Positions 1-64,000 of a stretch of DNA of 64,000 nt are shown in pieces (the stretch's first letter is position 1; the number at the start of each line of letters is the position of its first letter). The translations under genes were made by a program, and so were the position numbers. The stretch spans positions 62,001 through 126,000 of the forward strand of contig LNEV01000017.1 in NCBI GenBank assembly GCA_001464335.1, given 5' to 3'. A model generated the notes under the pieces. It did not search any database. It saw only the letters and a list, made by a program, of their open reading frames with translations, and was not told the DNA's origin. Source of the stretch: Rhizobiales bacterium Ga0077545 (GTDB lineage Bacteria; Pseudomonadota; Alphaproteobacteria; Rhizobiales; Methylopilaceae).

Positions 1-445
1 AATAGGGCACGATTTCCCAGGCGCGCGAGAAAGGCAGATCCCCGCCGAACTCCAGAATTTCGCGCGGGCGCGCGCGGCCCCACACTTCCTTGAAGAACAG
101 GTTCACCAAGAGGCCTGGGCCAAGCGCGAGGGTGGTGAGCAGAAACAGCCCGTTGCGCGGCGCGGGCAGATATTTCGACCTTGCGATGAAGAGTGGATAG
201 AGCAACGAGATCAGCGCGATCACCGCGATGCTCACCATGACGAACTCGCCAGATTTGCGCACCAGCCGCAAGGTCGGGTTGGCGGCGGCCCCCCAAAAAC
301 CCGTCTGGTCGTGGAAGAACAGAGCGCTGAACGCGACATCGATCCTCGGAAAGAGAATGAAGGGCACGCTGACGAGCGCGGTCACAGCCAGGAAGAAAAC
401 GGCAGGCCGCCGCTCTGCGAAGTCGCGAATCGCTTGAACGCTCAC
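1..445 (-). CDS. PAP2-family phosphatase, N-terminal part (cut by window edge)
   Basis: The first 148 codons of a membrane phosphatase are present; the rest lies beyond the left edge. The reading frame begins at a GTG (443-445) behind a GGGGGATC ribosome site. Three hydrophobic segments lie at about residues 16-33, 67-88 and 98-118. Directly after the third is KEVWGRARP (119-127), which is the KX6RP first motif of type-2 phosphatidic acid phosphatases. The PSGH and SRxxxxxHxxxD motifs should follow outside the window. Members dephosphorylate phosphatidate, undecaprenyl pyrophosphate or lipid A at the periplasmic face; which substrate applies here cannot be told. It follows the DUF1513 gene on the same strand after 123 bases. 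Confidence 0.8.
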   Translation of the reverse strand, partial: MSVQAIRDFAERRPAVFFLAVTALVSVPFILFPRIDVAFSALFFHDQTGFWGAAANPTLRLVRKSGEFVMVSIAVIALISLLYPLFIARSKYLPAPRNGLFLLTTLALGPGLLVNLFFKEVWGRARPREILEFGGDLPFSRAWEIVPY

Positions 446-568
446 GGCCAGATCCCCCGCGGATACCGTGCGGGCTTATAGCGGAAACCGGCGTCACTTA
501 CACCGGGGTAAGAAAGGGAATTCGGGGTGTTTGTGGAATGTTACTGAAGGCTGACGCCAAATATCACC

Positions 569-1678
569 TTAGGCCGAAACCACCCTGATGTGATTGTCCC
601 ACATATAACGGTCGAAATCGGAGCCCCCAAGACGACGGAGATCCTGGCGATCCGCGCGCGCCAGGCGAACGCCAGCATTGCCCGAGGAGATCACGAAGGT
701 GCCACTCTCGGGTGCGGGCGCGACGCCACATACATCCGGCAGCGCTGCGAGACCGAGATATGTGCCCGACATCCGGTCCCAGAACGCGGCCATGCCGCCG
801 CGCGGGCTGGTGGCGCAGATGAGTTGCCCCGAGCCATCGAGCGAGACGGCACCGAGATAATTGTTGAGGCGGTAGAGATCATCGTCCGGCATCGCCAGCA
901 TGCGCGTCGTGCCGTCCGGGCGCACCGTACCGACCAGAAGCGGCATCTCCTCGGGCTCGCCCTCGTACTGACAGGCAAACACCGCCTCCCCCTCCTGCGC
1001 CACCGCCAGATGGCGGAACGACAGTCCGGACATGTCGCGGCCGAAGTCGATCTTGTGCTTTGCCTCGCCGGTCAACGGATCGACGAAGGAAAGGCTCGGC
1101 GACATCTGCGCCTTGTTGAGAATCTCGCGTCCCGTCTGCGGATCGGTCTTCTGGCCGCCATTGGCGACGAGGAGAAGCTCGTTGCCCGGCAGGAAGGCCA
1201 CATCGTGGGGACCGATGCCATGCGTCGGCTGTTCGCCGATCCGCTCGTAATTGCGCGCGACATCGTAAATGCCGAGCACGCCCTGCCCTGCATCGAGATC
1301 GTTTTCCGTGGCGTAGAGAAGCCGCCCGTCCGCCGAATAAAGGCCGTGGCCGTAATAGTGGCGGCGCGGCGGGCTGCGGACTACGGTACGCACAGTCCCG
1401 TCTGTGCGATCGACCACCGCGAGCCAATTGCCCGGACGGCGGGCAAAAATCGCAAGGTCCGTGTTGATCGGGTTCAGCGCGAGATCGTGCCCGCGATCGG
1501 GAAGCTCGGTACGGAACAGAATTCCACCATCCGCCGTGAAGAACGCCACGTGAGAATGTCCGCGCATGTCCTTGACAGAAGACACGTAAAGACGCTCGGC
1601 CCGCCCGAATGCGGGAGCCGCCCCCGCCGCGAACGATCCCGCCAGCGCAATCAGAAATGAGCGGCGGTCGATCTGCAT
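569..1678 (-). CDS. DUF1513 family periplasmic protein (Tat signal)
   Basis: This 369-residue protein starts with a twin-arginine-like signal (DRRSFLIALAGS, then a hydrophobic run ending AAPAFG), so it is probably exported folded. The body has repeated short motifs such as GHDLALNP, GPHDVAFLP and SFRHLAVA, typical of a beta-propeller, and fits the DUF1513 family. That family is known mainly from its linkage to imelysin and di-heme oxidoreductase genes in iron-regulated clusters; its biochemical role is not established. It is the last gene of the five-gene set: its ATG lies 2 bases after the stop of the second imelysin gene, so the two are almost certainly co-transcribed. Confidence 0.85.
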   Translation of the reverse strand: MQIDRRSFLIALAGSFAAGAAPAFGRAERLYVSSVKDMRGHSHVAFFTADGGILFRTELPDRGHDLALNPINTDLAIFARRPGNWLAVVDRTDGTVRTVVRSPPRRHYYGHGLYSADGRLLYATENDLDAGQGVLGIYDVARNYERIGEQPTHGIGPHDVAFLPGNELLLVANGGQKTDPQTGREILNKAQMSPSLSFVDPLTGEAKHKIDFGRDMSGLSFRHLAVAQEGEAVFACQYEGEPEEMPLLVGTVRPDGTTRMLAMPDDDLYRLNNYLGAVSLDGSGQLICATSPRGGMAAFWDRMSGTYLGLAALPDVCGVAPAPESGTFVISSGNAGVRLARADRQDLRRLGGSDFDRYMWDNHIRVVSA

Positions 1679-1680
1679 TC

Positions 1681-2832
1681 TCAGTCGCCGTCCAGCGAAT
1701 TGAAGCCGATCATGATCCCAAGTTTTGGCGGCACGTAACTGGCCGACAGATCGCGCGCGCTGCTCACCATGTTGCGCAGCAGAATGAGCCGGCTGCGCGC
1801 CGCCTCATCCCCGGCCATGTCCGGCAGAGGCGCGGGCAGATCGCGCGCGGTGCGCTCCGCCGTGCCGATGGCAATCATCAGGGACTGCCGCTCCTGCCCC
1901 GGCCCGAGAAACAGCCAGATGAGATCGGCCGCCGATTTCAGATTGTAGGCCATTGCCTCGTTCGACAGACCGCTGCGCCACCATTGCGCCGATCGCGGAC
2001 GCGCCTCGTCCGGAGATGCGCCCGTGACCTTGTCGAGCTTCAGATCGCCGACGATCTGATAGACGGTCAGAAGATCGGTCGCGATGCGCGACACCGCCTC
2101 GCGCGCCGGCGAGGCGTCGTCCTGGCGAAGCCTGTCTTTCAGTTTCGGCCAGAGATCGCGAATACGGCGGGCGAGTTGTTCGACATTGGAGGAGATAGCA
2201 ATGCCCGCATCGCAGCGCCGCCGGGCGCCCGCATCATCCACGAACAGCGCCGCGCGTGCACCCTCGCCGTAAAGCAGCCGCTCCAGCGCAGGCAGTCCCT
2301 GAACCGCGACGCTCTTGGCGAACATCGCCTCCGGCGTCAGCGTGTCGTCGCCCGAAAGCAGCGTGGAAAGACCGCGCTCGACATCGTTGCGGCGCTCCGG
2401 CCAATAAGCGATGCGCTCGTAGAGAAAGTCTTCCGAGACCGGCCCGTATCGCAGGATTTCGACATTCGACCACGCCATTACGGCGTTCTTGAACTGCACC
2501 TGAAGCTGCTCGAAAGCAGCGTCGCTGGGCGGCGCGGAGCAAAACGCATTCCACGCCTCTTTCTGCGCAAGCGCGCGTGTGAAAAGCACGCTGTAGCGCG
2601 GCTCCACGAAATCCTCGGCCACGCGCAGCGCGACAAGTCGGTAATCGACATCGGCGTTGACCGCAACGCCCTCCTGCGCCTGCGCCGGGGCCGCCAGAAA
2701 CAGCGCTCCCAGCAGCAGAGCAGCGCGCGTCGCGGCAGCGGCAAATCCCTCCCAGGCAACCGGCAAGCGGTTCGCGGGATGATCGGAAATTGCGGTGCGG
2801 CGACAACGCCGAAGGCGGAGCAGAGGAATCAA
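1681..2832 (-). CDS. Imelysin family protein, second copy, with altered metal motif
   Basis: The 383-residue product carries an N-terminal region ending in a hydrophobic export segment (about residues 33-52, ending AAPAQAQ) and a helical imelysin body. Imelysin proteins are periplasmic and are linked to iron uptake (EfeO/IrpA relatives). The family GxHxxE metal motif reads GLPALE here (179-184), with Pro in place of His, unlike the intact copy upstream. The TTG start at 2832 overlaps the TGA of the di-heme gene (TTGA), which supports that start and translational coupling; a shorter start nearer the signal segment cannot be excluded. The DUF1513 gene follows 2 bases later. Confidence 0.85.
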   Translation of the reverse strand: MIPLLRLRRCRRTAISDHPANRLPVAWEGFAAAATRAALLLGALFLAAPAQAQEGVAVNADVDYRLVALRVAEDFVEPRYSVLFTRALAQKEAWNAFCSAPPSDAAFEQLQVQFKNAVMAWSNVEILRYGPVSEDFLYERIAYWPERRNDVERGLSTLLSGDDTLTPEAMFAKSVAVQGLPALERLLYGEGARAALFVDDAGARRRCDAGIAISSNVEQLARRIRDLWPKLKDRLRQDDASPAREAVSRIATDLLTVYQIVGDLKLDKVTGASPDEARPRSAQWWRSGLSNEAMAYNLKSAADLIWLFLGPGQERQSLMIAIGTAERTARDLPAPLPDMAGDEAARSRLILLRNMVSSARDLSASYVPPKLGIMIGFNSLDGD

Positions 2833-4022
2833 AGCCCCTCGACATAGCGCAACAATGTGGCGCGGTCAGCCTTAGTTAGAGCCTGAAACCGCGCCCGCGC
2901 ACCCGCGCCCTCGCCGCCGTGATGGGCGATTGCCTCCGCGACATCCGACGCGCGGCCATCGTGCAGCAGGCCCGCCTTCGCGCCAAGCGCCCGCGACAGG
3001 CCCCAGAGCGGCGCCGTGCGCCATTCGCCGCCCTGCACGCCCGGCTCGGTCGCCCCGCCGTCGAGCCCAGGCCCAAGATCGTGCAGCAAGAGATCGGAAT
3101 AGGCCGGGACCTCGCCGCCCGGCGCCGTCAGCGTGGGCACATGGCAGGAGGAGCAGCCCGTCGCAACGAACATCTTCTCGCCCGCACCATCGGGCTTGGC
3201 TGCGGCAGGCGGGGGAACGCGCGCAAGATAATCCGCCAGCATGGCGACGAGATCGCCCCGGATTTCCGGCTCGGCCTCGGTGCCGCCATGCGGCCCGGCG
3301 CGGCAGGATTGCGACCGGCAATCGCCCGCCGGATCGGAGTGGCCGGGAGTCGACATTCCAAGATCGTTGAAGAACGCGGCCTCGGTCTGTTCGGCGAGAG
3401 TGACACCCGACGCCTTGAGGCCGAAACGGCCGAGACGTTTGCGACCGTCCGCGCCGAAAACCCAATTGGCGCGGCCGGAGACCCCGTCGCCATCCTCATC
3501 GTCAGGGTCCGCGCGGGACAGGATTTCCTCATCCGGCACCGAGGCCAGCAGTCCAAGGCCGCGCAGAGCCGGCGCGGCCCGCAGCCCCATGTGCGTGGAC
3601 GGAGCCAGTGGTCCGGCACCCAGATTGCCGATCACGAGATCCCCCTCCGAAAGAACAAGACGGCCTTCCGGCACAAACCCCGCAATGGCGGCGGTCTGAA
3701 GCTGCGCGCCATAAAGAGGATCGGGCGCGCCGCGCGCATCGGAAAGTTTCAGCACCATGCCGGGATGGGTGAAGCCACCCTGCCCGTCATCCATGCGCTG
3801 TGCACGATCCAGCCCCTGATGGCACGCCGAGCAGGCGCGCGCATTGAACACCGGCCCGAGCCCGTCATTGGCGCGTGTCGAAGACGGAGCCGGAACCCAG
3901 GCCCGCTCGAACAAGGCCTTGCCGATGGCGAAGGAAAGATCGCGATTGCCCGCGCCCGCCGCAGAGGCGGCAATGGCGGCTCCTGCCGCAAATGCGATGA
4001 CGGCGACACCGGCGCGGCGCAT
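2829..4022 (-). CDS. Di-heme oxidoreductase (DHOR / thiol-oxidoreductase-like cytochrome c)
   Basis: The 397-residue protein has an N-terminal export signal (MRRAGVAVIAFAAGAAIAAS) and two c-type heme sites, CSACH in the first third and CSSCH in the last third. The C-terminal TAPLWGL and LLHDGRA stretch is typical of the DUF1111/DHOR family, which is related to MauG and di-heme peroxidases. It would act in the periplasm in electron transfer; the substrate is unknown. The open frame extends upstream into the oxidase gene, but the ATG at 4022 overlaps that gene's TGA (TGATG) and directly precedes the signal peptide, so it is taken as the start. In related iron clusters DHOR sits between two imelysins, as here. 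Confidence 0.88.
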   Translation of the reverse strand: MRRAGVAVIAFAAGAAIAASAAGAGNRDLSFAIGKALFERAWVPAPSSTRANDGLGPVFNARACSACHQGLDRAQRMDDGQGGFTHPGMVLKLSDARGAPDPLYGAQLQTAAIAGFVPEGRLVLSEGDLVIGNLGAGPLAPSTHMGLRAAPALRGLGLLASVPDEEILSRADPDDEDGDGVSGRANWVFGADGRKRLGRFGLKASGVTLAEQTEAAFFNDLGMSTPGHSDPAGDCRSQSCRAGPHGGTEAEPEIRGDLVAMLADYLARVPPPAAAKPDGAGEKMFVATGCSSCHVPTLTAPGGEVPAYSDLLLHDLGPGLDGGATEPGVQGGEWRTAPLWGLSRALGAKAGLLHDGRASDVAEAIAHHGGEGAGARARFQALTKADRATLLRYVEGL

Positions 4023-5473
4023 CAGGACACCCGGAGCCAGCCCATCATGCCGTTCTCCTGATGCTCCAGGATGTGGCAGTGGAACATCCAGCTTCCGCGC
4101 GCCGCAACGAAGGCGATCTCGACCCGCTCGCGCGGCTGCACGAGGATCGTGTCGGCCTGAAAGCGCGGCAGATCCTGCCGCGAGGCGGAGAGAACTTCGA
4201 AAGTCTGTCCGTGCAGATGGATCGGATGCGGGTGCGGCGTGCCGTTGACCAGCTCGAACACGTAACTGCGGCCGTCTTCCAGCAGGGCCAGCGGCGGCGG
4301 CAGTTCGCGGTGGCCGTTGGTCGGCCATTGCGCTTTGTTGATGGCCCACAGGCCGGTGTTTCCGGCGCACAGGCTGTCGAGCAATTGTCTGGCCAAGGGA
4401 TCGTCCGGCGGAAATTCGGCCGCAATGCTCGCCGCCGCCCCCGCCGCCGCGCTGAACCGGAACGTTTTCCGCTCGGCGGAAGAGATATCCGCCTTCGGCG
4501 CGTGGGAGGCGTAAAGAGGCCTTGGCACGACACGCGTTTGTGTTTGCTCCGGGCCTTCGGCTGTAAGGCGCGCAAGCAAGAACGGCTCCGGGGAGAAGTA
4601 ATTGTAGAGACGGAAATCCTGCCCGGCTTTCGGCGTGCGGACATGGAGGTCCACCCGCATGGCCGTGCCCATGCGCCAGGTGTGCAGCGGAAACGGCTCG
4701 ACCGCGTTGCCGTCCGTCGCGATGACGAAGGCTTCGGCGCCTTCGACCCCAAGATCGATCATCCGCGTGGGATCGAGATTGAGCACCCGCACCCGGATGT
4801 CGGCACTTGCCGGCGTTGTCGCGGCGTAGGCCTCGACGCCGTTAACCGTGCGCACCGTGCCGAATGTCCCCGCGCGCCCTGCGCCCTCATTGGTGGAGAA
4901 CGGCAGCCAGTGTCCCGCCTCGTCCAGGCGCCAGTCCTTCAGCGCCAGCACATGCTCGGCGTGGAACGGCTCCGGCTCGTCGCCCTCGACAATCAGCACA
5001 CCCGCCAGGCCGCGCCCGATCTGTTCGGCGCTGTTGCAATGGGAGTGGAAGAAGAACGTGCCCGTGTCCGGCGGCGTGAATTCGTAGGTGAAATCCTCAC
5101 CCGGCTCGACGGGCGGCTGGGTGACATATTGCACCCCGTCCATCTCCACCGGCACGCGGATGCCGTGCCAGTGGATGGCGGTGTGCTCGGGAAGTCGGTT
5201 GCGCAGATGCGCGCGGATCGTGTCGCCGCGCTTGATACGCAGCGTGTGAAACAGCTCACCATTGTACAGCCAGAGTTTCGCGTCCTCGGCCGCGCGAGGA
5301 ACGCGCGTGCCGGAATGCTCGTCCGCGACGAGTTCCAGCTCATGCAGAGTGCCGCCGGACGCCTGAGGCGCCTGAGGCAGAATGGGCGCGGCGCGCGGCA
5401 CGGAAAGCGAACCGGCGAGAACAGATGTCCCGACCGCCCCAAGTCCCCCGAGTACCGCGCGCCGCGTAGGCAT
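4022..5473 (-). CDS. Multicopper oxidase (laccase/CueO/SufI-like), Tat-exported
   Basis: The 483-residue protein begins with a Tat-type signal (PTRRAVLGGLGAVGTSVLAG). All four copper-ligand blocks are present in order: IHWHG, FFHSHCN, HPHPIHLHG near the C terminus, and the terminal HCHILEHQENGMM block containing the type-1 copper Cys and the downstream Met axial ligand. It is therefore likely to be an active periplasmic oxidase that couples substrate oxidation to oxygen reduction. Placement 11 bases after an imelysin gene and overlapping the di-heme gene (TGATG) suggests ferroxidase activity on Fe(II) before uptake; that is inference. A copper-tolerance oxidase is the main alternative. Confidence 0.92.
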   Translation of the reverse strand: MPTRRAVLGGLGAVGTSVLAGSLSVPRAAPILPQAPQASGGTLHELELVADEHSGTRVPRAAEDAKLWLYNGELFHTLRIKRGDTIRAHLRNRLPEHTAIHWHGIRVPVEMDGVQYVTQPPVEPGEDFTYEFTPPDTGTFFFHSHCNSAEQIGRGLAGVLIVEGDEPEPFHAEHVLALKDWRLDEAGHWLPFSTNEGAGRAGTFGTVRTVNGVEAYAATTPASADIRVRVLNLDPTRMIDLGVEGAEAFVIATDGNAVEPFPLHTWRMGTAMRVDLHVRTPKAGQDFRLYNYFSPEPFLLARLTAEGPEQTQTRVVPRPLYASHAPKADISSAERKTFRFSAAAGAAASIAAEFPPDDPLARQLLDSLCAGNTGLWAINKAQWPTNGHRELPPPLALLEDGRSYVFELVNGTPHPHPIHLHGQTFEVLSASRQDLPRFQADTILVQPRERVEIAFVAARGSWMFHCHILEHQENGMMGWLRVS

Positions 5474-5484
5474 TCAGCGTCCGA

Positions 5485-6750
5485 TCACTGGATGGTCGTA
5501 GGGTTGTCGAGGCTGTCGGAGCCTTCGAGTTCGATCTTGAGCCCGAGCTTGGCGACCACGGCTTCGATGGCGCGCGCCTGTGCAACGAGGCCGTCCACCG
5601 CGTCCTGAACCAGCTTGTTGCCCTCGGCATTGCCCTCGCCGATCATCTGATCGTAGCTCTCCTTGCCGCTGTCGGCGCGGTCCTTGACGGCCTTGAGAGC
5701 GGCTTCGGCCGTGGCGAACGCCGCTTCCAGCGCCTTTGCCTCCTCCGGGGCCTTTTCGCGGGCATAGGCGGCGATGCTCGGGCCTTCCGTCACCTTGCCG
5801 TCGGATCCTGTGTACTTACCGTTGTAGATCGCGATCATGCCCGCTTCGTCGTAATAGTGCGAGTTGTGGGTGTTGTCGGAGAAGCAGTCGTGCTCCTCTT
5901 CCGGATCGCGCAGAATGAGGCCGAGCTTGATGCGCTCGCCCGCCAGCTCGCCATAGGAGAGCGAACCGAGGCCCGTGAGGATCGTCGCAAGGCCATCTTC
6001 GGCGCTTTTTTCCGTCACGTCCTTACGGGCATCGCCGTCCTTGCCCCAGGCATCGGCCATTTCCTCAAGATCGTCGACCAGAAGATCGGTCGCGGCCTTC
6101 AGGTAATCGCGGCGGCGGTCGCAATTCTCGTTGGTGCATTTGGCGGTGTCGAAGTCCGTCGCCTTGCGGTCTCCCGCGCCGGGGCCCGTGCCGTTCAGAT
6201 CCTGTCCCCAGAGCAGGAATTCCACGGCGTGGTAGCCGATGGCGACATTGGATTCGACGCCGCCCGCTTCCTGCAGGCTGTCGATCAGCTTCTTGTCGAT
6301 CTTCGACGCGTCGATCTTGTCCTTACCCACCTGGATGTTCTTGCTGGCGATGATGTTGGCCGTGTAGAGCGGGTTCTCGTCCGAGCTGTCGCCGTAATCC
6401 TTGGCGACATAATCGATCAGCCCCTCATCGAGCGGCCACGCGTTCACGCGCCCCTCCCAATCGTCGACGATCACATTGCCGAAGCGATAGCCTTCGCTCT
6501 GCTGATAGGGAACGCGCGCCGCTTTCCAGGCCGTACGGGCCGCCGCCAGCGTGTCCTCGGATGGCGCGGCGAGGAAAGCATCCACCGCCTTCTGCAGCGC
6601 CTTCGCCGTCGTCAGGCTGTCCGAATAGATGGCTTCGGCGACATTCGCATAGGTGTCGATCACGGCCTTGGGTTCGGTCGCCGCGAACGCAGGCGCGGCA
6701 AGGGCCGCCGTGAGCGCGGCGGCGGACATCAAACGGCGAAGCAGGGTCAT
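5485..6750 (-). CDS. Imelysin family protein (iron-regulated IrpA/EfeO-like), intact motif
   Basis: The 421-residue product has a classic signal peptide (about residues 1-23, cleavage near AFAA) and a two-repeat helical imelysin/IrpA fold. The GxHxxE motif reads GYHAVE (172-177), followed by FLLWGQD. The DRRRDYLKAA and HNSHYYDEAGMIAIYNG stretches are typical of IrpA-like members. Such proteins are periplasmic or surface exposed and are implicated in binding iron for uptake. The ATG at 6750 is chosen over an upstream ATG (6795) because GGAGAC stands 5-10 bases before it and the signal peptide starts there. It is the first gene of the cluster that runs through the oxidase, the di-heme protein, the second imelysin and DUF1513. 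Confidence 0.92.
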   Translation of the reverse strand: MTLLRRLMSAAALTAALAAPAFAATEPKAVIDTYANVAEAIYSDSLTTAKALQKAVDAFLAAPSEDTLAAARTAWKAARVPYQQSEGYRFGNVIVDDWEGRVNAWPLDEGLIDYVAKDYGDSSDENPLYTANIIASKNIQVGKDKIDASKIDKKLIDSLQEAGGVESNVAIGYHAVEFLLWGQDLNGTGPGAGDRKATDFDTAKCTNENCDRRRDYLKAATDLLVDDLEEMADAWGKDGDARKDVTEKSAEDGLATILTGLGSLSYGELAGERIKLGLILRDPEEEHDCFSDNTHNSHYYDEAGMIAIYNGKYTGSDGKVTEGPSIAAYAREKAPEEAKALEAAFATAEAALKAVKDRADSGKESYDQMIGEGNAEGNKLVQDAVDGLVAQARAIEAVVAKLGLKIELEGSDSLDNPTTIQ

Positions 6751-6832
6751 CTTTGTCTCCTCGGGGCAAGCGCGCGGAGCAATGTGCGGCCCCATCGCGG
6801 CGTTGCCGAGGTAGAAACCCGGTGGGCAAAGT

Positions 6833-6885
6833 TGTCAATGCAGAACGATACAGACAATAATTAGAATAAATAAAAGAAGAGACGC
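6833..6885 (-). promoter_or_regulatory. Candidate promoter and AT-rich control region of the imelysin cluster
   Basis: On the minus strand TTGACA (6838-6833) is followed about 17 bases later by a weak TTCTAC, about 60 bases before the imelysin ATG. Just upstream is a markedly AT-rich stretch (about 6855-6885) containing TTAGAATAAA, unlike the GC-rich surroundings. A TTAGAA half-site resembles part of Irr-type iron boxes of Rhizobiales, but no complete palindrome is present, so iron control is only a suggestion. Confidence 0.35.
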
Positions 6886-7018
6886 AAAACACGGCAGGCA
6901 TTCAGTAAAAACGGACAACCCGATTGCCGCGCCAAATAAGCGATGCCGGACGAACAGGCCGAAACCCGCGCGCTGCAGACCGATTCCTGTATTCAACAAG
7001 GGACAGAAGGCGTTCGAT

Positions 7019-7468
7019 CTATTGCGCGGTCAGTCTCTGCTCGATTTCGCGGACGGGCAGATGCGTGAGATCCTTGTCGATCTCCTCGCTGACAACACCG
7101 CGCACGCGCGGTGGAAAGAAACGCCTCAAGTCTGCCAGCATCCGCGGCGCGGCAACGACCACCAGCGATGTGAGGTCGCCCTGCGCCGCGAGCCCGTCGA
7201 GCCGCTCCGCGAGGGCACGAGCAAAATTCTCTTCCGCCTGATCCTGAAGGTCGGTCTCTTCCATCGCACTGCGGCGCGCGCCCGTGCTCTCGAACGAGCG
7301 GCCGGGACGGTCGGTGCCCAGCTCGCGCGAGGGCCGGCTTTCGCTGTGCGACACCCAGAGGGTTTTCAGATTGGGAAGAACCTTGCTGCCCGCATTTTCG
7401 AGAAGAAGCGCCTTGCCGCCATCGCACACCAGGACATGCCCACCGGCCGGAATGGAAAGTTTGCGCAT
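7019..7468 (-). CDS. Host attachment family protein
   Basis: This 149-residue protein matches the family annotated as protein required for attachment to host cells. It begins with a short beta-strand segment (IPAGGHVLVCDGGKALLLEN), has a polar middle rich in charged residues, and ends with a conserved FARALAERLD block and the VVVAAPRMLADLRR segment followed by KDLTHLPVREIEQRL. There is no signal peptide, so it is probably cytoplasmic despite the family name. The ATG at 7468 has GAGG about 8 bases upstream and is preferred over an extension that adds 34 unconserved residues. It is separated from the imelysin promoter by about 270 bases and is divergent from the next gene. Confidence 0.8.
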   Translation of the reverse strand: MRKLSIPAGGHVLVCDGGKALLLENAGSKVLPNLKTLWVSHSESRPSRELGTDRPGRSFESTGARRSAMEETDLQDQAEENFARALAERLDGLAAQGDLTSLVVVAAPRMLADLRRFFPPRVRGVVSEEIDKDLTHLPVREIEQRLTAQ

Positions 7469-7597
7469 CACAACCTCGTTTCCGATGGACAGAAGTCTAC
7501 ATCCATCCCGTTGATGGGCGTTGATGCCAATCAAACTAGGGCACGCGCCAATGGGATAAAGCCCAGCCATCCCGCGCGATCATCGAAGGACACCAAC

Positions 7598-7984
7598 ATG
7601 ACCGACACCGTTCCCCGCTCCTTCCGCCACATCAGGCTCGAACTCGCACGCGAACCCGGCAGCCATCCGGTGGGCGAGCCGAGGTTCGGCTACCAACTTT
7701 TTCTGCCGCTGACGGAGGATGGAAAGATCGATGCCGCGCTGTGGGACGAGTTCCGCGACCATTTCCGCGTCGTCCGGTTCCGGCCCGACGGCGAGCGCGA
7801 CATCGGCCATATCCTGCACCGCCCCGGAGGCAGCTGGGGCTTCCGCTACGACATCGCCGGGGATGAAGACGACGAGAGCGGCTACCGTTTTCAGGCCGAA
7901 AAATTTGAGGTCGGTGAGTACGTTTCGATCAAGGATGGCGATGAAACACACACATTGCAGATCATTTCGGTCGAGCGGGACTGA
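7598..7984 (+). CDS. Conserved hypothetical protein, 128 aa
   Basis: A short soluble protein without signal peptide or membrane segment. It contains RFGYQLFLPLTEDGKID and DIGHILHRPGGSWGFRYD and then a very acidic GDEDDESG stretch, ending in a beta-rich tail (VGEYVSIKDGDETHTLQII). It has the character of the short proteins conserved in Rhizobiales without known function. The ATG at 7598 opens a well-conserved-looking N terminus; the frame is open much further upstream but that part lies across the divergent attachment-family gene and is discarded. The gene is followed by a 183-base gap that holds the urtA promoter. Confidence 0.7.
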   Translation: MTDTVPRSFRHIRLELAREPGSHPVGEPRFGYQLFLPLTEDGKIDAALWDEFRDHFRVVRFRPDGERDIGHILHRPGGSWGFRYDIAGDEDDESGYRFQAEKFEVGEYVSIKDGDETHTLQIISVERD

Positions 7985-8099
7985 TTTTGATCAATTAGTG
8001 GGCAATTATCCGTCTTTGCCCTCTTTTTAATCCTATAGACGAACGACCTACGCAATTTGCCCCCTGTGGCCCGAACCTCTCCTTCGGGTTGAATGGGCG

Positions 8100-8115
8100 T
8101 GGCACGCACCTTGCT
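8100..8115 (+). promoter_or_regulatory. Sigma-54 (RpoN) promoter of the urt-ure gene set
   Basis: TGGCACGCACCTTGCT at 8100-8115 matches the RpoN consensus TGGCAC-N5-TTGCW. The invariant GG (8101-8102) and GC (8113-8114) are separated by exactly 10 bases. Transcription would start near 8126, leaving about 40 bases of leader before the urtA ATG (8168). This implies activation by an enhancer-binding protein, most plausibly NtrC in nitrogen limitation. No clear NtrC palindrome was picked out by eye. Confidence 0.85.
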
Positions 8116-8167
8116 GACCTTGCAGCGGGGGCTGTGCTCAGCCGACCCAACAATGGAGAGGCGTTTC

Positions 8168-9469
8168 ATGCTCAATATCTTTGGATCCATCGCGAAAGGC
8201 GCGACCGCTTTCGCCGCCGCCTCGCTGGTGGCCGGCGGTCTTTCGGCCGCGTCAGCACAGGACACGATCAAGGTCGGCGTGCTGCATTCGTTGTCCGGCA
8301 CGATGGCGATTTCCGAAACCACGTTGAAGGACACGGTTCTGTTCCTCATCGACGAGCAGAACAAGAAGGGTGGCGTGCTCGGCAAGAAGCTCGAAGCGGT
8401 CGTCGTCGACCCGGCATCGAACTGGCCGCTGTTCGCCGAGAAGGCGCGCGAGCTCATCGCGCAGGAAAAGGTCGCGGTCGTGTTCGGCTGCTGGACCTCG
8501 GTGTCCCGCAAATCGGTTCTTCCGGTCTTCAAGGAACTCAACTCGATCCTCTTCTACCCCGTTCAGTACGAGGGCGAGGAAAGCGAGCGCAACGTCTTCT
8601 ACACCGGCGCCGCCCCGAACCAGCAGGCCATCCCGGCCGTCGATTACCTGATGAGCGAAGACGGCGGCTCGGTGAAGCGCTGGGTTCTTGCCGGTACGGA
8701 CTATGTCTATCCGCAGACCACCAACAAGATCCTCCAGGCCTATCTGAAGTCCAAGGGCGTGGCGGACGAAGACATCATGATCAACTACACGCCGTTCGGT
8801 CATTCCGACTGGCAGACCATCGTCTCCGACATCAAGAAGTTCGGCTCGGCTGGCAAGAAGACCGCCGTTGTCTCGACCATCAACGGTGACGCCAATGTGC
8901 CGTTCTACAAGGAATTGTCGAACCAGGGCGTCAAGGCGACCGACATCCCGGTCGTTGCGTTCTCGGTCGGTGAGGAAGAGCTCGCCGGCATCGACACCAA
9001 GGACCTCGTCGGCCATCTCGCCGCGTGGAACTACTTCCAGTCCGTCGACGATCCGGCCAATGCCGAATTCATCAAGAGCTGGCAGGCCTTCACCAAGAAC
9101 GACAAGCGCGTGACCAACGATCCGATGGAAGCCACCGTCATCGGCTTCAACATGTGGGTCAAGGCCGTCGAGAAGGCCGGCACCGTGGACGTCGACAAGG
9201 TCATCGACACCCTGCCCGGCACCGAAGTTGCGAACCTGACCGGCGGCACCTCCAAAATGCTGCCGAACCACCACCTGACCAAGCCGGTCCTCATCGGCGA
9301 GATCAAGGCGGACGGCCAGTTCGACGTGGTGTGGGAAACCGAGGACCTCGTTCCCGGCGACGCCTGGACGGACTTCCTCCCCGGCTCCAAGGAGCTTGAG
9401 GCCGACTGGGTCGATCTGAAGTGCGGTAACTACAACACCGAGACCAAGAAGTGCGGCGCGGCCTCGTAA
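8168..9469 (+). CDS. urtA: Urea ABC transporter, substrate-binding protein UrtA
   Basis: The 433-residue precursor has a signal peptide (about residues 1-29, cleaving after ASAQ) and the type I periplasmic binding fold of the amide/urea branch of branched-chain amino-acid binding proteins. Characteristic stretches are GVLHSLSGTMAISE, FGCWTSVSRKSVLPVF and FYPVQYEGEE. UrtA binds urea in the periplasm and delivers it to UrtBC. The ATG at 8168 has AATGGAGAGG ending 7 bases upstream and places the signal sequence at the very N terminus; the in-frame ATG at 8153 would overlap that ribosome site. A perfect hairpin follows the gene, which may set a higher level of this binding protein than of the membrane parts. 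Confidence 0.96.
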   Translation: MLNIFGSIAKGATAFAAASLVAGGLSAASAQDTIKVGVLHSLSGTMAISETTLKDTVLFLIDEQNKKGGVLGKKLEAVVVDPASNWPLFAEKARELIAQEKVAVVFGCWTSVSRKSVLPVFKELNSILFYPVQYEGEESERNVFYTGAAPNQQAIPAVDYLMSEDGGSVKRWVLAGTDYVYPQTTNKILQAYLKSKGVADEDIMINYTPFGHSDWQTIVSDIKKFGSAGKKTAVVSTINGDANVPFYKELSNQGVKATDIPVVAFSVGEEELAGIDTKDLVGHLAAWNYFQSVDDPANAEFIKSWQAFTKNDKRVTNDPMEATVIGFNMWVKAVEKAGTVDVDKVIDTLPGTEVANLTGGTSKMLPNHHLTKPVLIGEIKADGQFDVVWETEDLVPGDAWTDFLPGSKELEADWVDLKCGNYNTETKKCGAAS

Positions 9470-9493
9470 CCTTGCGAGTGTCCTGACGCCCTT

Positions 9494-9520
9494 GGGGAGG
9501 CCGCGTGCGGCGGCCTCCCC
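9494..9520 (+). promoter_or_regulatory. Perfect intercistronic hairpin between urtA and urtB
   Basis: GGGGAGGCCGC (9494-9504) and its exact complement GCGGCCTCCCC (9510-9520) form an 11-bp GC-rich stem with a 5-base loop. There is no T run after it, so it is not a strong intrinsic terminator. Its position just after the binding-protein gene fits an mRNA-stabilising or partial-termination element that would raise UrtA relative to UrtB-E. Confidence 0.7.
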
Positions 9521-9576
9521 GCCTTTCCGACCGGACGATGCAACCGGGATTTCCGATGCCCGGATTTTGGACCCCG

Positions 9577-11190
9577 ATGACGCTCGCACCTTTCCGGCGC
9601 CTCGCGCTGACTTTGCTGATAGCCCTTGCCTGCCTGTCCTCGCCCCCCGGCGCGCGCGCCGACGCGGTGGACGATGCGCTGGCTCTTTTCACGACCGACA
9701 AATTCAACGACACCGCCACGGGTATTCAGGCCCTCGCCACGTCGGGCCACGACAACGCGCTGACGATCCTGCGCGCGATGACCGACGGCAGGCTCTTCTA
9801 CGATCCGGCCGGGAAGACCGTGTTCTATCGCGACGCGCAGAGCGCGCTTTTCGACGCGAAGACCGGCGCTGCGGCCGCCGCCGAACCCGCCGGCTTGAAA
9901 GCCGTGCGCCTCAACAACCGGTTGCGCACAGCGCTCGAAGCCGCGCGCGGCGGCCTTGCTCTGATGGACCCCGACCCCGACCGCCGCCGCACCGCCGCCG
10001 AAGCCGTGTTCCGCTCGCGCGACGCCAATGCCCTGCCCACGCTGACCACAGCCATCGGCGAGGAAAAGGACACCCGCGTCAGAACGGAAATGGAGCGCGC
10101 GAGAGCCGCCATCCTCCTGACGTCTTCGGGTGTCGCCGAGGAGGAGCGTCTCGCCGCAGTCGACACGATTTCCGGGCGCGCGACCGCGGAATCCGCGGCC
10201 CTTCTGCGCTCCCTGCCCGCCGACACACCGCAAGGCGTGCAGGAAGCGGCCGAGGCCGCCGTGACAATCATCGAAGGCAAGCTCGCCTTCCTCGCGGCAT
10301 TCCAGAACGTGCTCTACGGCGTCTCGCTCGGGTCGGTCCTGCTGCTCGCCGCCGTCGGCCTTGCCATCACCTTCGGCCAGATGGGCGTCATCAACATGGC
10401 GCATGGCGAAATGGTGATGATCGGCGCGTACACGACCTTCATGGTGCAGGACATCATCCGCAACGCAGCGCCCTATCTGTTCGACTATTCGCTGTTCATC
10501 GCCGTTCCCGCGGCCTTCATCGTGGCCGGTGCCGTCGGCATCGCCATCGAGCGCAGCGTCATCCGCTTTTTATACGGACGTCCGCTCGAAACCCTGCTCG
10601 CCACATGGGGCATTTCGCTGATCCTCCAGCAGGCGGTGCGCTCCATCTTCGGCCCGACCAACCGCGAGGTCGGCACGCCGAGCTGGATGTCCGGCTCGCT
10701 CGACTTCATGGGCCTGTCGCTGACCTACAACCGCATCGCCATCATCGTCTTCGCGCTGATGGTGTTCGTCGCGCTGCTGCTCGTTCTGAAGAAAACCGCG
10801 CTCGGCCTTCAGGTCCGCGCGGTCACGCAGAACCGCCGCATGGCAGCGGCGATGGGCATCCGCACCGACTGGATCGACGCCATGACCTTCGGCCTTGGCT
10901 CGGGCGTTGCCGGAATGGCGGGCGTCGCGCTGAGCCAGATCGACAACGTCTCGCCCAATCTCGGCCAGGGCTACATCATCGACAGCTTCATGGTCGTCGT
11001 GTTCGGCGGGGTCGGCAATCTCTGGGGCACGCTCGTCGGGGCGCTGACGCTCGGCGTCGCCAACAAATTCCTCGAACCCTATGCGGGCGCGGTGCTCGGC
11101 AAGATCCTGCTTCTCGTCGCCATCATCCTGTTCATCCAGAAGCGTCCGCGCGGGCTGTTCGCCCTCAAGGGCCGGGCGGTGGAGGCATGA
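9577..11190 (+). CDS. urtB: Urea ABC transporter, permease UrtB with periplasmic N-terminal domain
   Basis: This permease carries a signal-like segment (PFRRLALTLLIALACLSS), then about 200 residues of alanine-rich helical repeats typical of UrtB, and then a LivH-type membrane domain from about YGVSLGSVLLLAAVGLAITFGQMGV onward. FGGVGNLWGTLVGALTLG near the end is the usual loop for the ATPase. It forms the urea channel with UrtC. The start is uncertain: ATGs at 9538, 9556 and 9577 are all in frame. The upstream GTG (9505) is rejected because it lies in the loop of the hairpin. The last codon overlaps urtC (ATGA). Confidence 0.93.
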   Translation: MTLAPFRRLALTLLIALACLSSPPGARADAVDDALALFTTDKFNDTATGIQALATSGHDNALTILRAMTDGRLFYDPAGKTVFYRDAQSALFDAKTGAAAAAEPAGLKAVRLNNRLRTALEAARGGLALMDPDPDRRRTAAEAVFRSRDANALPTLTTAIGEEKDTRVRTEMERARAAILLTSSGVAEEERLAAVDTISGRATAESAALLRSLPADTPQGVQEAAEAAVTIIEGKLAFLAAFQNVLYGVSLGSVLLLAAVGLAITFGQMGVINMAHGEMVMIGAYTTFMVQDIIRNAAPYLFDYSLFIAVPAAFIVAGAVGIAIERSVIRFLYGRPLETLLATWGISLILQQAVRSIFGPTNREVGTPSWMSGSLDFMGLSLTYNRIAIIVFALMVFVALLLVLKKTALGLQVRAVTQNRRMAAAMGIRTDWIDAMTFGLGSGVAGMAGVALSQIDNVSPNLGQGYIIDSFMVVVFGGVGNLWGTLVGALTLGVANKFLEPYAGAVLGKILLLVAIILFIQKRPRGLFALKGRAVEA

Positions 11191-12323
11191 TCCTGCGCAA
11201 CATCGACCGCACCGGCTGGATCTTCCTCGTCTGCGTCGTGGCGCTCGGGGTTCTCGTTCCGGTGCTGAACCTCGCCGTTCCGGCAGGCTCGTTCTTCCAC
11301 ATCCCCGATTATCTCGTCCCACTCATCGGCAAATATCTCTGCTTCGCGCTGCTCGCGATCTCGATCGATCTGATCTGGGGCTATGCGGGCATTCTGTCGC
11401 TCGGCCACGGCGCGTTCTTTGCGCTTGGCGGCTATGCGATGGGTATGTACCTGATGCGCCAGATTGGTCCGCGCGGCGTTTATGCCGATCCGGTTCTGCC
11501 GGACTTCATGGTGTTCCTGAACTGGAAGGAGCTGCCGTGGTTCTGGCAGGGCTTCGACATGTTCTGGTACGCAGCGATCTGGGTGCTGCTCGCGCCCGGC
11601 CTGCTCGCCTTCGTGTTCGGCTGGTTCGCCTTCCGCTCGCGCGTGACGGGCGTGTACCTCTCGATCATCACGCAGGCCATGACGTTCGCGCTGATGCTCG
11701 CCTTCTTCCGCAACGATATGGGTTTCGGCGGCAATAACGGCTTCACCGACTTCAAGGACATACTGGGCTTCAACATCCAGGCGGGCGAGACCCGCGCGGT
11801 CCTGTTCTTCCTGTCGGCCATGTCGCTCGCGGGCGGGTATCTCCTCTGCCGCTGGATCGTGACCTCGAAACTCGGCAAGGTTCTGGTCGCCGTGCGCGAT
11901 GCGGAAAGCCGCACGCGCTTCATCGGCTACCGGGTCGAAAACTACAAACTCTTCGTCTTCACATTGTCGGCCATGATCGCCGGGATCGCGGGCGCGCTGT
12001 ATGTGCCGCAGGTCGGCATCATCAACCCGTCTGAATTCACCCCCGCGAACTCCATCGAAAGCGTGATCTGGGTCGCGGTCGGCGGGCGCGGCACTCTGGT
12101 TGGTGCGGCCATCGGCGCGCTCACCGTCAACGCCGGCAAGACTTGGTTCACGGGCGTTCTGCCGGATATGTGGCTGTTTGCCCTCGGCGGCCTCTTCGTT
12201 TTGGTGACCTTGTTCCTGCCCAAAGGCATTCTCGGCACGATCAACAGCGGCTGGGAGAAGACGCGGCGCAAATTCCGTTCGGACGGCTCCGTGCCGTCGG
12301 GCGTTCCCGACGCGGCGGAGTAA
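11187..12323 (+). CDS. urtC: Urea ABC transporter, permease UrtC
   Basis: The 378-residue protein is a LivM-type permease with about ten hydrophobic segments. YLCFALLAISIDLIWGYAG followed by LSLGHGAFFALGGYAMGMYL is the family signature, and VIWVAVGGRGTLVGAAIGA near the end is the conserved coupling region. The FMVFLNWKELPWFWQGFD insert is typical of UrtC as opposed to LivM. The ATG at 11187 overlaps the urtB stop (ATGA), so the pair is translationally coupled. UrtD begins 5 bases after its stop. Confidence 0.95.
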   Translation: MILRNIDRTGWIFLVCVVALGVLVPVLNLAVPAGSFFHIPDYLVPLIGKYLCFALLAISIDLIWGYAGILSLGHGAFFALGGYAMGMYLMRQIGPRGVYADPVLPDFMVFLNWKELPWFWQGFDMFWYAAIWVLLAPGLLAFVFGWFAFRSRVTGVYLSIITQAMTFALMLAFFRNDMGFGGNNGFTDFKDILGFNIQAGETRAVLFFLSAMSLAGGYLLCRWIVTSKLGKVLVAVRDAESRTRFIGYRVENYKLFVFTLSAMIAGIAGALYVPQVGIINPSEFTPANSIESVIWVAVGGRGTLVGAAIGALTVNAGKTWFTGVLPDMWLFALGGLFVLVTLFLPKGILGTINSGWEKTRRKFRSDGSVPSGVPDAAE

Positions 12324-12328
12324 AGACC

Positions 12329-13105
12329 ATGAACCAGCCCGTCCCGCAGCATGGCCTGCCGACACTCACCCCGACGCTTCTTTACCTCGACGACGTCACC
12401 GTCTCCTTCGACGGTTTCAAGGCGCTGAACGGCCTGTCGCTCGCGGTCGACGAATCCGAGATGCGCGCCATCATCGGCCCGAACGGCGCCGGCAAGACCA
12501 CCATGATGGATGTCATTACCGGAAAGACACGCCCCAATTCCGGCACTGCCCTGTTCAACGGAAAGCACGATCTGACGAAGCTCGACGAGGCGCAGATCGC
12601 GACGCTCGGCATCGGCCGCAAATTCCAGACGCCAACCGTGTTCGACATGCACAGCGTGGAAGACAACATCCTGCTCGCGCTGAAAGCCGACCGCAAACCC
12701 TTCGCCGCCCTGTTCTCGCGCCGCACGGCGAACGAAAAGGAGCGCATCGACGCGCTTCTTGAGCGCATCCGCCTCAAGGACCACCGCGCCCGCAAAGCCT
12801 CCGAACTCAGCCACGGCCAGAAGCAATGGCTCGAAATCGGCATGCTGCTCGCGCAGGAGCCGCGCGTACTTCTCGTCGACGAACCCGCCGCCGGAATGAC
12901 CGATCAGGAAACCGCCGACACCGCCGATCTTCTGCGCGAGATTGCCGAAACACGCTCGGTCATCGTGGTCGAGCACGACATGGTGTTCGTGAGGGATCTC
13001 GGCGTGAAGGTGACGTGTCTGCACGAAGGCTCGGTGCTGGCCGAAGGCACGCTCGATCAGGTCTCGGCCGACGAGCGGGTCATCGAAGTCTATCTGGGGC
13101 GCTGA
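12329..13105 (+). CDS. urtD: Urea ABC transporter, ATP-binding protein UrtD
   Basis: The 258-residue ATPase is of the LivG type. It has the Walker A GPNGAGKT, the IGRKFQTPTVF Q-loop stretch usual in UrtD, the signature ELSHGQKQWLEIGMLL, Walker B VLLVDEPAAGM and the switch histidine in VVEHDMVFV. It energises urea import at the inner membrane together with UrtE. The ATG at 12329 is 5 bases after the urtC stop; the frame is open further upstream, but only through urtC. UrtE starts 1 base after its stop. Confidence 0.95.
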   Translation: MNQPVPQHGLPTLTPTLLYLDDVTVSFDGFKALNGLSLAVDESEMRAIIGPNGAGKTTMMDVITGKTRPNSGTALFNGKHDLTKLDEAQIATLGIGRKFQTPTVFDMHSVEDNILLALKADRKPFAALFSRRTANEKERIDALLERIRLKDHRARKASELSHGQKQWLEIGMLLAQEPRVLLVDEPAAGMTDQETADTADLLREIAETRSVIVVEHDMVFVRDLGVKVTCLHEGSVLAEGTLDQVSADERVIEVYLGR

Positions 13106-13106
13106 C

Positions 13107-13802
13107 ATGCTGACCGTCGACAACCTCTCGCTTCATTACGGCGCGGCACAGGCGCTCTACAACGTGTCCTTCACCGCAAAACCCGGCGAAGTGACCTGCG
13201 TTCTGGGCCGCAACGGCGTCGGCAAGACATCCCTGATGCGCGCCATTGTCGGCCATCGCTCCATTTCGGGCGGCAGCATCACGTTCGGCGACACGGATTT
13301 CACGCCGCTCCGCACCTTCCAGCGCGCCAAGCTCGGCCTCGCTTATGTGCCGCAGGGCCGCGAAATCTTCCCGCTGCTCACGGTGCGCGAGAACCTCGAA
13401 ACCGGTTATGCCCCGCTGCCGCGCGCCGAAAAGAACATCCCGGAGGAGATTTTCGAGCTGTTTCCGGTGCTGAAAAGCATGCTGCACCGGCGCGGCGGCG
13501 ATCTTTCCGGCGGCCAGCAGCAGCAGCTCGCCATCGGGCGCGCGCTCGTCACCCGCCCGAAACTGCTCGTCCTGGACGAGCCGACGGAGGGCATCCAGCC
13601 CTCGATCATCAAAGACATAGGTAGGGCAATCAGCTACTTGCGCGGCAAGGGAGACATGGCCATCGTGCTCGTCGAGCAATATTTCGACTTCGCACGCGAG
13701 CTTGCGGACCGCTTCATCGTGATGGAGCGCGGCGAGGTCGTGGAGGCGGGCGATAAAAAGGCGCTCGAAGGGGACGATGTACGCAACCGCCTGGTCTTCT
13801 GA
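13107..13802 (+). CDS. urtE: Urea ABC transporter, ATP-binding protein UrtE
   Basis: The 231-residue ATPase is of the LivF type: Walker A GRNGVGKT, Q-loop LAYVPQGREIFP, signature GDLSGGQQQQLAIGRAL, Walker B LLVLDEPTEGIQPSII, and the switch histidine position replaced by Gln in VLVEQYFDFA, as is normal for LivF/UrtE. It pairs with UrtD. The last 26 bases overlap the start of ureD, so uptake and enzyme genes form one continuous transcription unit. Confidence 0.95.
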   Translation: MLTVDNLSLHYGAAQALYNVSFTAKPGEVTCVLGRNGVGKTSLMRAIVGHRSISGGSITFGDTDFTPLRTFQRAKLGLAYVPQGREIFPLLTVRENLETGYAPLPRAEKNIPEEIFELFPVLKSMLHRRGGDLSGGQQQQLAIGRALVTRPKLLVLDEPTEGIQPSIIKDIGRAISYLRGKGDMAIVLVEQYFDFARELADRFIVMERGEVVEAGDKKALEGDDVRNRLVF

Positions 13803-14631
13803 AGCCTCGAGCGCGCCGCGCCGCCAGCGCGCGCATGGCACGCTCGGCTTCGAGGTCGCCGTTTCCGGTTCGACGACGCGCCCGGTCCGCATCGCCGAAA
13901 GCGGGCCATCGCGCATCAGATTGCCCAATGTCACCGGCACAACCCTCGAAGCCGTGATGATGAACACCGGCGGCGGCATTGCCTGCGGCGACCGGATGGA
14001 CATCGACGTCATCGCACGGTCCGGCGCCCGGCTCGTCATGACGACGCCCGCCGCTGAGCGCTGCTACAGATCGGACGGTCCGGTCTCGGCCGTCCATGCG
14101 CGGATGGATGTGGAAGACGGCGCCGATCTCGCCTGGTTCCCGCAGGAAACGATCCTTTACGATGAGGCGCGGCTGCGCCGCTCCTTCGAGGCCGATCTTT
14201 CCGGCACCGCCACATTGTCCATGTTCGAGGCCGTGATGTTCGGGCGCACCGCGCGCGGCGAGGAGATTTCGCGCGGCCTGTTCGAAGACCGCTGGCGCAT
14301 TCGCCGCGACGGCAAACTCATCTTCGCCGACACGCTGCGGCTGGACGGGCCGGTCTCGCATTTGCTCGCGCGCCGCGCCATCGCCAACGGTTCAAAGACG
14401 CTCGCGACCTTCCTCTACGCCGCGCCCGACGCCGAAGCGCGCATCGAGGAAGCGCGCGAAATGCTTGAAACCGCACCCGACCGCGCATCCTGCCTCGCCG
14501 CGGCCAGCGCATGGAGCGGCATTCTGACCGTGCGTTTTCTCGCGCCGGAGATTGCCGGTCTGCGCCGCGCGGCGATAGACTTCCTGACCCGCTTCCGGGG
14601 CACGCCCCTGCCCCGCGTCTGGCATAGCTGA
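13777..14631 (+). CDS. ureD: Urease accessory protein UreD
   Basis: The 284-residue protein is the scaffold of the UreDFG complex that loads nickel into apo-urease in the cytoplasm. Family features are MNTGGGIACGDRMDIDV, TTPAAERCYRS and WFPQETILYDEARLRR. The ATG at 13777 has AAGGGGACG directly upstream and lies inside urtE, in another frame, giving a 26-base overlap. Length is normal for UreD. It is separated by 14 bases from the fused structural gene ureAB. Confidence 0.94.
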   Translation: MYATAWSSEASSAPRRQRAHGTLGFEVAVSGSTTRPVRIAESGPSRIRLPNVTGTTLEAVMMNTGGGIACGDRMDIDVIARSGARLVMTTPAAERCYRSDGPVSAVHARMDVEDGADLAWFPQETILYDEARLRRSFEADLSGTATLSMFEAVMFGRTARGEEISRGLFEDRWRIRRDGKLIFADTLRLDGPVSHLLARRAIANGSKTLATFLYAAPDAEARIEEAREMLETAPDRASCLAAASAWSGILTVRFLAPEIAGLRRAAIDFLTRFRGTPLPRVWHS

Positions 14632-14645
14632 GAAGGACTTGAACC

Positions 14646-15266
14646 GTGAACCTCACACCGCGTGAGAAAGACAAGCTGCTGATCGCCATGGCCGCCGAAG
14701 TCGCCCGCAAGCGCCTCGCACGCGGGGTCAGGCTCAACCACCCGGAGGCCGTCGCGCTCATCACCGATTTCGTGGTCGAAGGCGCGCGTGACGGAAAAAC
14801 CGTCTCCGAACTGATGGAGGCGGGCGCCCATGTCCTGACGACCGATCAGGTCATGGACGGCATTTCGGAAATGATCCACGACATCCAGGTCGAGGCCACG
14901 TTCCCGGACGGCACCAAGCTCGTCACCGTGCATCACCCGATCCGCGGCGCCGCATCGGAGGATGTGCCCGGCAAGGTAACCGCGTTGCCCGGAGACATCG
15001 TTTTCAACGAAGGGGCCGAACGCGTGACCGTGTCCGTCGCCAACACCGGCGACCGCCCGATCCAGATCGGCAGTCATTACCATTTCTTCGAGGCCAATCC
15101 GGGCCTTCAGTTCGACCGCGACAAGACACGCGGAATGCGCCTCGACATCGCGCCCGGCACCGCCGTGCGCTTCGAGCCGGGCGCGAGCCGCGATGTCACG
15201 CTCGTGCCGCTCGGCGGCAAACGGGAAGTCTACGGCTTCCGGCAGGCGATCATGGGAGAACTCTGA
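14646..15266 (+). CDS. ureAB: Urease gamma-beta fusion subunit UreAB
   Basis: One 206-residue chain holds both small urease subunits. Residues 1 to about 100 are the gamma subunit ([51 protein letters not shown]). From about residue 105 comes the beta subunit ([35 protein letters not shown], ending [12 protein letters not shown]). In many bacteria these are separate ureA and ureB genes; a fused form is known, for example in Helicobacter. The GTG start at 14646 has AGAAGGAC about 8 bases upstream. Its TGA overlaps the ATG of the next gene (TGATG). Confidence 0.95.
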
Positions 15267-15619
15267 TGCAGCAGATGCACTCCGGCGGCTGCCAGTGCGG
15301 CGCGGTGCGTTTTCAGGCGATCGCGGACACGGCCGAGAGCATTTCGTGCAATTGCTCGCGCTGCCGCAGACTGGGGCTTCTCCTCACCTTCACGCCGTCG
15401 TCCGCCTTCCGGCTGGAACAGGGCGAGGACAATCTGTCCGAATACAAGTTCAACAAGCATGTGATCTCGCATCTGTTCTGCAAGACCTGCGGCGTGCAGA
15501 GCTTTGCGCGCGGCGTCGGGCCGGACGGCTCGGAGATGATCGCGATCAATGCCCGCTGTCTTGACGGCGTCGATGCCGACACGATCAACCCGAAGAAATT
15601 CAACGGCGCCGCCGTCTGA
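15266..15619 (+). CDS. GFA-domain (CENP-V fold) zinc protein inside the urease operon
   Basis: The 117-residue protein has the seven cysteines of the glutathione-dependent formaldehyde-activating (GFA/CENP-V) fold: C9 and C11 in GGCQCGAV, C28, C30 and C33 in CNCSRC, and C72 and C75 in FCKTCG, enough for the usual two zinc sites. Family members include S-hydroxymethylglutathione synthase-like proteins, but many have no proven reaction, and this short form lacks support for a specific substrate. It is not a standard urease accessory gene. It overlaps ureAB by TGATG and is followed 13 bases later by ureC, so it is clearly part of the operon. Confidence 0.88.
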
Positions 15620-15632
15620 GGAAAAGCTCCCG

Positions 15633-17351
15633 ATGTCGAAACCTTCTTCCCTTCCCCGCCAGGCCTATGCCGACATGTTCGGCCCGACCGTCGGCGACAA
15701 GGTGCGTCTCGCAGACACCTCGCTCGTGATCGAGATCGAGAAGGATTACACGACCTACGGCGAGGAGGTGAAATTCGGCGGCGGCAAGGTCATCCGCGAC
15801 GGCATGGGCCAGAGCCAGGTAACGAACGCCGAAGGCGCCGTCGACACCGTCATTACGAACGCGGTCGTCCTCGACCATTGGGGCGTGGTCAAGGGCGATG
15901 TCGGCATCAAGGGCGGGCGCATCCTCAAGATCGGCAAGGCGGGCAACCCCGATGTGCAGCCGGATGTCGACATCGTGGTCGGCCCGGGCACCGAGGTCAT
16001 CGCGGGCGAAGGCAAGATCCTGACGGCGGGCGGATTCGACACGCACATCCATTTCATCTGCCCGCAGCAGATCGAGGAGGCGCTGATGTCCGGCATCACC
16101 TCCATGCTCGGCGGCGGCACCGGCCCCGCAACGGGCACCTTCGCGACGACCTGCACCCCCGGCCCCTGGCATCTGGCGCGGATGATCGAGGCCGCGGACA
16201 GCTTCCCGATGAATCTCGGCTTTGCGGGCAAGGGCAACGCGTCCCTGCCGGGCGCGCTCATCGAAATGGTGCTCGGCGGCGCCTGCGCGCTGAAACTCCA
16301 CGAGGACTGGGGCACGACGCCGGCCGCCATCGACTGCTGCCTGTCGGTTGCGGACGAGCACGACGTTCAGGTGATGATCCACACCGACACGCTGAACGAA
16401 TCGGGCTTCGTGGAAGACACGATCGCCGCCTTCAAGGGCCGCACGATCCACGCCTTCCACACCGAGGGCGCGGGCGGCGGCCATGCGCCGGACATCATGA
16501 AGGTGGCGGGGCTCGACAATGTCCTGCCCTCCTCCACGAACCCGACGCGCCCCTTCACGAAGAACACGCTGGATGAGCATCTCGACATGCTGATGGTCTG
16601 CCATCATCTGTCGCCGTCCATACCGGAGGATCTTGCCTTCGCTGAAAGCCGCATTCGCAAGGAGACGATTGCGGCGGAGGACATCCTCCACGATCTCGGC
16701 GCGCTGTCGATGATGTCGTCCGACAGCCAGGCCATGGGCCGCGTCGGCGAGGTCATCATCCGCACCTGGCAGACCGCCTGCAAGATGAAGCAGCAGCGCG
16801 GACGCCTGGCCGAGGAGACCGGCGACAACGACAACATGCGCGTGCGCCGCTACATCGCCAAATACACGATCAACCCCGCCATCGCGCACGGCGTCTCGCG
16901 CCACATCGGCTCGATCGAGCCGGGCAAGTTGGCCGATCTCGTGCTCTGGACGCCCGCGTTCTTCGGCGTGAAGCCCGATCTCATCATCAAGGGAGGCGCC
17001 ATTGCGGCCGCCCCGATGGGCGATCCCAACGCCTCGATCCCGACGCCGCAGCCTGTCCATTACCGCCCGATGTTCGGCTCGTATGGACGCGCCGTTCAGT
17101 CGACCTCCCTCACCTTCGTCTCGAAATCCGCACTCGAAAACGGACTTCGCGACAAGCTCGGATCGCTGAAGGAATTCGTCGCGGTCGAGAATGTCCGCGC
17201 GGGCATCGGCAAGAAAAGCATGGTGCTGAACGACGCGACACCCGTCATCGAAATCGATCCCGAAACCTACGATGTGCGCGCCGACGGCCAGCTTCTCGTC
17301 TGCGAACCGGCCGAGAAACTTCCGATGGCACAGCGCTATTTCATGTTCTGA
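15633..17351 (+). CDS. ureC: Urease catalytic alpha subunit UreC
   Basis: The 572-residue protein hydrolyses urea to ammonia and carbamate in the cytoplasm. All nickel and catalytic residues are present: H138 and H140 (DTHIHF), the carbamylated lysine K221 (KLHEDWG), H250, H276 (HAFHTEG), the flap C323-H324 (MVCHHL) and D364 (SSDSQAMG). These stand four positions after the well-known Klebsiella numbering, which also supports the start. The ATG at 15633 has GAGGAAAAG upstream; the frame runs further back into the GFA gene but that extension is not urease-like. The stop overlaps the DUF6314 start (TGATG). Confidence 0.97.
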
Positions 17352-17800
17352 TGGACACTCTGTTTTCGCGTCTCGAAGGCCGCTGGAAGATCGCCCGCAC
17401 CATCGATCCTGAGGGATCGCTTGCGGGCATGGCCGAGTTCGTGCGCCGGCCGGATGGCTGGCTGCATTACCGCGAGGCCGGCGAACTCGTCCTTCCGCAT
17501 GGGCGTTTTCAGGCCGACCGGCGCTACCGGTTCGAACCGATGTCGGACGGTTTCGCCGTGTTCTTCGACGCCGATCCGCTCCGCCTCTTTCACCGCATCC
17601 GGCTCGAGGAGATCGCGGACGGCAGGTTGCGCGGCGAGGCCGAGCATCCGTGCGGCCGCGACACCTATCTCACCACCTATATATTCCACCCGGACGGCGA
17701 ATTCTCCGTGCGCCACCGCGTGAGCGGCCCCAACAAGGACTACACGGTCCAAACGCTCTATAAACGGGCGAACAACCCTTCAAAGGAGATCGCGGCATGA
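17351..17800 (+). CDS. DUF6314 family protein between ureC and ureE
   Basis: The 149-residue protein has the DUF6314 pattern: an N-terminal LEGRWKIARTI, a central YRFEPMSDGFAVFF and DPLRLFHRI, and a C-terminal HPCGRDTYLTTYIF followed by FSVRHRVSGPNKDY. It looks like a small lipocalin-like beta barrel without signal peptide or metal motif. No function is known. Its ATG overlaps the ureC TGA (TGATG) and its TGA overlaps the ureE ATG (ATGA), so it is tightly coupled to urease assembly genes, which makes a role in urease or ammonia handling possible but unproven. Confidence 0.85.
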   Translation: MDTLFSRLEGRWKIARTIDPEGSLAGMAEFVRRPDGWLHYREAGELVLPHGRFQADRRYRFEPMSDGFAVFFDADPLRLFHRIRLEEIADGRLRGEAEHPCGRDTYLTTYIFHPDGEFSVRHRVSGPNKDYTVQTLYKRANNPSKEIAA

Positions 17801-18396
17801 CCCGCGCCACCACAATCGTCCGCAAGCTCGCCGTGAAGGCCGACAAGGTCGCCGACACGATCACGCTCGACCATCAGGACCGCCACCGCCGCCGCATCGC
17901 CCTGAAGGCCGATGGCGGGCTCGATTTCCTGCTCGACCTCGACAAAGCGAGCGTTCTGGAAGACGGGGATGCCGTGAAGCTCGAGGACGGACGCCTCGTG
18001 AAGATCGTCGCCAAGCCCGAAGAGCTGATCGAGATCACCGCCGAGAACCCGCTGCGCCTGATGAAGCTCGCCTGGCACCTCGGCAACCGCCACACGCCCG
18101 CCGAGGTGACGAAGGAGGCGATCTACATCGCCCCCGATCACGTCCTGGTCGAAATGGTGCGCGGCCTCGGCGCCAAGGCGGAAAAGGTCTCGCGCCCCTT
18201 CCGTCCCGAACAGGGCGCCTATCACGAGCATGGCGGGCACGATCACGAAGGCCACGATCACGGGCATGACGCCCATGAGCATCACACTCACGCCGAGCAC
18301 GAACACGGCCACAAGCACGGCCACGACCATGCCGAGGGCGAGCACCATCACGCGCACGGCGAAAGCTGCGGCTGCGGGCATGATCACAAGCACTAG
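17797..18396 (+). CDS. ureE: Urease accessory protein UreE with long His-rich tail
   Basis: The 199-residue protein is the nickel chaperone that supplies UreG/UreD/UreF. An N-terminal UreE domain ([16 protein letters not shown]) is followed by the metal-binding C-terminal domain ([32 protein letters not shown]). The final 57 residues hold about 24 histidines plus a CGCGH motif, giving a large nickel- or zinc-storing tail. The ATG overlaps the DUF6314 stop (ATGA), and the tail-coding end overlaps ureF by 17 bases. Confidence 0.95.
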
Positions 18397-19057
18397 CAGC
18401 ACCCTGCCGCTCTTCGCGTGGCTGTCGCCCGGCTTTCCGGTCGGCGCCTATGCCTATTCGCACGGCCTCGAATGGGCCGTGGAAGACGGCGATGTGCGCG
18501 ACGCGGAAACCCTCCTCGCATGGCTCCGCGACACGCTGGAGCACGGCGCGGGCCGCAACGACGCGATCCTGCTGGCCCATGCGTATCGTGCGTTGGAGGA
18601 CCAATCGGCGCTGCGGGACGTGAACGAACTCGCACTAGCCCTTGCTCCGTCTCAGGAATTGCGGCTTGAGACGGCGCAGCAGGGCCGCAGCTTCCTGGAT
18701 GCCGTACTTGCAGCATGGCCACAGGAAAAACTGACGAAAGCCGCCGACAACATTGGAGAGATCGCCTATCCCGTCGCGCTCGGCCTCGCCGCCGCGGCCC
18801 ATACAATCTCCCTGAAAGACACCCTGCCCGCTTTTTTGCTCGCCTTCGCGCAAAATCTCGTCTCGGCCGCCATACGCTCCGCCCCCATCGGCCAGACGGC
18901 CGGAATGCGTGTCGTGACGGCGCTGACGCCGCTTGTGCAGCACATTGCGCGCGAAGCCGAAACGCTCACGCTCGACGATGTCGGCGGCTGCACCTTCCGT
19001 GCCGATCTCGGCTCGTTTCGTCATGAAACCCAATATACGAGGCTGTTCAGATCATGA
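18380..19057 (+). CDS. ureF: Urease accessory protein UreF
   Basis: The 225-residue helical protein bridges UreD and UreG in the nickel-insertion complex. Family features are [19 protein letters not shown] near the N terminus and [20 protein letters not shown] in the C-terminal half. The ATG at 18380 lies within the end of ureE in another frame; the frame is open for 50 more codons upstream but those encode the shadow of the His-rich tail. The UreF stop overlaps the ureG ATG (ATGA). Confidence 0.94.
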
Positions 19058-19677
19058 GTAACAACGGTCCCCTGCGCGTCGGCATCGGCGGCCCGGTCGG
19101 CTCCGGCAAGACGGCTTTGATGGAAGCGCTCTGCAAGAGGCTGCGCGGCACCTACGATCTGTGCGCCATCACCAACGACATCTACACCAAGGAAGACGCA
19201 CGCCTGCTTACCGTCGCGGACGCCCTTCCCGTCGAGCGCATCATGGGCGTGGAAACGGGAGGCTGTCCGCACACCGCGATCCGCGAGGATGCGTCGATCA
19301 ATCTGGCGGCCATCGCCGACATGAACCGGAAATTCCCCAACCTCGACCTGATCCTGATCGAGAGCGGCGGCGACAACCTTGCCGCCACCTTCTCGCCGGA
19401 GCTTGCCGACATCACGATCTACGTCATCGACGTGGCGGGCGGCGAGAAGATCCCGCGCAAGGGCGGTCCCGGCATCACGCGCTCGGACCTTCTCGTCGTC
19501 AACAAGATCGACCTTGCGCCGTTTGTCGGCGCCGACCTGTCGATCATGGAAGCCGACACGAAGAGGATGCGCGGCGAGCGCCCCTACGTGTTCTCCAACA
19601 TCCGCGGCGGCATCGGAACGGAAGATGTGGCGGACTTCATCATCCGGGCGGGTGGGTTGCCCGCCCGAGCGGCCTGA
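19054..19677 (+). CDS. ureG: Urease accessory GTPase UreG
   Basis: The 207-residue GTPase powers nickel delivery to urease. It has the P-loop [11 protein letters not shown] at about residues 12-22, the metal-binding [13 protein letters not shown] (invariant Cys-Pro-His), [15 protein letters not shown] and the guanine-specificity NKIDLAP. Length and order are standard. Its ATG overlaps ureF. It is the last recognised urease gene; no nickel permease gene is found nearby. Confidence 0.97.
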
Positions 19678-19691
19678 CCTACACCCGGTTC

Positions 19692-19979
19692 ATGCTGACC
19701 TATCGAGACCTCAACGCCTCGGAACGCCGGGCGCTCGACCGTTTTGCGCGCTCGCACGATCTCGAAGCGCCTGCCTCACGCTGGCCGGAGCTCAACCCGT
19801 CCGCAATCAAGGCGCTGGTGACATCCCGTCTGCTGGAGGTTCGCGGGCGCACGGATGCGGAGGGCGAGGTCTATCGCATCACCGACGAGGGTACGCGCGT
19901 GCACGACGAGATGTGGCAGGACGGCAAAGTGCCGAGCCATCCGCGAACCGATGCGTTCGATCCCTCAACCCTGGATTGA
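19692..19979 (+). CDS. Small hypothetical protein, possible winged-helix fold
   Basis: A 95-residue soluble protein starting 14 bases after ureG on the same strand and so perhaps the operon's last gene. The sequence is helical with a final VYRITDEGTRVHDEMW stretch that resembles the wing of MarR/PadR-like winged helices (ITDEG preceded by a short helix pair). No helix-turn-helix is certain and no family was recognised. The ATG at 19692 is the only sensible start; no strong ribosome site is seen. It could equally be a small unrelated conserved protein. Confidence 0.6.
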   Translation: MLTYRDLNASERRALDRFARSHDLEAPASRWPELNPSAIKALVTSRLLEVRGRTDAEGEVYRITDEGTRVHDEMWQDGKVPSHPRTDAFDPSTLD

Positions 19980-20065
19980 ATAAAGTCCTTGTCCTCGGGC
20001 GGTTCACGCCCTTTCAACCTTTGTGACCGATCTTTGGACCCTACGCCCTTCCGCGTTCGGGTCAA

Positions 20066-22369
20066 ATGTCTGCACCGCCTCAGAAATGGGCTTTTCGCCA
20101 GCGCGCACGAACGCTTCCCCTGAAGCAGTTCGTCCGCATCTGCACGGGAGTAACCTGCGCGGGCCTGGTGATGCTTGCCATCATTCTTCTGTGGCAGGAA
20201 CGCGAGCGGGCGCTCTCCACGGCCGAGGGGACCGCGACAAATCTCGTCGGTATGCTGTCCCAACACACCGAGCGCACGATCGATTCCGTCGATATGCTGC
20301 TGAAGATCACGGCCCGTGAGCTGGGGCCGCGTGCGAGCGATCAGGTCAAGCGATCCAACCTTCTCGCCAACCTGTCCCAACTGACCAAGGATCTGCCGCA
20401 CGTCATGGCAATCCGCCTGCTCGACCCCTATTCGAAAGAACCCCTGTTCGAGTTTTACCGCTCGAAGCCCGTCGGGCGGACGGCCGATAAGGAAGCGCTG
20501 TTCGAGCATGGCGAGAACCGGTATCGCGGCCAGTTCATCGGACGGCCCTATTTCGACGACAGCGGACAAAGCTGGGTCACGGGCATCAGCCGCCGCATCA
20601 GCGGACAAGAGGGGGTTCCGGGGCGTGTCGTCATCGCCATCGTGAACCTCGATTACCTCAACAATTTTCACCGTTCGATCGATATGGGCGAAAGCGGTGC
20701 GATCAACGTCGTGCGTACCGATGGCGTCATCGTCACGCGGCGTCCCTTCGATCCGAGCTTTATGGGCCGGGACATTTCGAAGCCGCTCAACGAGGCTGTA
20801 CAAGGGCGCACAAGCGGCACCTACAGGATGGTCGCCGCCACCGACAATATCGCCCGTGTCTATGCGTTCCGCGAACTGTCGCGCATGCCGCTCATCGTCA
20901 TTGCGGGCATTTCCAAGAACTCGGTTCTGGCCTTGTGGGCCGCCGAAGCCACACGCAGCATGGTCATCACCTGCATCGCCGTGCTGATCCTTCTCGTCGC
21001 CGGGGAAATGCTGGCGCGCGCAGCCGGCCAGCGCGACCGCTTGGAAGAGCACATGCGTCACGCGGCGAGCCACGATGCGCTGACTGGGCTCGCCAACCGA
21101 TCCGAATTTCAGGTGTGCCTCGACACGCTCCTTGCGGAACAGCCGGACATAAAACTCTGTCTTCTGCTCATCGACATCGATGAGTTCAAAACGATCAACG
21201 ACACCTTGGGCCACGATGCCGGGGACACACTTCTGCAAGAGGCGGCCACACGCCTTCGCCATCTCGGCGCCGTTCACGTCGCGCGCTTCGGCGGCGATGA
21301 ATTTGCCCTGACGGTCAAAGGCCCCCTGTCAGAAGGCATCCGTGTCGCCGGCATCATTCTGGACGAGCTGCGCCGCCCGTTCGCCTATCTCGGAAAAACC
21401 ATGCTGACCGCCGCGAGCGTCGGCATCACGACCTCACCCGAACACGGCACGACGACGAGCGAGCTTTTGAAGAGCGCCGACATTGCCCTCTACGCGGCGA
21501 AATTCGCGGGCCGCAACCGCTATGCGGTGTTTGAGAACGGCATGCGCGCCGAAATTCTCGCGCGCACGGCTCTGCACGAAGATGTGCGCGAGGCGCTTCG
21601 GCACGACCAGTTCGTGCCCCATTATCAGCCTCAGATCTGCGTCATGACGGGCAAGGTTCTCGGCTTCGAGGCTCTGGCACGCTGGGTCCACCCGCAGCGC
21701 GGCCTCCTGACACCGTCGGTGTTCGGATCGGCGTTCGAGCATCACGAGCTTTCCATGGACATCAGCCGTGCGCTCCGCCGCAAGATCCTCGCGGACATGC
21801 AGGCCTGGCACGAAATGGGGCTGGCGTTCGGACGCATCGCGTTCAACGCATCGGCAGCCGAGCTCGAACATCCTGACTTTGCGGCTGAAGTCCTCGACGA
21901 GATGAAGGTCGCGGGCATCCACACCAGCATGATCGAAATCGAGGTCACCGAGGGCGTCTTGTTCGGCCGCACGGAAGATCGGGTCCATTCGAATCTTCTT
22001 CAGCTCCACGGAGCGGGCGTACGTATCGCGCTCGACGATTTCGGAACCGGCTATGCCTCGCTGACCCATCTGAAAAAGTTTCCGATGGACGTGCTCAAGA
22101 TCGACCGGAGTTTCGTGCAGAACGTCGAAAACAGCCCGGCGGACGCCAGCATTGTCACGGCCGTGATCAACATGGCGCATGGGCTGGGCTTTTCGGTCGT
22201 CGCGGAGGGTGTGGAAAGTCAGTACCACCTGGCCTTCCTGCGCCGCGCCGGATGCACGACCGCACAGGGCTTCCTGTTCGCAAGGCCCATGGTGGGAAGC
22301 CGCGTGCCCGGCTACCTCCGAAATCTGGAGCAGCCGCCGATCGGCAGGACAGGCAATGCCCGTGCTTGA
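20066..22369 (+). CDS. Membrane-bound GGDEF-EAL protein with periplasmic sensor domain
   Basis: The 767-residue protein has one membrane segment near residues 26-43, a periplasmic Cache/PDC-like sensor of about 250 residues (with [14 protein letters not shown] and [11 protein letters not shown]), a second membrane segment near 298-315, then GGDEF and EAL domains. GGDEF is intact (FGGDEFAL, about residue 408) but the RxxD inhibitory site is absent. EAL is intact in its key motifs (GFEALARW at about 532, [20 protein letters not shown]). It may make or break cyclic di-GMP, or both, under periplasmic control. Its last 14 bases overlap the start of a Bug-type binding protein, an unusual pairing. 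Confidence 0.92.
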
Positions 22370-23363
22370 GAGACGAGGCGTTCTTGCGGGCCTTGCCGCC
22401 TTCATCGCGTCGGCGCGGATGGGCGCGAAGGCGGCTTCCGCGCAATCATGGCAGCCCAGCCGTCCGGTGCGCATCGTCGTGCCGTTCGCGGCGGGTGGTC
22501 CGACCGACACGGTCGCCCGCATCCTTGCAGACGGAATGACCCCTTATCTGGGCCAACCGGTCTATATCGACAATATCGGTGGCGAAGGCGGACAGGCCGG
22601 TGTTCTAAAATTCCTGAACGAAGCCGCGGATGGCCATGTGCTTCTGATGGGGCATATGGGTACGCACGGCGCCGCACCGGCCCTGAACGGCAATCTCGGC
22701 TACGATCCCGTAACCGATTTCGAACCCATCGGGCTCGGGGCCGGCACACCGGTCGTGATCTGCGCGAGCAAGGCGCTCGATGTCCGCGACATGGCCGCAC
22801 TCCGCACATATCTCGCATCACGCGCACGCGACATCAGAATGGCGCATGCCGGACGCGGATCGGTCTCGCACGCCGGTGCACTTCTCCTGAACCATACGCT
22901 CAAGGCCCAACCCACACTCGTCGGCTATGAGGGTACGGGGCCAGCGCTCAACGATCTCATTTCCGGCGACATCGCATTGATGGTCGACCAGATCGTCAAT
23001 GTCGCCCCCGCCATCATGTCCCGGAGAATTGTTCCTCTCGCCATTACAACGCAGAAGCATTCGCTGTTGCTCCCGGGGGTTCCAAGCGTCGCGGAACTTG
23101 GGCTCGACGCGCTGCGCATGGATGCCTGGAATGGCCTGTTCGCCAAGGCCGGAACATCGTCGGAGCAGATCGAGACCCTGAACAGCGCCTTGCGCGCGGC
23201 ACATCGCAGCTCGGCCACGCGTGCAAGGCTGATGGATCTTGGAGCCGTGGTGCCGGACGACGAGGAGAGCAGTCCGCCCGCCCTCCTCGAACGCGTCAGG
23301 GACGAGACGAGGCGCTGGTCGGCAACGCTGTACGAACTACGAAACGATCAAGCCTTGCGGTGA
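22356..23363 (+). CDS. Bug/TctC-type solute-binding protein, overlapping the GGDEF-EAL gene
   Basis: The 335-residue protein has an RR-containing export signal ([17 protein letters not shown], cleavage near ASAQ) and the Bug fold of tripartite tricarboxylate transporter receptors: [32 protein letters not shown], then [18 protein letters not shown]. Such periplasmic proteins bind carboxylates and similar small molecules. No TctA/TctB permease is present nearby. The ATG at 22356 lies inside the preceding GGDEF-EAL gene (14-base overlap), suggesting co-translation and a sensory rather than transport role; that is inference. Confidence 0.88.
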
Positions 23364-23626
23364 ACGAGGCGGGCGCAGTTCGCCGCCGCGCGCCCGATCT
23401 TGCGTGCTTCGGCCTCCGACAGGCGACCGCTCTGGACGCGCGGCTCCACGACAGCGCGCACCGCGTTCTCGAGCGTCGCGCCACGCTGCACCTGAGCGAC
23501 CACGCCGCGATAGACGACCTTGGTCTGGCCATCGAGCTTGGCGGCGCAGGCATCCGCATCCGCCTTGTCGGCAAGTGCCGCGCCCGGAGCAATCAGCAGG
23601 GCGGCAGCGATGAGATAACGAAGCAT
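23348..23626 (-). CDS. Small secreted hypothetical protein, 92 aa
   Basis: The product has a signal peptide (LRYLIAAALLIAPGAALA) and about 72 mature residues with two cysteines (DACAAK and ANCARLV), probably forming a disulphide in the periplasm. LENAVRAVVEPRVQSGRLS is the central helical part. No known family was recognised. The ATG at 23626 has GGAGAG about 7 bases upstream. The gene converges with the Bug gene, whose end it overlaps by 16 bases. Confidence 0.75.
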   Translation of the reverse strand: MLRYLIAAALLIAPGAALADKADADACAAKLDGQTKVVYRGVVAQVQRGATLENAVRAVVEPRVQSGRLSEAEARKIGRAAANCARLVHRKA

Positions 23627-23762
23627 GGTTGCACTCTCCGGCAATGATAATCGGCCCGGTTGCTGGAGGATATTTAAGTCAATTTTGCGTCGCGGAAATG
23701 GGTCAGCCTGCGGGCTGCGGCGCAAAAGGGCGTGAACACCGGGTCTTGACCCTCGGCCTCTC

Positions 23763-24479
23763 ATGGCCGAAGACGCGCCCATGTTTGACGCAAGACTCAC
23801 CGGCCGCATTGCTTTCTCGCATCGTGCCCCCACGCAGGAGCCGCTCGCTCCCGGCCTGCACAAGATCGGGTTGTTCGAAGAGCGCGATTATTATCTCGTC
23901 GTGCCGGAAGGCCTCGACCCGCAGAAGCCCGCACCCTTCATGATCATGTTCCACGGCGGCGGCGGCAGCGCCGAGCGCATCCTGCCGGTGATGAAGGTGC
24001 ATGCGGAAAAAGAAGGCTTCCTGCTTCTCGTTCCGCAATCGCTTCTGCCGACCTGGGACATCGTGATCGCCGGCAACGGGCCGGACCGCGAGCGGATCGA
24101 AACGGCCATTAATTGGGTCGCGGACCGATACACCCTGCGTCCCGACAAATTCGCCTTTGCGGGCCATTCGGACGGCGGCTCCTACTCCCTCTCGAACGGC
24201 GTCGCGAACGGCGATTTCGTGACCCACATCCTCGCCTTCTCGGCAGGGTTTTTCGTGCCGCTCCACCAGGAAGGCGCGCCGCATATCTTCATCGCGCACG
24301 GATCGAAAGACGAGAAAACGCCGGTCGAGACGGCCGGTCGCGCCAGCGCGGCGAAGCTGAAAGGCGCGGGTTATGACGTTACCTATCTCGAATATGATGG
24401 CCCGCACGCGTCCCAGCCGCCGATCGTCGCGGTGGCGGTGCGCTATTTTCTGAACTACCCCAAACAGCCGGGCGCCTGA
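23763..24479 (+). CDS. Alpha/beta hydrolase (polyhydroxybutyrate-depolymerase/esterase-like)
   Basis: The 238-residue protein has the alpha/beta hydrolase order: oxyanion-hole segment MIMFHGGGG, nucleophile elbow GHSDGGS, an acid in GSKDEKTPV and the catalytic His in YDGPHAS near the C terminus. The overall pattern is close to PHB-depolymerase/phospholipase-like esterases (PQSLLPTWD then INWVADRY). There is no signal peptide, so it is cytoplasmic. The start could be 23763 or the ATG at 23781; the first is used. Substrate unknown. Confidence 0.85.
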   Translation: MAEDAPMFDARLTGRIAFSHRAPTQEPLAPGLHKIGLFEERDYYLVVPEGLDPQKPAPFMIMFHGGGGSAERILPVMKVHAEKEGFLLLVPQSLLPTWDIVIAGNGPDRERIETAINWVADRYTLRPDKFAFAGHSDGGSYSLSNGVANGDFVTHILAFSAGFFVPLHQEGAPHIFIAHGSKDEKTPVETAGRASAAKLKGAGYDVTYLEYDGPHASQPPIVAVAVRYFLNYPKQPGA

Positions 24480-24514
24480 GAGGGCCTCGGCCGTTACTCC
24501 GGCGCCCTGCCCTT

Positions 24515-25006
24515 TCAGGGCATTTTCACGGACAGATACGGCGCCTCCGCCTTCTGGCTTGGCCCGACGGGATCGGACACCTTGTTCGCGATGGGCGGCA
24601 GGCTCTTGAGATATTTTGCGAGCGCCTTCGCGTCCCTGTCCGACAGCGCCGAATAGGCACGCCAGGGCATTGCGGGCGCGAGTTCGCGTCCATCCGGCCG
24701 CGCGCCCGTACGCACGGCGGCGATGATCTCGTTCTCGCTCCACTCGCCGAGCCCCGTCGCCTTGTCCGATGTCAGGTTCGGCGGATAGAAAATGCCAAGG
24801 CCGGGGATTTCGAAACCGACTTCCGAACCGGCAAATGCACGCGCGAAATCGGGCTTGCCGAGAAACACGCCCGGCGTGTGGCAGCCGCCGCAATCCATGA
24901 TGGCGGCGAGATATTTCCCACGTTCGATGTCACTCTGCGCCAAAGCAGATTCCGACCACAAAAGCGCCGCGGCAGCACAGGCCGCAGCCGCAGATGTCTT
25001 GAACAT
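24515..25006 (-). CDS. Periplasmic c-type cytochrome (monoheme)
   Basis: The 163-residue precursor has a signal peptide (about residues 1-23, ending SALAQ) and one heme site, CGGCH. The sequence GKYLAAIMDCGGCHTPG, followed by YPPNLTSDKATGLGEWS and MPWRAYSALSDRDAKALAKYL, is typical of the cytochrome c subunits of alcohol/sorbitol/gluconate dehydrogenase type, as a single-domain form. The Met in AMPWRAY may be the sixth ligand. The ATG at 25006 has GGAGGG 7 bases upstream. No dehydrogenase subunit is adjacent. Confidence 0.87.
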   Translation of the reverse strand: MFKTSAAAACAAAALLWSESALAQSDIERGKYLAAIMDCGGCHTPGVFLGKPDFARAFAGSEVGFEIPGLGIFYPPNLTSDKATGLGEWSENEIIAAVRTGARPDGRELAPAMPWRAYSALSDRDAKALAKYLKSLPPIANKVSDPVGPSQKAEAPYLSVKMP

Positions 25007-25074
25007 TACAATCCCTCCAGAAAGCCCTCGGAGCAGGCTTCTAGGCGCGTCGTGTTTCCGTATTGTTGCGTGGC

Positions 25075-25989
25075 TCAGTGCGGCGCTATCGCGTGTCGCG
25101 GCCACGGGTTTTCGCCCTGTCTCAGCCAGCGCAACGTGTCCGTCCAGAACCCTTGCTCGTGGCTGTCATGGAACAGGCCGAAATGGCCGATGGCCTTGCG
25201 TCCGTAGAGGTCCGGTCTCAGCACCACAGCGGTGCGCGGCGCGCCGGAATAATAGCTCAACGTACGGCGGATCGCCGGGACAGTGCCGAACTCATCGTCC
25301 GACGCGGTCACCGCCAGCACCGGCGCGGTCATCGCGGCCATTGCGGCACAGACACGCGGCCTGTCCGCCTTCGGGTGGCTGCGCTCGAACCGGGGGCCGC
25401 GAAAGCTCCATTCATAGGCGACGCCCGCGGGCAGATCTTCCAGCCAGCCCAATCGCTTTCCAGGAAAATAGCCGCACAGCGCGGTCGCAAGCGGCATGAC
25501 GACATGCCATTTGGCGAACAGCGCCGCGCGGCGGTGCGACGCGTAATGTCCCCACCAGGCATATTGCGCCCCGATGGTCAGAACGCGGTCGATCAGTCCT
25601 GCACTCCGCGCAAGCCCCGGCAAAAACCCGCCGATGCTGTGCCCGACGACGCTCAGCGGCCCACCGCCGCCCTCTGCACGCACAAAGCCGATCGCCGCCT
25701 CGAAATCGCGCTCGCCCCAATCGCGCCAGCGATAGCCGCACGATCTCAGATCGGCCGGCCGCGACAGGCCGATGCCGCGATAATCATACGTCAGCACGTT
25801 GAAGCCGTGCCCTGCCAGAAATCGCGCGTAGCGATGATAATAGCGCGCGGCCACGCCCGTCGCGGGATTGATGATGACGGAGCCCGCCTGCCCTTCGCCC
25901 GATCGCCAGAAATGGCCGCCGAGAACGACCCCGTCCGCGCACGCAATGTCGACACGCTGGGCTTCTGGATCGGATGGCCGGTTCATCAT
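25075..25989 (-). CDS. Alpha/beta hydrolase, divergent from TetR regulator
   Basis: The 304-residue protein has the hydrolase features YDYRGIGLS, nucleophile GHSIGG, an Asp in ASDDEFG and a late HFGLFHDSH with the probable catalytic His. It resembles the YheT/serine aminopeptidase-like hydrolases that act on small esters. There is no export signal. It is divergent from the TetR gene, and the shared 63-base gap contains a strong palindrome, so it is probably the regulator's target. Substrate unknown. Confidence 0.85.
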   Translation of the reverse strand: MMNRPSDPEAQRVDIACADGVVLGGHFWRSGEGQAGSVIINPATGVAARYYHRYARFLAGHGFNVLTYDYRGIGLSRPADLRSCGYRWRDWGERDFEAAIGFVRAEGGGGPLSVVGHSIGGFLPGLARSAGLIDRVLTIGAQYAWWGHYASHRRAALFAKWHVVMPLATALCGYFPGKRLGWLEDLPAGVAYEWSFRGPRFERSHPKADRPRVCAAMAAMTAPVLAVTASDDEFGTVPAIRRTLSYYSGAPRTAVVLRPDLYGRKAIGHFGLFHDSHEQGFWTDTLRWLRQGENPWPRHAIAPH

Positions 25990-26019
25990 GCCCCGAAGCT
26001 TAGAGGCAGCACGTGTTTG

Positions 26020-26043
26020 TGTATATTCACTGGTCAGTATACA
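26020..26043. promoter_or_regulatory. Palindromic operator between hydrolase and TetR genes
   Basis: The 24-base site starts TGTATA and ends TATACA, and inner positions also pair (T, AC, GT, A), giving 18 of 24 symmetric bases. It lies in the divergent gap 30 bases from the hydrolase ATG and 10 bases before the tetR ATG. This is the size and position expected for a TetR dimer site that would repress both genes. Confidence 0.8.
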
Positions 26044-26052
26044 TGGGCGATC

Positions 26053-26661
26053 ATGTCACCCTCCACGGCGTCCACTCCGGAGCGCATCGTCAAAGCCGCG
26101 GTGAAGCTGTTTTACGCGGAGGGCATCCGCGCCGTCAGCATGGACGCGGTGGCGCAGAAGGCGGGCGTCACCAAACGCACGCTCTATTATCATTTCGAAA
26201 GCAAGGACGATCTCGTCGCCGCCTATCTGCAGACGCGCGACCAGCCCAATCTCGCATTCTTTCAGCGCTGTTTCGCCGGGACGCAAGGCGATGTGGCAGA
26301 CAAGGTGGCCGGCATTTTCCGTGAACTGGCTCGCGCAGCCGGACGGCCCGGCTGGAAAGGCTGCGGCTTCCTGCGCACCTCGGTCGAGCTCGTGAACATG
26401 CCCGGCCATCCTGCCATGAAAGCGGCGCGTCTGCACAAGAGAAGGGTCGAGGAGTGGCTGGACGGCGTGTTCAAGGCGGCGGGCATCAGCACACCGGAAT
26501 CGCTCGCCCGCCAGATCGTTCTGCTGCTGGACGGTTCCTTCGCAACGACACTCCTCCACCGCGATCCGGCTTACATGGAGGATGCCGCAGAGGCCGCGCT
26601 CACGCTGATTCGCGCCGCGCGGCCACCGGCAAAAGCGGGCCTCAAGCCTCGCAGGTTTTAG
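26053..26661 (+). CDS. TetR family transcriptional regulator
   Basis: The 202-residue regulator has the standard N-terminal helix-turn-helix (PERIVKAAVKLFYAEGIRAV, AVAQKAGVTKRTLYYHFESK, DDLVAAYL) and a C-terminal ligand domain ending LTLIRAARP. The ATG at 26053 is preferred although the frame is open far upstream across the divergent hydrolase. It is separated by 63 bases and a palindromic operator from the hydrolase gene, so it probably represses that gene and itself. Its stop codon overlaps that of the next, convergent small gene. Confidence 0.9.
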   Translation: MSPSTASTPERIVKAAVKLFYAEGIRAVSMDAVAQKAGVTKRTLYYHFESKDDLVAAYLQTRDQPNLAFFQRCFAGTQGDVADKVAGIFRELARAAGRPGWKGCGFLRTSVELVNMPGHPAMKAARLHKRRVEEWLDGVFKAAGISTPESLARQIVLLLDGSFATTLLHRDPAYMEDAAEAALTLIRAARPPAKAGLKPRRF

Positions 26662-26870
26662 CCCGTCGCCGCAAGTTCGAGCTTCTCGAACGTCTGCACG
26701 CCATTGCCCTGCCGCCAGGTGCAGCCGAAATCCAGCGCGATCTTGTTGATGAGCGGCACGGTCTTGATGTGCGGACCCGTAATGGTTCGGTCCATCCATT
26801 CATCGGGCACCGTCAGAGACATGCCCGGCTCCAAAAGGCACAATATTCTTCTCAGTTCTTCGCCGTTCAA
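26658..26870 (-). CDS. Small hypothetical protein, 70 aa, TTG start
   Basis: The 70-residue protein has no signal or membrane segment. It begins NGEELRRILCLLEPG and contains WMDRTITGPHIKTVPLINK. No family was recognised. A TTG start at 26870 stands 6 bases after a strong GGGAGG ribosome site, which favours a real gene. Its TAA overlaps the TAG of the convergent tetR by two bases. Confidence 0.65.
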   Translation of the reverse strand: MNGEELRRILCLLEPGMSLTVPDEWMDRTITGPHIKTVPLINKIALDFGCTWRQGNGVQTFEKLELAATG

Positions 26871-26992
26871 GAGAACCTCCCTCCGCGGAAGGGCGGCTAT
26901 AGCACTGGATGATCCGAAAATTCTAGATACCGAGAAAACAGCGCGATTTACGGCAATGCTTCGTTCAGAGGCGCGCTCTGGTCATAAAGCCT

Positions 26993-27268
26993 TCATCGCA
27001 GGACGACGAACAGGCCGATACCTACAAGCCCCGCCAAGGCTATTATCCACGCAGCGCCCGGCCAGAAATTTGGTTCCGACCCCTCGCGGGACGGCTGCGG
27101 ACCGCGTCGCGTTTCCTGAATGATGGCATCGTCCACAGCGCTCTGCGAGACAGGCGTGCCTGCGGCTTCTTCGTCGGTTCCGAGGGGCGCCGTGGAGGGG
27201 TCGGGATGCGACGTCTTTGCTCCCTGCCCACGATCTAATGACGCCCGCAATTTTTCGGGATGTGCCAT
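26993..27268 (-). CDS. Small tail-anchored membrane protein, 91 aa
   Basis: The first 65 or so residues are polar, rich in charged residues, Ser and Pro, and the last 22 form one hydrophobic segment (AAWIIALAGLVGIGLFVVL) ending in a single Arg. This is the layout of a tail-anchored or single-span membrane protein with a cytoplasmic disordered head. No family recognised. No strong ribosome site precedes the ATG. Two inverted repeats lie just upstream. Confidence 0.55.
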   Translation of the reverse strand: MAHPEKLRASLDRGQGAKTSHPDPSTAPLGTDEEAAGTPVSQSAVDDAIIQETRRGPQPSREGSEPNFWPGAAWIIALAGLVGIGLFVVLR

Positions 27269-27301
27269 CTCATGGCCGCCTTCGTTACCATTCCAGAAAA
27301 A

Positions 27302-27348
27302 ATCCCGGAAACAAACGCGTTATCCGGGATCGTGCCGGTGTTCGGCAC
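27302..27348. repeat. Two adjacent inverted repeats between small genes
   Basis: ATCCCGGA (27302-27309) pairs with TCCGGGAT (27323-27330), an 8-bp stem with a 13-base loop. GTGCCG (27332-27337) pairs with CGGCAC (27343-27348) with a 5-base loop. Together with the terminator hairpin at 27352-27380 they make three tandem hairpins in about 80 bases. Their role is not clear. Confidence 0.5.
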
Positions 27349-27351
27349 ACG

Positions 27352-27380
27352 AAAACCCCACGCCAATTGCTGACGTGGGC
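27352..27380 (-). terminator. Intrinsic terminator-like hairpin after the 72-aa gene
   Basis: On the minus strand CCCACG and CGTGGG (27379-27374 and 27362-27357) form a stem with an 11-base loop, followed by GGTTTTC. It is located directly after the stop of the 27391-27609 gene. The T run is short, so efficiency is uncertain. Confidence 0.5.
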
Positions 27381-27390
27381 ATGATCGCTC

Positions 27391-27609
27391 TTAGGCCGCT
27401 TCGTTCAACGGCCAGTTTTTGACAACCGTTTCACCGTGCGAAATTCGCGCGAAAGCCAGTTCGGTATCTGCAGCTTCCAGGGTAGCGACCCACTCCCGTG
27501 CTTTTTGCTCCGCGGAGGCGTCATCGGCAGCCTCGATGTCGGTCGAATCCTTGATCGCAGGCTGGGCGTCTTCGGTCTGGGTGAAGATTTCGACTCGGTA
27601 TTCCGGCAT
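27391..27609 (-). CDS. Small acidic hypothetical protein, 72 aa
   Basis: A compact soluble protein beginning MPEYRVEIFTQTEDAQ, with an acidic central helix (IEAADDASAEQKAREWVATL) and a beta-rich end (FARISHGETVVKNWPL). No signal peptide. The pattern of a strand, an acidic helix and strands suggests a small alpha/beta sandwich. GAGGGAGAA precedes the ATG at a good distance. No known family was recognised. Confidence 0.65.
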   Translation of the reverse strand: MPEYRVEIFTQTEDAQPAIKDSTDIEAADDASAEQKAREWVATLEAADTELAFARISHGETVVKNWPLNEAA

Positions 27610-27799
27610 GTGGTTCTCCCTCGGGGCGATGGCGTCTTGTGCGCCGGTGCCTATTTAAAACCTCCATGATCAGGAAAGGTTTCGCCCGGCCCGCGCGATT
27701 AGCCTCCGTCGCGGAGCGCCGATCGGGTCGGAAGAAGCGTGAACAGAACGCGGCAAACGTCCTTGAACGCGCGCTCGATTCATGGTGTCTCGCGCGCGG

Positions 27800-27875
27800 G
27801 GGCCTGTAGCTCAATGGTTAGAGCCGACCGCTCATAACGGTCTGGTTGCAGGTTCGAGTCCTGCCGGGCCCACCA
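27800..27875 (+). tRNA. tRNA with CAT anticodon, probably tRNA-Ile2 (lysidine-modified)
   Basis: A complete cloverleaf of 76 bases with encoded CCA. The acceptor stem GGGCCTG (27800-27806) pairs with CGGGCCC (27865-27871). The anticodon stem GACCG/CGGTC carries the loop CTCATAA, so the anticodon is CAT. The T arm has GGTTCGAGTCC. The short D loop (AATGGTTA, as in E. coli tRNA-Ile2) and acceptor pairs C4-G69 and C5-G68, reported as determinants for the lysidine synthetase TilS, favour the isoleucine form over elongator methionine. The body lacks the three G-C pairs at the base of the anticodon stem expected for an initiator. Confidence 0.93.
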
Positions 27876-28048
27876 GCATTCTCAACGACTTCCGCACGAT
27901 GCTTCCAGCGCAAGCCCCGGGCTCACGCCAGAGAGCGCGCCGCCTCGCGCCCTGCGCGGACAGGCTTCACATTGGGGCAGGCAAATCTCCCGCCCCAATC
28001 CCGTTATTGATGCCGGGACGCAAATGCGCCCCGGGGGCTCCGCGATGT

Positions 28049-28798
28049 TCAATGCCCGGGCGTGTCTTTCGGCTTCTTGCGCCGCGTCAGCAGATTGAGC
28101 CCCTCGACCAGCGCCGAGAACGCCATGGCCGAATAGATGTAGCCCTTGGGGACATGCGCGCCGAAGCCTTCGGCAATGAGCGTCGTGCCGATGAGCAGCA
28201 GGAAGCCGAGCGCGAGCATGACAACCGTCGGATTGCGGGCAATGAAATTCGCCAGCGGATCGGCCGCGAGCAGCATCACCGCGACCGTCACCAGAACGGC
28301 CACGACCATGATCGGGATATGCTCCGTCATACCGACGGCGGTGATGATGCTGTCGATGGAAAACACGAGATCGAGCACGAGGATCTGGCTGATGGCGGCC
28401 GCCATTCCGAGACTCACATCCTTGCGCTCGAACACATCGCCTTCATCCGGCGGATCGACGTGATGACGGATTTCCTTTGTCGCTTTCCAGACCAGGAAAA
28501 GCCCGCCCGCGATGAGAATGAGGTCGCGCCAGGAAAACCCTTTCCCGAACACTTCGAAGACCGGCTCCGTCAAAGTCACGATGATCGCGATCGTGCCGAG
28601 CAGACCAAGACGCATGACCACCGCCATGCCGATGCCGAGACGGCGCGCGAAGCTTCTTTTTTCTTCGGGCAGCTTGTTGGTGAGGATCGAGATGAAGATC
28701 AGATTGTCGATGCCGAGCACGACTTCCATGGCAATCAGCGTGGCAAGGGCTGCCCAGGCGGCCGGGTCAGCGAGAAGCGCCAGAAAATAATCGGTCAT
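28049..28798 (-). CDS. TerC family integral membrane protein
   Basis: The 249-residue protein has seven to eight hydrophobic segments and the two TerC signature blocks, [19 protein letters not shown] and [19 protein letters not shown], each with the acidic residues thought to bind metal. TerC/YkoY/Alx proteins are linked to manganese export and metal homeostasis at the inner membrane. The final [20 protein letters not shown] stretch is also typical. The ATG at 28798 was chosen; an extension upstream adds only low-complexity Arg/Ala residues. No yybP-ykoY riboswitch was seen in the leader. Confidence 0.88.
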
Positions 28799-28929
28799 CG
28801 TGCGAGGGTTCCCCGAAGTTGGTCGGCGAAAGGTAGCGTCCCTGTGTGACAGGGCAAGCGCCACCGCCTTCAAGATGCCTCTATTTTTCGCTGTCTGGCG
28901 CCTCGATCTAACCTTTACTGGAGACTGCC

Positions 28930-29664
28930 ATGCGCCGCTTCGCGCTTGCCGCCTGCCTCGCCTTCGCCTCGCCCGCCGTGTTCGCGCAGGAGCCGCCGCC
29001 CCCGCCGCACGGCCCGCGCCCGGCGACAATTTCGATGACGGGCGAAGGCACGGCGTCCGCCGCTCCCGACATGGCGGTCCTCAATTCTGGCGTCGTCACC
29101 GAAGCGAAGACCGCGCGCGAGGCGCTCGATGCCAATACGGCGGCGATGACGAAACTCATCGACGCCATCAAGAGCGCCGGGATCGAGCCCCGCGACATCG
29201 CCACGTCCGGCTTCAGCGTGCAGCCGCGCTATGTCTATCCGCAGCCGAAGAACGACGGTCAGCAATCGCCGCCGCGCATCACCGGCTATGAAGTGCGCAA
29301 CAACGTGACCGTGAAAGTGCGCGACCTGACACAGCTCGGCGGCATTCTCGACAAGGCGGTCACGGAAGGCTCCAACCAGATCGACGGCCTCAGCTTCGAT
29401 ATATCCAAAAAGGAAGAGCTGCTGAACGAGGCGCGCAAGAAGGCCTATGCCGACGCCCGCGCCAAGGCGGAGCTCTATGCGGGCGCAGCCGGCGTCACGC
29501 TCGGCCGCGTGCGCAACATCGCCGAACAGGGCGGCGCCTTCCCACCCCCGCGTCCGATGATGATGCGCGCCGACGCGATGAAGCAGTCCGCCCCCGTCCC
29601 GGTCGAGGCGGGAGAGCAGGAATTGTCGATCAATGTCACCGCGACCTGGGAAATCGAGCCCTGA
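28930..29664 (+). CDS. SIMPL domain (DUF541) periplasmic protein
   Basis: The 244-residue protein has a signal peptide (about residues 1-19, ending VFAQ), a short proline-rich linker ([10 protein letters not shown]) and the SIMPL/DUF541 body: [50 protein letters not shown] and [19 protein letters not shown]. These periplasmic proteins (BP26/OMP28 in Brucella) form ring-shaped oligomers and have been linked to oxidative-stress protection; the molecular role is not known. It is divergent from the TerC gene by 131 bases. Confidence 0.9.
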
Positions 29665-29683
29665 CGGGCTCCTGAAAAGGCAA

Positions 29684-29723
29684 CAGCCTCGCGGCGCGTG
29701 CTTTTGCCCGTCCCGCGAGGCTG
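29684..29723 (+). terminator. Perfect 11-bp inverted repeat after the SIMPL gene
   Basis: CAGCCTCGCGG (29684-29694) and CCGCGAGGCTG (29713-29723) are exact complements around an 18-base loop. There is no T run, so it may be a weak or Rho-assisted terminator for the SIMPL gene or a leader structure of the XRE gene that starts 17 bases later. Confidence 0.55.
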
Positions 29724-29739
29724 TGGCAGTATCGGAGGC

Positions 29740-30072
29740 ATGACCCCAGCCGACATCATCACCGGCCGGCAGATCGTTGCCGCACGCGCTCTTGTCTCGT
29801 TGAGCCAGGATCAACTCGCCCAGGCGGCGGGCATCGGCATCGGCGTTCTGCGGCGAATGGAGGCGAGCGGCATCAACACGCCGTCCGACGATCCCGAAAC
29901 ATGCCGCGTCACGGCCATACGCCGGGCTCTTGATCGCGCGGGCGCGCTTCTCGTGCCGGAGGATGGCATCGCAGGCGCCGGGGTCCGGTTGAAATTCAAC
30001 CGCCTCGACACAAAGCAGATCAATCGCTGGGAAAGCGAAGGCGGCGCTCCGGCTGAGGATGACATCGCCTGA
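29740..30072 (+). CDS. XRE-type helix-turn-helix regulator
   Basis: The 110-residue protein has an N-terminal Cro/CI-type domain: QIVAARALVSLSQDQLAQAA and GIGIGVLRRMEASG, with the recognition helix in the second. The C-terminal 40 residues (ALLVPEDGIAGAGVRLKF) are typical of small XRE regulators of alphaproteobacteria whose targets are mostly unknown. The ATG at 29740 matches the family N terminus, although GGAGG is only one base away, which is too close for an ordinary ribosome site; an in-frame GTG at 29698 falls in the hairpin loop upstream. Confidence 0.8.
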   Translation: MTPADIITGRQIVAARALVSLSQDQLAQAAGIGIGVLRRMEASGINTPSDDPETCRVTAIRRALDRAGALLVPEDGIAGAGVRLKFNRLDTKQINRWESEGGAPAEDDIA

Positions 30073-30143
30073 CGCACGGATTTGGCTAGGGCTGCCGGGC
30101 CGAACACTTTATATCGTTTCCTCGTTCGGCCACGGGGGCAAAA

Positions 30144-31727
30144 ATGGGCGGCACCGATCCTTCGGCACAGGAGCGCAAGGCGCTGCCCGTGACCGTCATT
30201 GCATTTCTCGTTCTGGCGGGCCTTGTCGGCATGCCGCTCGCCGCCTTGCTCGATCTGCGCGCGCTCTCCGAAGATCTCCTGCGCAAGCAGGGCGCCGAGA
30301 TCAGCCGCATCATCGACGACATGCGCAACTTCTACGCAACCGACGTGGTGGGCCGCGTGATGGCCGCGCACGGCGCCGACACCCAGCCGACCCACAATTT
30401 CCGCGAGACGGCGGGCGGTATCCCGATCCCCGCCACGCTCTCCATCGAGCTTGGAAACCTCATTTCCTCGCGCAACGATTCCGTGAAATACCAGTTCGTC
30501 TCCGACTATCCCTTCGCCGGGCGCGGGCCACGCGAGCTCGATGCATTCGAAAAGAACGCCATCACCGATCTGCGCGCCGATCCGACGCGCCAGATCGTCG
30601 AAGTGTCGGGCTCTGTGTTCGACCGCCAGATCCGCATGGCCACGCCCGTGCGCATGGCGCAGGCCTGCGTCACCTGTCACAACACTCACGCCGAAAGCCC
30701 GCGTAAGGACTGGAAGGTCGGCGATGTGCGCGGCATCCAGGAAATCACGATCCACCAGCCGATCGCGGCCAATGTGTTCGCGTTCAAATATCTCGTCAGC
30801 TATTTCGTTGTTGCGGGGCTCATCGGCATCGCGTTCATCGTGTTGCAGGGCCGCCAGTCGCGCGCCATCGCCGGCATGAACCGCGAGCTCTCGGAGGCCA
30901 ACGACTTTCTCGCCGCGATCTCGATGAAGCTCGCGAAATATCTTTCGCCGCAGATCTACAAGAGCATTTTCTCGGGCCAGCGCGACGTCGCGATCGCAAC
31001 GGAAAGAAAGCGCCTCACCATCTTCTTCTCGGACATCAAGGATTTCACCGCGACCGCCGAGCGGCTTCAGCCGGAGGACCTGACCGCCCTCCTCAACGAA
31101 TACTTCACCGAAATGTCGAACATCGCCCTCAGGCACGGCGCCACCGTCGACAAATTCATCGGCGACGCGATGTTGCTGTTCTTCGGCGATCCGGAAACGA
31201 AGGGAACGGCGGAGGATGCGCGGGCCTGCCTTGCCATGGCCGTGGAAATGCAGAACCGCCTGAAAGTGCTGAACGCCGAATGGCGCCGCCGCGGCATCGA
31301 ACTTCCGTTTCAGGCGCGTATGGGCATCAACACCGGCTTCTGCAATGTCGGAAATTTCGGCTCGGAAGATCGTATGGACTACACCATCATCGGCGCCGAA
31401 GCGAACCTTGCGGCGCGCCTCCAGACCATCGCCGAACCGGGCGGCATCGTCCTCTCCTACGAGACCTATGCCCATGTGAAAGAGATCGTGCGGGCGCATC
31501 CGTTGCCGCCGATCCAGATGAAGGGCATCAGCCGCGAGGTCATTCCCTACGCCGTGGAGGGTGTGACGAACGAAAGCGAAAAGCCGAACATTATCAGCGA
31601 ACAGGCCAAGGGCGTTGAAGTCTACCTTGATCTCGACGCGCTCGATCCGGCCGCAACGGTGCGGACACGCAAACTGTTGGAAGATGCAATCGCCGCGCTC
31701 GACGGCAAGACGGCGAAACCGGCCTGA
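30144..31727 (+). CDS. Membrane class III adenylate cyclase with c-heme DUF3365 sensor
   Basis: The 527-residue protein has a membrane segment (about 15-36), a periplasmic DUF3365/Tll0287-like domain with a c-type heme site CVTCH (175-179), a second membrane segment (about 213-234), a short linker and a class III cyclase domain. The catalytic set is complete: metal-binding D297 (FFSDIKDF) and D341 (FIGDAML), purine-contacting K337, T414 in the MDYTIIG stretch, and transition-state N421 and R425 (NLAARL). T and K suggest ATP rather than GTP as substrate. It would couple heme redox or ligand state in the periplasm to cyclic AMP production. Confidence 0.9.
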   Translation: MGGTDPSAQERKALPVTVIAFLVLAGLVGMPLAALLDLRALSEDLLRKQGAEISRIIDDMRNFYATDVVGRVMAAHGADTQPTHNFRETAGGIPIPATLSIELGNLISSRNDSVKYQFVSDYPFAGRGPRELDAFEKNAITDLRADPTRQIVEVSGSVFDRQIRMATPVRMAQACVTCHNTHAESPRKDWKVGDVRGIQEITIHQPIAANVFAFKYLVSYFVVAGLIGIAFIVLQGRQSRAIAGMNRELSEANDFLAAISMKLAKYLSPQIYKSIFSGQRDVAIATERKRLTIFFSDIKDFTATAERLQPEDLTALLNEYFTEMSNIALRHGATVDKFIGDAMLLFFGDPETKGTAEDARACLAMAVEMQNRLKVLNAEWRRRGIELPFQARMGINTGFCNVGNFGSEDRMDYTIIGAEANLAARLQTIAEPGGIVLSYETYAHVKEIVRAHPLPPIQMKGISREVIPYAVEGVTNESEKPNIISEQAKGVEVYLDLDALDPAATVRTRKLLEDAIAALDGKTAKPA

Positions 31728-31796
31728 TAAACCAGTGTCTGGAATTTCCCCGTTGGCGGACTAGAATGTTCTGCGGGGCGCAAGAGGAGGACTTCC

Positions 31797-32084
31797 ATGC
31801 GACGCTTCGCAATGGCCGCCGGCATCGTCCTGTGCGCCGGGTCCGCACATGCGGGCATCCCGCTCGTCAACGCCACCTGCCCGACCGGGATCGAGGTCCA
31901 TGCCGACAAAGGCGGACCGATCTACATCAACGGCAAGGAAGCGAAACTGAAGGTCTTCAACGAAAACTATTACGAGGCGGCAGGCAGCGGCGTCACCGTT
32001 TCGCTCAGCATCAACCCCGACGGCTCGCCCGCGATGTCCTACACCGGCAAGAACCGCGCGAACGGCATGTGCACGATCAAGTGA
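31797..32084 (+). CDS. Small secreted hypothetical protein, 95 aa
   Basis: The signal peptide (about residues 1-19, ending SAHA) is followed by a 76-residue mature part of beta-rich sequence: PTGIEVHADKGGPIYINGKE and SGVTVSLSINPDGSPAM, with two cysteines (NATC and GMCTI) that could form one disulphide. No family was recognised. AGGAGG precedes the ATG by 8 bases. It is convergent with panD, the two stops being one base apart. Confidence 0.75.
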   Translation: MRRFAMAAGIVLCAGSAHAGIPLVNATCPTGIEVHADKGGPIYINGKEAKLKVFNENYYEAAGSGVTVSLSINPDGSPAMSYTGKNRANGMCTIK

Positions 32085-32444
32085 TCACGCCGCCTTCGGC
32101 ATCACGCGGTTGTCGCCGTCCACCAGCACAACGTTCGGCGTGTAGACCCTCGCCTCTTCGGCGCTCATCTGCGCATAGGCGACGATGATGACCTTGTCGC
32201 CCGGCATGGCCAGCCGCGCGGCAGCCCCGTTCAGCCCGATCACGCCCGAACCGCGCTTGCCCTCGATGACATAGGTCGCAAAGCGCGCCCCGGTGTCGAT
32301 GTTGTAGATCTCGACACGCTCGTTGATGAAAAAGCCCGCGGCCTCGACGAGATTCATGTCGATCGAGATCGACCCCTCATAGTGAAGGTCGGCTTCGGTC
32401 ACCGTGGCGCGGTGAATCTTGCCCTTCATCATGGTGACGATCAT
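32085..32444 (-). CDS. panD: Aspartate 1-decarboxylase PanD
   Basis: The 119-residue proenzyme makes beta-alanine for pantothenate and coenzyme A. The self-cleavage site is HYEGS with the scissile G24-S25 bond, the same numbers as in E. coli, which supports the start at 32444. [16 protein letters not shown] precedes it, and [19 protein letters not shown] with the catalytic Tyr and Arg region follows. It is a cytoplasmic tetramer with a pyruvoyl cofactor. It is divergent from the helicase gene by 184 bases. Confidence 0.96.
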
Positions 32445-32628
32445 CGACGGCCCTTCTTTTTTACGACGGGGTCAATAGCGGACGAGGCTCGGGGTCACAA
32501 GCCAATATCGGGCTGGCCCTATCGGGTTGTAACTAGAACATAAAGTGAACATACTCGGCGGAGTATTCCTGAATGCTGCGCGCACTGAACAGGGCGCGGC
32601 AAACTTGATAAGCTCTCGACCGATTCCC

Positions 32629-33738
32629 ATGCCCAAATTCACCCCTCATCAGGACGCCGCGCTCAAGGCGTGTTCCGACTGGCTGAAATCCAAGCCCGGA
32701 AAAGGCGGCACGCCGCAGATCTTCCGCCTGTTCGGCTATGCCGGAACGGGAAAGACGACGCTTGCGCGCCATCTGGCCGAGGGCGTCGAGGGCCAGGTGA
32801 AATATGCCGCCTTCACCGGCAAGGCTGCCCTCGTCATGCGCGCGCGCGGTTGCGACAACGCCTCGACGCTGCACAGCCTCATCTACAAGGCGAAGGAGAC
32901 GAGCGAGGAAACGCCAAGCTTCGAGCTGTGGGATGATGCGCCCGCCTCGCGCGCGAAGCTGATCGTGGTGGACGAAGCCTCGATGGTGGACGCCGAGCTC
33001 GGACGCGATCTTCTGTCCTTCGGCGCGCCGGTTCTGGTCCTTGGAGACCCGGCCCAGCTTCCTCCGATCCAGGGCGGCGGCTTCTTCACGGGGCAGACGC
33101 CGGATGTGATGCTCACGGAAGTTCACCGGCAGGCGGAAGACGATCCGATCGTGCGCCTGTCGATGGATGTGCGCGAGGGCCGCCCACTCAAGCCGGGCAC
33201 ATATGGCGAGACCGAAGTGGTCCGCAAATCCGATCTCGACCCCGCTCGCGTGCTCAATGCCGAGCAGGTGCTGGTCGGCCGCAACAACACCCGCCGCGCC
33301 TACAACAAGCGCATGCGCGAGCGGCGCGGCATGAACGACGAGCTGCCGCTGGTCGGCGACAAGCTGGTGTGCCTCAGGAACAACCGCAAGAAAGCCCTCT
33401 TCAACGGCGGCCTGTGGACCGTCACCGAGCGCCGCGCCTCCAAATCAAAGCTCGTTTCCATGCGCATCCGGCCGGACGACGACCCCTCCGCCCGCGAAAC
33501 GCGCGTCAGCGTCAGGCCGGAATGCTTTTCCGGCGGCATCGAGGATTTTTCCTGGGAAGAGCGCCGTCATTACGACGAGTTCGATTTTGGCTATGTGCTG
33601 ACCGTGCACAAGAGCCAGGGCTCGCAATGGGACGATGTCGTGCTGTTCGACGAGAGCTTTGCCTTCCCCGACAGCCGCGCCCGCTGGCTCTACACCGGCA
33701 TCACTCGCGCCGCCCGCCGCCTCAGCGTGGTTGTCTGA
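32629..33738 (+). CDS. ATP-dependent helicase, Dda/RecD2-like single protein
   Basis: The 369-residue superfamily 1B helicase has motif I FGYAGTGKTTLARHLA, Ia-like AFTGKAALVMRARG, motif II VVDEASMVD, motif III VLVLGDPAQLPPI, motif IV-like RNNTRRAYNKRMRE and motif V/VI VLTVHKSQGSQWDDVVLFD followed by WLYTGITRAARRL. It is shorter than RecD and lacks its N-terminal domain, as in phage Dda and many RecD2-like proteins of alphaproteobacteria. It probably acts in DNA repair. The ATG at 32629 is chosen because the preceding 28 codons look uncoded; no strong ribosome site is seen. Confidence 0.87.
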   Translation: MPKFTPHQDAALKACSDWLKSKPGKGGTPQIFRLFGYAGTGKTTLARHLAEGVEGQVKYAAFTGKAALVMRARGCDNASTLHSLIYKAKETSEETPSFELWDDAPASRAKLIVVDEASMVDAELGRDLLSFGAPVLVLGDPAQLPPIQGGGFFTGQTPDVMLTEVHRQAEDDPIVRLSMDVREGRPLKPGTYGETEVVRKSDLDPARVLNAEQVLVGRNNTRRAYNKRMRERRGMNDELPLVGDKLVCLRNNRKKALFNGGLWTVTERRASKSKLVSMRIRPDDDPSARETRVSVRPECFSGGIEDFSWEERRHYDEFDFGYVLTVHKSQGSQWDDVVLFDESFAFPDSRARWLYTGITRAARRLSVVV

Positions 33739-33782
33739 CGGGGCCCGGCTTCCTATTTCTTCCACGAAACCAAGAGGGATTC

Positions 33783-34184
33783 ATGGAAAAGACCTATCCT
33801 GTCACCCGGACCGAGGACGAATGGCGCGAGCGCCTGACGGCGGATCAGTTTTATGTGATGCGCGAGCACGGCACGGAATATCCCGGCACCTGCGCGCTGC
33901 TGAATGAGAAGCGTGCCGGCACCTTCTCCTGCGTCGGCTGCGACCGGCCGCTGTTTCAGACCGATGTGAAGTTCGAAAGCGGCACCGGCTGGCCGAGCTT
34001 CACCACCCCCGTTCCCGGCTCGGTGGAAACGACCTCGGACCGCACGCTCGGCATGGTGCGGACCGAGGTGCATTGCGCGACCTGCGGCAGCCATCTCGGC
34101 CATGTCTTTCCGGACGGCCCGCCGCCGACGGGCCTGCGCTATTGCATCAACGGCGTCGCGCTGAACTTCACCCCGGCGGCCTGA
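33783..34184 (+). CDS. msrB: Peptide methionine (R)-S-oxide reductase MsrB
   Basis: The 133-residue enzyme reduces methionine-R-sulfoxide in oxidised proteins. It carries the four zinc cysteines (C50, C53, C98, C101), the GTGWPSFT substrate block and the catalytic C121 in RYCINGVAL. It has no signal peptide, so it is cytoplasmic. The ATG at 33783 follows AGAGGGATTC at good spacing. The gene follows the helicase by 44 bases. Confidence 0.96.
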   Translation: MEKTYPVTRTEDEWRERLTADQFYVMREHGTEYPGTCALLNEKRAGTFSCVGCDRPLFQTDVKFESGTGWPSFTTPVPGSVETTSDRTLGMVRTEVHCATCGSHLGHVFPDGPPPTGLRYCINGVALNFTPAA

Positions 34185-34223
34185 GCCGCGCCCGCGCCGC
34201 GGGATGTCTCCATCCTGCGGCGT

Positions 34224-34736
34224 CTAGGGCTTCGGATACACGCGCCCCGGTATGCGGTTGTTGTAGAAATAGGCCACCGCAACGATCAGGGCCGCTCCCA
34301 GCAGAACGGGCGTCAGCAGGAACGACCATCCGGCTCCTGCCAGAAGGACGACGATCGGATTGGCCCCGGCCGGCGGATGCACCGTGCCCGTAACCTGCAT
34401 TCCCATAATGCCAAGCCCCACCGCCAGCGCCATCACCCAGTGTTCCGGGCCGAACAGCGCAAGACAGGCGATGCCAACAAACGCCGTGACCAGATGACCG
34501 CCGATAATGTTGCGCGGCTGGGCGAGCGGGCTGTCCGGCAGGCCGAAGGCAAGAACACATGATGCACCGAACGGCGGAATGACCAGAGCAAGTTCCGTCG
34601 CGCTGCCGAACAGCAGTAGAACCGCGATGCAGATCGCGCCGCCCAGTCCCGACCAGAGCACCACCGAGAGCGGGGGACGCGGCGAGCCGGCGAGCCAGCG
34701 CCTCAGATACCGCTCCTGAACATCTGTTTTCTGCAT
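34224..34736 (-). CDS. HPP family integral membrane protein
   Basis: The 170-residue protein has four to five hydrophobic segments and the HPP signature block VTGTVHPPAGANPIVVLL. IPPFGASCVLAFGLPDSPLAQPRN is the other conserved stretch. Plant HPP proteins have been linked to nitrite transport into plastids; bacterial ones have no confirmed substrate. It is convergent with msrB and transcribed toward it. Confidence 0.87.
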   Translation of the reverse strand: MQKTDVQERYLRRWLAGSPRPPLSVVLWSGLGGAICIAVLLLFGSATELALVIPPFGASCVLAFGLPDSPLAQPRNIIGGHLVTAFVGIACLALFGPEHWVMALAVGLGIMGMQVTGTVHPPAGANPIVVLLAGAGWSFLLTPVLLGAALIVAVAYFYNNRIPGRVYPKP

Positions 34737-34750
34737 GTCACCTCCGGGGA

Positions 34751-34785
34751 TAAAAAAGGTGCGGGCATCGCTGTGCCCGCACCTT
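34751..34785 (-). terminator. Intrinsic terminator of the formate dehydrogenase gene
   Basis: On the minus strand AAGGTGCGGGCA (34785-34774), a 6-base loop and TGCCCGCACCTT (34767-34756) form a perfect 12-bp stem, followed by a six-T run ending at 34752. It is 75 bases after the fdh stop (34860) and just upstream of the HPP gene. Confidence 0.88.
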
Positions 34786-34809
34786 CGTATCGCGATTCTC
34801 GGCTCGTAC

Positions 34810-34837
34810 GGTGGCGCGGCTGCGGATCCGCGCCACC
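34810..34837. repeat. Perfect hairpin between fdh and its terminator
   Basis: GGTGGCGCGG (34810-34819) and CCGCGCCACC (34828-34837) are exact complements with an 8-base loop. With a smaller CTCGC/GCGAG stem (about 34843-34855) and the terminator it gives three consecutive hairpins after fdh, which may protect the mRNA 3' end. Confidence 0.55.
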
Positions 34838-34859
34838 GGGGCCTCGCTTCGCGAGACTG

Positions 34860-36071
34860 TCAGGCCTTTTCGAGCTTCTTGTATTTCGTGGCGTCTTCCG
34901 AACCCTTCGTGGCATTGCCCTTCGAGTAGGAATGCGCGCCGACACCGGCAAGGGCGCCACCCTGCACGATCAGATATTCGTCGCGGATCGGGCGGTTCTC
35001 GAAGAAGCATTCGAGAATTTCGCGGGTGCCCGCCGCATAGCGCGTCTGGGCCGACAGCGAGGTGCCCGACATATGCGGCGTCATGCCTTCATTGGGCATC
35101 GTGCGCCACGGATGATCGTTCGGCGCAGGCTGCGGGAACCACACATCGCCCGCGTAACCGGCCAGACGCCCCGATTCCATCGCCCGCACGATCGCATCCC
35201 GGTCGCAGAGCTTGCCGCGCGCCGTGTTGACGATGTAGGCGCCGCGCTTGAACAGCTTGAGCGTCTCATCGTTGATCATGTGCTCCGTTTCCGGATGCAG
35301 CGGGCAGTTGAGCGTGACGACATCGCAATGCGGATACATGTCTTCGCGCTTGGCGTGCCAGGTCAGGTTGAGCTCCTTCTCGACCGCTTCCGGCAGGCGG
35401 TGGCGATCGGTGTAGTGGAGCTTGACGTCGAACGGCGCGAGGCGGCGCAGAACCGCAAGACCGATGCGGCCTGCGGCCACCGTGCCGACATGCATACCCT
35501 CAAGATCGTAGGACTGCTTGACGGCATCGGCGATGTTCCAGCCGCCCTTCCGGACAATGTCGTGCGCCGGAATGTAATTGCGCACGAGGCCGAGGATCAT
35601 CATCACCACGTGCTCGGCAACCGAAATCGAGTTGCAGAACGTGACTTCGGCAACGGTGATGTTGCGCTCCATCGCGGCCTGAAGGTCGACATGGTCCGAA
35701 CCGATGCCGGCCGTCAGCGCAAGTTTCAGCTTGGGCGCCTTGGCGATGCGCTCCGCCGTCAGATAGGCCGGCCAGAACGGCTGCGAGATGATGACTTCCG
35801 CATCCTTCAGATGCTTTTCCAGCTCGGAATCAGGGCTGTCCTTGGACGATGTCACAACAAGCTCGTGGCCGAGGCCTTCGAGATATTTGCGCAGGCCAAG
35901 CTCGCCCGAGACCGAACCCAGCATTTCACCGGGCTTGAAGTCGATGGCCTTGGGGGTCGGCGCGGTCTGGCCGTCCGAATAGACCTTGATGTCCGGAATG
36001 CTGTCGCGGGCATATTTCGGCGGGAATCCGGTTTCCGGATCGTCGTAGAGTACAGCAACAACTTTTGCCAT
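34860..36071 (-). CDS. fdh: NAD-dependent formate dehydrogenase
   Basis: The 403-residue enzyme oxidises formate to CO2 with NAD+ in the cytoplasm and belongs to the D-2-hydroxyacid dehydrogenase fold. It closely follows the Pseudomonas sp. 101/Moraxella type: catalytic R285 and H333, N147 in FCNSISVAEH, Q314, the NAD segment VAAGRIG (residues 198-204) and D222 that sets NAD over NADP. The C-terminal YLIVQGGALAG and GAHSYSKGNA blocks are typical. The ATG at 36071 has GGGAGACC upstream and gives the family length. It lies 147 bases after a LysR regulator on the same strand. Confidence 0.97.
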   Translation of the reverse strand: MAKVVAVLYDDPETGFPPKYARDSIPDIKVYSDGQTAPTPKAIDFKPGEMLGSVSGELGLRKYLEGLGHELVVTSSKDSPDSELEKHLKDAEVIISQPFWPAYLTAERIAKAPKLKLALTAGIGSDHVDLQAAMERNITVAEVTFCNSISVAEHVVMMILGLVRNYIPAHDIVRKGGWNIADAVKQSYDLEGMHVGTVAAGRIGLAVLRRLAPFDVKLHYTDRHRLPEAVEKELNLTWHAKREDMYPHCDVVTLNCPLHPETEHMINDETLKLFKRGAYIVNTARGKLCDRDAIVRAMESGRLAGYAGDVWFPQPAPNDHPWRTMPNEGMTPHMSGTSLSAQTRYAAGTREILECFFENRPIRDEYLIVQGGALAGVGAHSYSKGNATKGSEDATKYKKLEKA

Positions 36072-36087
36072 GAGAGGTCTCCCTGTG

Positions 36088-36165
36088 TGTCTGCACAGAA
36101 GGCAAAGCGGTGCCGTTGCAGCAAACCGCGTTGCTGGCCTTGATCGACCCATTTTGGTGCAGACA
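36088..36165. promoter_or_regulatory. Inverted pair of 8-base sites upstream of fdh
   Basis: TGTCTGCA (36088-36095) and its exact complement TGCAGACA (36158-36165) stand 62 bases apart in the gap between lysR and fdh. The first copy lies 16 bases before the fdh start and also forms the imperfect dyad TCTGCACAGA. They may be regulator sites, but the neighbouring LysR protein is not proven to bind them. Confidence 0.35.
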
Positions 36166-36218
36166 TTTCGCTGCGCCACACGGCGTCAGCTTCTTCAACT
36201 GATGTGGCCCCGAGGGCC

Positions 36219-37175
36219 TCAGCTTTCAAACTGAATGTTTTTGTTCGTTGATAAGCCCGGCCTATCAAACGCGGTATCCCCTTGCAGTTTCTGACGAACT
36301 TCGGGCAACGCCGCCACGCTTCGCAGGGCGCGCGCCAACGGTTGCAGCGGTTCGCGCTCGGCCAGAACGAGCCCGACCTCGTGCCGGATCACCGGATCGC
36401 CGAGCCTCAGCGTCGAGAAGTCCTCAAGATCGCCCAGAACTGCCAGATAGGTGTGTGGGATGACCGTCGCCCATTGCGCCGTGCGCAGATGCTGGAGCAG
36501 CGCAAACGGCGAATTCGTCTCGAAAACGGGCCGCACCACCTGTCCCGCTTCGCGAAAATGCATGTCGAGAATGCGCCGGTTCTGCATGTCGTTGGTCAGA
36601 AGGCCGAGCGGCAATCCCGCCGCCTCCTCCCAGCCGATCGTGTCGCGCTTGCCGACCAGCCCGGGCGGCGCCACGAGAACGTAATGCTCCTCATACAGCG
36701 GGAACGTGCGTACGCGCGCCAGGGGCTCGTTGTCGAGATAGGTGATGCCAGCATCGAGCTCGAACGCGTCGAGACCGCGCTGGATTTCGGCCGATGTCTG
36801 CGACAGAACCTGGATCGTCGTGCGCGGATGGGCCTGCGCGAACGGCTCGGTCAGCCAGTGCACGAGCGGCAGCGCAACCGGAATGACGCCGATCTTGAGC
36901 TGCCCCGTCAGCCCTTCGCGCAGGCTTCCCAGTTCCTGCGTGAGCCCTTCATAGTCCGACGTGACGCGCTGCGCCCAGGCCAGCACCTGCTCGCCTTCTG
37001 CAGTAAACCCGACAAACCGATGCCCGCGCTCGACGACGAGAACACCGAGCGTTTCCTCGATCTGCTTGATGCCGGCGGACAGAGTGGGCTGCGTTACGTT
37101 GCAGGCCGCGGCCGCGCGTGCGAAATGACGTTCACGCGCGAGCGCCGTTAGATATTGAAGCTGCCTGATGAGCAT
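36219..37175 (-). CDS. LysR family transcriptional regulator next to fdh
   Basis: The 318-residue regulator has the N-terminal winged helix (LQYLTALARERHFARAAAAC, VTQPTLSAGIKQIEETLGV) and an effector domain (LKIGVIPVALPLVHWL, then FPLYEEHYVLVAPPG). It lies directly upstream of fdh on the same strand, not divergently as is usual for LysR, and could be co-transcribed with it or act on the fdh promoter in the gap. Formate or a one-carbon metabolite would be a sensible effector; this is inference. Confidence 0.9.
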   Translation of the reverse strand: MLIRQLQYLTALARERHFARAAAACNVTQPTLSAGIKQIEETLGVLVVERGHRFVGFTAEGEQVLAWAQRVTSDYEGLTQELGSLREGLTGQLKIGVIPVALPLVHWLTEPFAQAHPRTTIQVLSQTSAEIQRGLDAFELDAGITYLDNEPLARVRTFPLYEEHYVLVAPPGLVGKRDTIGWEEAAGLPLGLLTNDMQNRRILDMHFREAGQVVRPVFETNSPFALLQHLRTAQWATVIPHTYLAVLGDLEDFSTLRLGDPVIRHEVGLVLAEREPLQPLARALRSVAALPEVRQKLQGDTAFDRPGLSTNKNIQFES

Positions 37176-37271
37176 GGCGCGAAACCCCGTATGTCATCAC
37201 GAGACATAGGCGCGGGAAACACGGGCAGCAACAGATTTAGTTTCGATCTGATCAAGTCAAAAAGTGAAGAA

Positions 37272-37291
37272 AACCTATGAACTCATAGGGT
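37272..37291 (-). promoter_or_regulatory. Palindrome in the lysR upstream region
   Basis: CCTATGA (37274-37280) and TCATAGG (37283-37289) are exact complements with 2 bases between, flanked by A and T runs. It may be an operator for the adjacent lysR, about 100 bases from its start, or a terminator for the patatin gene that ends at 37310; on the minus strand it is followed by TTTTC. Confidence 0.45.
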
Positions 37292-37309
37292 TTTTCTATT
37301 TCACTCACA

Positions 37310-38452
37310 TCATTGCGTCAGAAACCTTGAGCGGAAAGCCCGTCCGGCCTTCCCCTCCTCTTCTCCCCGCAGGAACAGCTTCTTCATATAGACGCCGTCG
37401 AACGCGCCCTGTGAGATGTCGGTGAAATCGTCGCCGATGCTGGCAATGCCGAAAGGCGTGCCGTCGCGCTTTGCCGCCGCCGCCGAAAGCTCGCTGTCGA
37501 CGCGACCGGATGTCTTCAGCGAGATCGAAATCGCGCGTCCGAGCAGCGTCAGAACGTTCTGCTGCACGATCTCGAAATGCGGACCTTTTTTCGCATTCAG
37601 GAGCACGTAAATCGCGCTTGCCGGTAGCTTCGCCGTCATCGCGCCGTCAAGCCATGCCGCCGGGCCGACATAGAACGGCCCGCCGACGCTGCCGTCGATA
37701 TGGACTTCGCGTATGCATTTTCCGTTCGCTTCCAGATCGATCGCGACCGGCGGAAACAGCCCCGGAACGGCGGAGGATGCGAGGATCACGTCGCGAAACA
37801 GCGCCAGAGCCGTCTCGTCGCCTTTGGTTGCGATGGCGCCCATGTCCCAGACGACGCGGCGTTCGGAATCGAGGTTCGCCGTCACCACGTAAAGACGGCG
37901 CCCCTTGCGGTGTTCTGCGGCGACCGCCTTTACGATCTCGCTCGTCGCCTGCCGGGAGATCAGGTCCTTCAGCGGCCATGTGTCGAGCAGGCTCTGGTCC
38001 GTCTCGGCGTCTTCGAAGATATCGCCGGCATTGATCGTGGTGTAATTCTCGCGCAGGACGCCGTCATAAGCGGGCCCCAGAAACGCAAAGGGCGCGATTG
38101 CCGCGCCCGTTGAAATGCCTGTGATGACGGAAAAGTCGGGGCGGTCGCCTTTGGCGGTCCAGCCGTTCAGCACACCTGCCGAATAGGCCCCGTCGGCACC
38201 GCCGCCCGATATCGCAAGCCACGGTCCCGGCTTTTTGGGGGCGGCCTCCAGAAAAGCACCGACATCGTCGGCAAAGAACCGCGCATTCTTTATGCCGGGG
38301 ATTTGCGCTGCGTTCTGTTCGTCGAGGGTGAAGGGGATGCGCATCCCGTCGGCCGACATGCATTCCGCCGCGCGCACGCCAACCGGTGAGGTCAGGATGA
38401 CGGTCAGGGCCAGCAGCCCGGCCAAAATCGGGTTCTGTGTGCCTCTCTTCAT
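37310..38452 (-). CDS. Patatin-like phospholipase, exported
   Basis: The 380-residue protein has a signal peptide (about residues 1-28, ending GVRA) and a patatin domain: oxyanion-hole GGGADGAYSAG, nucleophile GISTG (GxSxG) and the catalytic Asp of DGSVGG, forming the Ser-Asp dyad. It would cut acyl esters of lipids in the periplasm or outside the cell. The overall form (VLNGW, VITGISTGAAIAPFAFLG) is usual for proteobacterial exported patatins. The partner substrate is unknown. Confidence 0.9.
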   Translation of the reverse strand: MKRGTQNPILAGLLALTVILTSPVGVRAAECMSADGMRIPFTLDEQNAAQIPGIKNARFFADDVGAFLEAAPKKPGPWLAISGGGADGAYSAGVLNGWTAKGDRPDFSVITGISTGAAIAPFAFLGPAYDGVLRENYTTINAGDIFEDAETDQSLLDTWPLKDLISRQATSEIVKAVAAEHRKGRRLYVVTANLDSERRVVWDMGAIATKGDETALALFRDVILASSAVPGLFPPVAIDLEANGKCIREVHIDGSVGGPFYVGPAAWLDGAMTAKLPASAIYVLLNAKKGPHFEIVQQNVLTLLGRAISISLKTSGRVDSELSAAAAKRDGTPFGIASIGDDFTDISQGAFDGVYMKKLFLRGEEEGKAGRAFRSRFLTQ

Positions 38453-38506
38453 GGCCCCACACTACTCCACAAAACATATGTGAAGCTTAACGTGGGGAGG
38501 ACGCTC

Positions 38507-39334
38507 TCATGATTCCATGACAGCTTTGCGCAATTCAGCCATGCCACGCGCGAAGTGGTAGAGCGCAATGCCGCTCGAGGTCGCGACATTCAGGCTGTCG
38601 AAGCCGGGCGACATCGCGATGCGGAGGGTCGTCGTGCGCTCAAGCATCTCGCGCGGCAGGCCCCGGCCCTCCGCGCCGAACAGCAGCGCCGCGCGCCGGG
38701 GTGGCACGTAATCGGCGAGTTCCTCCCGCCCGGAAGGAGACAGCGACACCGCCGTCAGGCCATGGCGATCCAGAAGCGAGAGCATGTCTTCGTCGACCCG
38801 CGCGAAGGGAAGATCGAGCACCGCCCCCGCCGACACGCGGATGGCCTTGCGGTACAGCGGGTCGCAGCTCGTGGGGTCAAGAAGGACGGCATCGACGCCG
38901 AACCCGGCCGCGTTGCGGAACAGCCCGCCCATATTGTCGTGATTGGCGATGCCGACCAGAACGACCACAAGCGCCTTCTCCGGCAGCGCGGCCAGCAGGG
39001 CATCGGCTCCCTCGTCCGGTAGCCGCTGGCCGAGCGCAAGCATGCCCCGGTGCAGATGAAAGCCGGCGATCGTGTCGAGCAGCTCTTGGGGGGCGGTGAA
39101 AACCGGCACGTCCGGGGGAAGCTCCGCCAGAACCGGCGCAAGCCTCTCAAGCCGCTTCTCGGCGAGCAGCAAGGAGACGGCCCGATGGCGGGGCGAAGCG
39201 ATCAGTTTGCGCAGAACGATCTCGCCTTCGGCGATGAAGTGCCCGTCGCGGCCGACGAGATCACGCTCACGCACCTCCCGGAAGGGAGCAATACCTGGAT
39301 CTTCAACGCCGGTGATTGGAACGATGCGGGGCAT
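38507..39334 (-). CDS. SpoU/TrmH family RNA 2'-O-methyltransferase
   Basis: The 275-residue protein has the SPOUT knot motifs: motif 1 NHDNMGGLFRNAAGFGV with its Arg, motif 2 LLFGAEGRGLP and motif 3 RIAMSPGFDSLNVATSSGIA. An N-terminal substrate-binding region (HFIAEGEIVLRKLIASPRH) precedes them. It methylates a ribose in tRNA or rRNA with S-adenosylmethionine; which one is not clear. The ATG at 39334 leaves a conserved-looking N terminus; a longer frame would overlap the divergent DUF1810 start. Confidence 0.9.
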   Translation of the reverse strand: MPRIVPITGVEDPGIAPFREVRERDLVGRDGHFIAEGEIVLRKLIASPRHRAVSLLLAEKRLERLAPVLAELPPDVPVFTAPQELLDTIAGFHLHRGMLALGQRLPDEGADALLAALPEKALVVVLVGIANHDNMGGLFRNAAGFGVDAVLLDPTSCDPLYRKAIRVSAGAVLDLPFARVDEDMLSLLDRHGLTAVSLSPSGREELADYVPPRRAALLFGAEGRGLPREMLERTTTLRIAMSPGFDSLNVATSSGIALYHFARGMAELRKAVMES

Positions 39335-39404
39335 CAGAGCGTCATAAAACGACTGCCACGCCCCAGTCCACAAACCTGACGCGACGCACACGGAGCTCAC
39401 GCGC

Positions 39405-39848
39405 GTGAACGATCCTTTCAATCTCGAGCGCTTTGTCAGCGCACAGACCGATATCTACGCCGATGCGCTTGCAGAACTGGAAAGCGGCCGCAAGACGAGC
39501 CATTGGATGTGGTTCATCTTTCCGCAGCTTGCTGCGCTCGGCCGCTCCGAGACCTCCCTGCTCTACGGAATAAGCTCACTGGAGGAAGCGCAAGCCTATC
39601 TCGCGCACCCCCTGCTCGGTCCGCGCCTGCTCACCTGCGCGCGAACGGTCAATGCGCTCTCCGGCCGTACGGCACATGACATTTTCGCGAGCCCGGACTA
39701 CCTCAAATTCCGCTCCTGCATGACGCTGTTTTCGGAAGCGGAACCGTCGCAATCCGTATTTACGGACGCGCTGGCAAAATATTATGGCGGCGACGCGGAC
39801 CCCGAGACCCTCTCGCTTCTGAGGGCACCCAGCGCCGCGCGTGGATAG
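39405..39848 (+). CDS. DUF1810 family protein
   Basis: The 147-residue protein shows the DUF1810 pattern: NLERFVSAQTDIYADALAEL, SHWMWFIFPQLAALGRS, then LYGISSLEEAQAYLAHPLLG and a late SCMTLFSEA. The family is common in bacteria and is related to calpastatin-like annotations of no functional value; a nucleotide- or ADP-ribose-linked role has been proposed for relatives, but nothing is proved here. The GTG start at 39405 sits 70 bases from the divergent methyltransferase start. Confidence 0.87.
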   Translation: MNDPFNLERFVSAQTDIYADALAELESGRKTSHWMWFIFPQLAALGRSETSLLYGISSLEEAQAYLAHPLLGPRLLTCARTVNALSGRTAHDIFASPDYLKFRSCMTLFSEAEPSQSVFTDALAKYYGGDADPETLSLLRAPSAARG

Positions 39849-39881
39849 CATCACGAAACGGTGAGACATCCCGTTTCGGCG

Positions 39882-40760
39882 TCAGGCGAGGAGCTCCACG
39901 CTCATGCGCCAGTTGCGGCGCGCACCCGGTTCGAGACGGACAATGCCGGGCTTGTCCCAGATATCGCCCGCGAAGCCAGCCGGGTCGGAATGCCCCTGCC
40001 AGGGCTCGATGCAGACAAAGCCCGCGCCCGGCTTCGACCAGATGCCGAGATGGGGCGTATCGGGGTAGTGCACGTCGAGATGGGGCCTGCCCGGCACGCC
40101 GTAAGACAGCGAACTGCCCTTCAGCGCCGTAAAGACAAGCGCATCCTCCGTGAACAGGCTGTCGTCGAGAACGAGCGTGTCGCCATCAAGCGGGCTCGGC
40201 TGTGCAGCAGGATCGAGCAGGCCATCCGCATCGAGCCGATGCAAAGGCAGATCGCTGTCATTGGCAAACACAAGACGATGCTCGGCCCGTGTGCCGCCAT
40301 ACGGCAGCGGCCACACGAAAGCGGGGTGGAAGCCGAGGCTCGCCGGAAGCGGCGCGGTCCCGGTGTTCGTCAGCTCCGCCTCGACATCGAGCTGATGGCC
40401 GGAAATGGCAAAGCCGAGATCGAGCGTGAACTCGAAGGGATAGACGGCGCGGGTTTCGTCATCGGAAGACAGGCGAAACACCGCCTGTGCGTCGTCCGCC
40501 CGAAGCAGAGAAAATGTACGGCGTCGCGCGAAACCGTGGCGCGGCAGCTCATAGCTTTTGCCGTCGAGGCTGTAACGCCCGCCGTTCAGCGAACCAACGA
40601 TCGGAAAGAGAACCGGCGCGCGGCCCGCCCAATAGGCCGCATCGCCGCTCCAGAGAAGATCGCGCCCCTCCTCGTCGCGCAAAGCCTGAAGCTCGGCGCC
40701 GAGAAGGCTGATATCGGCGGAAAGATGCGCGCCGGCGATCGTAATGACGTCTTCGCTCAC
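39882..40760 (-). CDS. Aldose 1-epimerase family protein
   Basis: The 292-residue protein has the galactose-mutarotase-like beta-sandwich pattern: [52 protein letters not shown] and a late [11 protein letters not shown]. The HGF, HPAF and EPW residues are those that line the sugar site in YeaD/LACX-type members. It would interconvert anomers of an unidentified (perhaps phosphorylated) sugar in the cytoplasm. It ends 34 bases from the DUF1810 stop. Confidence 0.9.
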
Positions 40761-40782
40761 CGGCCCGGCCCCGTCCGCGATC

Positions 40783-42795
<2,013 letters not shown>

Positions 42796-42955
42796 GTCGT
42801 CCGTATCTTTGCACCGGGCCATCGGGCGGCCCCGGTTTGTCCACATCCATATATAGCGCAGGGCCCGGCCGCTTTGCACACCCGGGCGAATCTCATACTC
42901 AGTTGTCCGCGAACCGTCTTAAGCAGGGATTAACCAGCCAAACGGCCTCCGAGGC

Positions 42956-44845
42956 TCAGAAACTCCGCGCAGGTCGCCCGGAAGCGGCACCAAAGCCTTC
43001 GATCATCGCTTCCGTGCCGTCAACCGTCTTGAGCTGCTGCTGAATATCGGCGAGACGGGAAAAATTCTCCTCGCTCAGATCTTGCCCCAGAGCATCCTGC
43101 GCCGCGCGAAGCTCCTTATTTAGCGCATGAGCCTTCTGATGCAAGGCAAGGCTATGCAGGAAGCCGGTCTCGGCGTCTATATCATCCGCTTTCGGGGCGG
43201 CCCACCACAGGCCCGGCGTCAACGCCGCCTCCGCCCGGGCAAGCTCGGCGGACAGCCCGGCCCGCGAGATCGCCGCCTCCATCAGCTCTCGCGTCTCGCT
43301 CTCGCCATGCGCCGCGGCATCGATGGCCACGGCGCGCAGGCGCACCAGATCGGGCGATGAGAATTCGACCTCGCAGATCGTCTCGGCATGGCGGTCGAAC
43401 AGACGGGGATGGCGTATCAGGCACAGAAGCAGCGCCGCTTCCCGCACCTTGATCCGGCCGGATTGGCCAAACTGCCGCAAGAGCGGGCTTGCCTGCATCG
43501 GCACAGTGCTGCGCAGATTGGGCCGCTTGTCGGCGGTCCTCTTTTCCCCCCGCCGAAACGGCACAAGCTGCGCGGGCGGCGGCGCGAAAATCTGAAACTT
43601 CTCGGCCATAGCGGCCTGATAATGCCGCCGGACACTCTCGTCCCCGATGGAGCGGACGAGATCGTTCACGCGCTTTTCCAGCATGGCGCGGCGCTCGGGC
43701 GTGTCGGCGGGCGCGGCTTCGAGTTCCCGCTCCCACAGAACATCGACCAGCGGGCGCGCCTGTGCGAGCACCGCCTCCATCGCATCCCGGCCCGCGCTTT
43801 TGATGAGATCGTCCGGGTCCTGGCCCTCAGGCAGGAAGGCGAACCGGAGCGAGCGGCCGGGCTTGAGGTGGGGCAACGCCACGTCCACGGCGCGGAAGGC
43901 GGCGCGCTGGCCGGCCTTGTCGCCGTCGAAACACAGGATCGGCTCGGGCCCCATGCGCCACAGCAGTTCGAGCTGCCCCTCCGTCAGCGCGGTGCCGAGC
44001 GGGGCGACGGCATGGGCGATGCCCGCCTGCGCCAGCGCGATCACATCCATATAGCCTTCGACCGCGATCGCGGTTCCGGCTTGATGGGAGGCCGGGCGGG
44101 CGCGGTGATGGTTGAAGAGCACAGTGCCCTTGTGAAAGAGCGTGGTGTCCGGCGAGTTCAGATATTTCGCCTGTGCATCGGCCTGCATCGCACGCCCGCC
44201 GAAGGCGATCACCCGCCCCCGCACATCGTGGATCGGGAACATGATGCGGTCGCGGAAGCGGTCGAACGGTTCGGGGATGTCTTCGCCATGGACGACGAGC
44301 CCCGTCTCGATGAGATCGTCCATCGAAATGTTCTGCGCCAGCAAATGGTTCTTCAGCGCGTGCCGGTCGCCGGGGGCATAGCCGAGGCGAAAACTGGCGC
44401 GGGTTTCGGCGCGCAGGCCCCGTCCGTCGAGATAGGAGCGCGCCCGCGCGCCAGCCTGTCCCGCCAGAGCCGCCTCGAAGAATTTCGCGGCCATGTCCAT
44501 GACATCGGCCAGGCTCGCGCGCCGGGCGAAGCGTTCCTGTTCCTGCGGCGCCGATTTCGGAACCTCGAGCCCCGCCTGCCCCGCAAGCCGCTCCACCGCC
44601 TCGGGGAAGGTCACGCCCTCCGTCTCCATGACGAAGCGGAACACGTCACCGTGCTTTCCACTCGAAAAACAGTGATAGAAGCCCTTCTGATCGTTCACGA
44701 AAAAGCTCGGCGTCTTTTCCTTGTTGAACGGCGAAAGCCCCGCAAATTCGCGGCCCTTCTTGGTGAGCTTCACGCGGCGGCCAACGACTTCCGACACCGG
44801 AAGGCGCGCGCGGATCTCGTCCAGAAATTCGGGGGTGAAGGCCAT
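42956..44845 (-). CDS. dnaG: DNA primase DnaG with degenerate zinc site
   Basis: The 629-residue primase lays down RNA primers at the replication fork. The CHC2 N-terminal domain is present, but three of its four zinc ligands are replaced: S38 and N41 (GLSPFNKEKTPSF) and S62, while C59 remains (HCFSSGKHGD). The catalytic core follows, with VEGYMDVIAL and the TOPRIM acid block CFDGDKAGQRAA, and then a helical DnaB-binding C terminus. Otherwise length and motifs are normal. Replacement of these ligands is seen in other alphaproteobacterial primases. It is upstream of rpoD on the same strand with a 160-base gap. Confidence 0.96.
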   Translation of the reverse strand: MAFTPEFLDEIRARLPVSEVVGRRVKLTKKGREFAGLSPFNKEKTPSFFVNDQKGFYHCFSSGKHGDVFRFVMETEGVTFPEAVERLAGQAGLEVPKSAPQEQERFARRASLADVMDMAAKFFEAALAGQAGARARSYLDGRGLRAETRASFRLGYAPGDRHALKNHLLAQNISMDDLIETGLVVHGEDIPEPFDRFRDRIMFPIHDVRGRVIAFGGRAMQADAQAKYLNSPDTTLFHKGTVLFNHHRARPASHQAGTAIAVEGYMDVIALAQAGIAHAVAPLGTALTEGQLELLWRMGPEPILCFDGDKAGQRAAFRAVDVALPHLKPGRSLRFAFLPEGQDPDDLIKSAGRDAMEAVLAQARPLVDVLWERELEAAPADTPERRAMLEKRVNDLVRSIGDESVRRHYQAAMAEKFQIFAPPPAQLVPFRRGEKRTADKRPNLRSTVPMQASPLLRQFGQSGRIKVREAALLLCLIRHPRLFDRHAETICEVEFSSPDLVRLRAVAIDAAAHGESETRELMEAAISRAGLSAELARAEAALTPGLWWAAPKADDIDAETGFLHSLALHQKAHALNKELRAAQDALGQDLSEENFSRLADIQQQLKTVDGTEAMIEGFGAASGRPARSF

Positions 44846-45009
44846 GAGAGATATATAGACCGATTGCGCCGCCCGGGGACACTTATCCCCGACATCCCCC
44901 GCCCGTCCCGCGCCCGGCCCCTATCGCTTCCGTAATTGCCCCAGATTGCCGCCTGGCGGAAGGCGCCCCACATTCGGGAAGTGCCACTGGAAAGCCGGAG
45001 GTCACTTCA

Positions 45010-45459
45010 ATGTATAGCCACATCCTCATTCCCACCGACGGGTCGGACATCGCCCGCAAAGGCGTCGATCACGGGCTCGACCTTGCGCAGAAGATCGGCA
45101 GCAAGGTAACGGTCCTGATCGTCACCGAGCCCTATCCGATTTATGCCACCTCGGCGCATTTCTCATGGTCTCCGCCCGAGCGCGATATCGAGAAATACGA
45201 CAGATCGCAGGATGCTTTCGCGCAGGCCGCTCTCGATCCTGTGCGCAACGCGGCGCATGCGCTGGGCATCGAGATCGACACGCTTCATGTTGCCAAGGAC
45301 ATACCTTCTGATGCGATCGTACGCACGGCGGAGGACCGTGGCTGCGATCTGATCGTCATGGCCTCGCACGGGCGGCGTGGCCTTGTCCGGCTTCTGCTGG
45401 GCAGCCAGGCATCGCAGGTGCTGCACCACACCGACGTTCCCGTGCTGATCGTCAAATGA
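45010..45459 (+). CDS. Universal stress protein (UspA family)
   Basis: The 149-residue cytoplasmic protein begins YSHILIPTDGSDIARKGVDH and ends with the ATP-binding pattern ASHGRRGLVRLLLGSQASQ and VLIVK. The G-2X-G-9X-G(S) motif is complete, so it probably binds ATP. Function in stress survival is inferred from the family. CCGGAGGTCACTTCA precedes the ATG. The next small gene overlaps its stop (ATGA). Confidence 0.92.
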   Translation: MYSHILIPTDGSDIARKGVDHGLDLAQKIGSKVTVLIVTEPYPIYATSAHFSWSPPERDIEKYDRSQDAFAQAALDPVRNAAHALGIEIDTLHVAKDIPSDAIVRTAEDRGCDLIVMASHGRRGLVRLLLGSQASQVLHHTDVPVLIVK

Positions 45460-45638
45460 CGTCCATCTTCCTGCCATCCCGGAGCGTCAGAATCTTGAAG
45501 ATGCGAACAGGGATGATCTACGGTCTCATTCTCGGCTCGGTCCTCGGCGGTGCCGTGTTCGACAATATCGGGCTCGGCATCGGCATCGGGCTTGCGGGAG
45601 GCATTGCCTGGAACGCCTTCGAAAAGAAGGACGGTTGA
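45456..45638 (+). CDS. Small glycine-rich membrane protein, 60 aa
   Basis: A tiny protein with one or two hydrophobic glycine-rich segments (IYGLILGSVLGGAVFDNIGL, then GIGIGLAGGIAWNAF) ending FEKKDG. The glycine spacing suggests tight helix packing. The first ATG overlaps the usp stop (ATGA); an internal ATG at 45501 begins right at the hydrophobic part and is equally likely. No function is known. Confidence 0.6.
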   Translation: MTSIFLPSRSVRILKMRTGMIYGLILGSVLGGAVFDNIGLGIGIGLAGGIAWNAFEKKDG

Positions 45639-45645
45639 TGGCGCG

Positions 45646-46332
45646 TCACGCGCGCACGAGATGCCGGTTCCAGCGGCGTTCCAGCAGCCGGAAGCCCTGC
45701 ACCAGAAGGAACGACAGCGCGAGATAGATCGCGCCCGCCGCCAGGAAGATTTCGACCGGCGTGTAGGTCTTGGCGATGATCGTGCGCGCCATGCCGGTGA
45801 GTTCGAGCAGCGTCACGGTCGAGGCCAGGGCCGAGCCTTTCAGCATCAGGATGACTTCGTTGCCGTAAGCGGGCAGCCCGATACGCGCAGCGCGCGGCAG
45901 GATGATGCGGCGGAAGGCGGTCACGCGCGACATGCCGAGCGCGCGCGTCGCCTCCACTTCCCCCACCGGCACGGCCTGAATGGCCCCGCGCAGGATTTCG
46001 GCGATGTAAGCCGCTGTGTGCAGCGACATCGTAATGACGGCGCACCAATAGGCTTCGCGCAGGATCGGCCAGAATATGGAATTCCTCACCGCCTCGAACT
46101 GGCCGAGCCCGTAATAGACGAGGAAAAGCTGAACCAGCAGCGGCGTGCCGCGAAAGAAGAAAATGTAGGCATAGGGAAACGCCGAGATCAGCGGATTGGA
46201 CGAGATGCGGCCCAGCGCCAGCGGCAGGGCAAGCGCGAGCCCCAATATGCCCGACACCGCCACGAGCTGGAGCGAGAGCACCGCTCCCTGCAGAAGCTGG
46301 GGGAGCGAATCCCACATGAGCTGGAAGTTCAT
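45646..46332 (-). CDS. Polar amino-acid ABC transporter permease (HisM/ArtM-like)
   Basis: The 228-residue permease has five membrane segments and the conserved coupling motif EATRALGMSRVTAFRRIILPRAARIGLP in split form: EVEATRALGMS and then FRRIILPRAARIGLPAYGN. It pairs with the next permease to form the channel for a polar amino acid, probably basic. The ATG overlaps the stop of the upstream permease (ATGA). It is the last gene of the four-gene operon and converges with the small glycine-rich gene. Confidence 0.92.
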   Translation of the reverse strand: MNFQLMWDSLPQLLQGAVLSLQLVAVSGILGLALALPLALGRISSNPLISAFPYAYIFFFRGTPLLVQLFLVYYGLGQFEAVRNSIFWPILREAYWCAVITMSLHTAAYIAEILRGAIQAVPVGEVEATRALGMSRVTAFRRIILPRAARIGLPAYGNEVILMLKGSALASTVTLLELTGMARTIIAKTYTPVEIFLAAGAIYLALSFLLVQGFRLLERRWNRHLVRA

Positions 46333-47021
46333 GCGTGCACCCGCCGGATCCCGCGATTGGTGCGCCGCTCAAGAAGCTGAAGCCCGATCGTCGCGACGAT
46401 GGTGATGCACAGATACATACATGCCGCCGCGAGATAGAACGTGAACGGCTCCTTCGTCGCCCCCGTCGCAATCTGCGCCTTGCGCATGATTTCCTCGAGC
46501 CCGATGACAGATACGAGCGCGGTGTCCTTCATCAGCACCATGAACAGATTGCCGAGGCCAGGCAGCGCGATCCTCCAGAGCTGCGGCAGCACGATGCGCC
46601 GGAAGATGCGCGCTTTCGAAAGGCCGAGCGCCTGCCCCGCTTCGTATTGCCCGTAAGGGATTGTCAGCAGCGCCCCGCGAAAAACCTCGGTTGCGTAGGC
46701 GCCGAAGCACACGGCGAGGGCAAACGTGCCCGCGGCGAACGGACTGAGTTCGACAAAACCGCCGCCGAACCAGCCGGAAACGGTCGTCAGCACGCTCGTC
46801 GAGCCGAAATAGATCAGCAGAACGACGACGAATTCCGGAACGCCCCGAAACAGGGTCGAGTAGAGATCGCCGGCGATCCTTAAAGGCCGGAGGCGCGAGC
46901 TTTTCATCACGGCGCCGAGCAGGCCAAGGCCAAGGCCAAGCACGAGCGCGGCCAGCGCCAGCCGGATCGTCATCCACGCGCCGAGGAGAAGCTGGTGGCC
47001 GAAGCCCTGAAGATCGATCAT
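46329..47021 (-). CDS. Polar amino-acid ABC transporter permease (HisQ/ArtQ-like)
   Basis: The 230-residue permease has five membrane segments and the coupling motif YEAGQALGLSKARIFRRIVL, ending LPQLWRIALPGLGN. STLFRGVPEFVVVLLIYFG is the usual second segment of HisQ/HisM proteins. It forms the channel with the following permease, whose ATG overlaps its stop. A 57-base gap separates it from the binding-protein gene, which lies upstream on the same strand. Confidence 0.92.
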   Translation of the reverse strand: MIDLQGFGHQLLLGAWMTIRLALAALVLGLGLGLLGAVMKSSRLRPLRIAGDLYSTLFRGVPEFVVVLLIYFGSTSVLTTVSGWFGGGFVELSPFAAGTFALAVCFGAYATEVFRGALLTIPYGQYEAGQALGLSKARIFRRIVLPQLWRIALPGLGNLFMVLMKDTALVSVIGLEEIMRKAQIATGATKEPFTFYLAAACMYLCITIVATIGLQLLERRTNRGIRRVHA

Positions 47022-47078
47022 CGGAGCCGGATCGGAAGAAAAAGGCCGCCGCGCACGATGCGGGGCGGCCTCACCTTA

Positions 47079-47822
47079 TCAGCGGATCGAGAAGGGGAAA
47101 TACTTCTCGTTGATCTTTGCGTAGGTACCGTTGTCCATGATCGTCTTGAGCGCCGTGTTCAGCTTGGCCAGCAGGTCGGTGTCGGCCTTGCGGACCGCGA
47201 TGCCGATCTTGTCGTCGTCGAACACCGGCTCGCCCTTGAACTCGAAGTTCTTGCCGGTCTCGCTCTGCAGCCATTCATAGGCCGGGTAGACGTCGGCGAT
47301 GACCGCGTCGGTGCGGCCGGCTTCAAGGTCGAGCCAGGCGTTTTCTTGCGTGTCGTACAGGCTGACCTTGGCCCCCGGCACGTTCTTTTCCAGCCATTCG
47401 GCGGCAAGCGTCGCGCGCTGGGCGCCGATCGTCTTCGACTTCATGGCCTCCGGGCTGATGTCGAGATCGGTGCCCTTCTTGGCGACGTATTGCAGCTTGT
47501 TGGAATAATAGGGGTCGGTAAAGCTGACCGCCTTCAGGCGCTCTTCGGTGATCGACATGGAGGCGACGACGAAGTCGAACTTCTTGTTGTTCAACGCCGG
47601 GATCATGCCGTCCCAATCCTGCGCCACGATGGTGCAATCCGCCTTCATCTCGGCGCAAAGCGCGTTGGCAATGTCGATGTCGAAGCCGGTGATGTTGCCG
47701 CTTGCATCCTTGGTGTTGAAGGGCGGATAGGCCCCTTCCGAACCGACACGATAGCTCTCCGCATGGACCGCGGAGACCGAAAGGGCCGCGAACGCGGCGG
47801 CGGCGAGAACTCTGAACATCAT
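47079..47822 (-). CDS. Periplasmic polar amino-acid-binding protein (Lys/Arg/Orn-type)
   Basis: The 247-residue precursor has a signal peptide (about residues 1-22, ending HAES) and the type II binding fold: GSEGAYPPFNTKDASGNITG, FDIDIANALCAEM, DWDGMIPALNNKKFDFVVAS and SITEERLKAVSFTDPYYSN. The acidic and aromatic residues in these blocks suit binding of a basic or polar amino acid such as lysine, arginine, ornithine or octopine. The start overlaps the stop of the ATPase gene (ATGA). An ATG one codon later is also possible. Confidence 0.93.
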   Translation of the reverse strand: MMFRVLAAAAFAALSVSAVHAESYRVGSEGAYPPFNTKDASGNITGFDIDIANALCAEMKADCTIVAQDWDGMIPALNNKKFDFVVASMSITEERLKAVSFTDPYYSNKLQYVAKKGTDLDISPEAMKSKTIGAQRATLAAEWLEKNVPGAKVSLYDTQENAWLDLEAGRTDAVIADVYPAYEWLQSETGKNFEFKGEPVFDDDKIGIAVRKADTDLLAKLNTALKTIMDNGTYAKINEKYFPFSIR

Positions 47823-48604
47823 ACGACCTGCTCCCTGTTATGCAGATGTTGGCTCGCCATGAACTGGCGGCAGCGGGCGGATGTCGGATGGTCGAACACC
47901 TGTTCCGGGGTGCCCGCCTCCTCGATCCGTCCGGCGTGAAGAAAGATCGCCTGGGTTGAAACGTTCCGGGCGAAGCGCATTTCGTGGGTCACCAGCAGCA
48001 TGGTGCGGCCCTCCTGGGCGAGCGCCTGGATGACGCCCAGAACCTCCCCGACCATTTCGGGATCGAGCGCCGAGGTCGGTTCGTCGAACAGCACGATTTC
48101 CGGCTCCATGGCCAGAGTGCGGGCGATGGCGGCGCGCTGCTGCTGCCCGCCCGAGAGCATCATGGGATAGGAATGGGCCTTGTCGGCAATGCCGACCTTG
48201 TCGAGCAGTTTCTGCCCCCGGGCCAAAGCCTCGGCGCGGGACAGGCCGAGCACCTGAATGGGCGCCTCGACGACGTTCTCGATGACCGTCATGTGTGGCC
48301 ACAGATTGAAATTCTGGAAGACGAAACCGAGCTTGGAGCGCAGGCGCGAAATCTGCCGCGAATCGGCGGCCGCGAGCGATCCGTCCTTCTGACGCTTCAG
48401 GCGAATTTCTTCGCCATGCAGGATGATCTGCCCCTCATCGGGCTGCTCCAGAAGGTTCAGGCAGCGCAGAAGGGTCGATTTTCCGGAGCCGGAAGTGCCG
48501 ACGATCGCGATGACGTCTCCCGTCCGCGCCTCGATGTCGATGCCCTTGAGGACCTCAAGCTTGCCGTATGCCTTGCTGATCCCCCGCGCGGTCAGCGCAG
48601 GCAC
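47819..48604 (-). CDS. Polar amino-acid ABC transporter ATP-binding protein (HisP/OccP-like)
   Basis: The 261-residue ATPase has Walker A GTSGSGKST, the Q-loop FVFQNFNLWPHMTV, signature MLSGGQQQRAAIARTLA, Walker B EIVLFDEPTSALDPE and the switch His in LLVTHEMRFA. It powers import of the amino acid delivered by the binding protein. It is the first gene of the operon, ahead of the binding protein and two permeases, the order also found in octopine/nopaline-type systems. Confidence 0.94.
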   Translation of the reverse strand: MPALTARGISKAYGKLEVLKGIDIEARTGDVIAIVGTSGSGKSTLLRCLNLLEQPDEGQIILHGEEIRLKRQKDGSLAAADSRQISRLRSKLGFVFQNFNLWPHMTVIENVVEAPIQVLGLSRAEALARGQKLLDKVGIADKAHSYPMMLSGGQQQRAAIARTLAMEPEIVLFDEPTSALDPEMVGEVLGVIQALAQEGRTMLLVTHEMRFARNVSTQAIFLHAGRIEEAGTPEQVFDHPTSARCRQFMASQHLHNREQVV

Positions 48605-48731
48605 GGCGTTTGCCTCGTCTGGCAGAACACACTCTCCTTATTGCATCGCCACTCTCTTCAACCGCTCGGTTTGAGTCAATTCGGCTAAAGAGCAAAAGCC
48701 ATGATAAAAAAGTGGAATTTCGCCGGAACGC

Positions 48732-48757
48732 AAAAAGCCCGGCCTAAGCCGGGCTTT
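48732..48757 (-). terminator. Intrinsic terminator of the cold-shock gene
   Basis: AAAGCCCGGC and GCCGGGCTTT form a 10-bp stem with a 4-base loop (48734-48757), and on the minus strand it is followed by a T run reaching 48732. It stands 33 bases after the csp stop and before the ABC operon promoter region. Confidence 0.85.
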
Positions 48758-48789
48758 CACAAAGTGGCAGAAGTCTGCCCTCTGACGGA

Positions 48790-48996
48790 TCAAACCGTCT
48801 TGAGGTTTGCAGCCTTGCTCTTGCCGCGGTCGGACACGATTTCGAACTCGACCTTCTGGCCCTCGTTCAGGCTGTAGATGCCAGCCTGCTCAAGCGCCGT
48901 GGCGTGAACGAACACGTCCGGACCACCGGCATCCGGCTGAATGAAGCCGTAGCCCTTCTGCGAGTTGTAAAACTTAACCGTACCAACATTAGCCAT
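48790..48996 (-). CDS. cspA: Cold-shock domain protein (CspA family)
   Basis: The 68-residue protein is a single cold-shock domain: [18 protein letters not shown] holds RNP1 (KGYGFI) and DVFVHATAL holds RNP2. It binds single-stranded nucleic acid as an RNA chaperone. The ATG at 48996 has CAGGAGG 8 bases upstream. The gap before it (48997-49224) is 228 bases and would be the long leader common in csp genes, though no clear secondary structure was resolved. Confidence 0.95.
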
Positions 48997-49224
48997 TGTC
49001 TGGCCTCCTGACTTGCACACCCCGAAGAGTGTGCGCCGCAAACTCGATTTTGGGACACTTGCGGCACGCTAGGCAGGCAAGGCAAACCAAAAATCGTTCT
49101 CAGCCCGTCAAACCAAATCAGCATGGCGGGCTGGGCTCCTAGATGGCCCACGGATGTGGCAAAGGCAAGGACGCGGTCGAGGTTTCGCGATCCTCCGAGA
49201 GGGCGGGCTGTCGCAAACCTCAGG

Positions 49225-49848
49225 TCAGGGCTGGAAGATGGCCCGCACGAAATCGCGGTAGAGCAGCACCTGCCGGGGAAGGATCGTCGCATCCTTCAGC
49301 GCCCGGCCCAGAATAAGCGCCCCCTCCACCAGCGAGGCCGCCATATCTGCCAGCGCCTCCAGGTCGATCTTCTCCTTCGGCGGATAGATCTCGGCGATGA
49401 GGTCGAACCGCGCCCGGAAACGGCGGCGCCAGACGAGGATGGATTCCGCGTTCATGTCGCGGATGTCCTGATCGAACAATTGATCCTGATAGCAGAAGCT
49501 TGCCGCAAGGCAGCCGGGGTGATGTTCCGGCAGGTCGGCCAAGGCTTCGGCGAAGAGTTTCAACCCGACAAGAAAGCCGTGAAGCGGGTCGTCGTGGAGC
49601 TCGTCGCCGCGCGTGAAAATACCGTCCAGCACGTCCCGGTCCTGCGCCAGATAGCGCAGCATCAGGGCACGTGCGAGCGCGTTCTTGTCCTTGAAGTGAT
49701 AGAAGAAGCCCGACTTGGTGATCCCGACATCGACGATCAGTTCGTCGATGGAGGTCGCCGCAAAACCCTTGGCGACAACGGCGCGCTCGGCCGCTTCGAG
49801 CAATCGCTCGCGGGTGTCGGTCCTGCGTCGGTCGGCGGTTTCGAGCAT
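49225..49848 (-). CDS. TetR family regulator
   Basis: The 207-residue protein has an N-terminal helix-turn-helix (TRERLLEAAERAVVAKGFA, SIDELIVDVGITKSGFFYHF, KDKNALARALMLRY) and a long ligand domain (HHPGCLAASFCYQDQLFDQD). The second half is the AcrR/YcdC-like form. It is divergent from the homocysteine methyltransferase gene, which it may regulate, but no clear palindrome was found in the 195-base gap. Confidence 0.9.
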   Translation of the reverse strand: MLETADRRRTDTRERLLEAAERAVVAKGFAATSIDELIVDVGITKSGFFYHFKDKNALARALMLRYLAQDRDVLDGIFTRGDELHDDPLHGFLVGLKLFAEALADLPEHHPGCLAASFCYQDQLFDQDIRDMNAESILVWRRRFRARFDLIAEIYPPKEKIDLEALADMAASLVEGALILGRALKDATILPRQVLLYRDFVRAIFQP

Positions 49849-50043
49849 GATCTTGCTGTACCTCGGGTGCAGTTATGCCTCCAGCTTATTTCCGGAGTGT
49901 TTCGAGCCTTCCGTGCCGCACAACGAAACCCGAGCAGGCACAGGGCATTGGCGGGCATCGCAAAGGCTTGACCACGCGCTTTCTATTCGGCGCGCCAGCG
50001 CGTCTCTAGGTTCCGCCTCCGGGTGGAAGTTCTGGAGCACATG

Positions 50044-50994
50044 ATGGCGAAGTACCGACACGATCTGCCGCAAGTGAAGGACAAGGTCTTTCTCACCGAC
50101 AGCGGCCTTGAGACCACGCTCATTTTCCACGACGGCATGGACCTGCCCTGCTTTGCGAGCTTCCCTCTGCTCGACACGGAGGAAGGGTTGAGGCGCCTGC
50201 GTCACTACTACGAGCTTCATGCCGGCATGGCGGTCGCATCGGGCCTCGGCTTCGTGCTGGAATCGGTGACCTGGCGCGCCCACCGCGATTGGGGGGCGAA
50301 GCTCGGCTACGGCGCGGCGGATCTCGACCGCGTCAACCGCGACGCCATCGCCTTCCTCGAAGAGATCCGCGCGGCGCACGAGACGCCCGCTTCGCCGCTC
50401 GTGATCTCCGGCAATCTGGGACCGCGCGGCGACGGCTACGATCCCGGCACGCTGATGAGCCCGCGCGAGGCCGAGGATTACCACCTTGCGCAGATCGCAA
50501 CCCTCGCGGACACGAACGCCGATTTCATCTCCGCCTTCACGATGAACAATGTGAACGAGGCGATCGGCATCATCCGCGCGGCAAAGCGCAAGGGCATTCC
50601 GTCCGTCGTCTCGTTCACGCTCGAAACCGACGGAAAGCTCGCCACCGGCCAGAGCCTCAAGGACGCAATCGTGCAGGCCGATGCAGAGACGCACGGCGCC
50701 GCCGCCTATTACATGATCAATTGTGCGCATCCGACCCATTTCGAACATGTGCTGACGTCGACGGAAGACTGGGCGGCACGCCTTCGCGGCATCCGCGCGA
50801 ACGCCTCCCGGCGCAGCCATGCCGAGCTCGACAATTCGACCGATCTGGACGCCGGAAATCCCGTGGAGCTTGGCACGCAATATCGCGATCTGCGGCGCGG
50901 CCATCGCCGCATCACGATCCTCGGCGGCTGCTGCGGCACCGACCACCGGCATGTCCAGGAGATCGCGCGCTGGTGCGAGGCCGTCGCCGCGTGA
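50044..50994 (+). CDS. Homocysteine S-methyltransferase family protein
   Basis: The 316-residue protein has the methyltransferase barrel with its three zinc cysteines: INCAHP, and the CC pair in GGCCGTDHRHV. LTDSGLETTLIFHDGMDLP and LISGNLGPRGDGYDP-like blocks (VISGNLGPRGDGYDPGTLMS) agree with the family that moves a methyl group to homocysteine or selenohomocysteine from S-methylmethionine or a betaine-like donor. The donor is unknown. The ATG at 50044 has GGAG six bases upstream; an ATG at 50041 is also possible. Confidence 0.9.
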   Translation: MAKYRHDLPQVKDKVFLTDSGLETTLIFHDGMDLPCFASFPLLDTEEGLRRLRHYYELHAGMAVASGLGFVLESVTWRAHRDWGAKLGYGAADLDRVNRDAIAFLEEIRAAHETPASPLVISGNLGPRGDGYDPGTLMSPREAEDYHLAQIATLADTNADFISAFTMNNVNEAIGIIRAAKRKGIPSVVSFTLETDGKLATGQSLKDAIVQADAETHGAAAYYMINCAHPTHFEHVLTSTEDWAARLRGIRANASRRSHAELDNSTDLDAGNPVELGTQYRDLRRGHRRITILGGCCGTDHRHVQEIARWCEAVAA

Positions 50995-51057
50995 CGCTCG
51001 CGCATTCGTAATAGGTTGCGTATTGCCAAGAGGCCGAACATGGGGGATTGACCCCCC

Positions 51058-52059
51058 ATGCTTCGATTCGCCTTTGCGGCCGTTGCCGCCCTCACCCTCC
51101 TTCCCCTTGTCGCCCACGCCGAAAACGATCCGCGCTATGGCGGGATCGACAGCCGCGCCGGCGAGCTGAGAAATCTTCGCGCGGTGCTCGTGGCGAGGGA
51201 CGGAAAAGTCCTCTATGAGCGCGGCGCCGTCGATGCGCCCGCCAACATCAAGTCGGCGTCGAAAACCATCGTCACCGCGCTCGTCGGCGTGGCCGTGGAC
51301 AAGGGCGTGCTGCAAGGCAAGGACCAGAAGATCGCAAGCGTGCTCGCCGCGAGCTTCCCCAAAGAGCCGGACCCGCGCCTCAACGACATCACGCTCGAAG
51401 ACCTCATGACCATGCGCGCCGGGCTGGAGCGCACATCGGGCGCCAATTACGGCAGCTGGATTTCAAGCCGCAACTGGGTGCAGAACGCCCTCGCCCGCCC
51501 CTTCGTCGACGAGCCGGGCGGACGCATGCTCTATTCCACCGGCAACACCCATCTTCTGTCGGCCGTATTGACGCGCGCCTCCGGCAAATCCACGCTCGCC
51601 CTCGCCAATGAATGGCTTGGCCAGCCGCTGGGCTTCCGCATCGCATCCTGGGACCGCGACAAGCAGGGCATCTATCTTGGCGGCAACAACATGGCGATCT
51701 CGCCGCGCTCCCTGCTGAAATTCGGCGAGATGTTCCGCAATCGCGGCATGGCGGACGGCGTGCGCGTCCTCCCCGAAGCCTGGATCGACGCATCGTGGAC
51801 GCCCGTCACGCAAAGCTTCTTCACCGGACACGGCTACGGCTATGGCTGGTTCGCGACCGACATGGCCGGGCATCGCGTCAATTACGCCTGGGGGCATGGC
51901 GGGCAGATGCTCTATGTCGTGCCGACACTCGGACTGAGCGTGGTGATGACTTCCGACACCGGAAATTATCAGCGCGGCTCCGGTTATGTGGACAAACTGC
52001 ACGCCATTCTGGGCGAGGTCATAATTCCGGCCGCAATGGAAGGGCAAAGCCCGGGTTAG
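51058..52059 (+). CDS. Exported serine hydrolase (beta-lactamase class C-like)
   Basis: The 333-residue protein has a signal peptide (about residues 1-21, ending AHAE) and a penicillin-binding-protein fold: SASK (SxxK) with the catalytic Ser and Lys, YSTGN as the YxN-type second motif, and HGGQ as the third motif instead of KTG. Such proteins include esterases, D-aminopeptidases and class C enzymes; beta-lactam hydrolysis is not indicated. It stands 63 bases after the methyltransferase gene. Confidence 0.88.
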   Translation: MLRFAFAAVAALTLLPLVAHAENDPRYGGIDSRAGELRNLRAVLVARDGKVLYERGAVDAPANIKSASKTIVTALVGVAVDKGVLQGKDQKIASVLAASFPKEPDPRLNDITLEDLMTMRAGLERTSGANYGSWISSRNWVQNALARPFVDEPGGRMLYSTGNTHLLSAVLTRASGKSTLALANEWLGQPLGFRIASWDRDKQGIYLGGNNMAISPRSLLKFGEMFRNRGMADGVRVLPEAWIDASWTPVTQSFFTGHGYGYGWFATDMAGHRVNYAWGHGGQMLYVVPTLGLSVVMTSDTGNYQRGSGYVDKLHAILGEVIIPAAMEGQSPG

Positions 52060-52074
52060 ACTCAATCCAGGAAT

Positions 52075-53313
52075 TTGCGGAGCTTGCTCGTGCCGGCCTT
52101 CCTTCTCGTCTTTGCCGCCCTCCTCCTCAGCGCGCTTCCCGCTGCGGCCCAGAACAGACCGGCGCTCGAGGCCGAATTCCGCGGCTGGATCGAAAAGAAG
52201 GTCTGGCCGGACGCCCAGAAGGCCAAGGTCTCGCGAAAGACCTTCGAGGCCGCCTTCCGCGGCATCACGCTCGACTGGACCCTGCCCGATCTCGCCGCCC
52301 CCGGCGCGCCGCCCGCCAAGGAGCAGCGCCAGCCCGAATTTCAGACGCCGGGCCGCTACATCGCCGAAAACCGTCTTGCCCCCCTCGTCGCGGGCGGGCG
52401 CGCGGCTCTGAAGCAGTGGAAGCAGACGCTTGATCAGGTGGAGCGTCAATACGGCGTGCCGCGCGAGATCATCGTCGCCATCTGGGGCCGCGAGACGGGC
52501 TACGGCGCGGTGAAGGGCAACATGAACGCCGTGCAGGCTTTGGCGACGCTCGGCTTCATGGGCGCGCGCAAGCAATATTTCTATCCCGAACTCATCGCCA
52601 CGCTGCAGATTCTCGAAGGCGATCATCTTCCACTGTCGGATCTGAAAAGCTCATGGGCCGGCGCGATGGGCCAGCCGCAATTCCTGCCCTCCAAGTTCCT
52701 GCGCTACGCGGTCGATCAGAACAACGACGGCAAGCGCGACATCTGGAATTCGGTGCCGGACGTGCTCGGCTCCATCGGCCATTACCTGAAGGCGCATGGC
52801 TGGGTCGCCGGGCGTCACTGGGGCACGGAGATTTCGGCGCCCGCCTCGGCGTCCTGCACGTTCGAGGGGCCGGACAAGCCCCGCCCCGTGTCCGAATGGC
52901 TCGCGCTCGGCGCAACGCCGCAGCGCGATGTGCTGTCGCGCCAGCCGCATCTCGCGGGGCACCTGCTGATGCCCGCCGGGCGGCACGGACCGGCCTTTCT
53001 CGTGTCCGAGAATTTCTACGTCCTGAAAAGCTACAACGAATCCGATATGTACGCGCTTTTCATCGGCCATCTCGCCGACCGCTTCGTGTCGGATGCGAAG
53101 ATCGCGGCGGGCTGGGACCAGCTCTCCGGCTTCAACCGCTCGGATGTGCGCGCGATGCAGCAGCGTCTGGAAAAGCTTGGAATGGACGCGGGCGGCACGG
53201 ACGGTCTCGTCGGCTTCCGCACCCGCGTCGCCATCGGCACATGGCAGCGCCAGAAGGGACTTCAGGAAACCTGCTTCCCGGACGCAAAGCTCGTCCGGGA
53301 AGCAGGACGTTGA
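52075..53313 (+). CDS. Lytic murein transglycosylase (MltB-type) with peptidoglycan-binding domain
   Basis: The 412-residue protein has an export signal (LLVFAALLLSALPAAAQ), a MltB/SLT domain with the catalytic Glu in WGRETGYGAVKGN, the SWAGAMGQPQFLPSKF block and a C-terminal peptidoglycan-binding domain (VRAMQQRLEKLGMDAGG, then DGLVGFRTRVAIGTWQ). It cleaves peptidoglycan glycan strands in the periplasm. The start is uncertain: a TTG at 52075 or a GTG at 52090, the latter with GCGGAG upstream, are candidates. It ends 3 bases from the convergent GntP gene. Confidence 0.93.
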   Translation: MRSLLVPAFLLVFAALLLSALPAAAQNRPALEAEFRGWIEKKVWPDAQKAKVSRKTFEAAFRGITLDWTLPDLAAPGAPPAKEQRQPEFQTPGRYIAENRLAPLVAGGRAALKQWKQTLDQVERQYGVPREIIVAIWGRETGYGAVKGNMNAVQALATLGFMGARKQYFYPELIATLQILEGDHLPLSDLKSSWAGAMGQPQFLPSKFLRYAVDQNNDGKRDIWNSVPDVLGSIGHYLKAHGWVAGRHWGTEISAPASASCTFEGPDKPRPVSEWLALGATPQRDVLSRQPHLAGHLLMPAGRHGPAFLVSENFYVLKSYNESDMYALFIGHLADRFVSDAKIAAGWDQLSGFNRSDVRAMQQRLEKLGMDAGGTDGLVGFRTRVAIGTWQRQKGLQETCFPDAKLVREAGR

Positions 53314-53316
53314 TCC

Positions 53317-54684
53317 TCAGATGAGGAACAGGCTGAGCACGTAGATCGTCGCCATGGCGAATGCGCCCTGCACGAACGTGCCGGCCGTCTGACCCTTGAA
53401 GGCCGTCGACAGCGTGAAGCGGCTGAACTGGGAAACGACCCAGAAGAAGCTGTCGTTCACATGCGAAACGGTCATGCCGCCCGCGCCGACCGCCATGACG
53501 GTCAGCACGCGCCCCATTTCGCTGTCGAGCCCGAGATCGCCCAGCAGCGGCGCCACCAGAGCCGACGTCGTGACGAGCGACACGGTGGTCGATCCCTGCG
53601 CGGTCTTGATGGCAGCTGCGACGATGTAGGGCATGAAGATGCCGACACCGAGCGCCGAGAGCGTCTGGCCGAGATAGGTGCCGATGCCCGACGCGGCGAG
53701 AACCGCACCGAAAGCGCCGCCCGCACCCGTGATGAGCAGGATCGGCGCCGCGGCGACGATGCCCTCCTCCGCCTGCGCGGCGAAGCCCTTGAGCTTCTCA
53801 CCCTTGATGAGCGGCAGCGCGACGATGAGGCCGATGGCCAGCGCGATGATCGGATGGCCGAGGAACACAAGGGCCGTCTTCAGGCCGCCACCGCCGAAAA
53901 TGTTGGCGGGGAACGCCGCAATCGAGCCGAGGCAAATCAGGAGGATCGGCACGATGATCGGCGCAAACGCCGCACGCGCGCTCGGAATGTCGCCGTAACG
54001 GGCGCGCAGCGCCGTGTAGTCGACATCCGGATCGGTGAGTTCGCTGCCCTCGCCCGCCTTCAGCAGAAGATGGTCGTCCTTGCGCGCGAACATGTTGGCC
54101 CAGAGCAGGCCGCCCAGAGCCGAAATCGCCGCGACGAACAGGCCGACGCCGATGACGAGGCCGAGATTGTCGCTGAGGCCGAGATTGCCGGCAGCCGCAA
54201 TCGGGCCCGGCGTCGGCGGCACGAAGGTGTGCGTCGCGTAAAGGCCCGTCGACAGCGCAACCGACATGGCGACGACCGAGACGTTCATGCGCTTCGCCAG
54301 CGCGTTCTTCAGCGAGTTCAGGATGACGAAGCCAGAATCGCAGAACACCGGGATCGAAACGAGGTAGCCGATGATCGAGATCGTGAGCGTCGGAAAGCGC
54401 TCGCCGATCATCTTGATGACGCCCTCGGCCATGGCGATGGCCCCGCCCGATTTTTCGAGGATGACGCCGATGATCGTGCCGAGCGCGATGACGATGCCGA
54501 TGCCGCCGAGCGTGTTGCCGAAGCCCGTGCCGATGGTTTTGGGCAGATCGGCCACAGGCAGGCCATAGGCGAGGCCGCCGACCAGAGCCGCCAGAAGCAG
54601 CGCAAGGAAAGGATGAAGCTTGAGCCAGGTCGTCGCCAGGACAATGAAGACGATCAGCCCGACCAGAATAAGCACGAGAGACAT
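53317..54684 (-). CDS. GntP family permease (gluconate/organic acid:H+ symporter)
   Basis: The 455-residue inner-membrane protein has about twelve hydrophobic segments and GntP features: TIGTGFGNTLGGIGIVIALG, IPVFCDSGFVILNSL, THTFVPPTPGPIAAAG and GAGGMTVSHVNDSFFWVVSQ. It imports gluconate or a related hydroxy acid; the exact substrate cannot be read from the sequence and no catabolic gene is adjacent. A short CTCCGG-AAC-CCGGAG inverted repeat (54701-54715) lies in its leader. Confidence 0.92.
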   Translation of the reverse strand: MSLVLILVGLIVFIVLATTWLKLHPFLALLLAALVGGLAYGLPVADLPKTIGTGFGNTLGGIGIVIALGTIIGVILEKSGGAIAMAEGVIKMIGERFPTLTISIIGYLVSIPVFCDSGFVILNSLKNALAKRMNVSVVAMSVALSTGLYATHTFVPPTPGPIAAAGNLGLSDNLGLVIGVGLFVAAISALGGLLWANMFARKDDHLLLKAGEGSELTDPDVDYTALRARYGDIPSARAAFAPIIVPILLICLGSIAAFPANIFGGGGLKTALVFLGHPIIALAIGLIVALPLIKGEKLKGFAAQAEEGIVAAAPILLITGAGGAFGAVLAASGIGTYLGQTLSALGVGIFMPYIVAAAIKTAQGSTTVSLVTTSALVAPLLGDLGLDSEMGRVLTVMAVGAGGMTVSHVNDSFFWVVSQFSRFTLSTAFKGQTAGTFVQGAFAMATIYVLSLFLI

Positions 54685-54839
54685 GGACCTGTCCTTTCAA
54701 CTCCGGAACCCGGAGCGAATTTTGCCGCAAAAGCGGAAGAAAGCGGATTGTTCGCTGATTGGCGCTCTGCGGCGCCTCCCCGGCGGGCAGGGTTAGGCCA
54801 AGCTATGCGCTTGCTTCAATTCGGCTATCGGCTGTTTTG

Positions 54840-54888
54840 GGGTGTATTTTGGTCTTACACCCTATGGCTAAGGTAGCGCCTAGGCGCT
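54840..54888. repeat. Inverted repeat and palindrome after the GGDEF gene
   Basis: GGGTGTA (54840-54846) pairs with TACACCC (54856-54862) over a 9-base spacer. Next to it AGCGCCTAGGCGCT (54875-54888) is a perfect 14-base palindrome that contains the stop codon of the GGDEF gene. They may be terminator parts for that gene or protein-binding sites in the gap before gntP. Confidence 0.4.
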
Positions 54889-56640
54889 TCGCGAGACGGC
54901 GTTCTGCGGTCCGCAGCCTTCATTCAGCTTATAGCCGCTGCGCCCGAGGCGCTTCTGCGCATAGAGCGCCGTATCGGCACGCGCCGCCGCATCGCTCAGA
55001 AGATCGCCATCGCAGACCACGCAGCCGCCGATGGAGACCCCGAGGCCGAGCGTTGTGCCATCGTCCAGCACAAGCGGTCTCTCGTTCACGGCGCTCAGGA
55101 TGCGGTTCGCCAGCCCCTCAAGCGAGCCTTCGTTCACATCGCTTGCCAGAACGATGAACTCGTCGCCGCCCCAGCGTGCGCAGATGTCGCCATGGCGCAA
55201 AATCGCGGACATGCGCGCGGCCACTTCGATGATCGCCCGGTCGCCCGCCGAATGCCCATACGTGTCGTTGACCGCTTTGAAATTGTCCATATCCACGAGC
55301 AGAAGGCCGATCCGGCGTCCGTCCCGCACCGCCCGGTCCTTCTCGCGCGAAAAGGCTTCCGAAAATCCGCGGCGGTTGCAGATTTCCGTGAGGGGATCGA
55401 GGAACGCCAGATGTTCCAGCTTTTCGGTGCGCTCGCGCACCATGCCCTCGAGCACGCCTGTCTTCTCGCCGATCACGCCGGCCATGCGTCCGAAGGCCCG
55501 CGTCAGGCGGCCGATCTCGTCGCTACTTCTGTCCGCAGGCACGGCGTCGAAATTTCCGCTCTCGATCTGGTGCACGCCCGCTTCCAGGCGCGCCAGACGA
55601 TCGAGCACGTGGCGCGTGAACAGCAACGTAATCAGCCCGGCGATGGCGCACCCGATGGCAGCAAGAAGCACCGCGATCGGCATGAACAGCCGCCAGTCCA
55701 CGATCTCATCGATGTCCATCAGGGTGATGTTGAACCAGCCGAGCCGGTCGAGGTACCCGACGCCCACGAGATATTTGTGATCCCCGATGCGGATGAAGCG
55801 GGACAGAACATTGTGCTTGCCCGCGCTGACATCGTTCATCATGGACCGCAGCAGCGCGCGATCCTCGTCGGTGTCGATCAGCGCGAAGATCGTCTTCTTC
55901 TGTTTCAGATCGTTGTTGATGGAATGAAAATCGACCTGCCGCGGATCGCGATGGGCCTGCACCGCGCCGCTCAGATCGACGAACATGCTCGTCACCCCCG
56001 TCTGGGGAAGATCGACGACCTCGCGAATGAACTGCGACAGGTCGATGCCCGTGCCGAGCACGCCGATGACGTCACGCCCGTCACGGACGACGCAGTTCAT
56101 CCAGACCTTGGTGACTTTCAGATTGTCGTCGTTGTCGACGTTGAGATGGCACCCGCTTTCGAGCGTCATCGTGTTGTAGAACCAGCCGTCGCGCGGATTT
56201 TCGGGCGACAGCGTGTACCGCTTCTGCGCCCCGGCATAGGCGTTCGCCGCATCGTTGAAATAGTAATTACCCGAGCGGCGGATCGCAAAGAAATAGCTGC
56301 GGTCCTTGAACGAGGTCCGGTAGTGCTCGAGTTCGGCGAGCCCGCGTTCGGCCCGTGCCGGATCGTCCTCGGAGCGCGCCCAGGAAATGATGGCGGGCGA
56401 GCGCGCGGCGGTTTCGGCCAGCGAGACTTCGCGCATCAGGCTTTCGAGGCCGCGATAGCGGTCGAAGAGAATCTGTTTTTCGGCAAGCAGCGTGCCGATC
56501 TTGATGACGGTCTGGTCGGTGATCCAGAAGAAGGCTGCGGTCGCCGGCACGGCCACCGCAAGAAAAGCGGCCAGCACGAGAAGAAGGACACGGCCGCGCA
56601 GCCCCGAAGGCATCATCGCGCGCACCTTCCCGATCCTCAT
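54880..56640 (-). CDS. Diguanylate cyclase with Cache sensor and HAMP
   Basis: The 586-residue protein has a membrane segment (about residues 18-41), a periplasmic double-Cache domain (DRSYFFAIRRSGNYYFNDAA, DGWFYNTM, DVIGVLGTGIDLSQF, YLVGVGYLDRLGWF), a second membrane segment (about 322-346), a HAMP domain and a C-terminal GGDEF domain. The active site is WGGDEF and the RHGD inhibitory site stands five residues before it, so it is probably an active, feedback-inhibited cyclase that makes cyclic di-GMP in response to a small periplasmic ligand. The C-terminal stop lies inside a palindrome. Confidence 0.93.
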   Translation of the reverse strand: MRIGKVRAMMPSGLRGRVLLLVLAAFLAVAVPATAAFFWITDQTVIKIGTLLAEKQILFDRYRGLESLMREVSLAETAARSPAIISWARSEDDPARAERGLAELEHYRTSFKDRSYFFAIRRSGNYYFNDAANAYAGAQKRYTLSPENPRDGWFYNTMTLESGCHLNVDNDDNLKVTKVWMNCVVRDGRDVIGVLGTGIDLSQFIREVVDLPQTGVTSMFVDLSGAVQAHRDPRQVDFHSINNDLKQKKTIFALIDTDEDRALLRSMMNDVSAGKHNVLSRFIRIGDHKYLVGVGYLDRLGWFNITLMDIDEIVDWRLFMPIAVLLAAIGCAIAGLITLLFTRHVLDRLARLEAGVHQIESGNFDAVPADRSSDEIGRLTRAFGRMAGVIGEKTGVLEGMVRERTEKLEHLAFLDPLTEICNRRGFSEAFSREKDRAVRDGRRIGLLLVDMDNFKAVNDTYGHSAGDRAIIEVAARMSAILRHGDICARWGGDEFIVLASDVNEGSLEGLANRILSAVNERPLVLDDGTTLGLGVSIGGCVVCDGDLLSDAAARADTALYAQKRLGRSGYKLNEGCGPQNAVSRSA

Positions 56641-56733
56641 CTCTTAGCCCCGACGTTTGGCGCCTTTGACAGTACGCCGCAAGAGCGCAGAATTACCCGA
56701 CGAAGGTTGAAGCTTCGTGCACGCCCGCACCGG

Positions 56734-56759
56734 GGAACATTCCCCCATAAGTCTGAGTT
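56734..56759 (+). promoter_or_regulatory. EcfG-type general stress promoter of csbD
   Basis: GGAAC (56734-56738) and AGTT (56756-56759) are separated by 17 bases, close to the GGAAC-N16-17-CGTT consensus for the EcfG stress sigma of alphaproteobacteria. It lies about 40 bases before the csbD start. The -10 base A replaces the usual C. Confidence 0.6.
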
Positions 56760-56799
56760 ATTCAAGCAAGAAGCAAAAAAACGAGAGGAGACGGTCTCC

Positions 56800-57030
56800 A
56801 TGAATTGGGACATGATTTCAGGTGAATGGAAGCAGTTCAAAGGCAAGGCCAAAGAGGCGTGGGGCGAACTCACCGATGACGATCTGACCGTGGCCGAAGG
56901 CCAGCGCGACAAGCTCGTCGGCCGGGTGCAGGAACGTTACGGCTACGCCCGGGACAAGGCCGAGAAAGAGGTCGATCTGTGGGCCAAACGTCTGCACGTC
57001 CGCTACGAAGATTCCGGGCCGCAACCTTAA
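56800..57030 (+). CDS. CsbD family stress protein
   Basis: The 76-residue protein is nearly all the CsbD motif: WDMISGEWKQFKGKAKEAWG, LTDDDLTVAEGQRDKLVGRV, then QERYGYARDKAEKEVD. These small, helical, charged cytoplasmic proteins accumulate in general stress; their molecular action is unknown. The ATG at 56800 has GAGAGGAGACGG upstream, and a probable EcfG promoter precedes it. The frame stays open upstream across the divergent GGDEF gene, but that part is not coding. Confidence 0.92.
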   Translation: MNWDMISGEWKQFKGKAKEAWGELTDDDLTVAEGQRDKLVGRVQERYGYARDKAEKEVDLWAKRLHVRYEDSGPQP

Positions 57031-57067
57031 GTAGGCCATCGCCGGCATGACGCCTCGACGGCGTGAC

Positions 57068-57100
57068 GAAATCCCGGGCACACGCAGTGCCCGGGATTTC
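57068..57100. terminator. Perfect 14-bp hairpin between convergent genes
   Basis: GAAATCCCGGGCAC (57068-57081) and GTGCCCGGGATTTC (57087-57100) form a perfect stem with a 5-base loop. It lies between the stops of csbD (57030) and the transglutaminase-like gene (57105) and probably ends both transcripts. Confidence 0.8.
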
Positions 57101-57104
57101 CGTT

Positions 57105-57920
57105 TCAGGCCGCGTCTTCGAGAACTTCGTTCGTAACGACTTCGAATTTCGCAAGCACATTCGGGCCGAAAGCGGTCGAGAGCGCCACGTCCGTCGCATC
57201 GCGTCCCCGCGCCATGACGATGCGGCCGATGCGCGGTTTGTTGTGACGGGCATCGAATGTGTACCAGCGCCCGCCGAGATAGACTTCGAACCAGGCCGAA
57301 AAATCCATGGGTGCCGGGTCTATCGGAACTCCGATATCGCCGAGATAGCCGGTGCAATAGCGCGCGGGCACGTTCATGCAGCGGCACAATGTAATGGCCA
57401 GATGCGCGAAATCGCGGCACACGCCGATCTGCTCGTTGTACCCGCCGAAAGCGGTGCGGGTTGCCGAGGCGTGCTGATAGCTGAAACGAATGCGCGCATG
57501 GGCGAAGTCGACAATCGCCTGGACGAGCGGCCACCCCTTGAGATGGCCGAATTCCCGCCAGGCGATGTCGAGGAGATGCTCGGTGTCGCAATAGCGGCTG
57601 GCGAGCAGATAGACGAGCACGTCGTCGGGCAGATCCTCGACGCGATGCTGGGCCGCGTCAGGCGCGATGACGTCCGGCTCGCCGGAATCGTGAATGAGGA
57701 AGTCGGCCTTTATCTCGAGGCGTCCGGGCGGGGCGAGCACCCGCGTGCAGATATTGCCGAAACTGTCGTAATAATCGCGGGGAAGCACATGCGGCGTGAA
57801 GCTGAAGTGCTGCGGCGAGAGAAGATCGTCCAGCCGGCTTGGATGCACGCTCAGCATCAGGATCATGGGGGTCGGCTGCGGGCATTCGAAAGCGATGTCA
57901 AACCCGCAGCGAATTTTCAT
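57105..57920 (-). CDS. Transglutaminase-like protein lacking the usual catalytic His
   Basis: The 271-residue protein has the transglutaminase/cysteine-protease core: C168 in GVCRDFAHLAI and D223 in YTFDARHN. The site where the catalytic His normally precedes AW reads DFSAWFEVY, with S208. H226 follows the Asp and might serve, but this is not the standard order. N-terminal residues include a domain typical of bacterial transglutaminase-like proteins (FEVxHxC-type strand region is FDIAFECPQPTPMILML). It lies downstream of a complete paralogue and may have lost or changed activity. Confidence 0.87.
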   Translation of the reverse strand: MKIRCGFDIAFECPQPTPMILMLSVHPSRLDDLLSPQHFSFTPHVLPRDYYDSFGNICTRVLAPPGRLEIKADFLIHDSGEPDVIAPDAAQHRVEDLPDDVLVYLLASRYCDTEHLLDIAWREFGHLKGWPLVQAIVDFAHARIRFSYQHASATRTAFGGYNEQIGVCRDFAHLAITLCRCMNVPARYCTGYLGDIGVPIDPAPMDFSAWFEVYLGGRWYTFDARHNKPRIGRIVMARGRDATDVALSTAFGPNVLAKFEVVTNEVLEDAA

Positions 57921-58014
57921 GAAGCCCACTCCGTGCGCCACTTCGGCCATCCATGCCACAAGCAAGACAGATGCCGTTGAGAACGTCGCCGGAGCCGCAG
58001 CGTTCCCCTGCAAG

Positions 58015-58911
58015 TTATTCGGCGGCGTAGCGCCTCTTGTCGAGCGTGACTTCGCGCACATCCACCTCGACATCCATGCCGAGGCTGTCGTCGGATCTTC
58101 CCGACCATGTGCCCCAGAGCGGCACGGCCTGGCGGGGGTCGCGGGCCACGGCGACCCGAATGAGGTCCTTGTTGCCGATGATGCCGTTGGTCGGGTCGAA
58201 CTCGACCCAGCCCGCCCCCGGCAGATAGACCTGCACCCAGGCATGGGTGTTGCCGCCGCCGATATTGCCCGAGCTGTCCGGCACCGAGAGATAGCCGGAG
58301 ACAAAACGCGCCGCGAAACCGAGCGCGCGCACCGCCTCCATCATCAGCACCGCGAAATCGCGGCAGGAGCCTGACCCGCTTTCCAGGGTCTCGATGGGAG
58401 ACTGGGTGCCCGCTTCATAACGGTGCGTGTAGCTGAAGCTCTCCTTGATGGCGTGGGTGATCGTCATCAGCAGTTCGCCCGTCGGCGTCTCGCCGTCGCG
58501 CTCGAGGAACTGGCGCACCCAGCGGTCGACCTCATGTCCAGGATCGAAATAGCTCCGCTCGATGGAGCGGGCGAGATCGGGCATCTCCTCCGGACCGTAG
58601 GTGAAGGGATAGCTGCGGGCGTAATCTTCCATGCGGAAATCGGGCGTGTTCTTCGGCATGTGGTCGAGCAGCACATCGCTCTCGAAGCGCAACGTGTCCG
58701 AGCGGCTGCCGAAACGGGCCATTGCCACGCAATTGCCGAAGACATCATGGATCCAGCGCAGATCGACCGGCTCCGGCGTGATCCTCAGCCGCATATCGAT
58801 CAGTTGCTGGTCATAGCTTTCCTGCGGCCGGAACATCATACGGTGTTCGCCGAAGGCGACCGGATGCCGGTAGCGGTAGGTAGTGACGTGTCGAACCGAG
58901 AGGCGCGGCAT
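58015..58911 (-). CDS. Transglutaminase-like cysteine protease/amidase family protein
   Basis: The 298-residue protein has a complete Cys-His-Asp triad: C183 in GSGSCRDFAVLMM, H223 in NTHAWVQVYL and D239 in WVEFDPTN. The N-terminal domain (SVRHVTTYRYRHPVAFGEHR) is the usual one of bacterial transglutaminase-like proteins. There is no signal peptide. It might crosslink or hydrolyse peptide amide bonds; no substrate is known. It lies upstream of a paralogue on the same strand with a 94-base gap and is divergent from the ECF sigma operon. Confidence 0.92.
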   Translation of the reverse strand: MPRLSVRHVTTYRYRHPVAFGEHRMMFRPQESYDQQLIDMRLRITPEPVDLRWIHDVFGNCVAMARFGSRSDTLRFESDVLLDHMPKNTPDFRMEDYARSYPFTYGPEEMPDLARSIERSYFDPGHEVDRWVRQFLERDGETPTGELLMTITHAIKESFSYTHRYEAGTQSPIETLESGSGSCRDFAVLMMEAVRALGFAARFVSGYLSVPDSSGNIGGGNTHAWVQVYLPGAGWVEFDPTNGIIGNKDLIRVAVARDPRQAVPLWGTWSGRSDDSLGMDVEVDVREVTLDKRRYAAE

Positions 58912-59092
58912 GAGCGGGTTCTAGTCCTCTCTGGTCGCCGTTGCCAGAACAAAGGCAGAGGTGAAGTGTTCGCCAAATTTCCTAATCGTTTGTAACGAAT
59001 AAAAAAGACATAAGATACAATAACTTACGGTCTATTTTTGAGCGCCAAGCGCCCGAATTCGGAGCTTTGTGGCAAAAAAAATCATCACATTC

Positions 59093-59121
59093 GGGATTAA
59101 GACACCCGGCAGCTACGTATA
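59093..59121 (+). promoter_or_regulatory. Candidate autoregulated ECF promoter
   Basis: GGGATTAA (59093-59100) and CGTATA (59116-59121) are separated by 15 bases, the layout of an ECF-sigma promoter. Transcription would begin at about the ATG of the sigma gene (59128), giving a leaderless message. Since ECF genes often regulate themselves, the adjacent sigma may use it. Confidence 0.45.
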
Positions 59122-59127
59122 GGGCGC

Positions 59128-59667
59128 ATGAGCGGAGACGCGACCAGATTCAACGTGACGGGGCAGCTGCCGGCGCTGAAGCGCTATGCAATGTCCCTCA
59201 CCCGCAACGAGGCCGAGGCGGATGACCTCGTCCACGATGCGGTGGTGCGCGCCTATGAGAATCGCTCCAGCTTCCGCCCGGACGGCGATCTAAGGAGCTG
59301 GCTGTTCTCCATCCTGCACAACGCTTTCGTGTCGGGCGTGCGCTCCAACCGCGCCGATGCCGTCCGCATCGGCCGCGTCGCCGAAATCACCGAGACCGAG
59401 ATCGGCCCGGAACAGGAAACCAGCCTGCGCCTCGCCCAGGTGCGGGCCGCCTTCATGCGCCTGCCCGATGAGCAGCGCGAGGTTCTGCACCTCGTTGCCA
59501 TCGAAGGCATGGCCTATGGCGAAGCCGCTCAGGTGCTCGGCATTCCGCTCGGCACCCTGATGTCGCGCCTCGGCCGGGCCCGAACCGCCCTTCGTGACAT
59601 GGAGAGCGGAAGCATCTCCAACGTCGTTCCTCTCAAAATCGTGCGAGCCCGCGATGACAAGCGCTGA
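59128..59667 (+). CDS. ECF sigma factor
   Basis: The 179-residue group 4 sigma factor has region 2 (LKRYAMSLTRNEAEADDLVH, AVVRAYENR, WLFSILHNAFV) and region 4 (MRLPDEQREVLHLVAIEGM, YGEAAQVLGIPLGTLMSRLG). It steers RNA polymerase to stress promoters. No NepR or PhyR gene is beside it, so it is not clearly EcfG itself. The ATG at 59128 lacks a normal ribosome site because the probable -10 is only 6 bases away. The anti-sigma gene overlaps its end by 14 bases. Confidence 0.92.
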   Translation: MSGDATRFNVTGQLPALKRYAMSLTRNEAEADDLVHDAVVRAYENRSSFRPDGDLRSWLFSILHNAFVSGVRSNRADAVRIGRVAEITETEIGPEQETSLRLAQVRAAFMRLPDEQREVLHLVAIEGMAYGEAAQVLGIPLGTLMSRLGRARTALRDMESGSISNVVPLKIVRARDDKR

Positions 59668-60334
59668 CAGGATCAGTGAGGCCGAACTCAACGCCTATGT
59701 CGACGGACAGCTCGACATAGCCGGACGCATCGAGGTCGAGGAGCATCTCGCCCGGCACCCGGATGTTGCGGCACGTGTCATGGCGGATCTGCACCTGCGC
59801 GACACGCTGCGCTTCGCCTTCCCGGCAAAGCGCACCGAGGCGGCCGAGCAGACGCTTGCCTGGGCCCGCAAGCTGGAGAAGGCCCTCGCCTTCCGCCGCA
59901 CCAACCGCACCATCCAGCGCCTCGCCGCCGGCATCGCGATCTTCGCGCTCGGCTGGAGCGCCCATTTCGGCTGGAACGAGCTGCGCCGTCCGCCGAACCA
60001 GGACCAGTTGCTGGCGCAGGCCGCTTTGCTCGGCGAAGCGCTCAATGTGCGCCTGCCGCGCATTCCCGAGGGCTGGTACGTACTGAAGGCCACGCGCGCC
60101 GAGACGCCGGAAGGCCCGGGCGTGCAGTTGACCTTCCAGACCCCCGAATTCGGACGCCTGTCGCTCGTCGCGCGCAACACGAGCGATGTCGGCTTCGTCC
60201 TTCCGACAATCGAGGCCGAGAACGCCTCGAACATTCACTGGCAGCTTGTCTCCGATCGTTACGATCTGACGGCGCCCCTTGGTCGAAAGCCTCTCGAATT
60301 CGCGGCTCTCGAATTGTACCAGACCCTTTACTGA
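59654..60334 (+). CDS. Membrane anti-sigma factor, zinc-finger-like but without cysteines
   Basis: The 226-residue protein has a cytoplasmic anti-sigma head (ISEAELNAYVDGQLDIAGRI, EVEEHLARHPDVAARV), one membrane segment (about residues 90-105) and an extracytoplasmic domain of about 120 residues. The head lacks the CxxC of the zinc anti-sigma type; H31 and H35 are the only His there. It presumably holds the ECF sigma until an envelope signal arrives. The ATG at 59654 is inside the sigma gene, indicating translational coupling. Confidence 0.85.
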   Translation: MTSADRISEAELNAYVDGQLDIAGRIEVEEHLARHPDVAARVMADLHLRDTLRFAFPAKRTEAAEQTLAWARKLEKALAFRRTNRTIQRLAAGIAIFALGWSAHFGWNELRRPPNQDQLLAQAALLGEALNVRLPRIPEGWYVLKATRAETPEGPGVQLTFQTPEFGRLSLVARNTSDVGFVLPTIEAENASNIHWQLVSDRYDLTAPLGRKPLEFAALELYQTLY

Positions 60335-60404
60335 TCCAGGCGTCTGCAAAAGCAAGAAAATCGGCGCAAAGCCGGTCGTTTTCGTGTGACAGGAGAAACG
60401 TCTT

Positions 60405-61730
60405 ATGAGTGAGAAAGCCAATCCGGCCTTGCGGCCAAACGTGTCTGAATCCACGCGCTGGCTTCAGTTGATCGTCGGCGTGGTCTGCATGGTCGCGACC
60501 GCGAACATTCAGTACGCCTGGACCCTTTTCGTCCCTGAAATTCAGGAAACCTTCGGCTGGGAACGCGCCTCGATCCAGATCGCGTTCACGATCTTCGTGC
60601 TTGTCCAGACATGGCTTGCCCCGATTGAAGGCTTCTTCATCGATAAGTTCGGCCCCCGCCTGATGGTCGCCTTCGGCGCGGTCTTCATCGGCCTGGCCTG
60701 GTATATCAACTCGCAGGCTACCAGCCTGATGGGCTTCTACATCGGTGCGGCCGTCGGCGGTATCGGCGTGGGCTCGATCTACGCGACCTGCATCAACAAC
60801 GCGCTGAAGTGGTTCCCGGACCGCCGCGGCCTCGCCGTTGGCCTCACCGCCGGTGGTTACGGTGCCGGCTCGGCCGCCACGATCCTTCCGATCGCGGCCA
60901 TGATCGAGACATCGGGCTTCCAGGAAACCTTCCTGTTCTTCGGCCTTCTGCAGGGCGGCCTCGCCTTTGTGGCGGCCTGGTTCCTGCGTTCGCCGGGCAA
61001 GGACGAGGTCAAGACCTCCCAGAAGCTCATCCAGAGCCGTCGTGACTACACGCTCAAGGAAGCCCTGAACACCAAGCTGTTCTGGCTCATGTTCCTCATG
61101 TTCATCTGCGTCGTCACCGGCGGCATGATGGCTGTGGCCCAGCTCGGCGTCATCGCGCAGGACCTCGGCGTGAAGGAATTCGAAGTCAACATGTACTTCT
61201 TCACGATGGCCGCCCTGCCGCTCGCGCTGATGCTCGACCGCGTCATGAACGGCATTTCGCGTCCGCTGTTCGGCTGGATCTCGGACAATATCGGCCGTGA
61301 GAAGACGATGGTCATCGCCTTCACGCTCGAAGGCATGGGCATCATCGCGCTCGGCTATTTCGGCCACAACCCGTACGCCTTCCTCATCCTGTCGGGCATC
61401 GTGTTCCTGGCCTGGGGCGAGGTCTACTCGCTGTTCTCGGCGCTTGCGGGCGATGCCTTCGGCACCAAGCACATCGGCAAGATCTACGGCGTTCTGTACA
61501 CCGCCAAGGGCATCGGCGCGCTGTTCGTTCCGGTCGGCAACCTGCTGATGGAAGCGACCGGCACGTGGTCGACGGTTCTGTACACGGTTGCCGCCATGGA
61601 CCTGTTCGCAGCGTTCCTCGCCATCGCCGTCCTGCGCCGCGTTCTCGCCGAGCACATCGCTCGCTCGGGTCTCGCTCCGAAGGACGTGCCGACCGAAAAT
61701 CTCGGGCGTGCTGCCGGTGCAGCCACCTGA
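60405..61730 (+). CDS. MFS oxalate/formate antiporter-like carrier (OxlT family)
   Basis: The 441-residue membrane protein has twelve segments in two halves and OxlT/OFA-family features: NIQYAWTLFVPEIQETFGW, ISRPLFGWISDNIGRE with a conserved Arg, and GVLYTAKGIGALFVP with the Lys that in OxlT is needed for oxalate binding. It probably exchanges carboxylates such as oxalate and formate at the inner membrane. No oxalate-degradation genes are in the window, so formate or another acid is as likely. A strong terminator follows. Confidence 0.9.
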   Translation: MSEKANPALRPNVSESTRWLQLIVGVVCMVATANIQYAWTLFVPEIQETFGWERASIQIAFTIFVLVQTWLAPIEGFFIDKFGPRLMVAFGAVFIGLAWYINSQATSLMGFYIGAAVGGIGVGSIYATCINNALKWFPDRRGLAVGLTAGGYGAGSAATILPIAAMIETSGFQETFLFFGLLQGGLAFVAAWFLRSPGKDEVKTSQKLIQSRRDYTLKEALNTKLFWLMFLMFICVVTGGMMAVAQLGVIAQDLGVKEFEVNMYFFTMAALPLALMLDRVMNGISRPLFGWISDNIGREKTMVIAFTLEGMGIIALGYFGHNPYAFLILSGIVFLAWGEVYSLFSALAGDAFGTKHIGKIYGVLYTAKGIGALFVPVGNLLMEATGTWSTVLYTVAAMDLFAAFLAIAVLRRVLAEHIARSGLAPKDVPTENLGRAAGAAT

Positions 61731-61820
61731 CGGAATTGGGCCGGTCTCGCGTCCGGCCTGATCGCGGCCTTGCCGCGTTTCCCCCTCTCGCCTATCCCCC
61801 AAGACGGGCGAGATAACTTC

Positions 61821-61857
61821 AAGGCAGGCCTCTTCGGAGCGCCTGCCTTTTTTCTTT
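61821..61857 (+). terminator. Intrinsic terminator of the MFS gene
   Basis: AAGGCAGGC (61821-61829) and GCCTGCCTT (61841-61849) form a 9-bp stem with an 11-base loop holding a smaller TC/GA stem around TTCG, followed by a T run (61848-61853 and beyond). It lies 91 bases after the carrier's stop. Confidence 0.88.
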
Positions 61858-61882
61858 GTCCGGAGTGAAGTTCGGTACGTGC

Positions 61883-62461
61883 CTAGATCGCCTGACGCCC
61901 GAGGCGACGCACATGATCGAGCCAGGCATCGCGCTTCTTGTCGCTCATCACCTCGACCGATCCAATGAGCGTCGCCCGGTTCGGGTGGATGCCGACAAAT
62001 CCGAGAATGGACTGGCGTAACTGCCGCAGCCCCGCCGCGCCGAAATACAGCCGGTGGAGGAAGGCCGGCATGCCCATGGTGATGATGGTCCGGGAGGTGC
62101 GCCCGTCGAGGCGCGTCTTCCAGCCGATCGAATCTTCCCCCGCGCCCACCGCGAAGCCGGGCCGCATGACCTGCTCGAAAAACCCCTTCACCAAAGCCGG
62201 CATTCCGCCGAGCCAGAGGGGGTGGATGATGACGATGTGCTGCGCCTTCAGGATGGCCTGCTGCGCGGTCGCGATGCCCGCGGAAGGTTCACCCTCCCAT
62301 TCGGCCTTTGAGGTCAGCAGCGGAAACTCAAGCTCCGAAAGCACAAGCGTCTCGACCTGATGGCCGACCGCTTCCGCGCCCGCACGATAGGCCGCGGCGA
62401 GATCCTCGCCAAGCCGTCCTGCGGGGTTGGGGTGCCCCTGTATGATGAGAATCCGCGTCAT
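61883..62461 (-). CDS. Flavodoxin-fold NAD(P)H-dependent oxidoreductase
   Basis: The 192-residue protein has the family start ILIIQGHPNPAGRLGEDLA and the core HIVIIHPLWLGGMPALVKGF, with the FEQVMRPGFAVG segment near the flavin. It is of the KefF/MdaB/NQO2 type that reduces quinones or electrophiles with a bound FMN or FAD. The final VMSDKKRDAWLDHVRRLG is a helical tail. It is convergent with the MFS gene and lies upstream of nothing recognisable on its own strand. Confidence 0.88.
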   Translation of the reverse strand: MTRILIIQGHPNPAGRLGEDLAAAYRAGAEAVGHQVETLVLSELEFPLLTSKAEWEGEPSAGIATAQQAILKAQHIVIIHPLWLGGMPALVKGFFEQVMRPGFAVGAGEDSIGWKTRLDGRTSRTIITMGMPAFLHRLYFGAAGLRQLRQSILGFVGIHPNRATLIGSVEVMSDKKRDAWLDHVRRLGRQAI

Positions 62462-62529
62462 TGGCGGATTTTATTCCGCCATCCCTGCGCGAGCCTTGCG
62501 TCTCAAACCCAGGATTGCGGGCAACGCGT

Positions 62530-64000
62530 TCAGGCGGTGCCTGCCTGCCCCCTCATGCCGTCAGCGCGCAGCAGCGCCGGAACGTCCTGTGCGGGCACGG
62601 GCCGGCCGAAATGAAAGCCCTGCGCATAGGTGCAGCCCATTTCGGCAAGCAGCCGCGCCGTCTCCGCGTCCTCCACCCCTTCCGCCGTCGCCGGCAGGTC
62701 GAGATTGCGGGCCATGGCCATGATGGCCGCAACCAGAGTGTTTTCGCTGCCGCCGGCCGACAGCGCCGTGATGAAGGAGCGGTCGATCTTGATCTTGTCG
62801 AACCTCAGTTCGTGGAGGTTCTGCATGTTCGAATAGCCGGTGCCGAAATCGTCGAGCGCAACCGTCATGCCGAAGGAGCGGAAGGCCTGCATGACCGATT
62901 GCGCACCTGCAAAATCCTTGATCAGCGCATCCTCCGTAATCTCGATCTCGATGCGCACCGGCGCCAGCCCGCAATCGATCGCCGTGCTCGCGATCAGGGT
63001 TGGCAGAAGCGGATTGCCGAGCTGGCTGGGCGACAGATTGACCGACAATGTCAGATCCTTCGGCCAGTTTCGCGCCTGTCGGGAGGCCTCGGCCACAAGA
63101 TGGCGCGTCATCATCTCGGTCAGCCCAGCCTCGTCCGCGATCTGGATGAAGCGTTCGGGTGTCAGCACGCCGCGCGACGGGTGGTTCCACCGGGCAAGGA
63201 TTTCGAAGCCGACAATACGTCCGGTCTTTAGCTCGATGAAGGGCTGGAAGTACGGCACGATCTCGCCGGCCCGAATCCCGGTTCGCAGTTCTGCTTCCAA
63301 GGTCGCGCGCTGCTGGATTTCTTCGCCCATACTCCGGTCGAAACGGCAGAAGCTGCCACGCTGGATGCGCTTGGCTGCATACATGGCCAGATCCGCAGCC
63401 CGCAGGAGCTCCGAGCGGTTCGACGCGTCCGTCATCGCAAAGGCGATGCCGACCGTCGCGCCGATGTCGATCTGGCCTGCGGGCAACAGGAACGGCGCCG
63501 ACAGGCAATCGATCACCTGCTGTGCAATGTCCTCCGCGCGCTCGGGATCGTCCGCACACGAGACAAGAATGGCGAATTCGTCGCCGCCGAGGCGCGCCAC
63601 AAGTTCGCCTCGGCGCACCAGAGCGTTCAGCCGCGCGGCCGCCTCCTTCAGCACCATGTCTCCGACAGGGTGCCCCAGAAGGTCGTTGACGGGCTTGAAC
63701 TTGTCGAGATCGAGAATGAGCAGGGCCACATGCTCGACGGCGCCGTCGTGAAACACCTCCTTCAGGCGCTCGTTGAGCATGCGCCGGTTGGCGATGCCGG
63801 TCAGTTCGTCGAGACTTGCAAGATCGGCGAGCTGCCGGTTCGCATTGCGAAGCCGCCGGTTCTGCTCGACGATCAATTGCTCCTTGCGCTCAAGAAGTTC
63901 GGCGGTTTTGTTCAGGGTATTTGCAAGCTCGTCGAAATCCGCTGGCAGCGTGTACGTATCGATGCGATAGCGGTAATCGGCACCGGCCAGCGCCGAGGCC
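62530..64000 (-). CDS. HAMP-GGDEF-EAL protein, N terminus cut by window edge
   Basis: At least 490 residues are visible; the frame runs on past the right edge, so the start seen at 63876 is internal. Reading from the edge, a HAMP-like linker (YRYRIDTYTLPADFDELAN) and a coiled stretch precede a GGDEF domain (LGGDEFAIL; the inhibitory site reads RRGE, not RxxD) and an EAL domain (GFEILARW, DDFGTGYSNM, KIDRSFI) with EIL in place of EAL but the key Glu kept. The missing part should hold a membrane sensor. It probably sets cyclic di-GMP level. Confidence 0.92.
   Translation of the reverse strand, partial: ASALAGADYRYRIDTYTLPADFDELANTLNKTAELLERKEQLIVEQNRRLRNANRQLADLASLDELTGIANRRMLNERLKEVFHDGAVEHVALLILDLDKFKPVNDLLGHPVGDMVLKEAAARLNALVRRGELVARLGGDEFAILVSCADDPERAEDIAQQVIDCLSAPFLLPAGQIDIGATVGIAFAMTDASNRSELLRAADLAMYAAKRIQRGSFCRFDRSMGEEIQQRATLEAELRTGIRAGEIVPYFQPFIELKTGRIVGFEILARWNHPSRGVLTPERFIQIADEAGLTEMMTRHLVAEASRQARNWPKDLTLSVNLSPSQLGNPLLPTLIASTAIDCGLAPVRIEIEITEDALIKDFAGAQSVMQAFRSFGMTVALDDFGTGYSNMQNLHELRFDKIKIDRSFITALSAGGSENTLVAAIMAMARNLDLPATAEGVEDAETARLLAEMGCTYAQGFHFGRPVPAQDVPALLRADGMRGQAGTA

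Follow-up and report, generated by a model that had tools for sequence, protein, structure and literature searches.

A Bug/TctC solute-binding protein gene overlapping a GGDEF-EAL receptor gene: a candidate ligand-presenting unit for cyclic di-GMP signalling

The locus and the encoded proteins

The window, the whole stretch of 64,000 nucleotides analysed from Rhizobiales bacterium Ga0077545, contains two overlapping genes on the forward strand, encoding a GGDEF-EAL membrane protein and a Bug/TctC solute-binding protein (Table 1). The start codon of the Bug gene, an ATG at 22356, lies 14 bases inside the GGDEF-EAL gene, exactly as proposed in the sequence-only reading. With overlaps of 14, 4, 4 and 0 nt in four species, translational coupling of both genes is plausible. 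Since a promoter scan of the locus did not reveal any consensus promoter, co-transcription of the pair is deduced from the gene spacing only. The RNA-family scan of the locus gave no match. A small exported-looking protein of 93 aa, lacking a Pfam match, is encoded convergently with the Bug gene (23348-23629, minus strand), and its gene adjoins the pair in a second species (G002, see below) as well.

Table 1. Position of the features of the gene pair in the window.
Feature	Position	Strand	Evidence
GGDEF-EAL membrane protein (receptor/enzyme), 767 aa	20066..22369	+	Sequence, Pfam, orthologues
First membrane segment, residues 21-45	20126..20200	+	Hydropathy, same in 4/4 species
Periplasmic dCache sensor domain, residues 46-291	20201..20938	+	PF22588, AlphaFold2 model, Foldseek
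Second membrane segment, residues 292-322	20939..21031	+	Hydropathy
GGDEF domain, intact GGDEF motif (409-413)	21065..21520	+	PF00990
EAL domain	21578..22288	+	PF00563
Overlap of the GGDEF-EAL and Bug genes, 14 nt	22356..22369	+	Sequence
Bug/TctC solute-binding protein, 335 aa, MatC-like	22356..23363	+	PF03401, 6hke match, tree
Predicted export signal, Tat-like (12 protein letters not shown)	22356..22445	+	N-terminus by inspection
Ser171 codon of the Bug gene, equivalent to BugD Ser151	22866..22868	+	Alignment with 6hke; PMC8556258

The Pfam matches of the 767-aa protein were EAL (3.8e-69), GGDEF (1.2e-34) and dCache_1_like (PF22588, 1.8e-12). The periplasmic domain is enclosed by two hydrophobic segments with equivalents in all four orthologues, according to hydropathy. 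An AlphaFold2 model of residues 18-328, built from three sequences (pLDDT 81.5, pTM 0.73), showed two PAS-like lobes on a long helix, that is, a two-lobed Cache domain. The periplasmic Cache/PDC-like domain between two membrane segments, previously suggested from the sequence, was confirmed. In Foldseek, the model matched 3lif best among PDB structures, a periplasmic domain from a putative diguanylate cyclase or kinase, and most of the matches after it were other dCache domains; 3lif was also the sole sequence-level PDB match of the sensor. The receptor therefore has two transmembrane segments, a periplasmic domain, GGDEF and EAL, as in the NspS-MbaA type.

The GGDEF motif is invariant in the four species, and the RxxD inhibitory site is absent from the GGDEF domain, by inspection. 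The EAL metal and catalytic residues E535, N594, D657/D658, K678, E714 and Q734 are kept and are likewise invariant. Because both sets of residues are intact and invariant, the enzyme may be able to make as well as break cyclic di-GMP. A second EAL-domain gene is located near the end of the window (62599-63294, minus strand; contig C17:124599-125294).

The sole Pfam match of the 335-aa protein was TctC (PF03401, 4.1e-33, 115.5 bits against a cut-off of 27), which spans nearly the whole mature protein; no match to the PotD-like polyamine family was obtained. The ligand-loop motif P-F-x-A-G-G-x-x-D of TTT binding proteins (PMC8556258) is present as PFAAGGPTD at residues 43-51. By inspection, each of the four orthologous N-termini looks like an export signal, with Tat-like features in the window genome and G003 and Sec-like features in G001 and G002, in line with the earlier claim of an exported protein. 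It is the only Bug protein encoded on contig C17. Its closest solved relative is MatC (PDB 6hke, E 3.2e-73). Ser171 aligns with Ser151 of BugD, a residue that contacts C4 ligands in BugD/MatC (PMC8556258), and is Ser in three of the four species and Thr in G003. The protein thus shows both the clade membership (see below) and the C4-contact serine of a MatC-like C4-dicarboxylate binder. To judge from these sequence features, its ligand is probably a small carboxylate, most likely of the C4-dicarboxylate class, for example malate or succinate.

Conservation and distribution of the pair

The window genome (G000) was compared with three other species of the same genus (G001, G002 and G003). The pair was found in all three, with the orthologues side by side and the proteins of the four species 45-66% identical (receptor orthologues of G001-G003, 48-57%). 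The binding-protein gene is adjacent and usually overlapping, again as in the NspS-MbaA type: besides the 14-nt overlap of the window, the genes share four bases (ATGA) in both G001 and G002 and directly abut in G003.

The pair is kept in genomic surroundings of three kinds. The urease operon adjoins it in the window and G002. In G001 an OmpA-family gene is found upstream and genes for DPBB, PBP5-like carboxypeptidase and thymidylate kinase downstream, and in G003 the pair stands between an opp-type ABC operon and a region with phn genes and a gene for a hexapeptide-repeat protein. When the window is compared with G002, the pair is 58% identical and the flanking genes 64-94%, most of them above 80%. 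The pair is thus much more diverged than most of its neighbours, as can be expected for sensory proteins that change specificity. The urease cluster of the window (14646-19677) includes an apparent fused UreA-UreB of 206 aa, and ureC is flanked by a GFA-family gene (15266-15619) and a DUF6314 gene (17351-17800).

An accidental or hitchhiking adjacency of functionally unrelated genes was considered in view of these data. The window genome has 22 TctC, 17 EAL and 18 TctA matches, so that a chance EAL-Bug neighbour in one genome would not be extraordinary; about 0.06 same-strand Bug-EAL neighbours are expected by chance (an estimate from 22 Bug and 17 EAL genes, with ~3,200 genes assumed), and the confinement of the pair to one genus, described below, also fits an accident. 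However, four diverged species share the pair, its junction is tight in each of them and the genes around it have changed, so the adjacency goes beyond chance and an accidental origin is considered highly improbable.

Outside the genus, a sensor-profile search was carried out over ~1,090 genomes of the order, class and phylum. Scores were 533-581 bits inside the genus and did not exceed 172 bits in the other genomes, indicating that the pair's sensor makes up a strongly diverged subfamily of its own, found only with a Bug gene. At 79 of the better non-genus sensor loci, a few of which end at contig ends, no abutting Bug gene was detected (0/79). A second, weak sensor match in G001 (1642827) has no Bug gene nearby. 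A contig scan for the pair returned only two members of the genus, Hyphomicrobiales bacterium isolate bin.53 and Rhizobiaceae bacterium CPCC 101076, and in a Bug-profile search over the class no GGDEF-EAL partner was seen beside the closest relatives of the pair's Bug protein. Among 112 Bug loci with 1.5-kb flanks, one besides the pair had a GGDEF/EAL-like neighbour.

Other loci with Bug genes in some proximity were as follows. At locus L131 (genome G255) a Bug gene lies ~1 kb downstream of a sensor homologue; it was rejected and not counted as a pair, as an ORF for a GntR-type-like regulator stands between and the Bug gene sits in an apparent metabolic cluster. At L235 and L240 the distance is ~4 kb. 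The single case besides the pair among the 112 Bug loci is L203 (G001 C1:2037999 region), where a Bug gene with TctA next to it has a weak GGDEF/EAL-like neighbour (E 8.6e-18).

As far as seen within the genomes searched, the pair is a genus-level invention, and independent Bug-GGDEF pairs with unrelated sensors may exist, for example in the Bug-rich Burkholderiales. The sequence-only reading had proposed conservation across genera as a check and had taken a restriction to one close clade as evidence against its proposal. The adjacency held in four of four species and three neighbourhoods, and no such pair was found in other genera among the genomes searched; this counts in part against the proposal, although the proteins of the four species are only 45-66% identical.

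The same distribution bears on how the receptor could receive its signal. dCache folds usually bind small molecules themselves, and the structures that match the sensor best belong to the dCache class, in which direct binding of amino acids or carboxylates is frequent; this is a counterpoint to any docking of a binding protein. The signal might accordingly be bound by the dCache domain itself, with the Bug protein as an accessory that scavenges or buffers the same ligand without docking, and the non-genus sensor homologues do without a Bug neighbour. Nevertheless, the pair's sensor forms its own diverged subfamily that occurs only with the Bug gene, and we regard direct sensing as improbable compared with presentation of the ligand by the Bug protein.

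Permease linkage and origin of the Bug protein

The absence of TctAB genes near the pair, already remarked on in the sequence-only reading, extends to the whole 165-kb contig of the pair in this genome, on which TctA gave no match. TctA is also absent from the pair's contig in G003, and the nearest copies are 229 kb away in G001 and 80 kb away in G002. Across the four genomes, 59 of 71 Bug genes are within 5 kb of a TctA gene, and none of the four Bug genes of the pair is. The linked tctA/tctB genes that characterize TTT binding proteins, without being obligatory, are accordingly missing.

In a tree of 106 Bug proteins, those of the pair were monophyletic (support 1.0) and fell within a small clade (support 0.79) that also holds MatC, a malate-binding protein from Rhodopseudomonas palustris. 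TctA adjoins five of the six nearest non-genus Bug relatives examined. Because its kin are mostly TctA-linked and it shares a clade with MatC, the Bug protein of the pair appears to be a C4-dicarboxylate-type transporter subunit taken over by a cyclic di-GMP receptor; in the simplest history, such a subunit parted from its permease and came to be linked with the receptor.

Alternatively, the protein could still be a transporter subunit for a distant TctAB, in an operon with the GGDEF-EAL gene only for co-expression. One of the 18 TctA genes of the genome is 60-64% identical to the TctA adjoining MatC-like relatives, and orphan Bug proteins, common in other bacteria, may share permeases (PMC5812351). 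Most TctA genes in these genomes, however, already have their own Bug gene nearby, and the coupling to the GGDEF-EAL gene outlasted the change of flanking genes, and hence we consider continued service to a distant permease unlikely.

A second permease-less Bug gene is kept in all four genomes (G000 C16:123612, G001 C1:479291, G002 C4:65564 and G003 C38:60190; loci L274-L277). In each, it is adjoined by a gene of ~640 codons, which is thiC in the two scanned. It was rejected as a further receptor partner as it adjoins thiC and not a receptor gene; a thiamine-related role for this orphan is possible.

Proposed mechanism and relation to known systems

Conservation of the pair in four of four species and three neighbourhoods, the lack of TctA genes beside it in each of these species, and the precedent of NspS-MbaA support a functional link. 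We consider it likely that the two genes encode one sensory unit in which the binding protein presents its ligand to the receptor. The ligand-presenting model of the sequence-only reading is thereby strengthened with regard to the link itself, and weakened in that the pair is known from one genus only.

According to the proposed mechanism, the Bug protein, derived from a MatC-type subunit, would be exported to the periplasm, where it would bind a small carboxylate of the malate or succinate type and close. The closed form would dock on the GGDEF-EAL protein made together with it, at the periplasmic dCache domain, and docking would shift the balance between synthesis and breakdown of cyclic di-GMP, so that nutrient supply could act on the choice between motile and sessile life. 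Co-translation, docking, ligand class and the direction of the enzymatic response are parts of this scheme that we infer.

In NspS-MbaA, a two-TM GGDEF-EAL receptor is under the control of a binding protein whose gene overlaps that of the receptor by 3-16 bp (PMC9993111). The systems of Vibrio cholerae and Sinorhizobium meliloti resemble the pair in this overlap of the binding-protein gene with a two-TM receptor gene carrying GGDEF and EAL, and by analogy of architecture the pair may work like them. They differ in that NspS is PotD-like and binds polyamines, whereas the binding protein of the pair belongs to Bug/TctC, and in that the binding-protein gene is upstream of the receptor gene in NspS-MbaA and downstream in the pair.

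In BctC-BctE of Bordetella pertussis, a liganded citrate-binding TctC protein activates a sensor kinase via contact with its periplasmic domain (PMC9602780, PMC5812351). Both systems partner a TctC-family protein with a membrane sensor, the contact being a proposal for the pair. The output of BctC-BctE is a two-component phosphorelay, whereas that of the pair would be cyclic di-GMP; moreover, BctC belongs to a complete BctCBA transporter, unlike the Bug protein of the pair, which has no linked permease. The pair thus combines the receptor type of NspS-MbaA with the binding-protein family of BctC-BctE.

In Salmonella, STM1987, a dCache_1 cyclic di-GMP enzyme, needs the periplasmic arginine-binding protein ArtI for sensing (PMC8846402). 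ArtI belongs to a different binding-protein family from the Bug protein. The genes for ArtI and STM1987 are not known as a coupled pair, nor is STM1987 known to contain an EAL domain. MatC (RPA3494 of Rhodopseudomonas palustris), which shares with the pair's Bug protein the clade and the Ser at the C4-carboxylate contact, is a TTT transporter binding protein according to the title of its paper, in contrast to the permease-less protein described here.

Searches of the open literature did not turn up any Bug/TctC protein described as the partner of a diguanylate cyclase or other GGDEF or c-di-GMP protein, an absence that is not proof. In a term search, a 2022 review of sensory input to cyclic di-GMP (PMC8846402) mentioned neither tricarboxylate-family nor Bug proteins, and in a 2022 survey the TctC example has the sensor kinase BctE as partner (PMC9602780). 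The design had been put forward as undescribed; this applies to the Bug/TctC version only, as NspS-MbaA already provides an example of ligand presentation to a GGDEF-EAL enzyme by a binding protein. On balance, we favour the view that a TTT binding protein permanently off its permease is here the ligand-sensing half of the first Bug/TctC-dependent GGDEF-EAL system, which possibly senses C4 dicarboxylates.

Bug/TctC proteins normally deliver small organic acids to a membrane pump. Some genomes encode tens to more than 100 of them, often with no permease to match, and the function of these orphans is a standing question (PMC2864759, PMC5812351). If the proposal is true, the pair gives a concrete answer for at least one of them, namely signalling instead of transport: the Bug protein probably tells the enzyme which nutrient is outside the cell, and the TctC family would join the few binding proteins that supply input to cyclic di-GMP networks.
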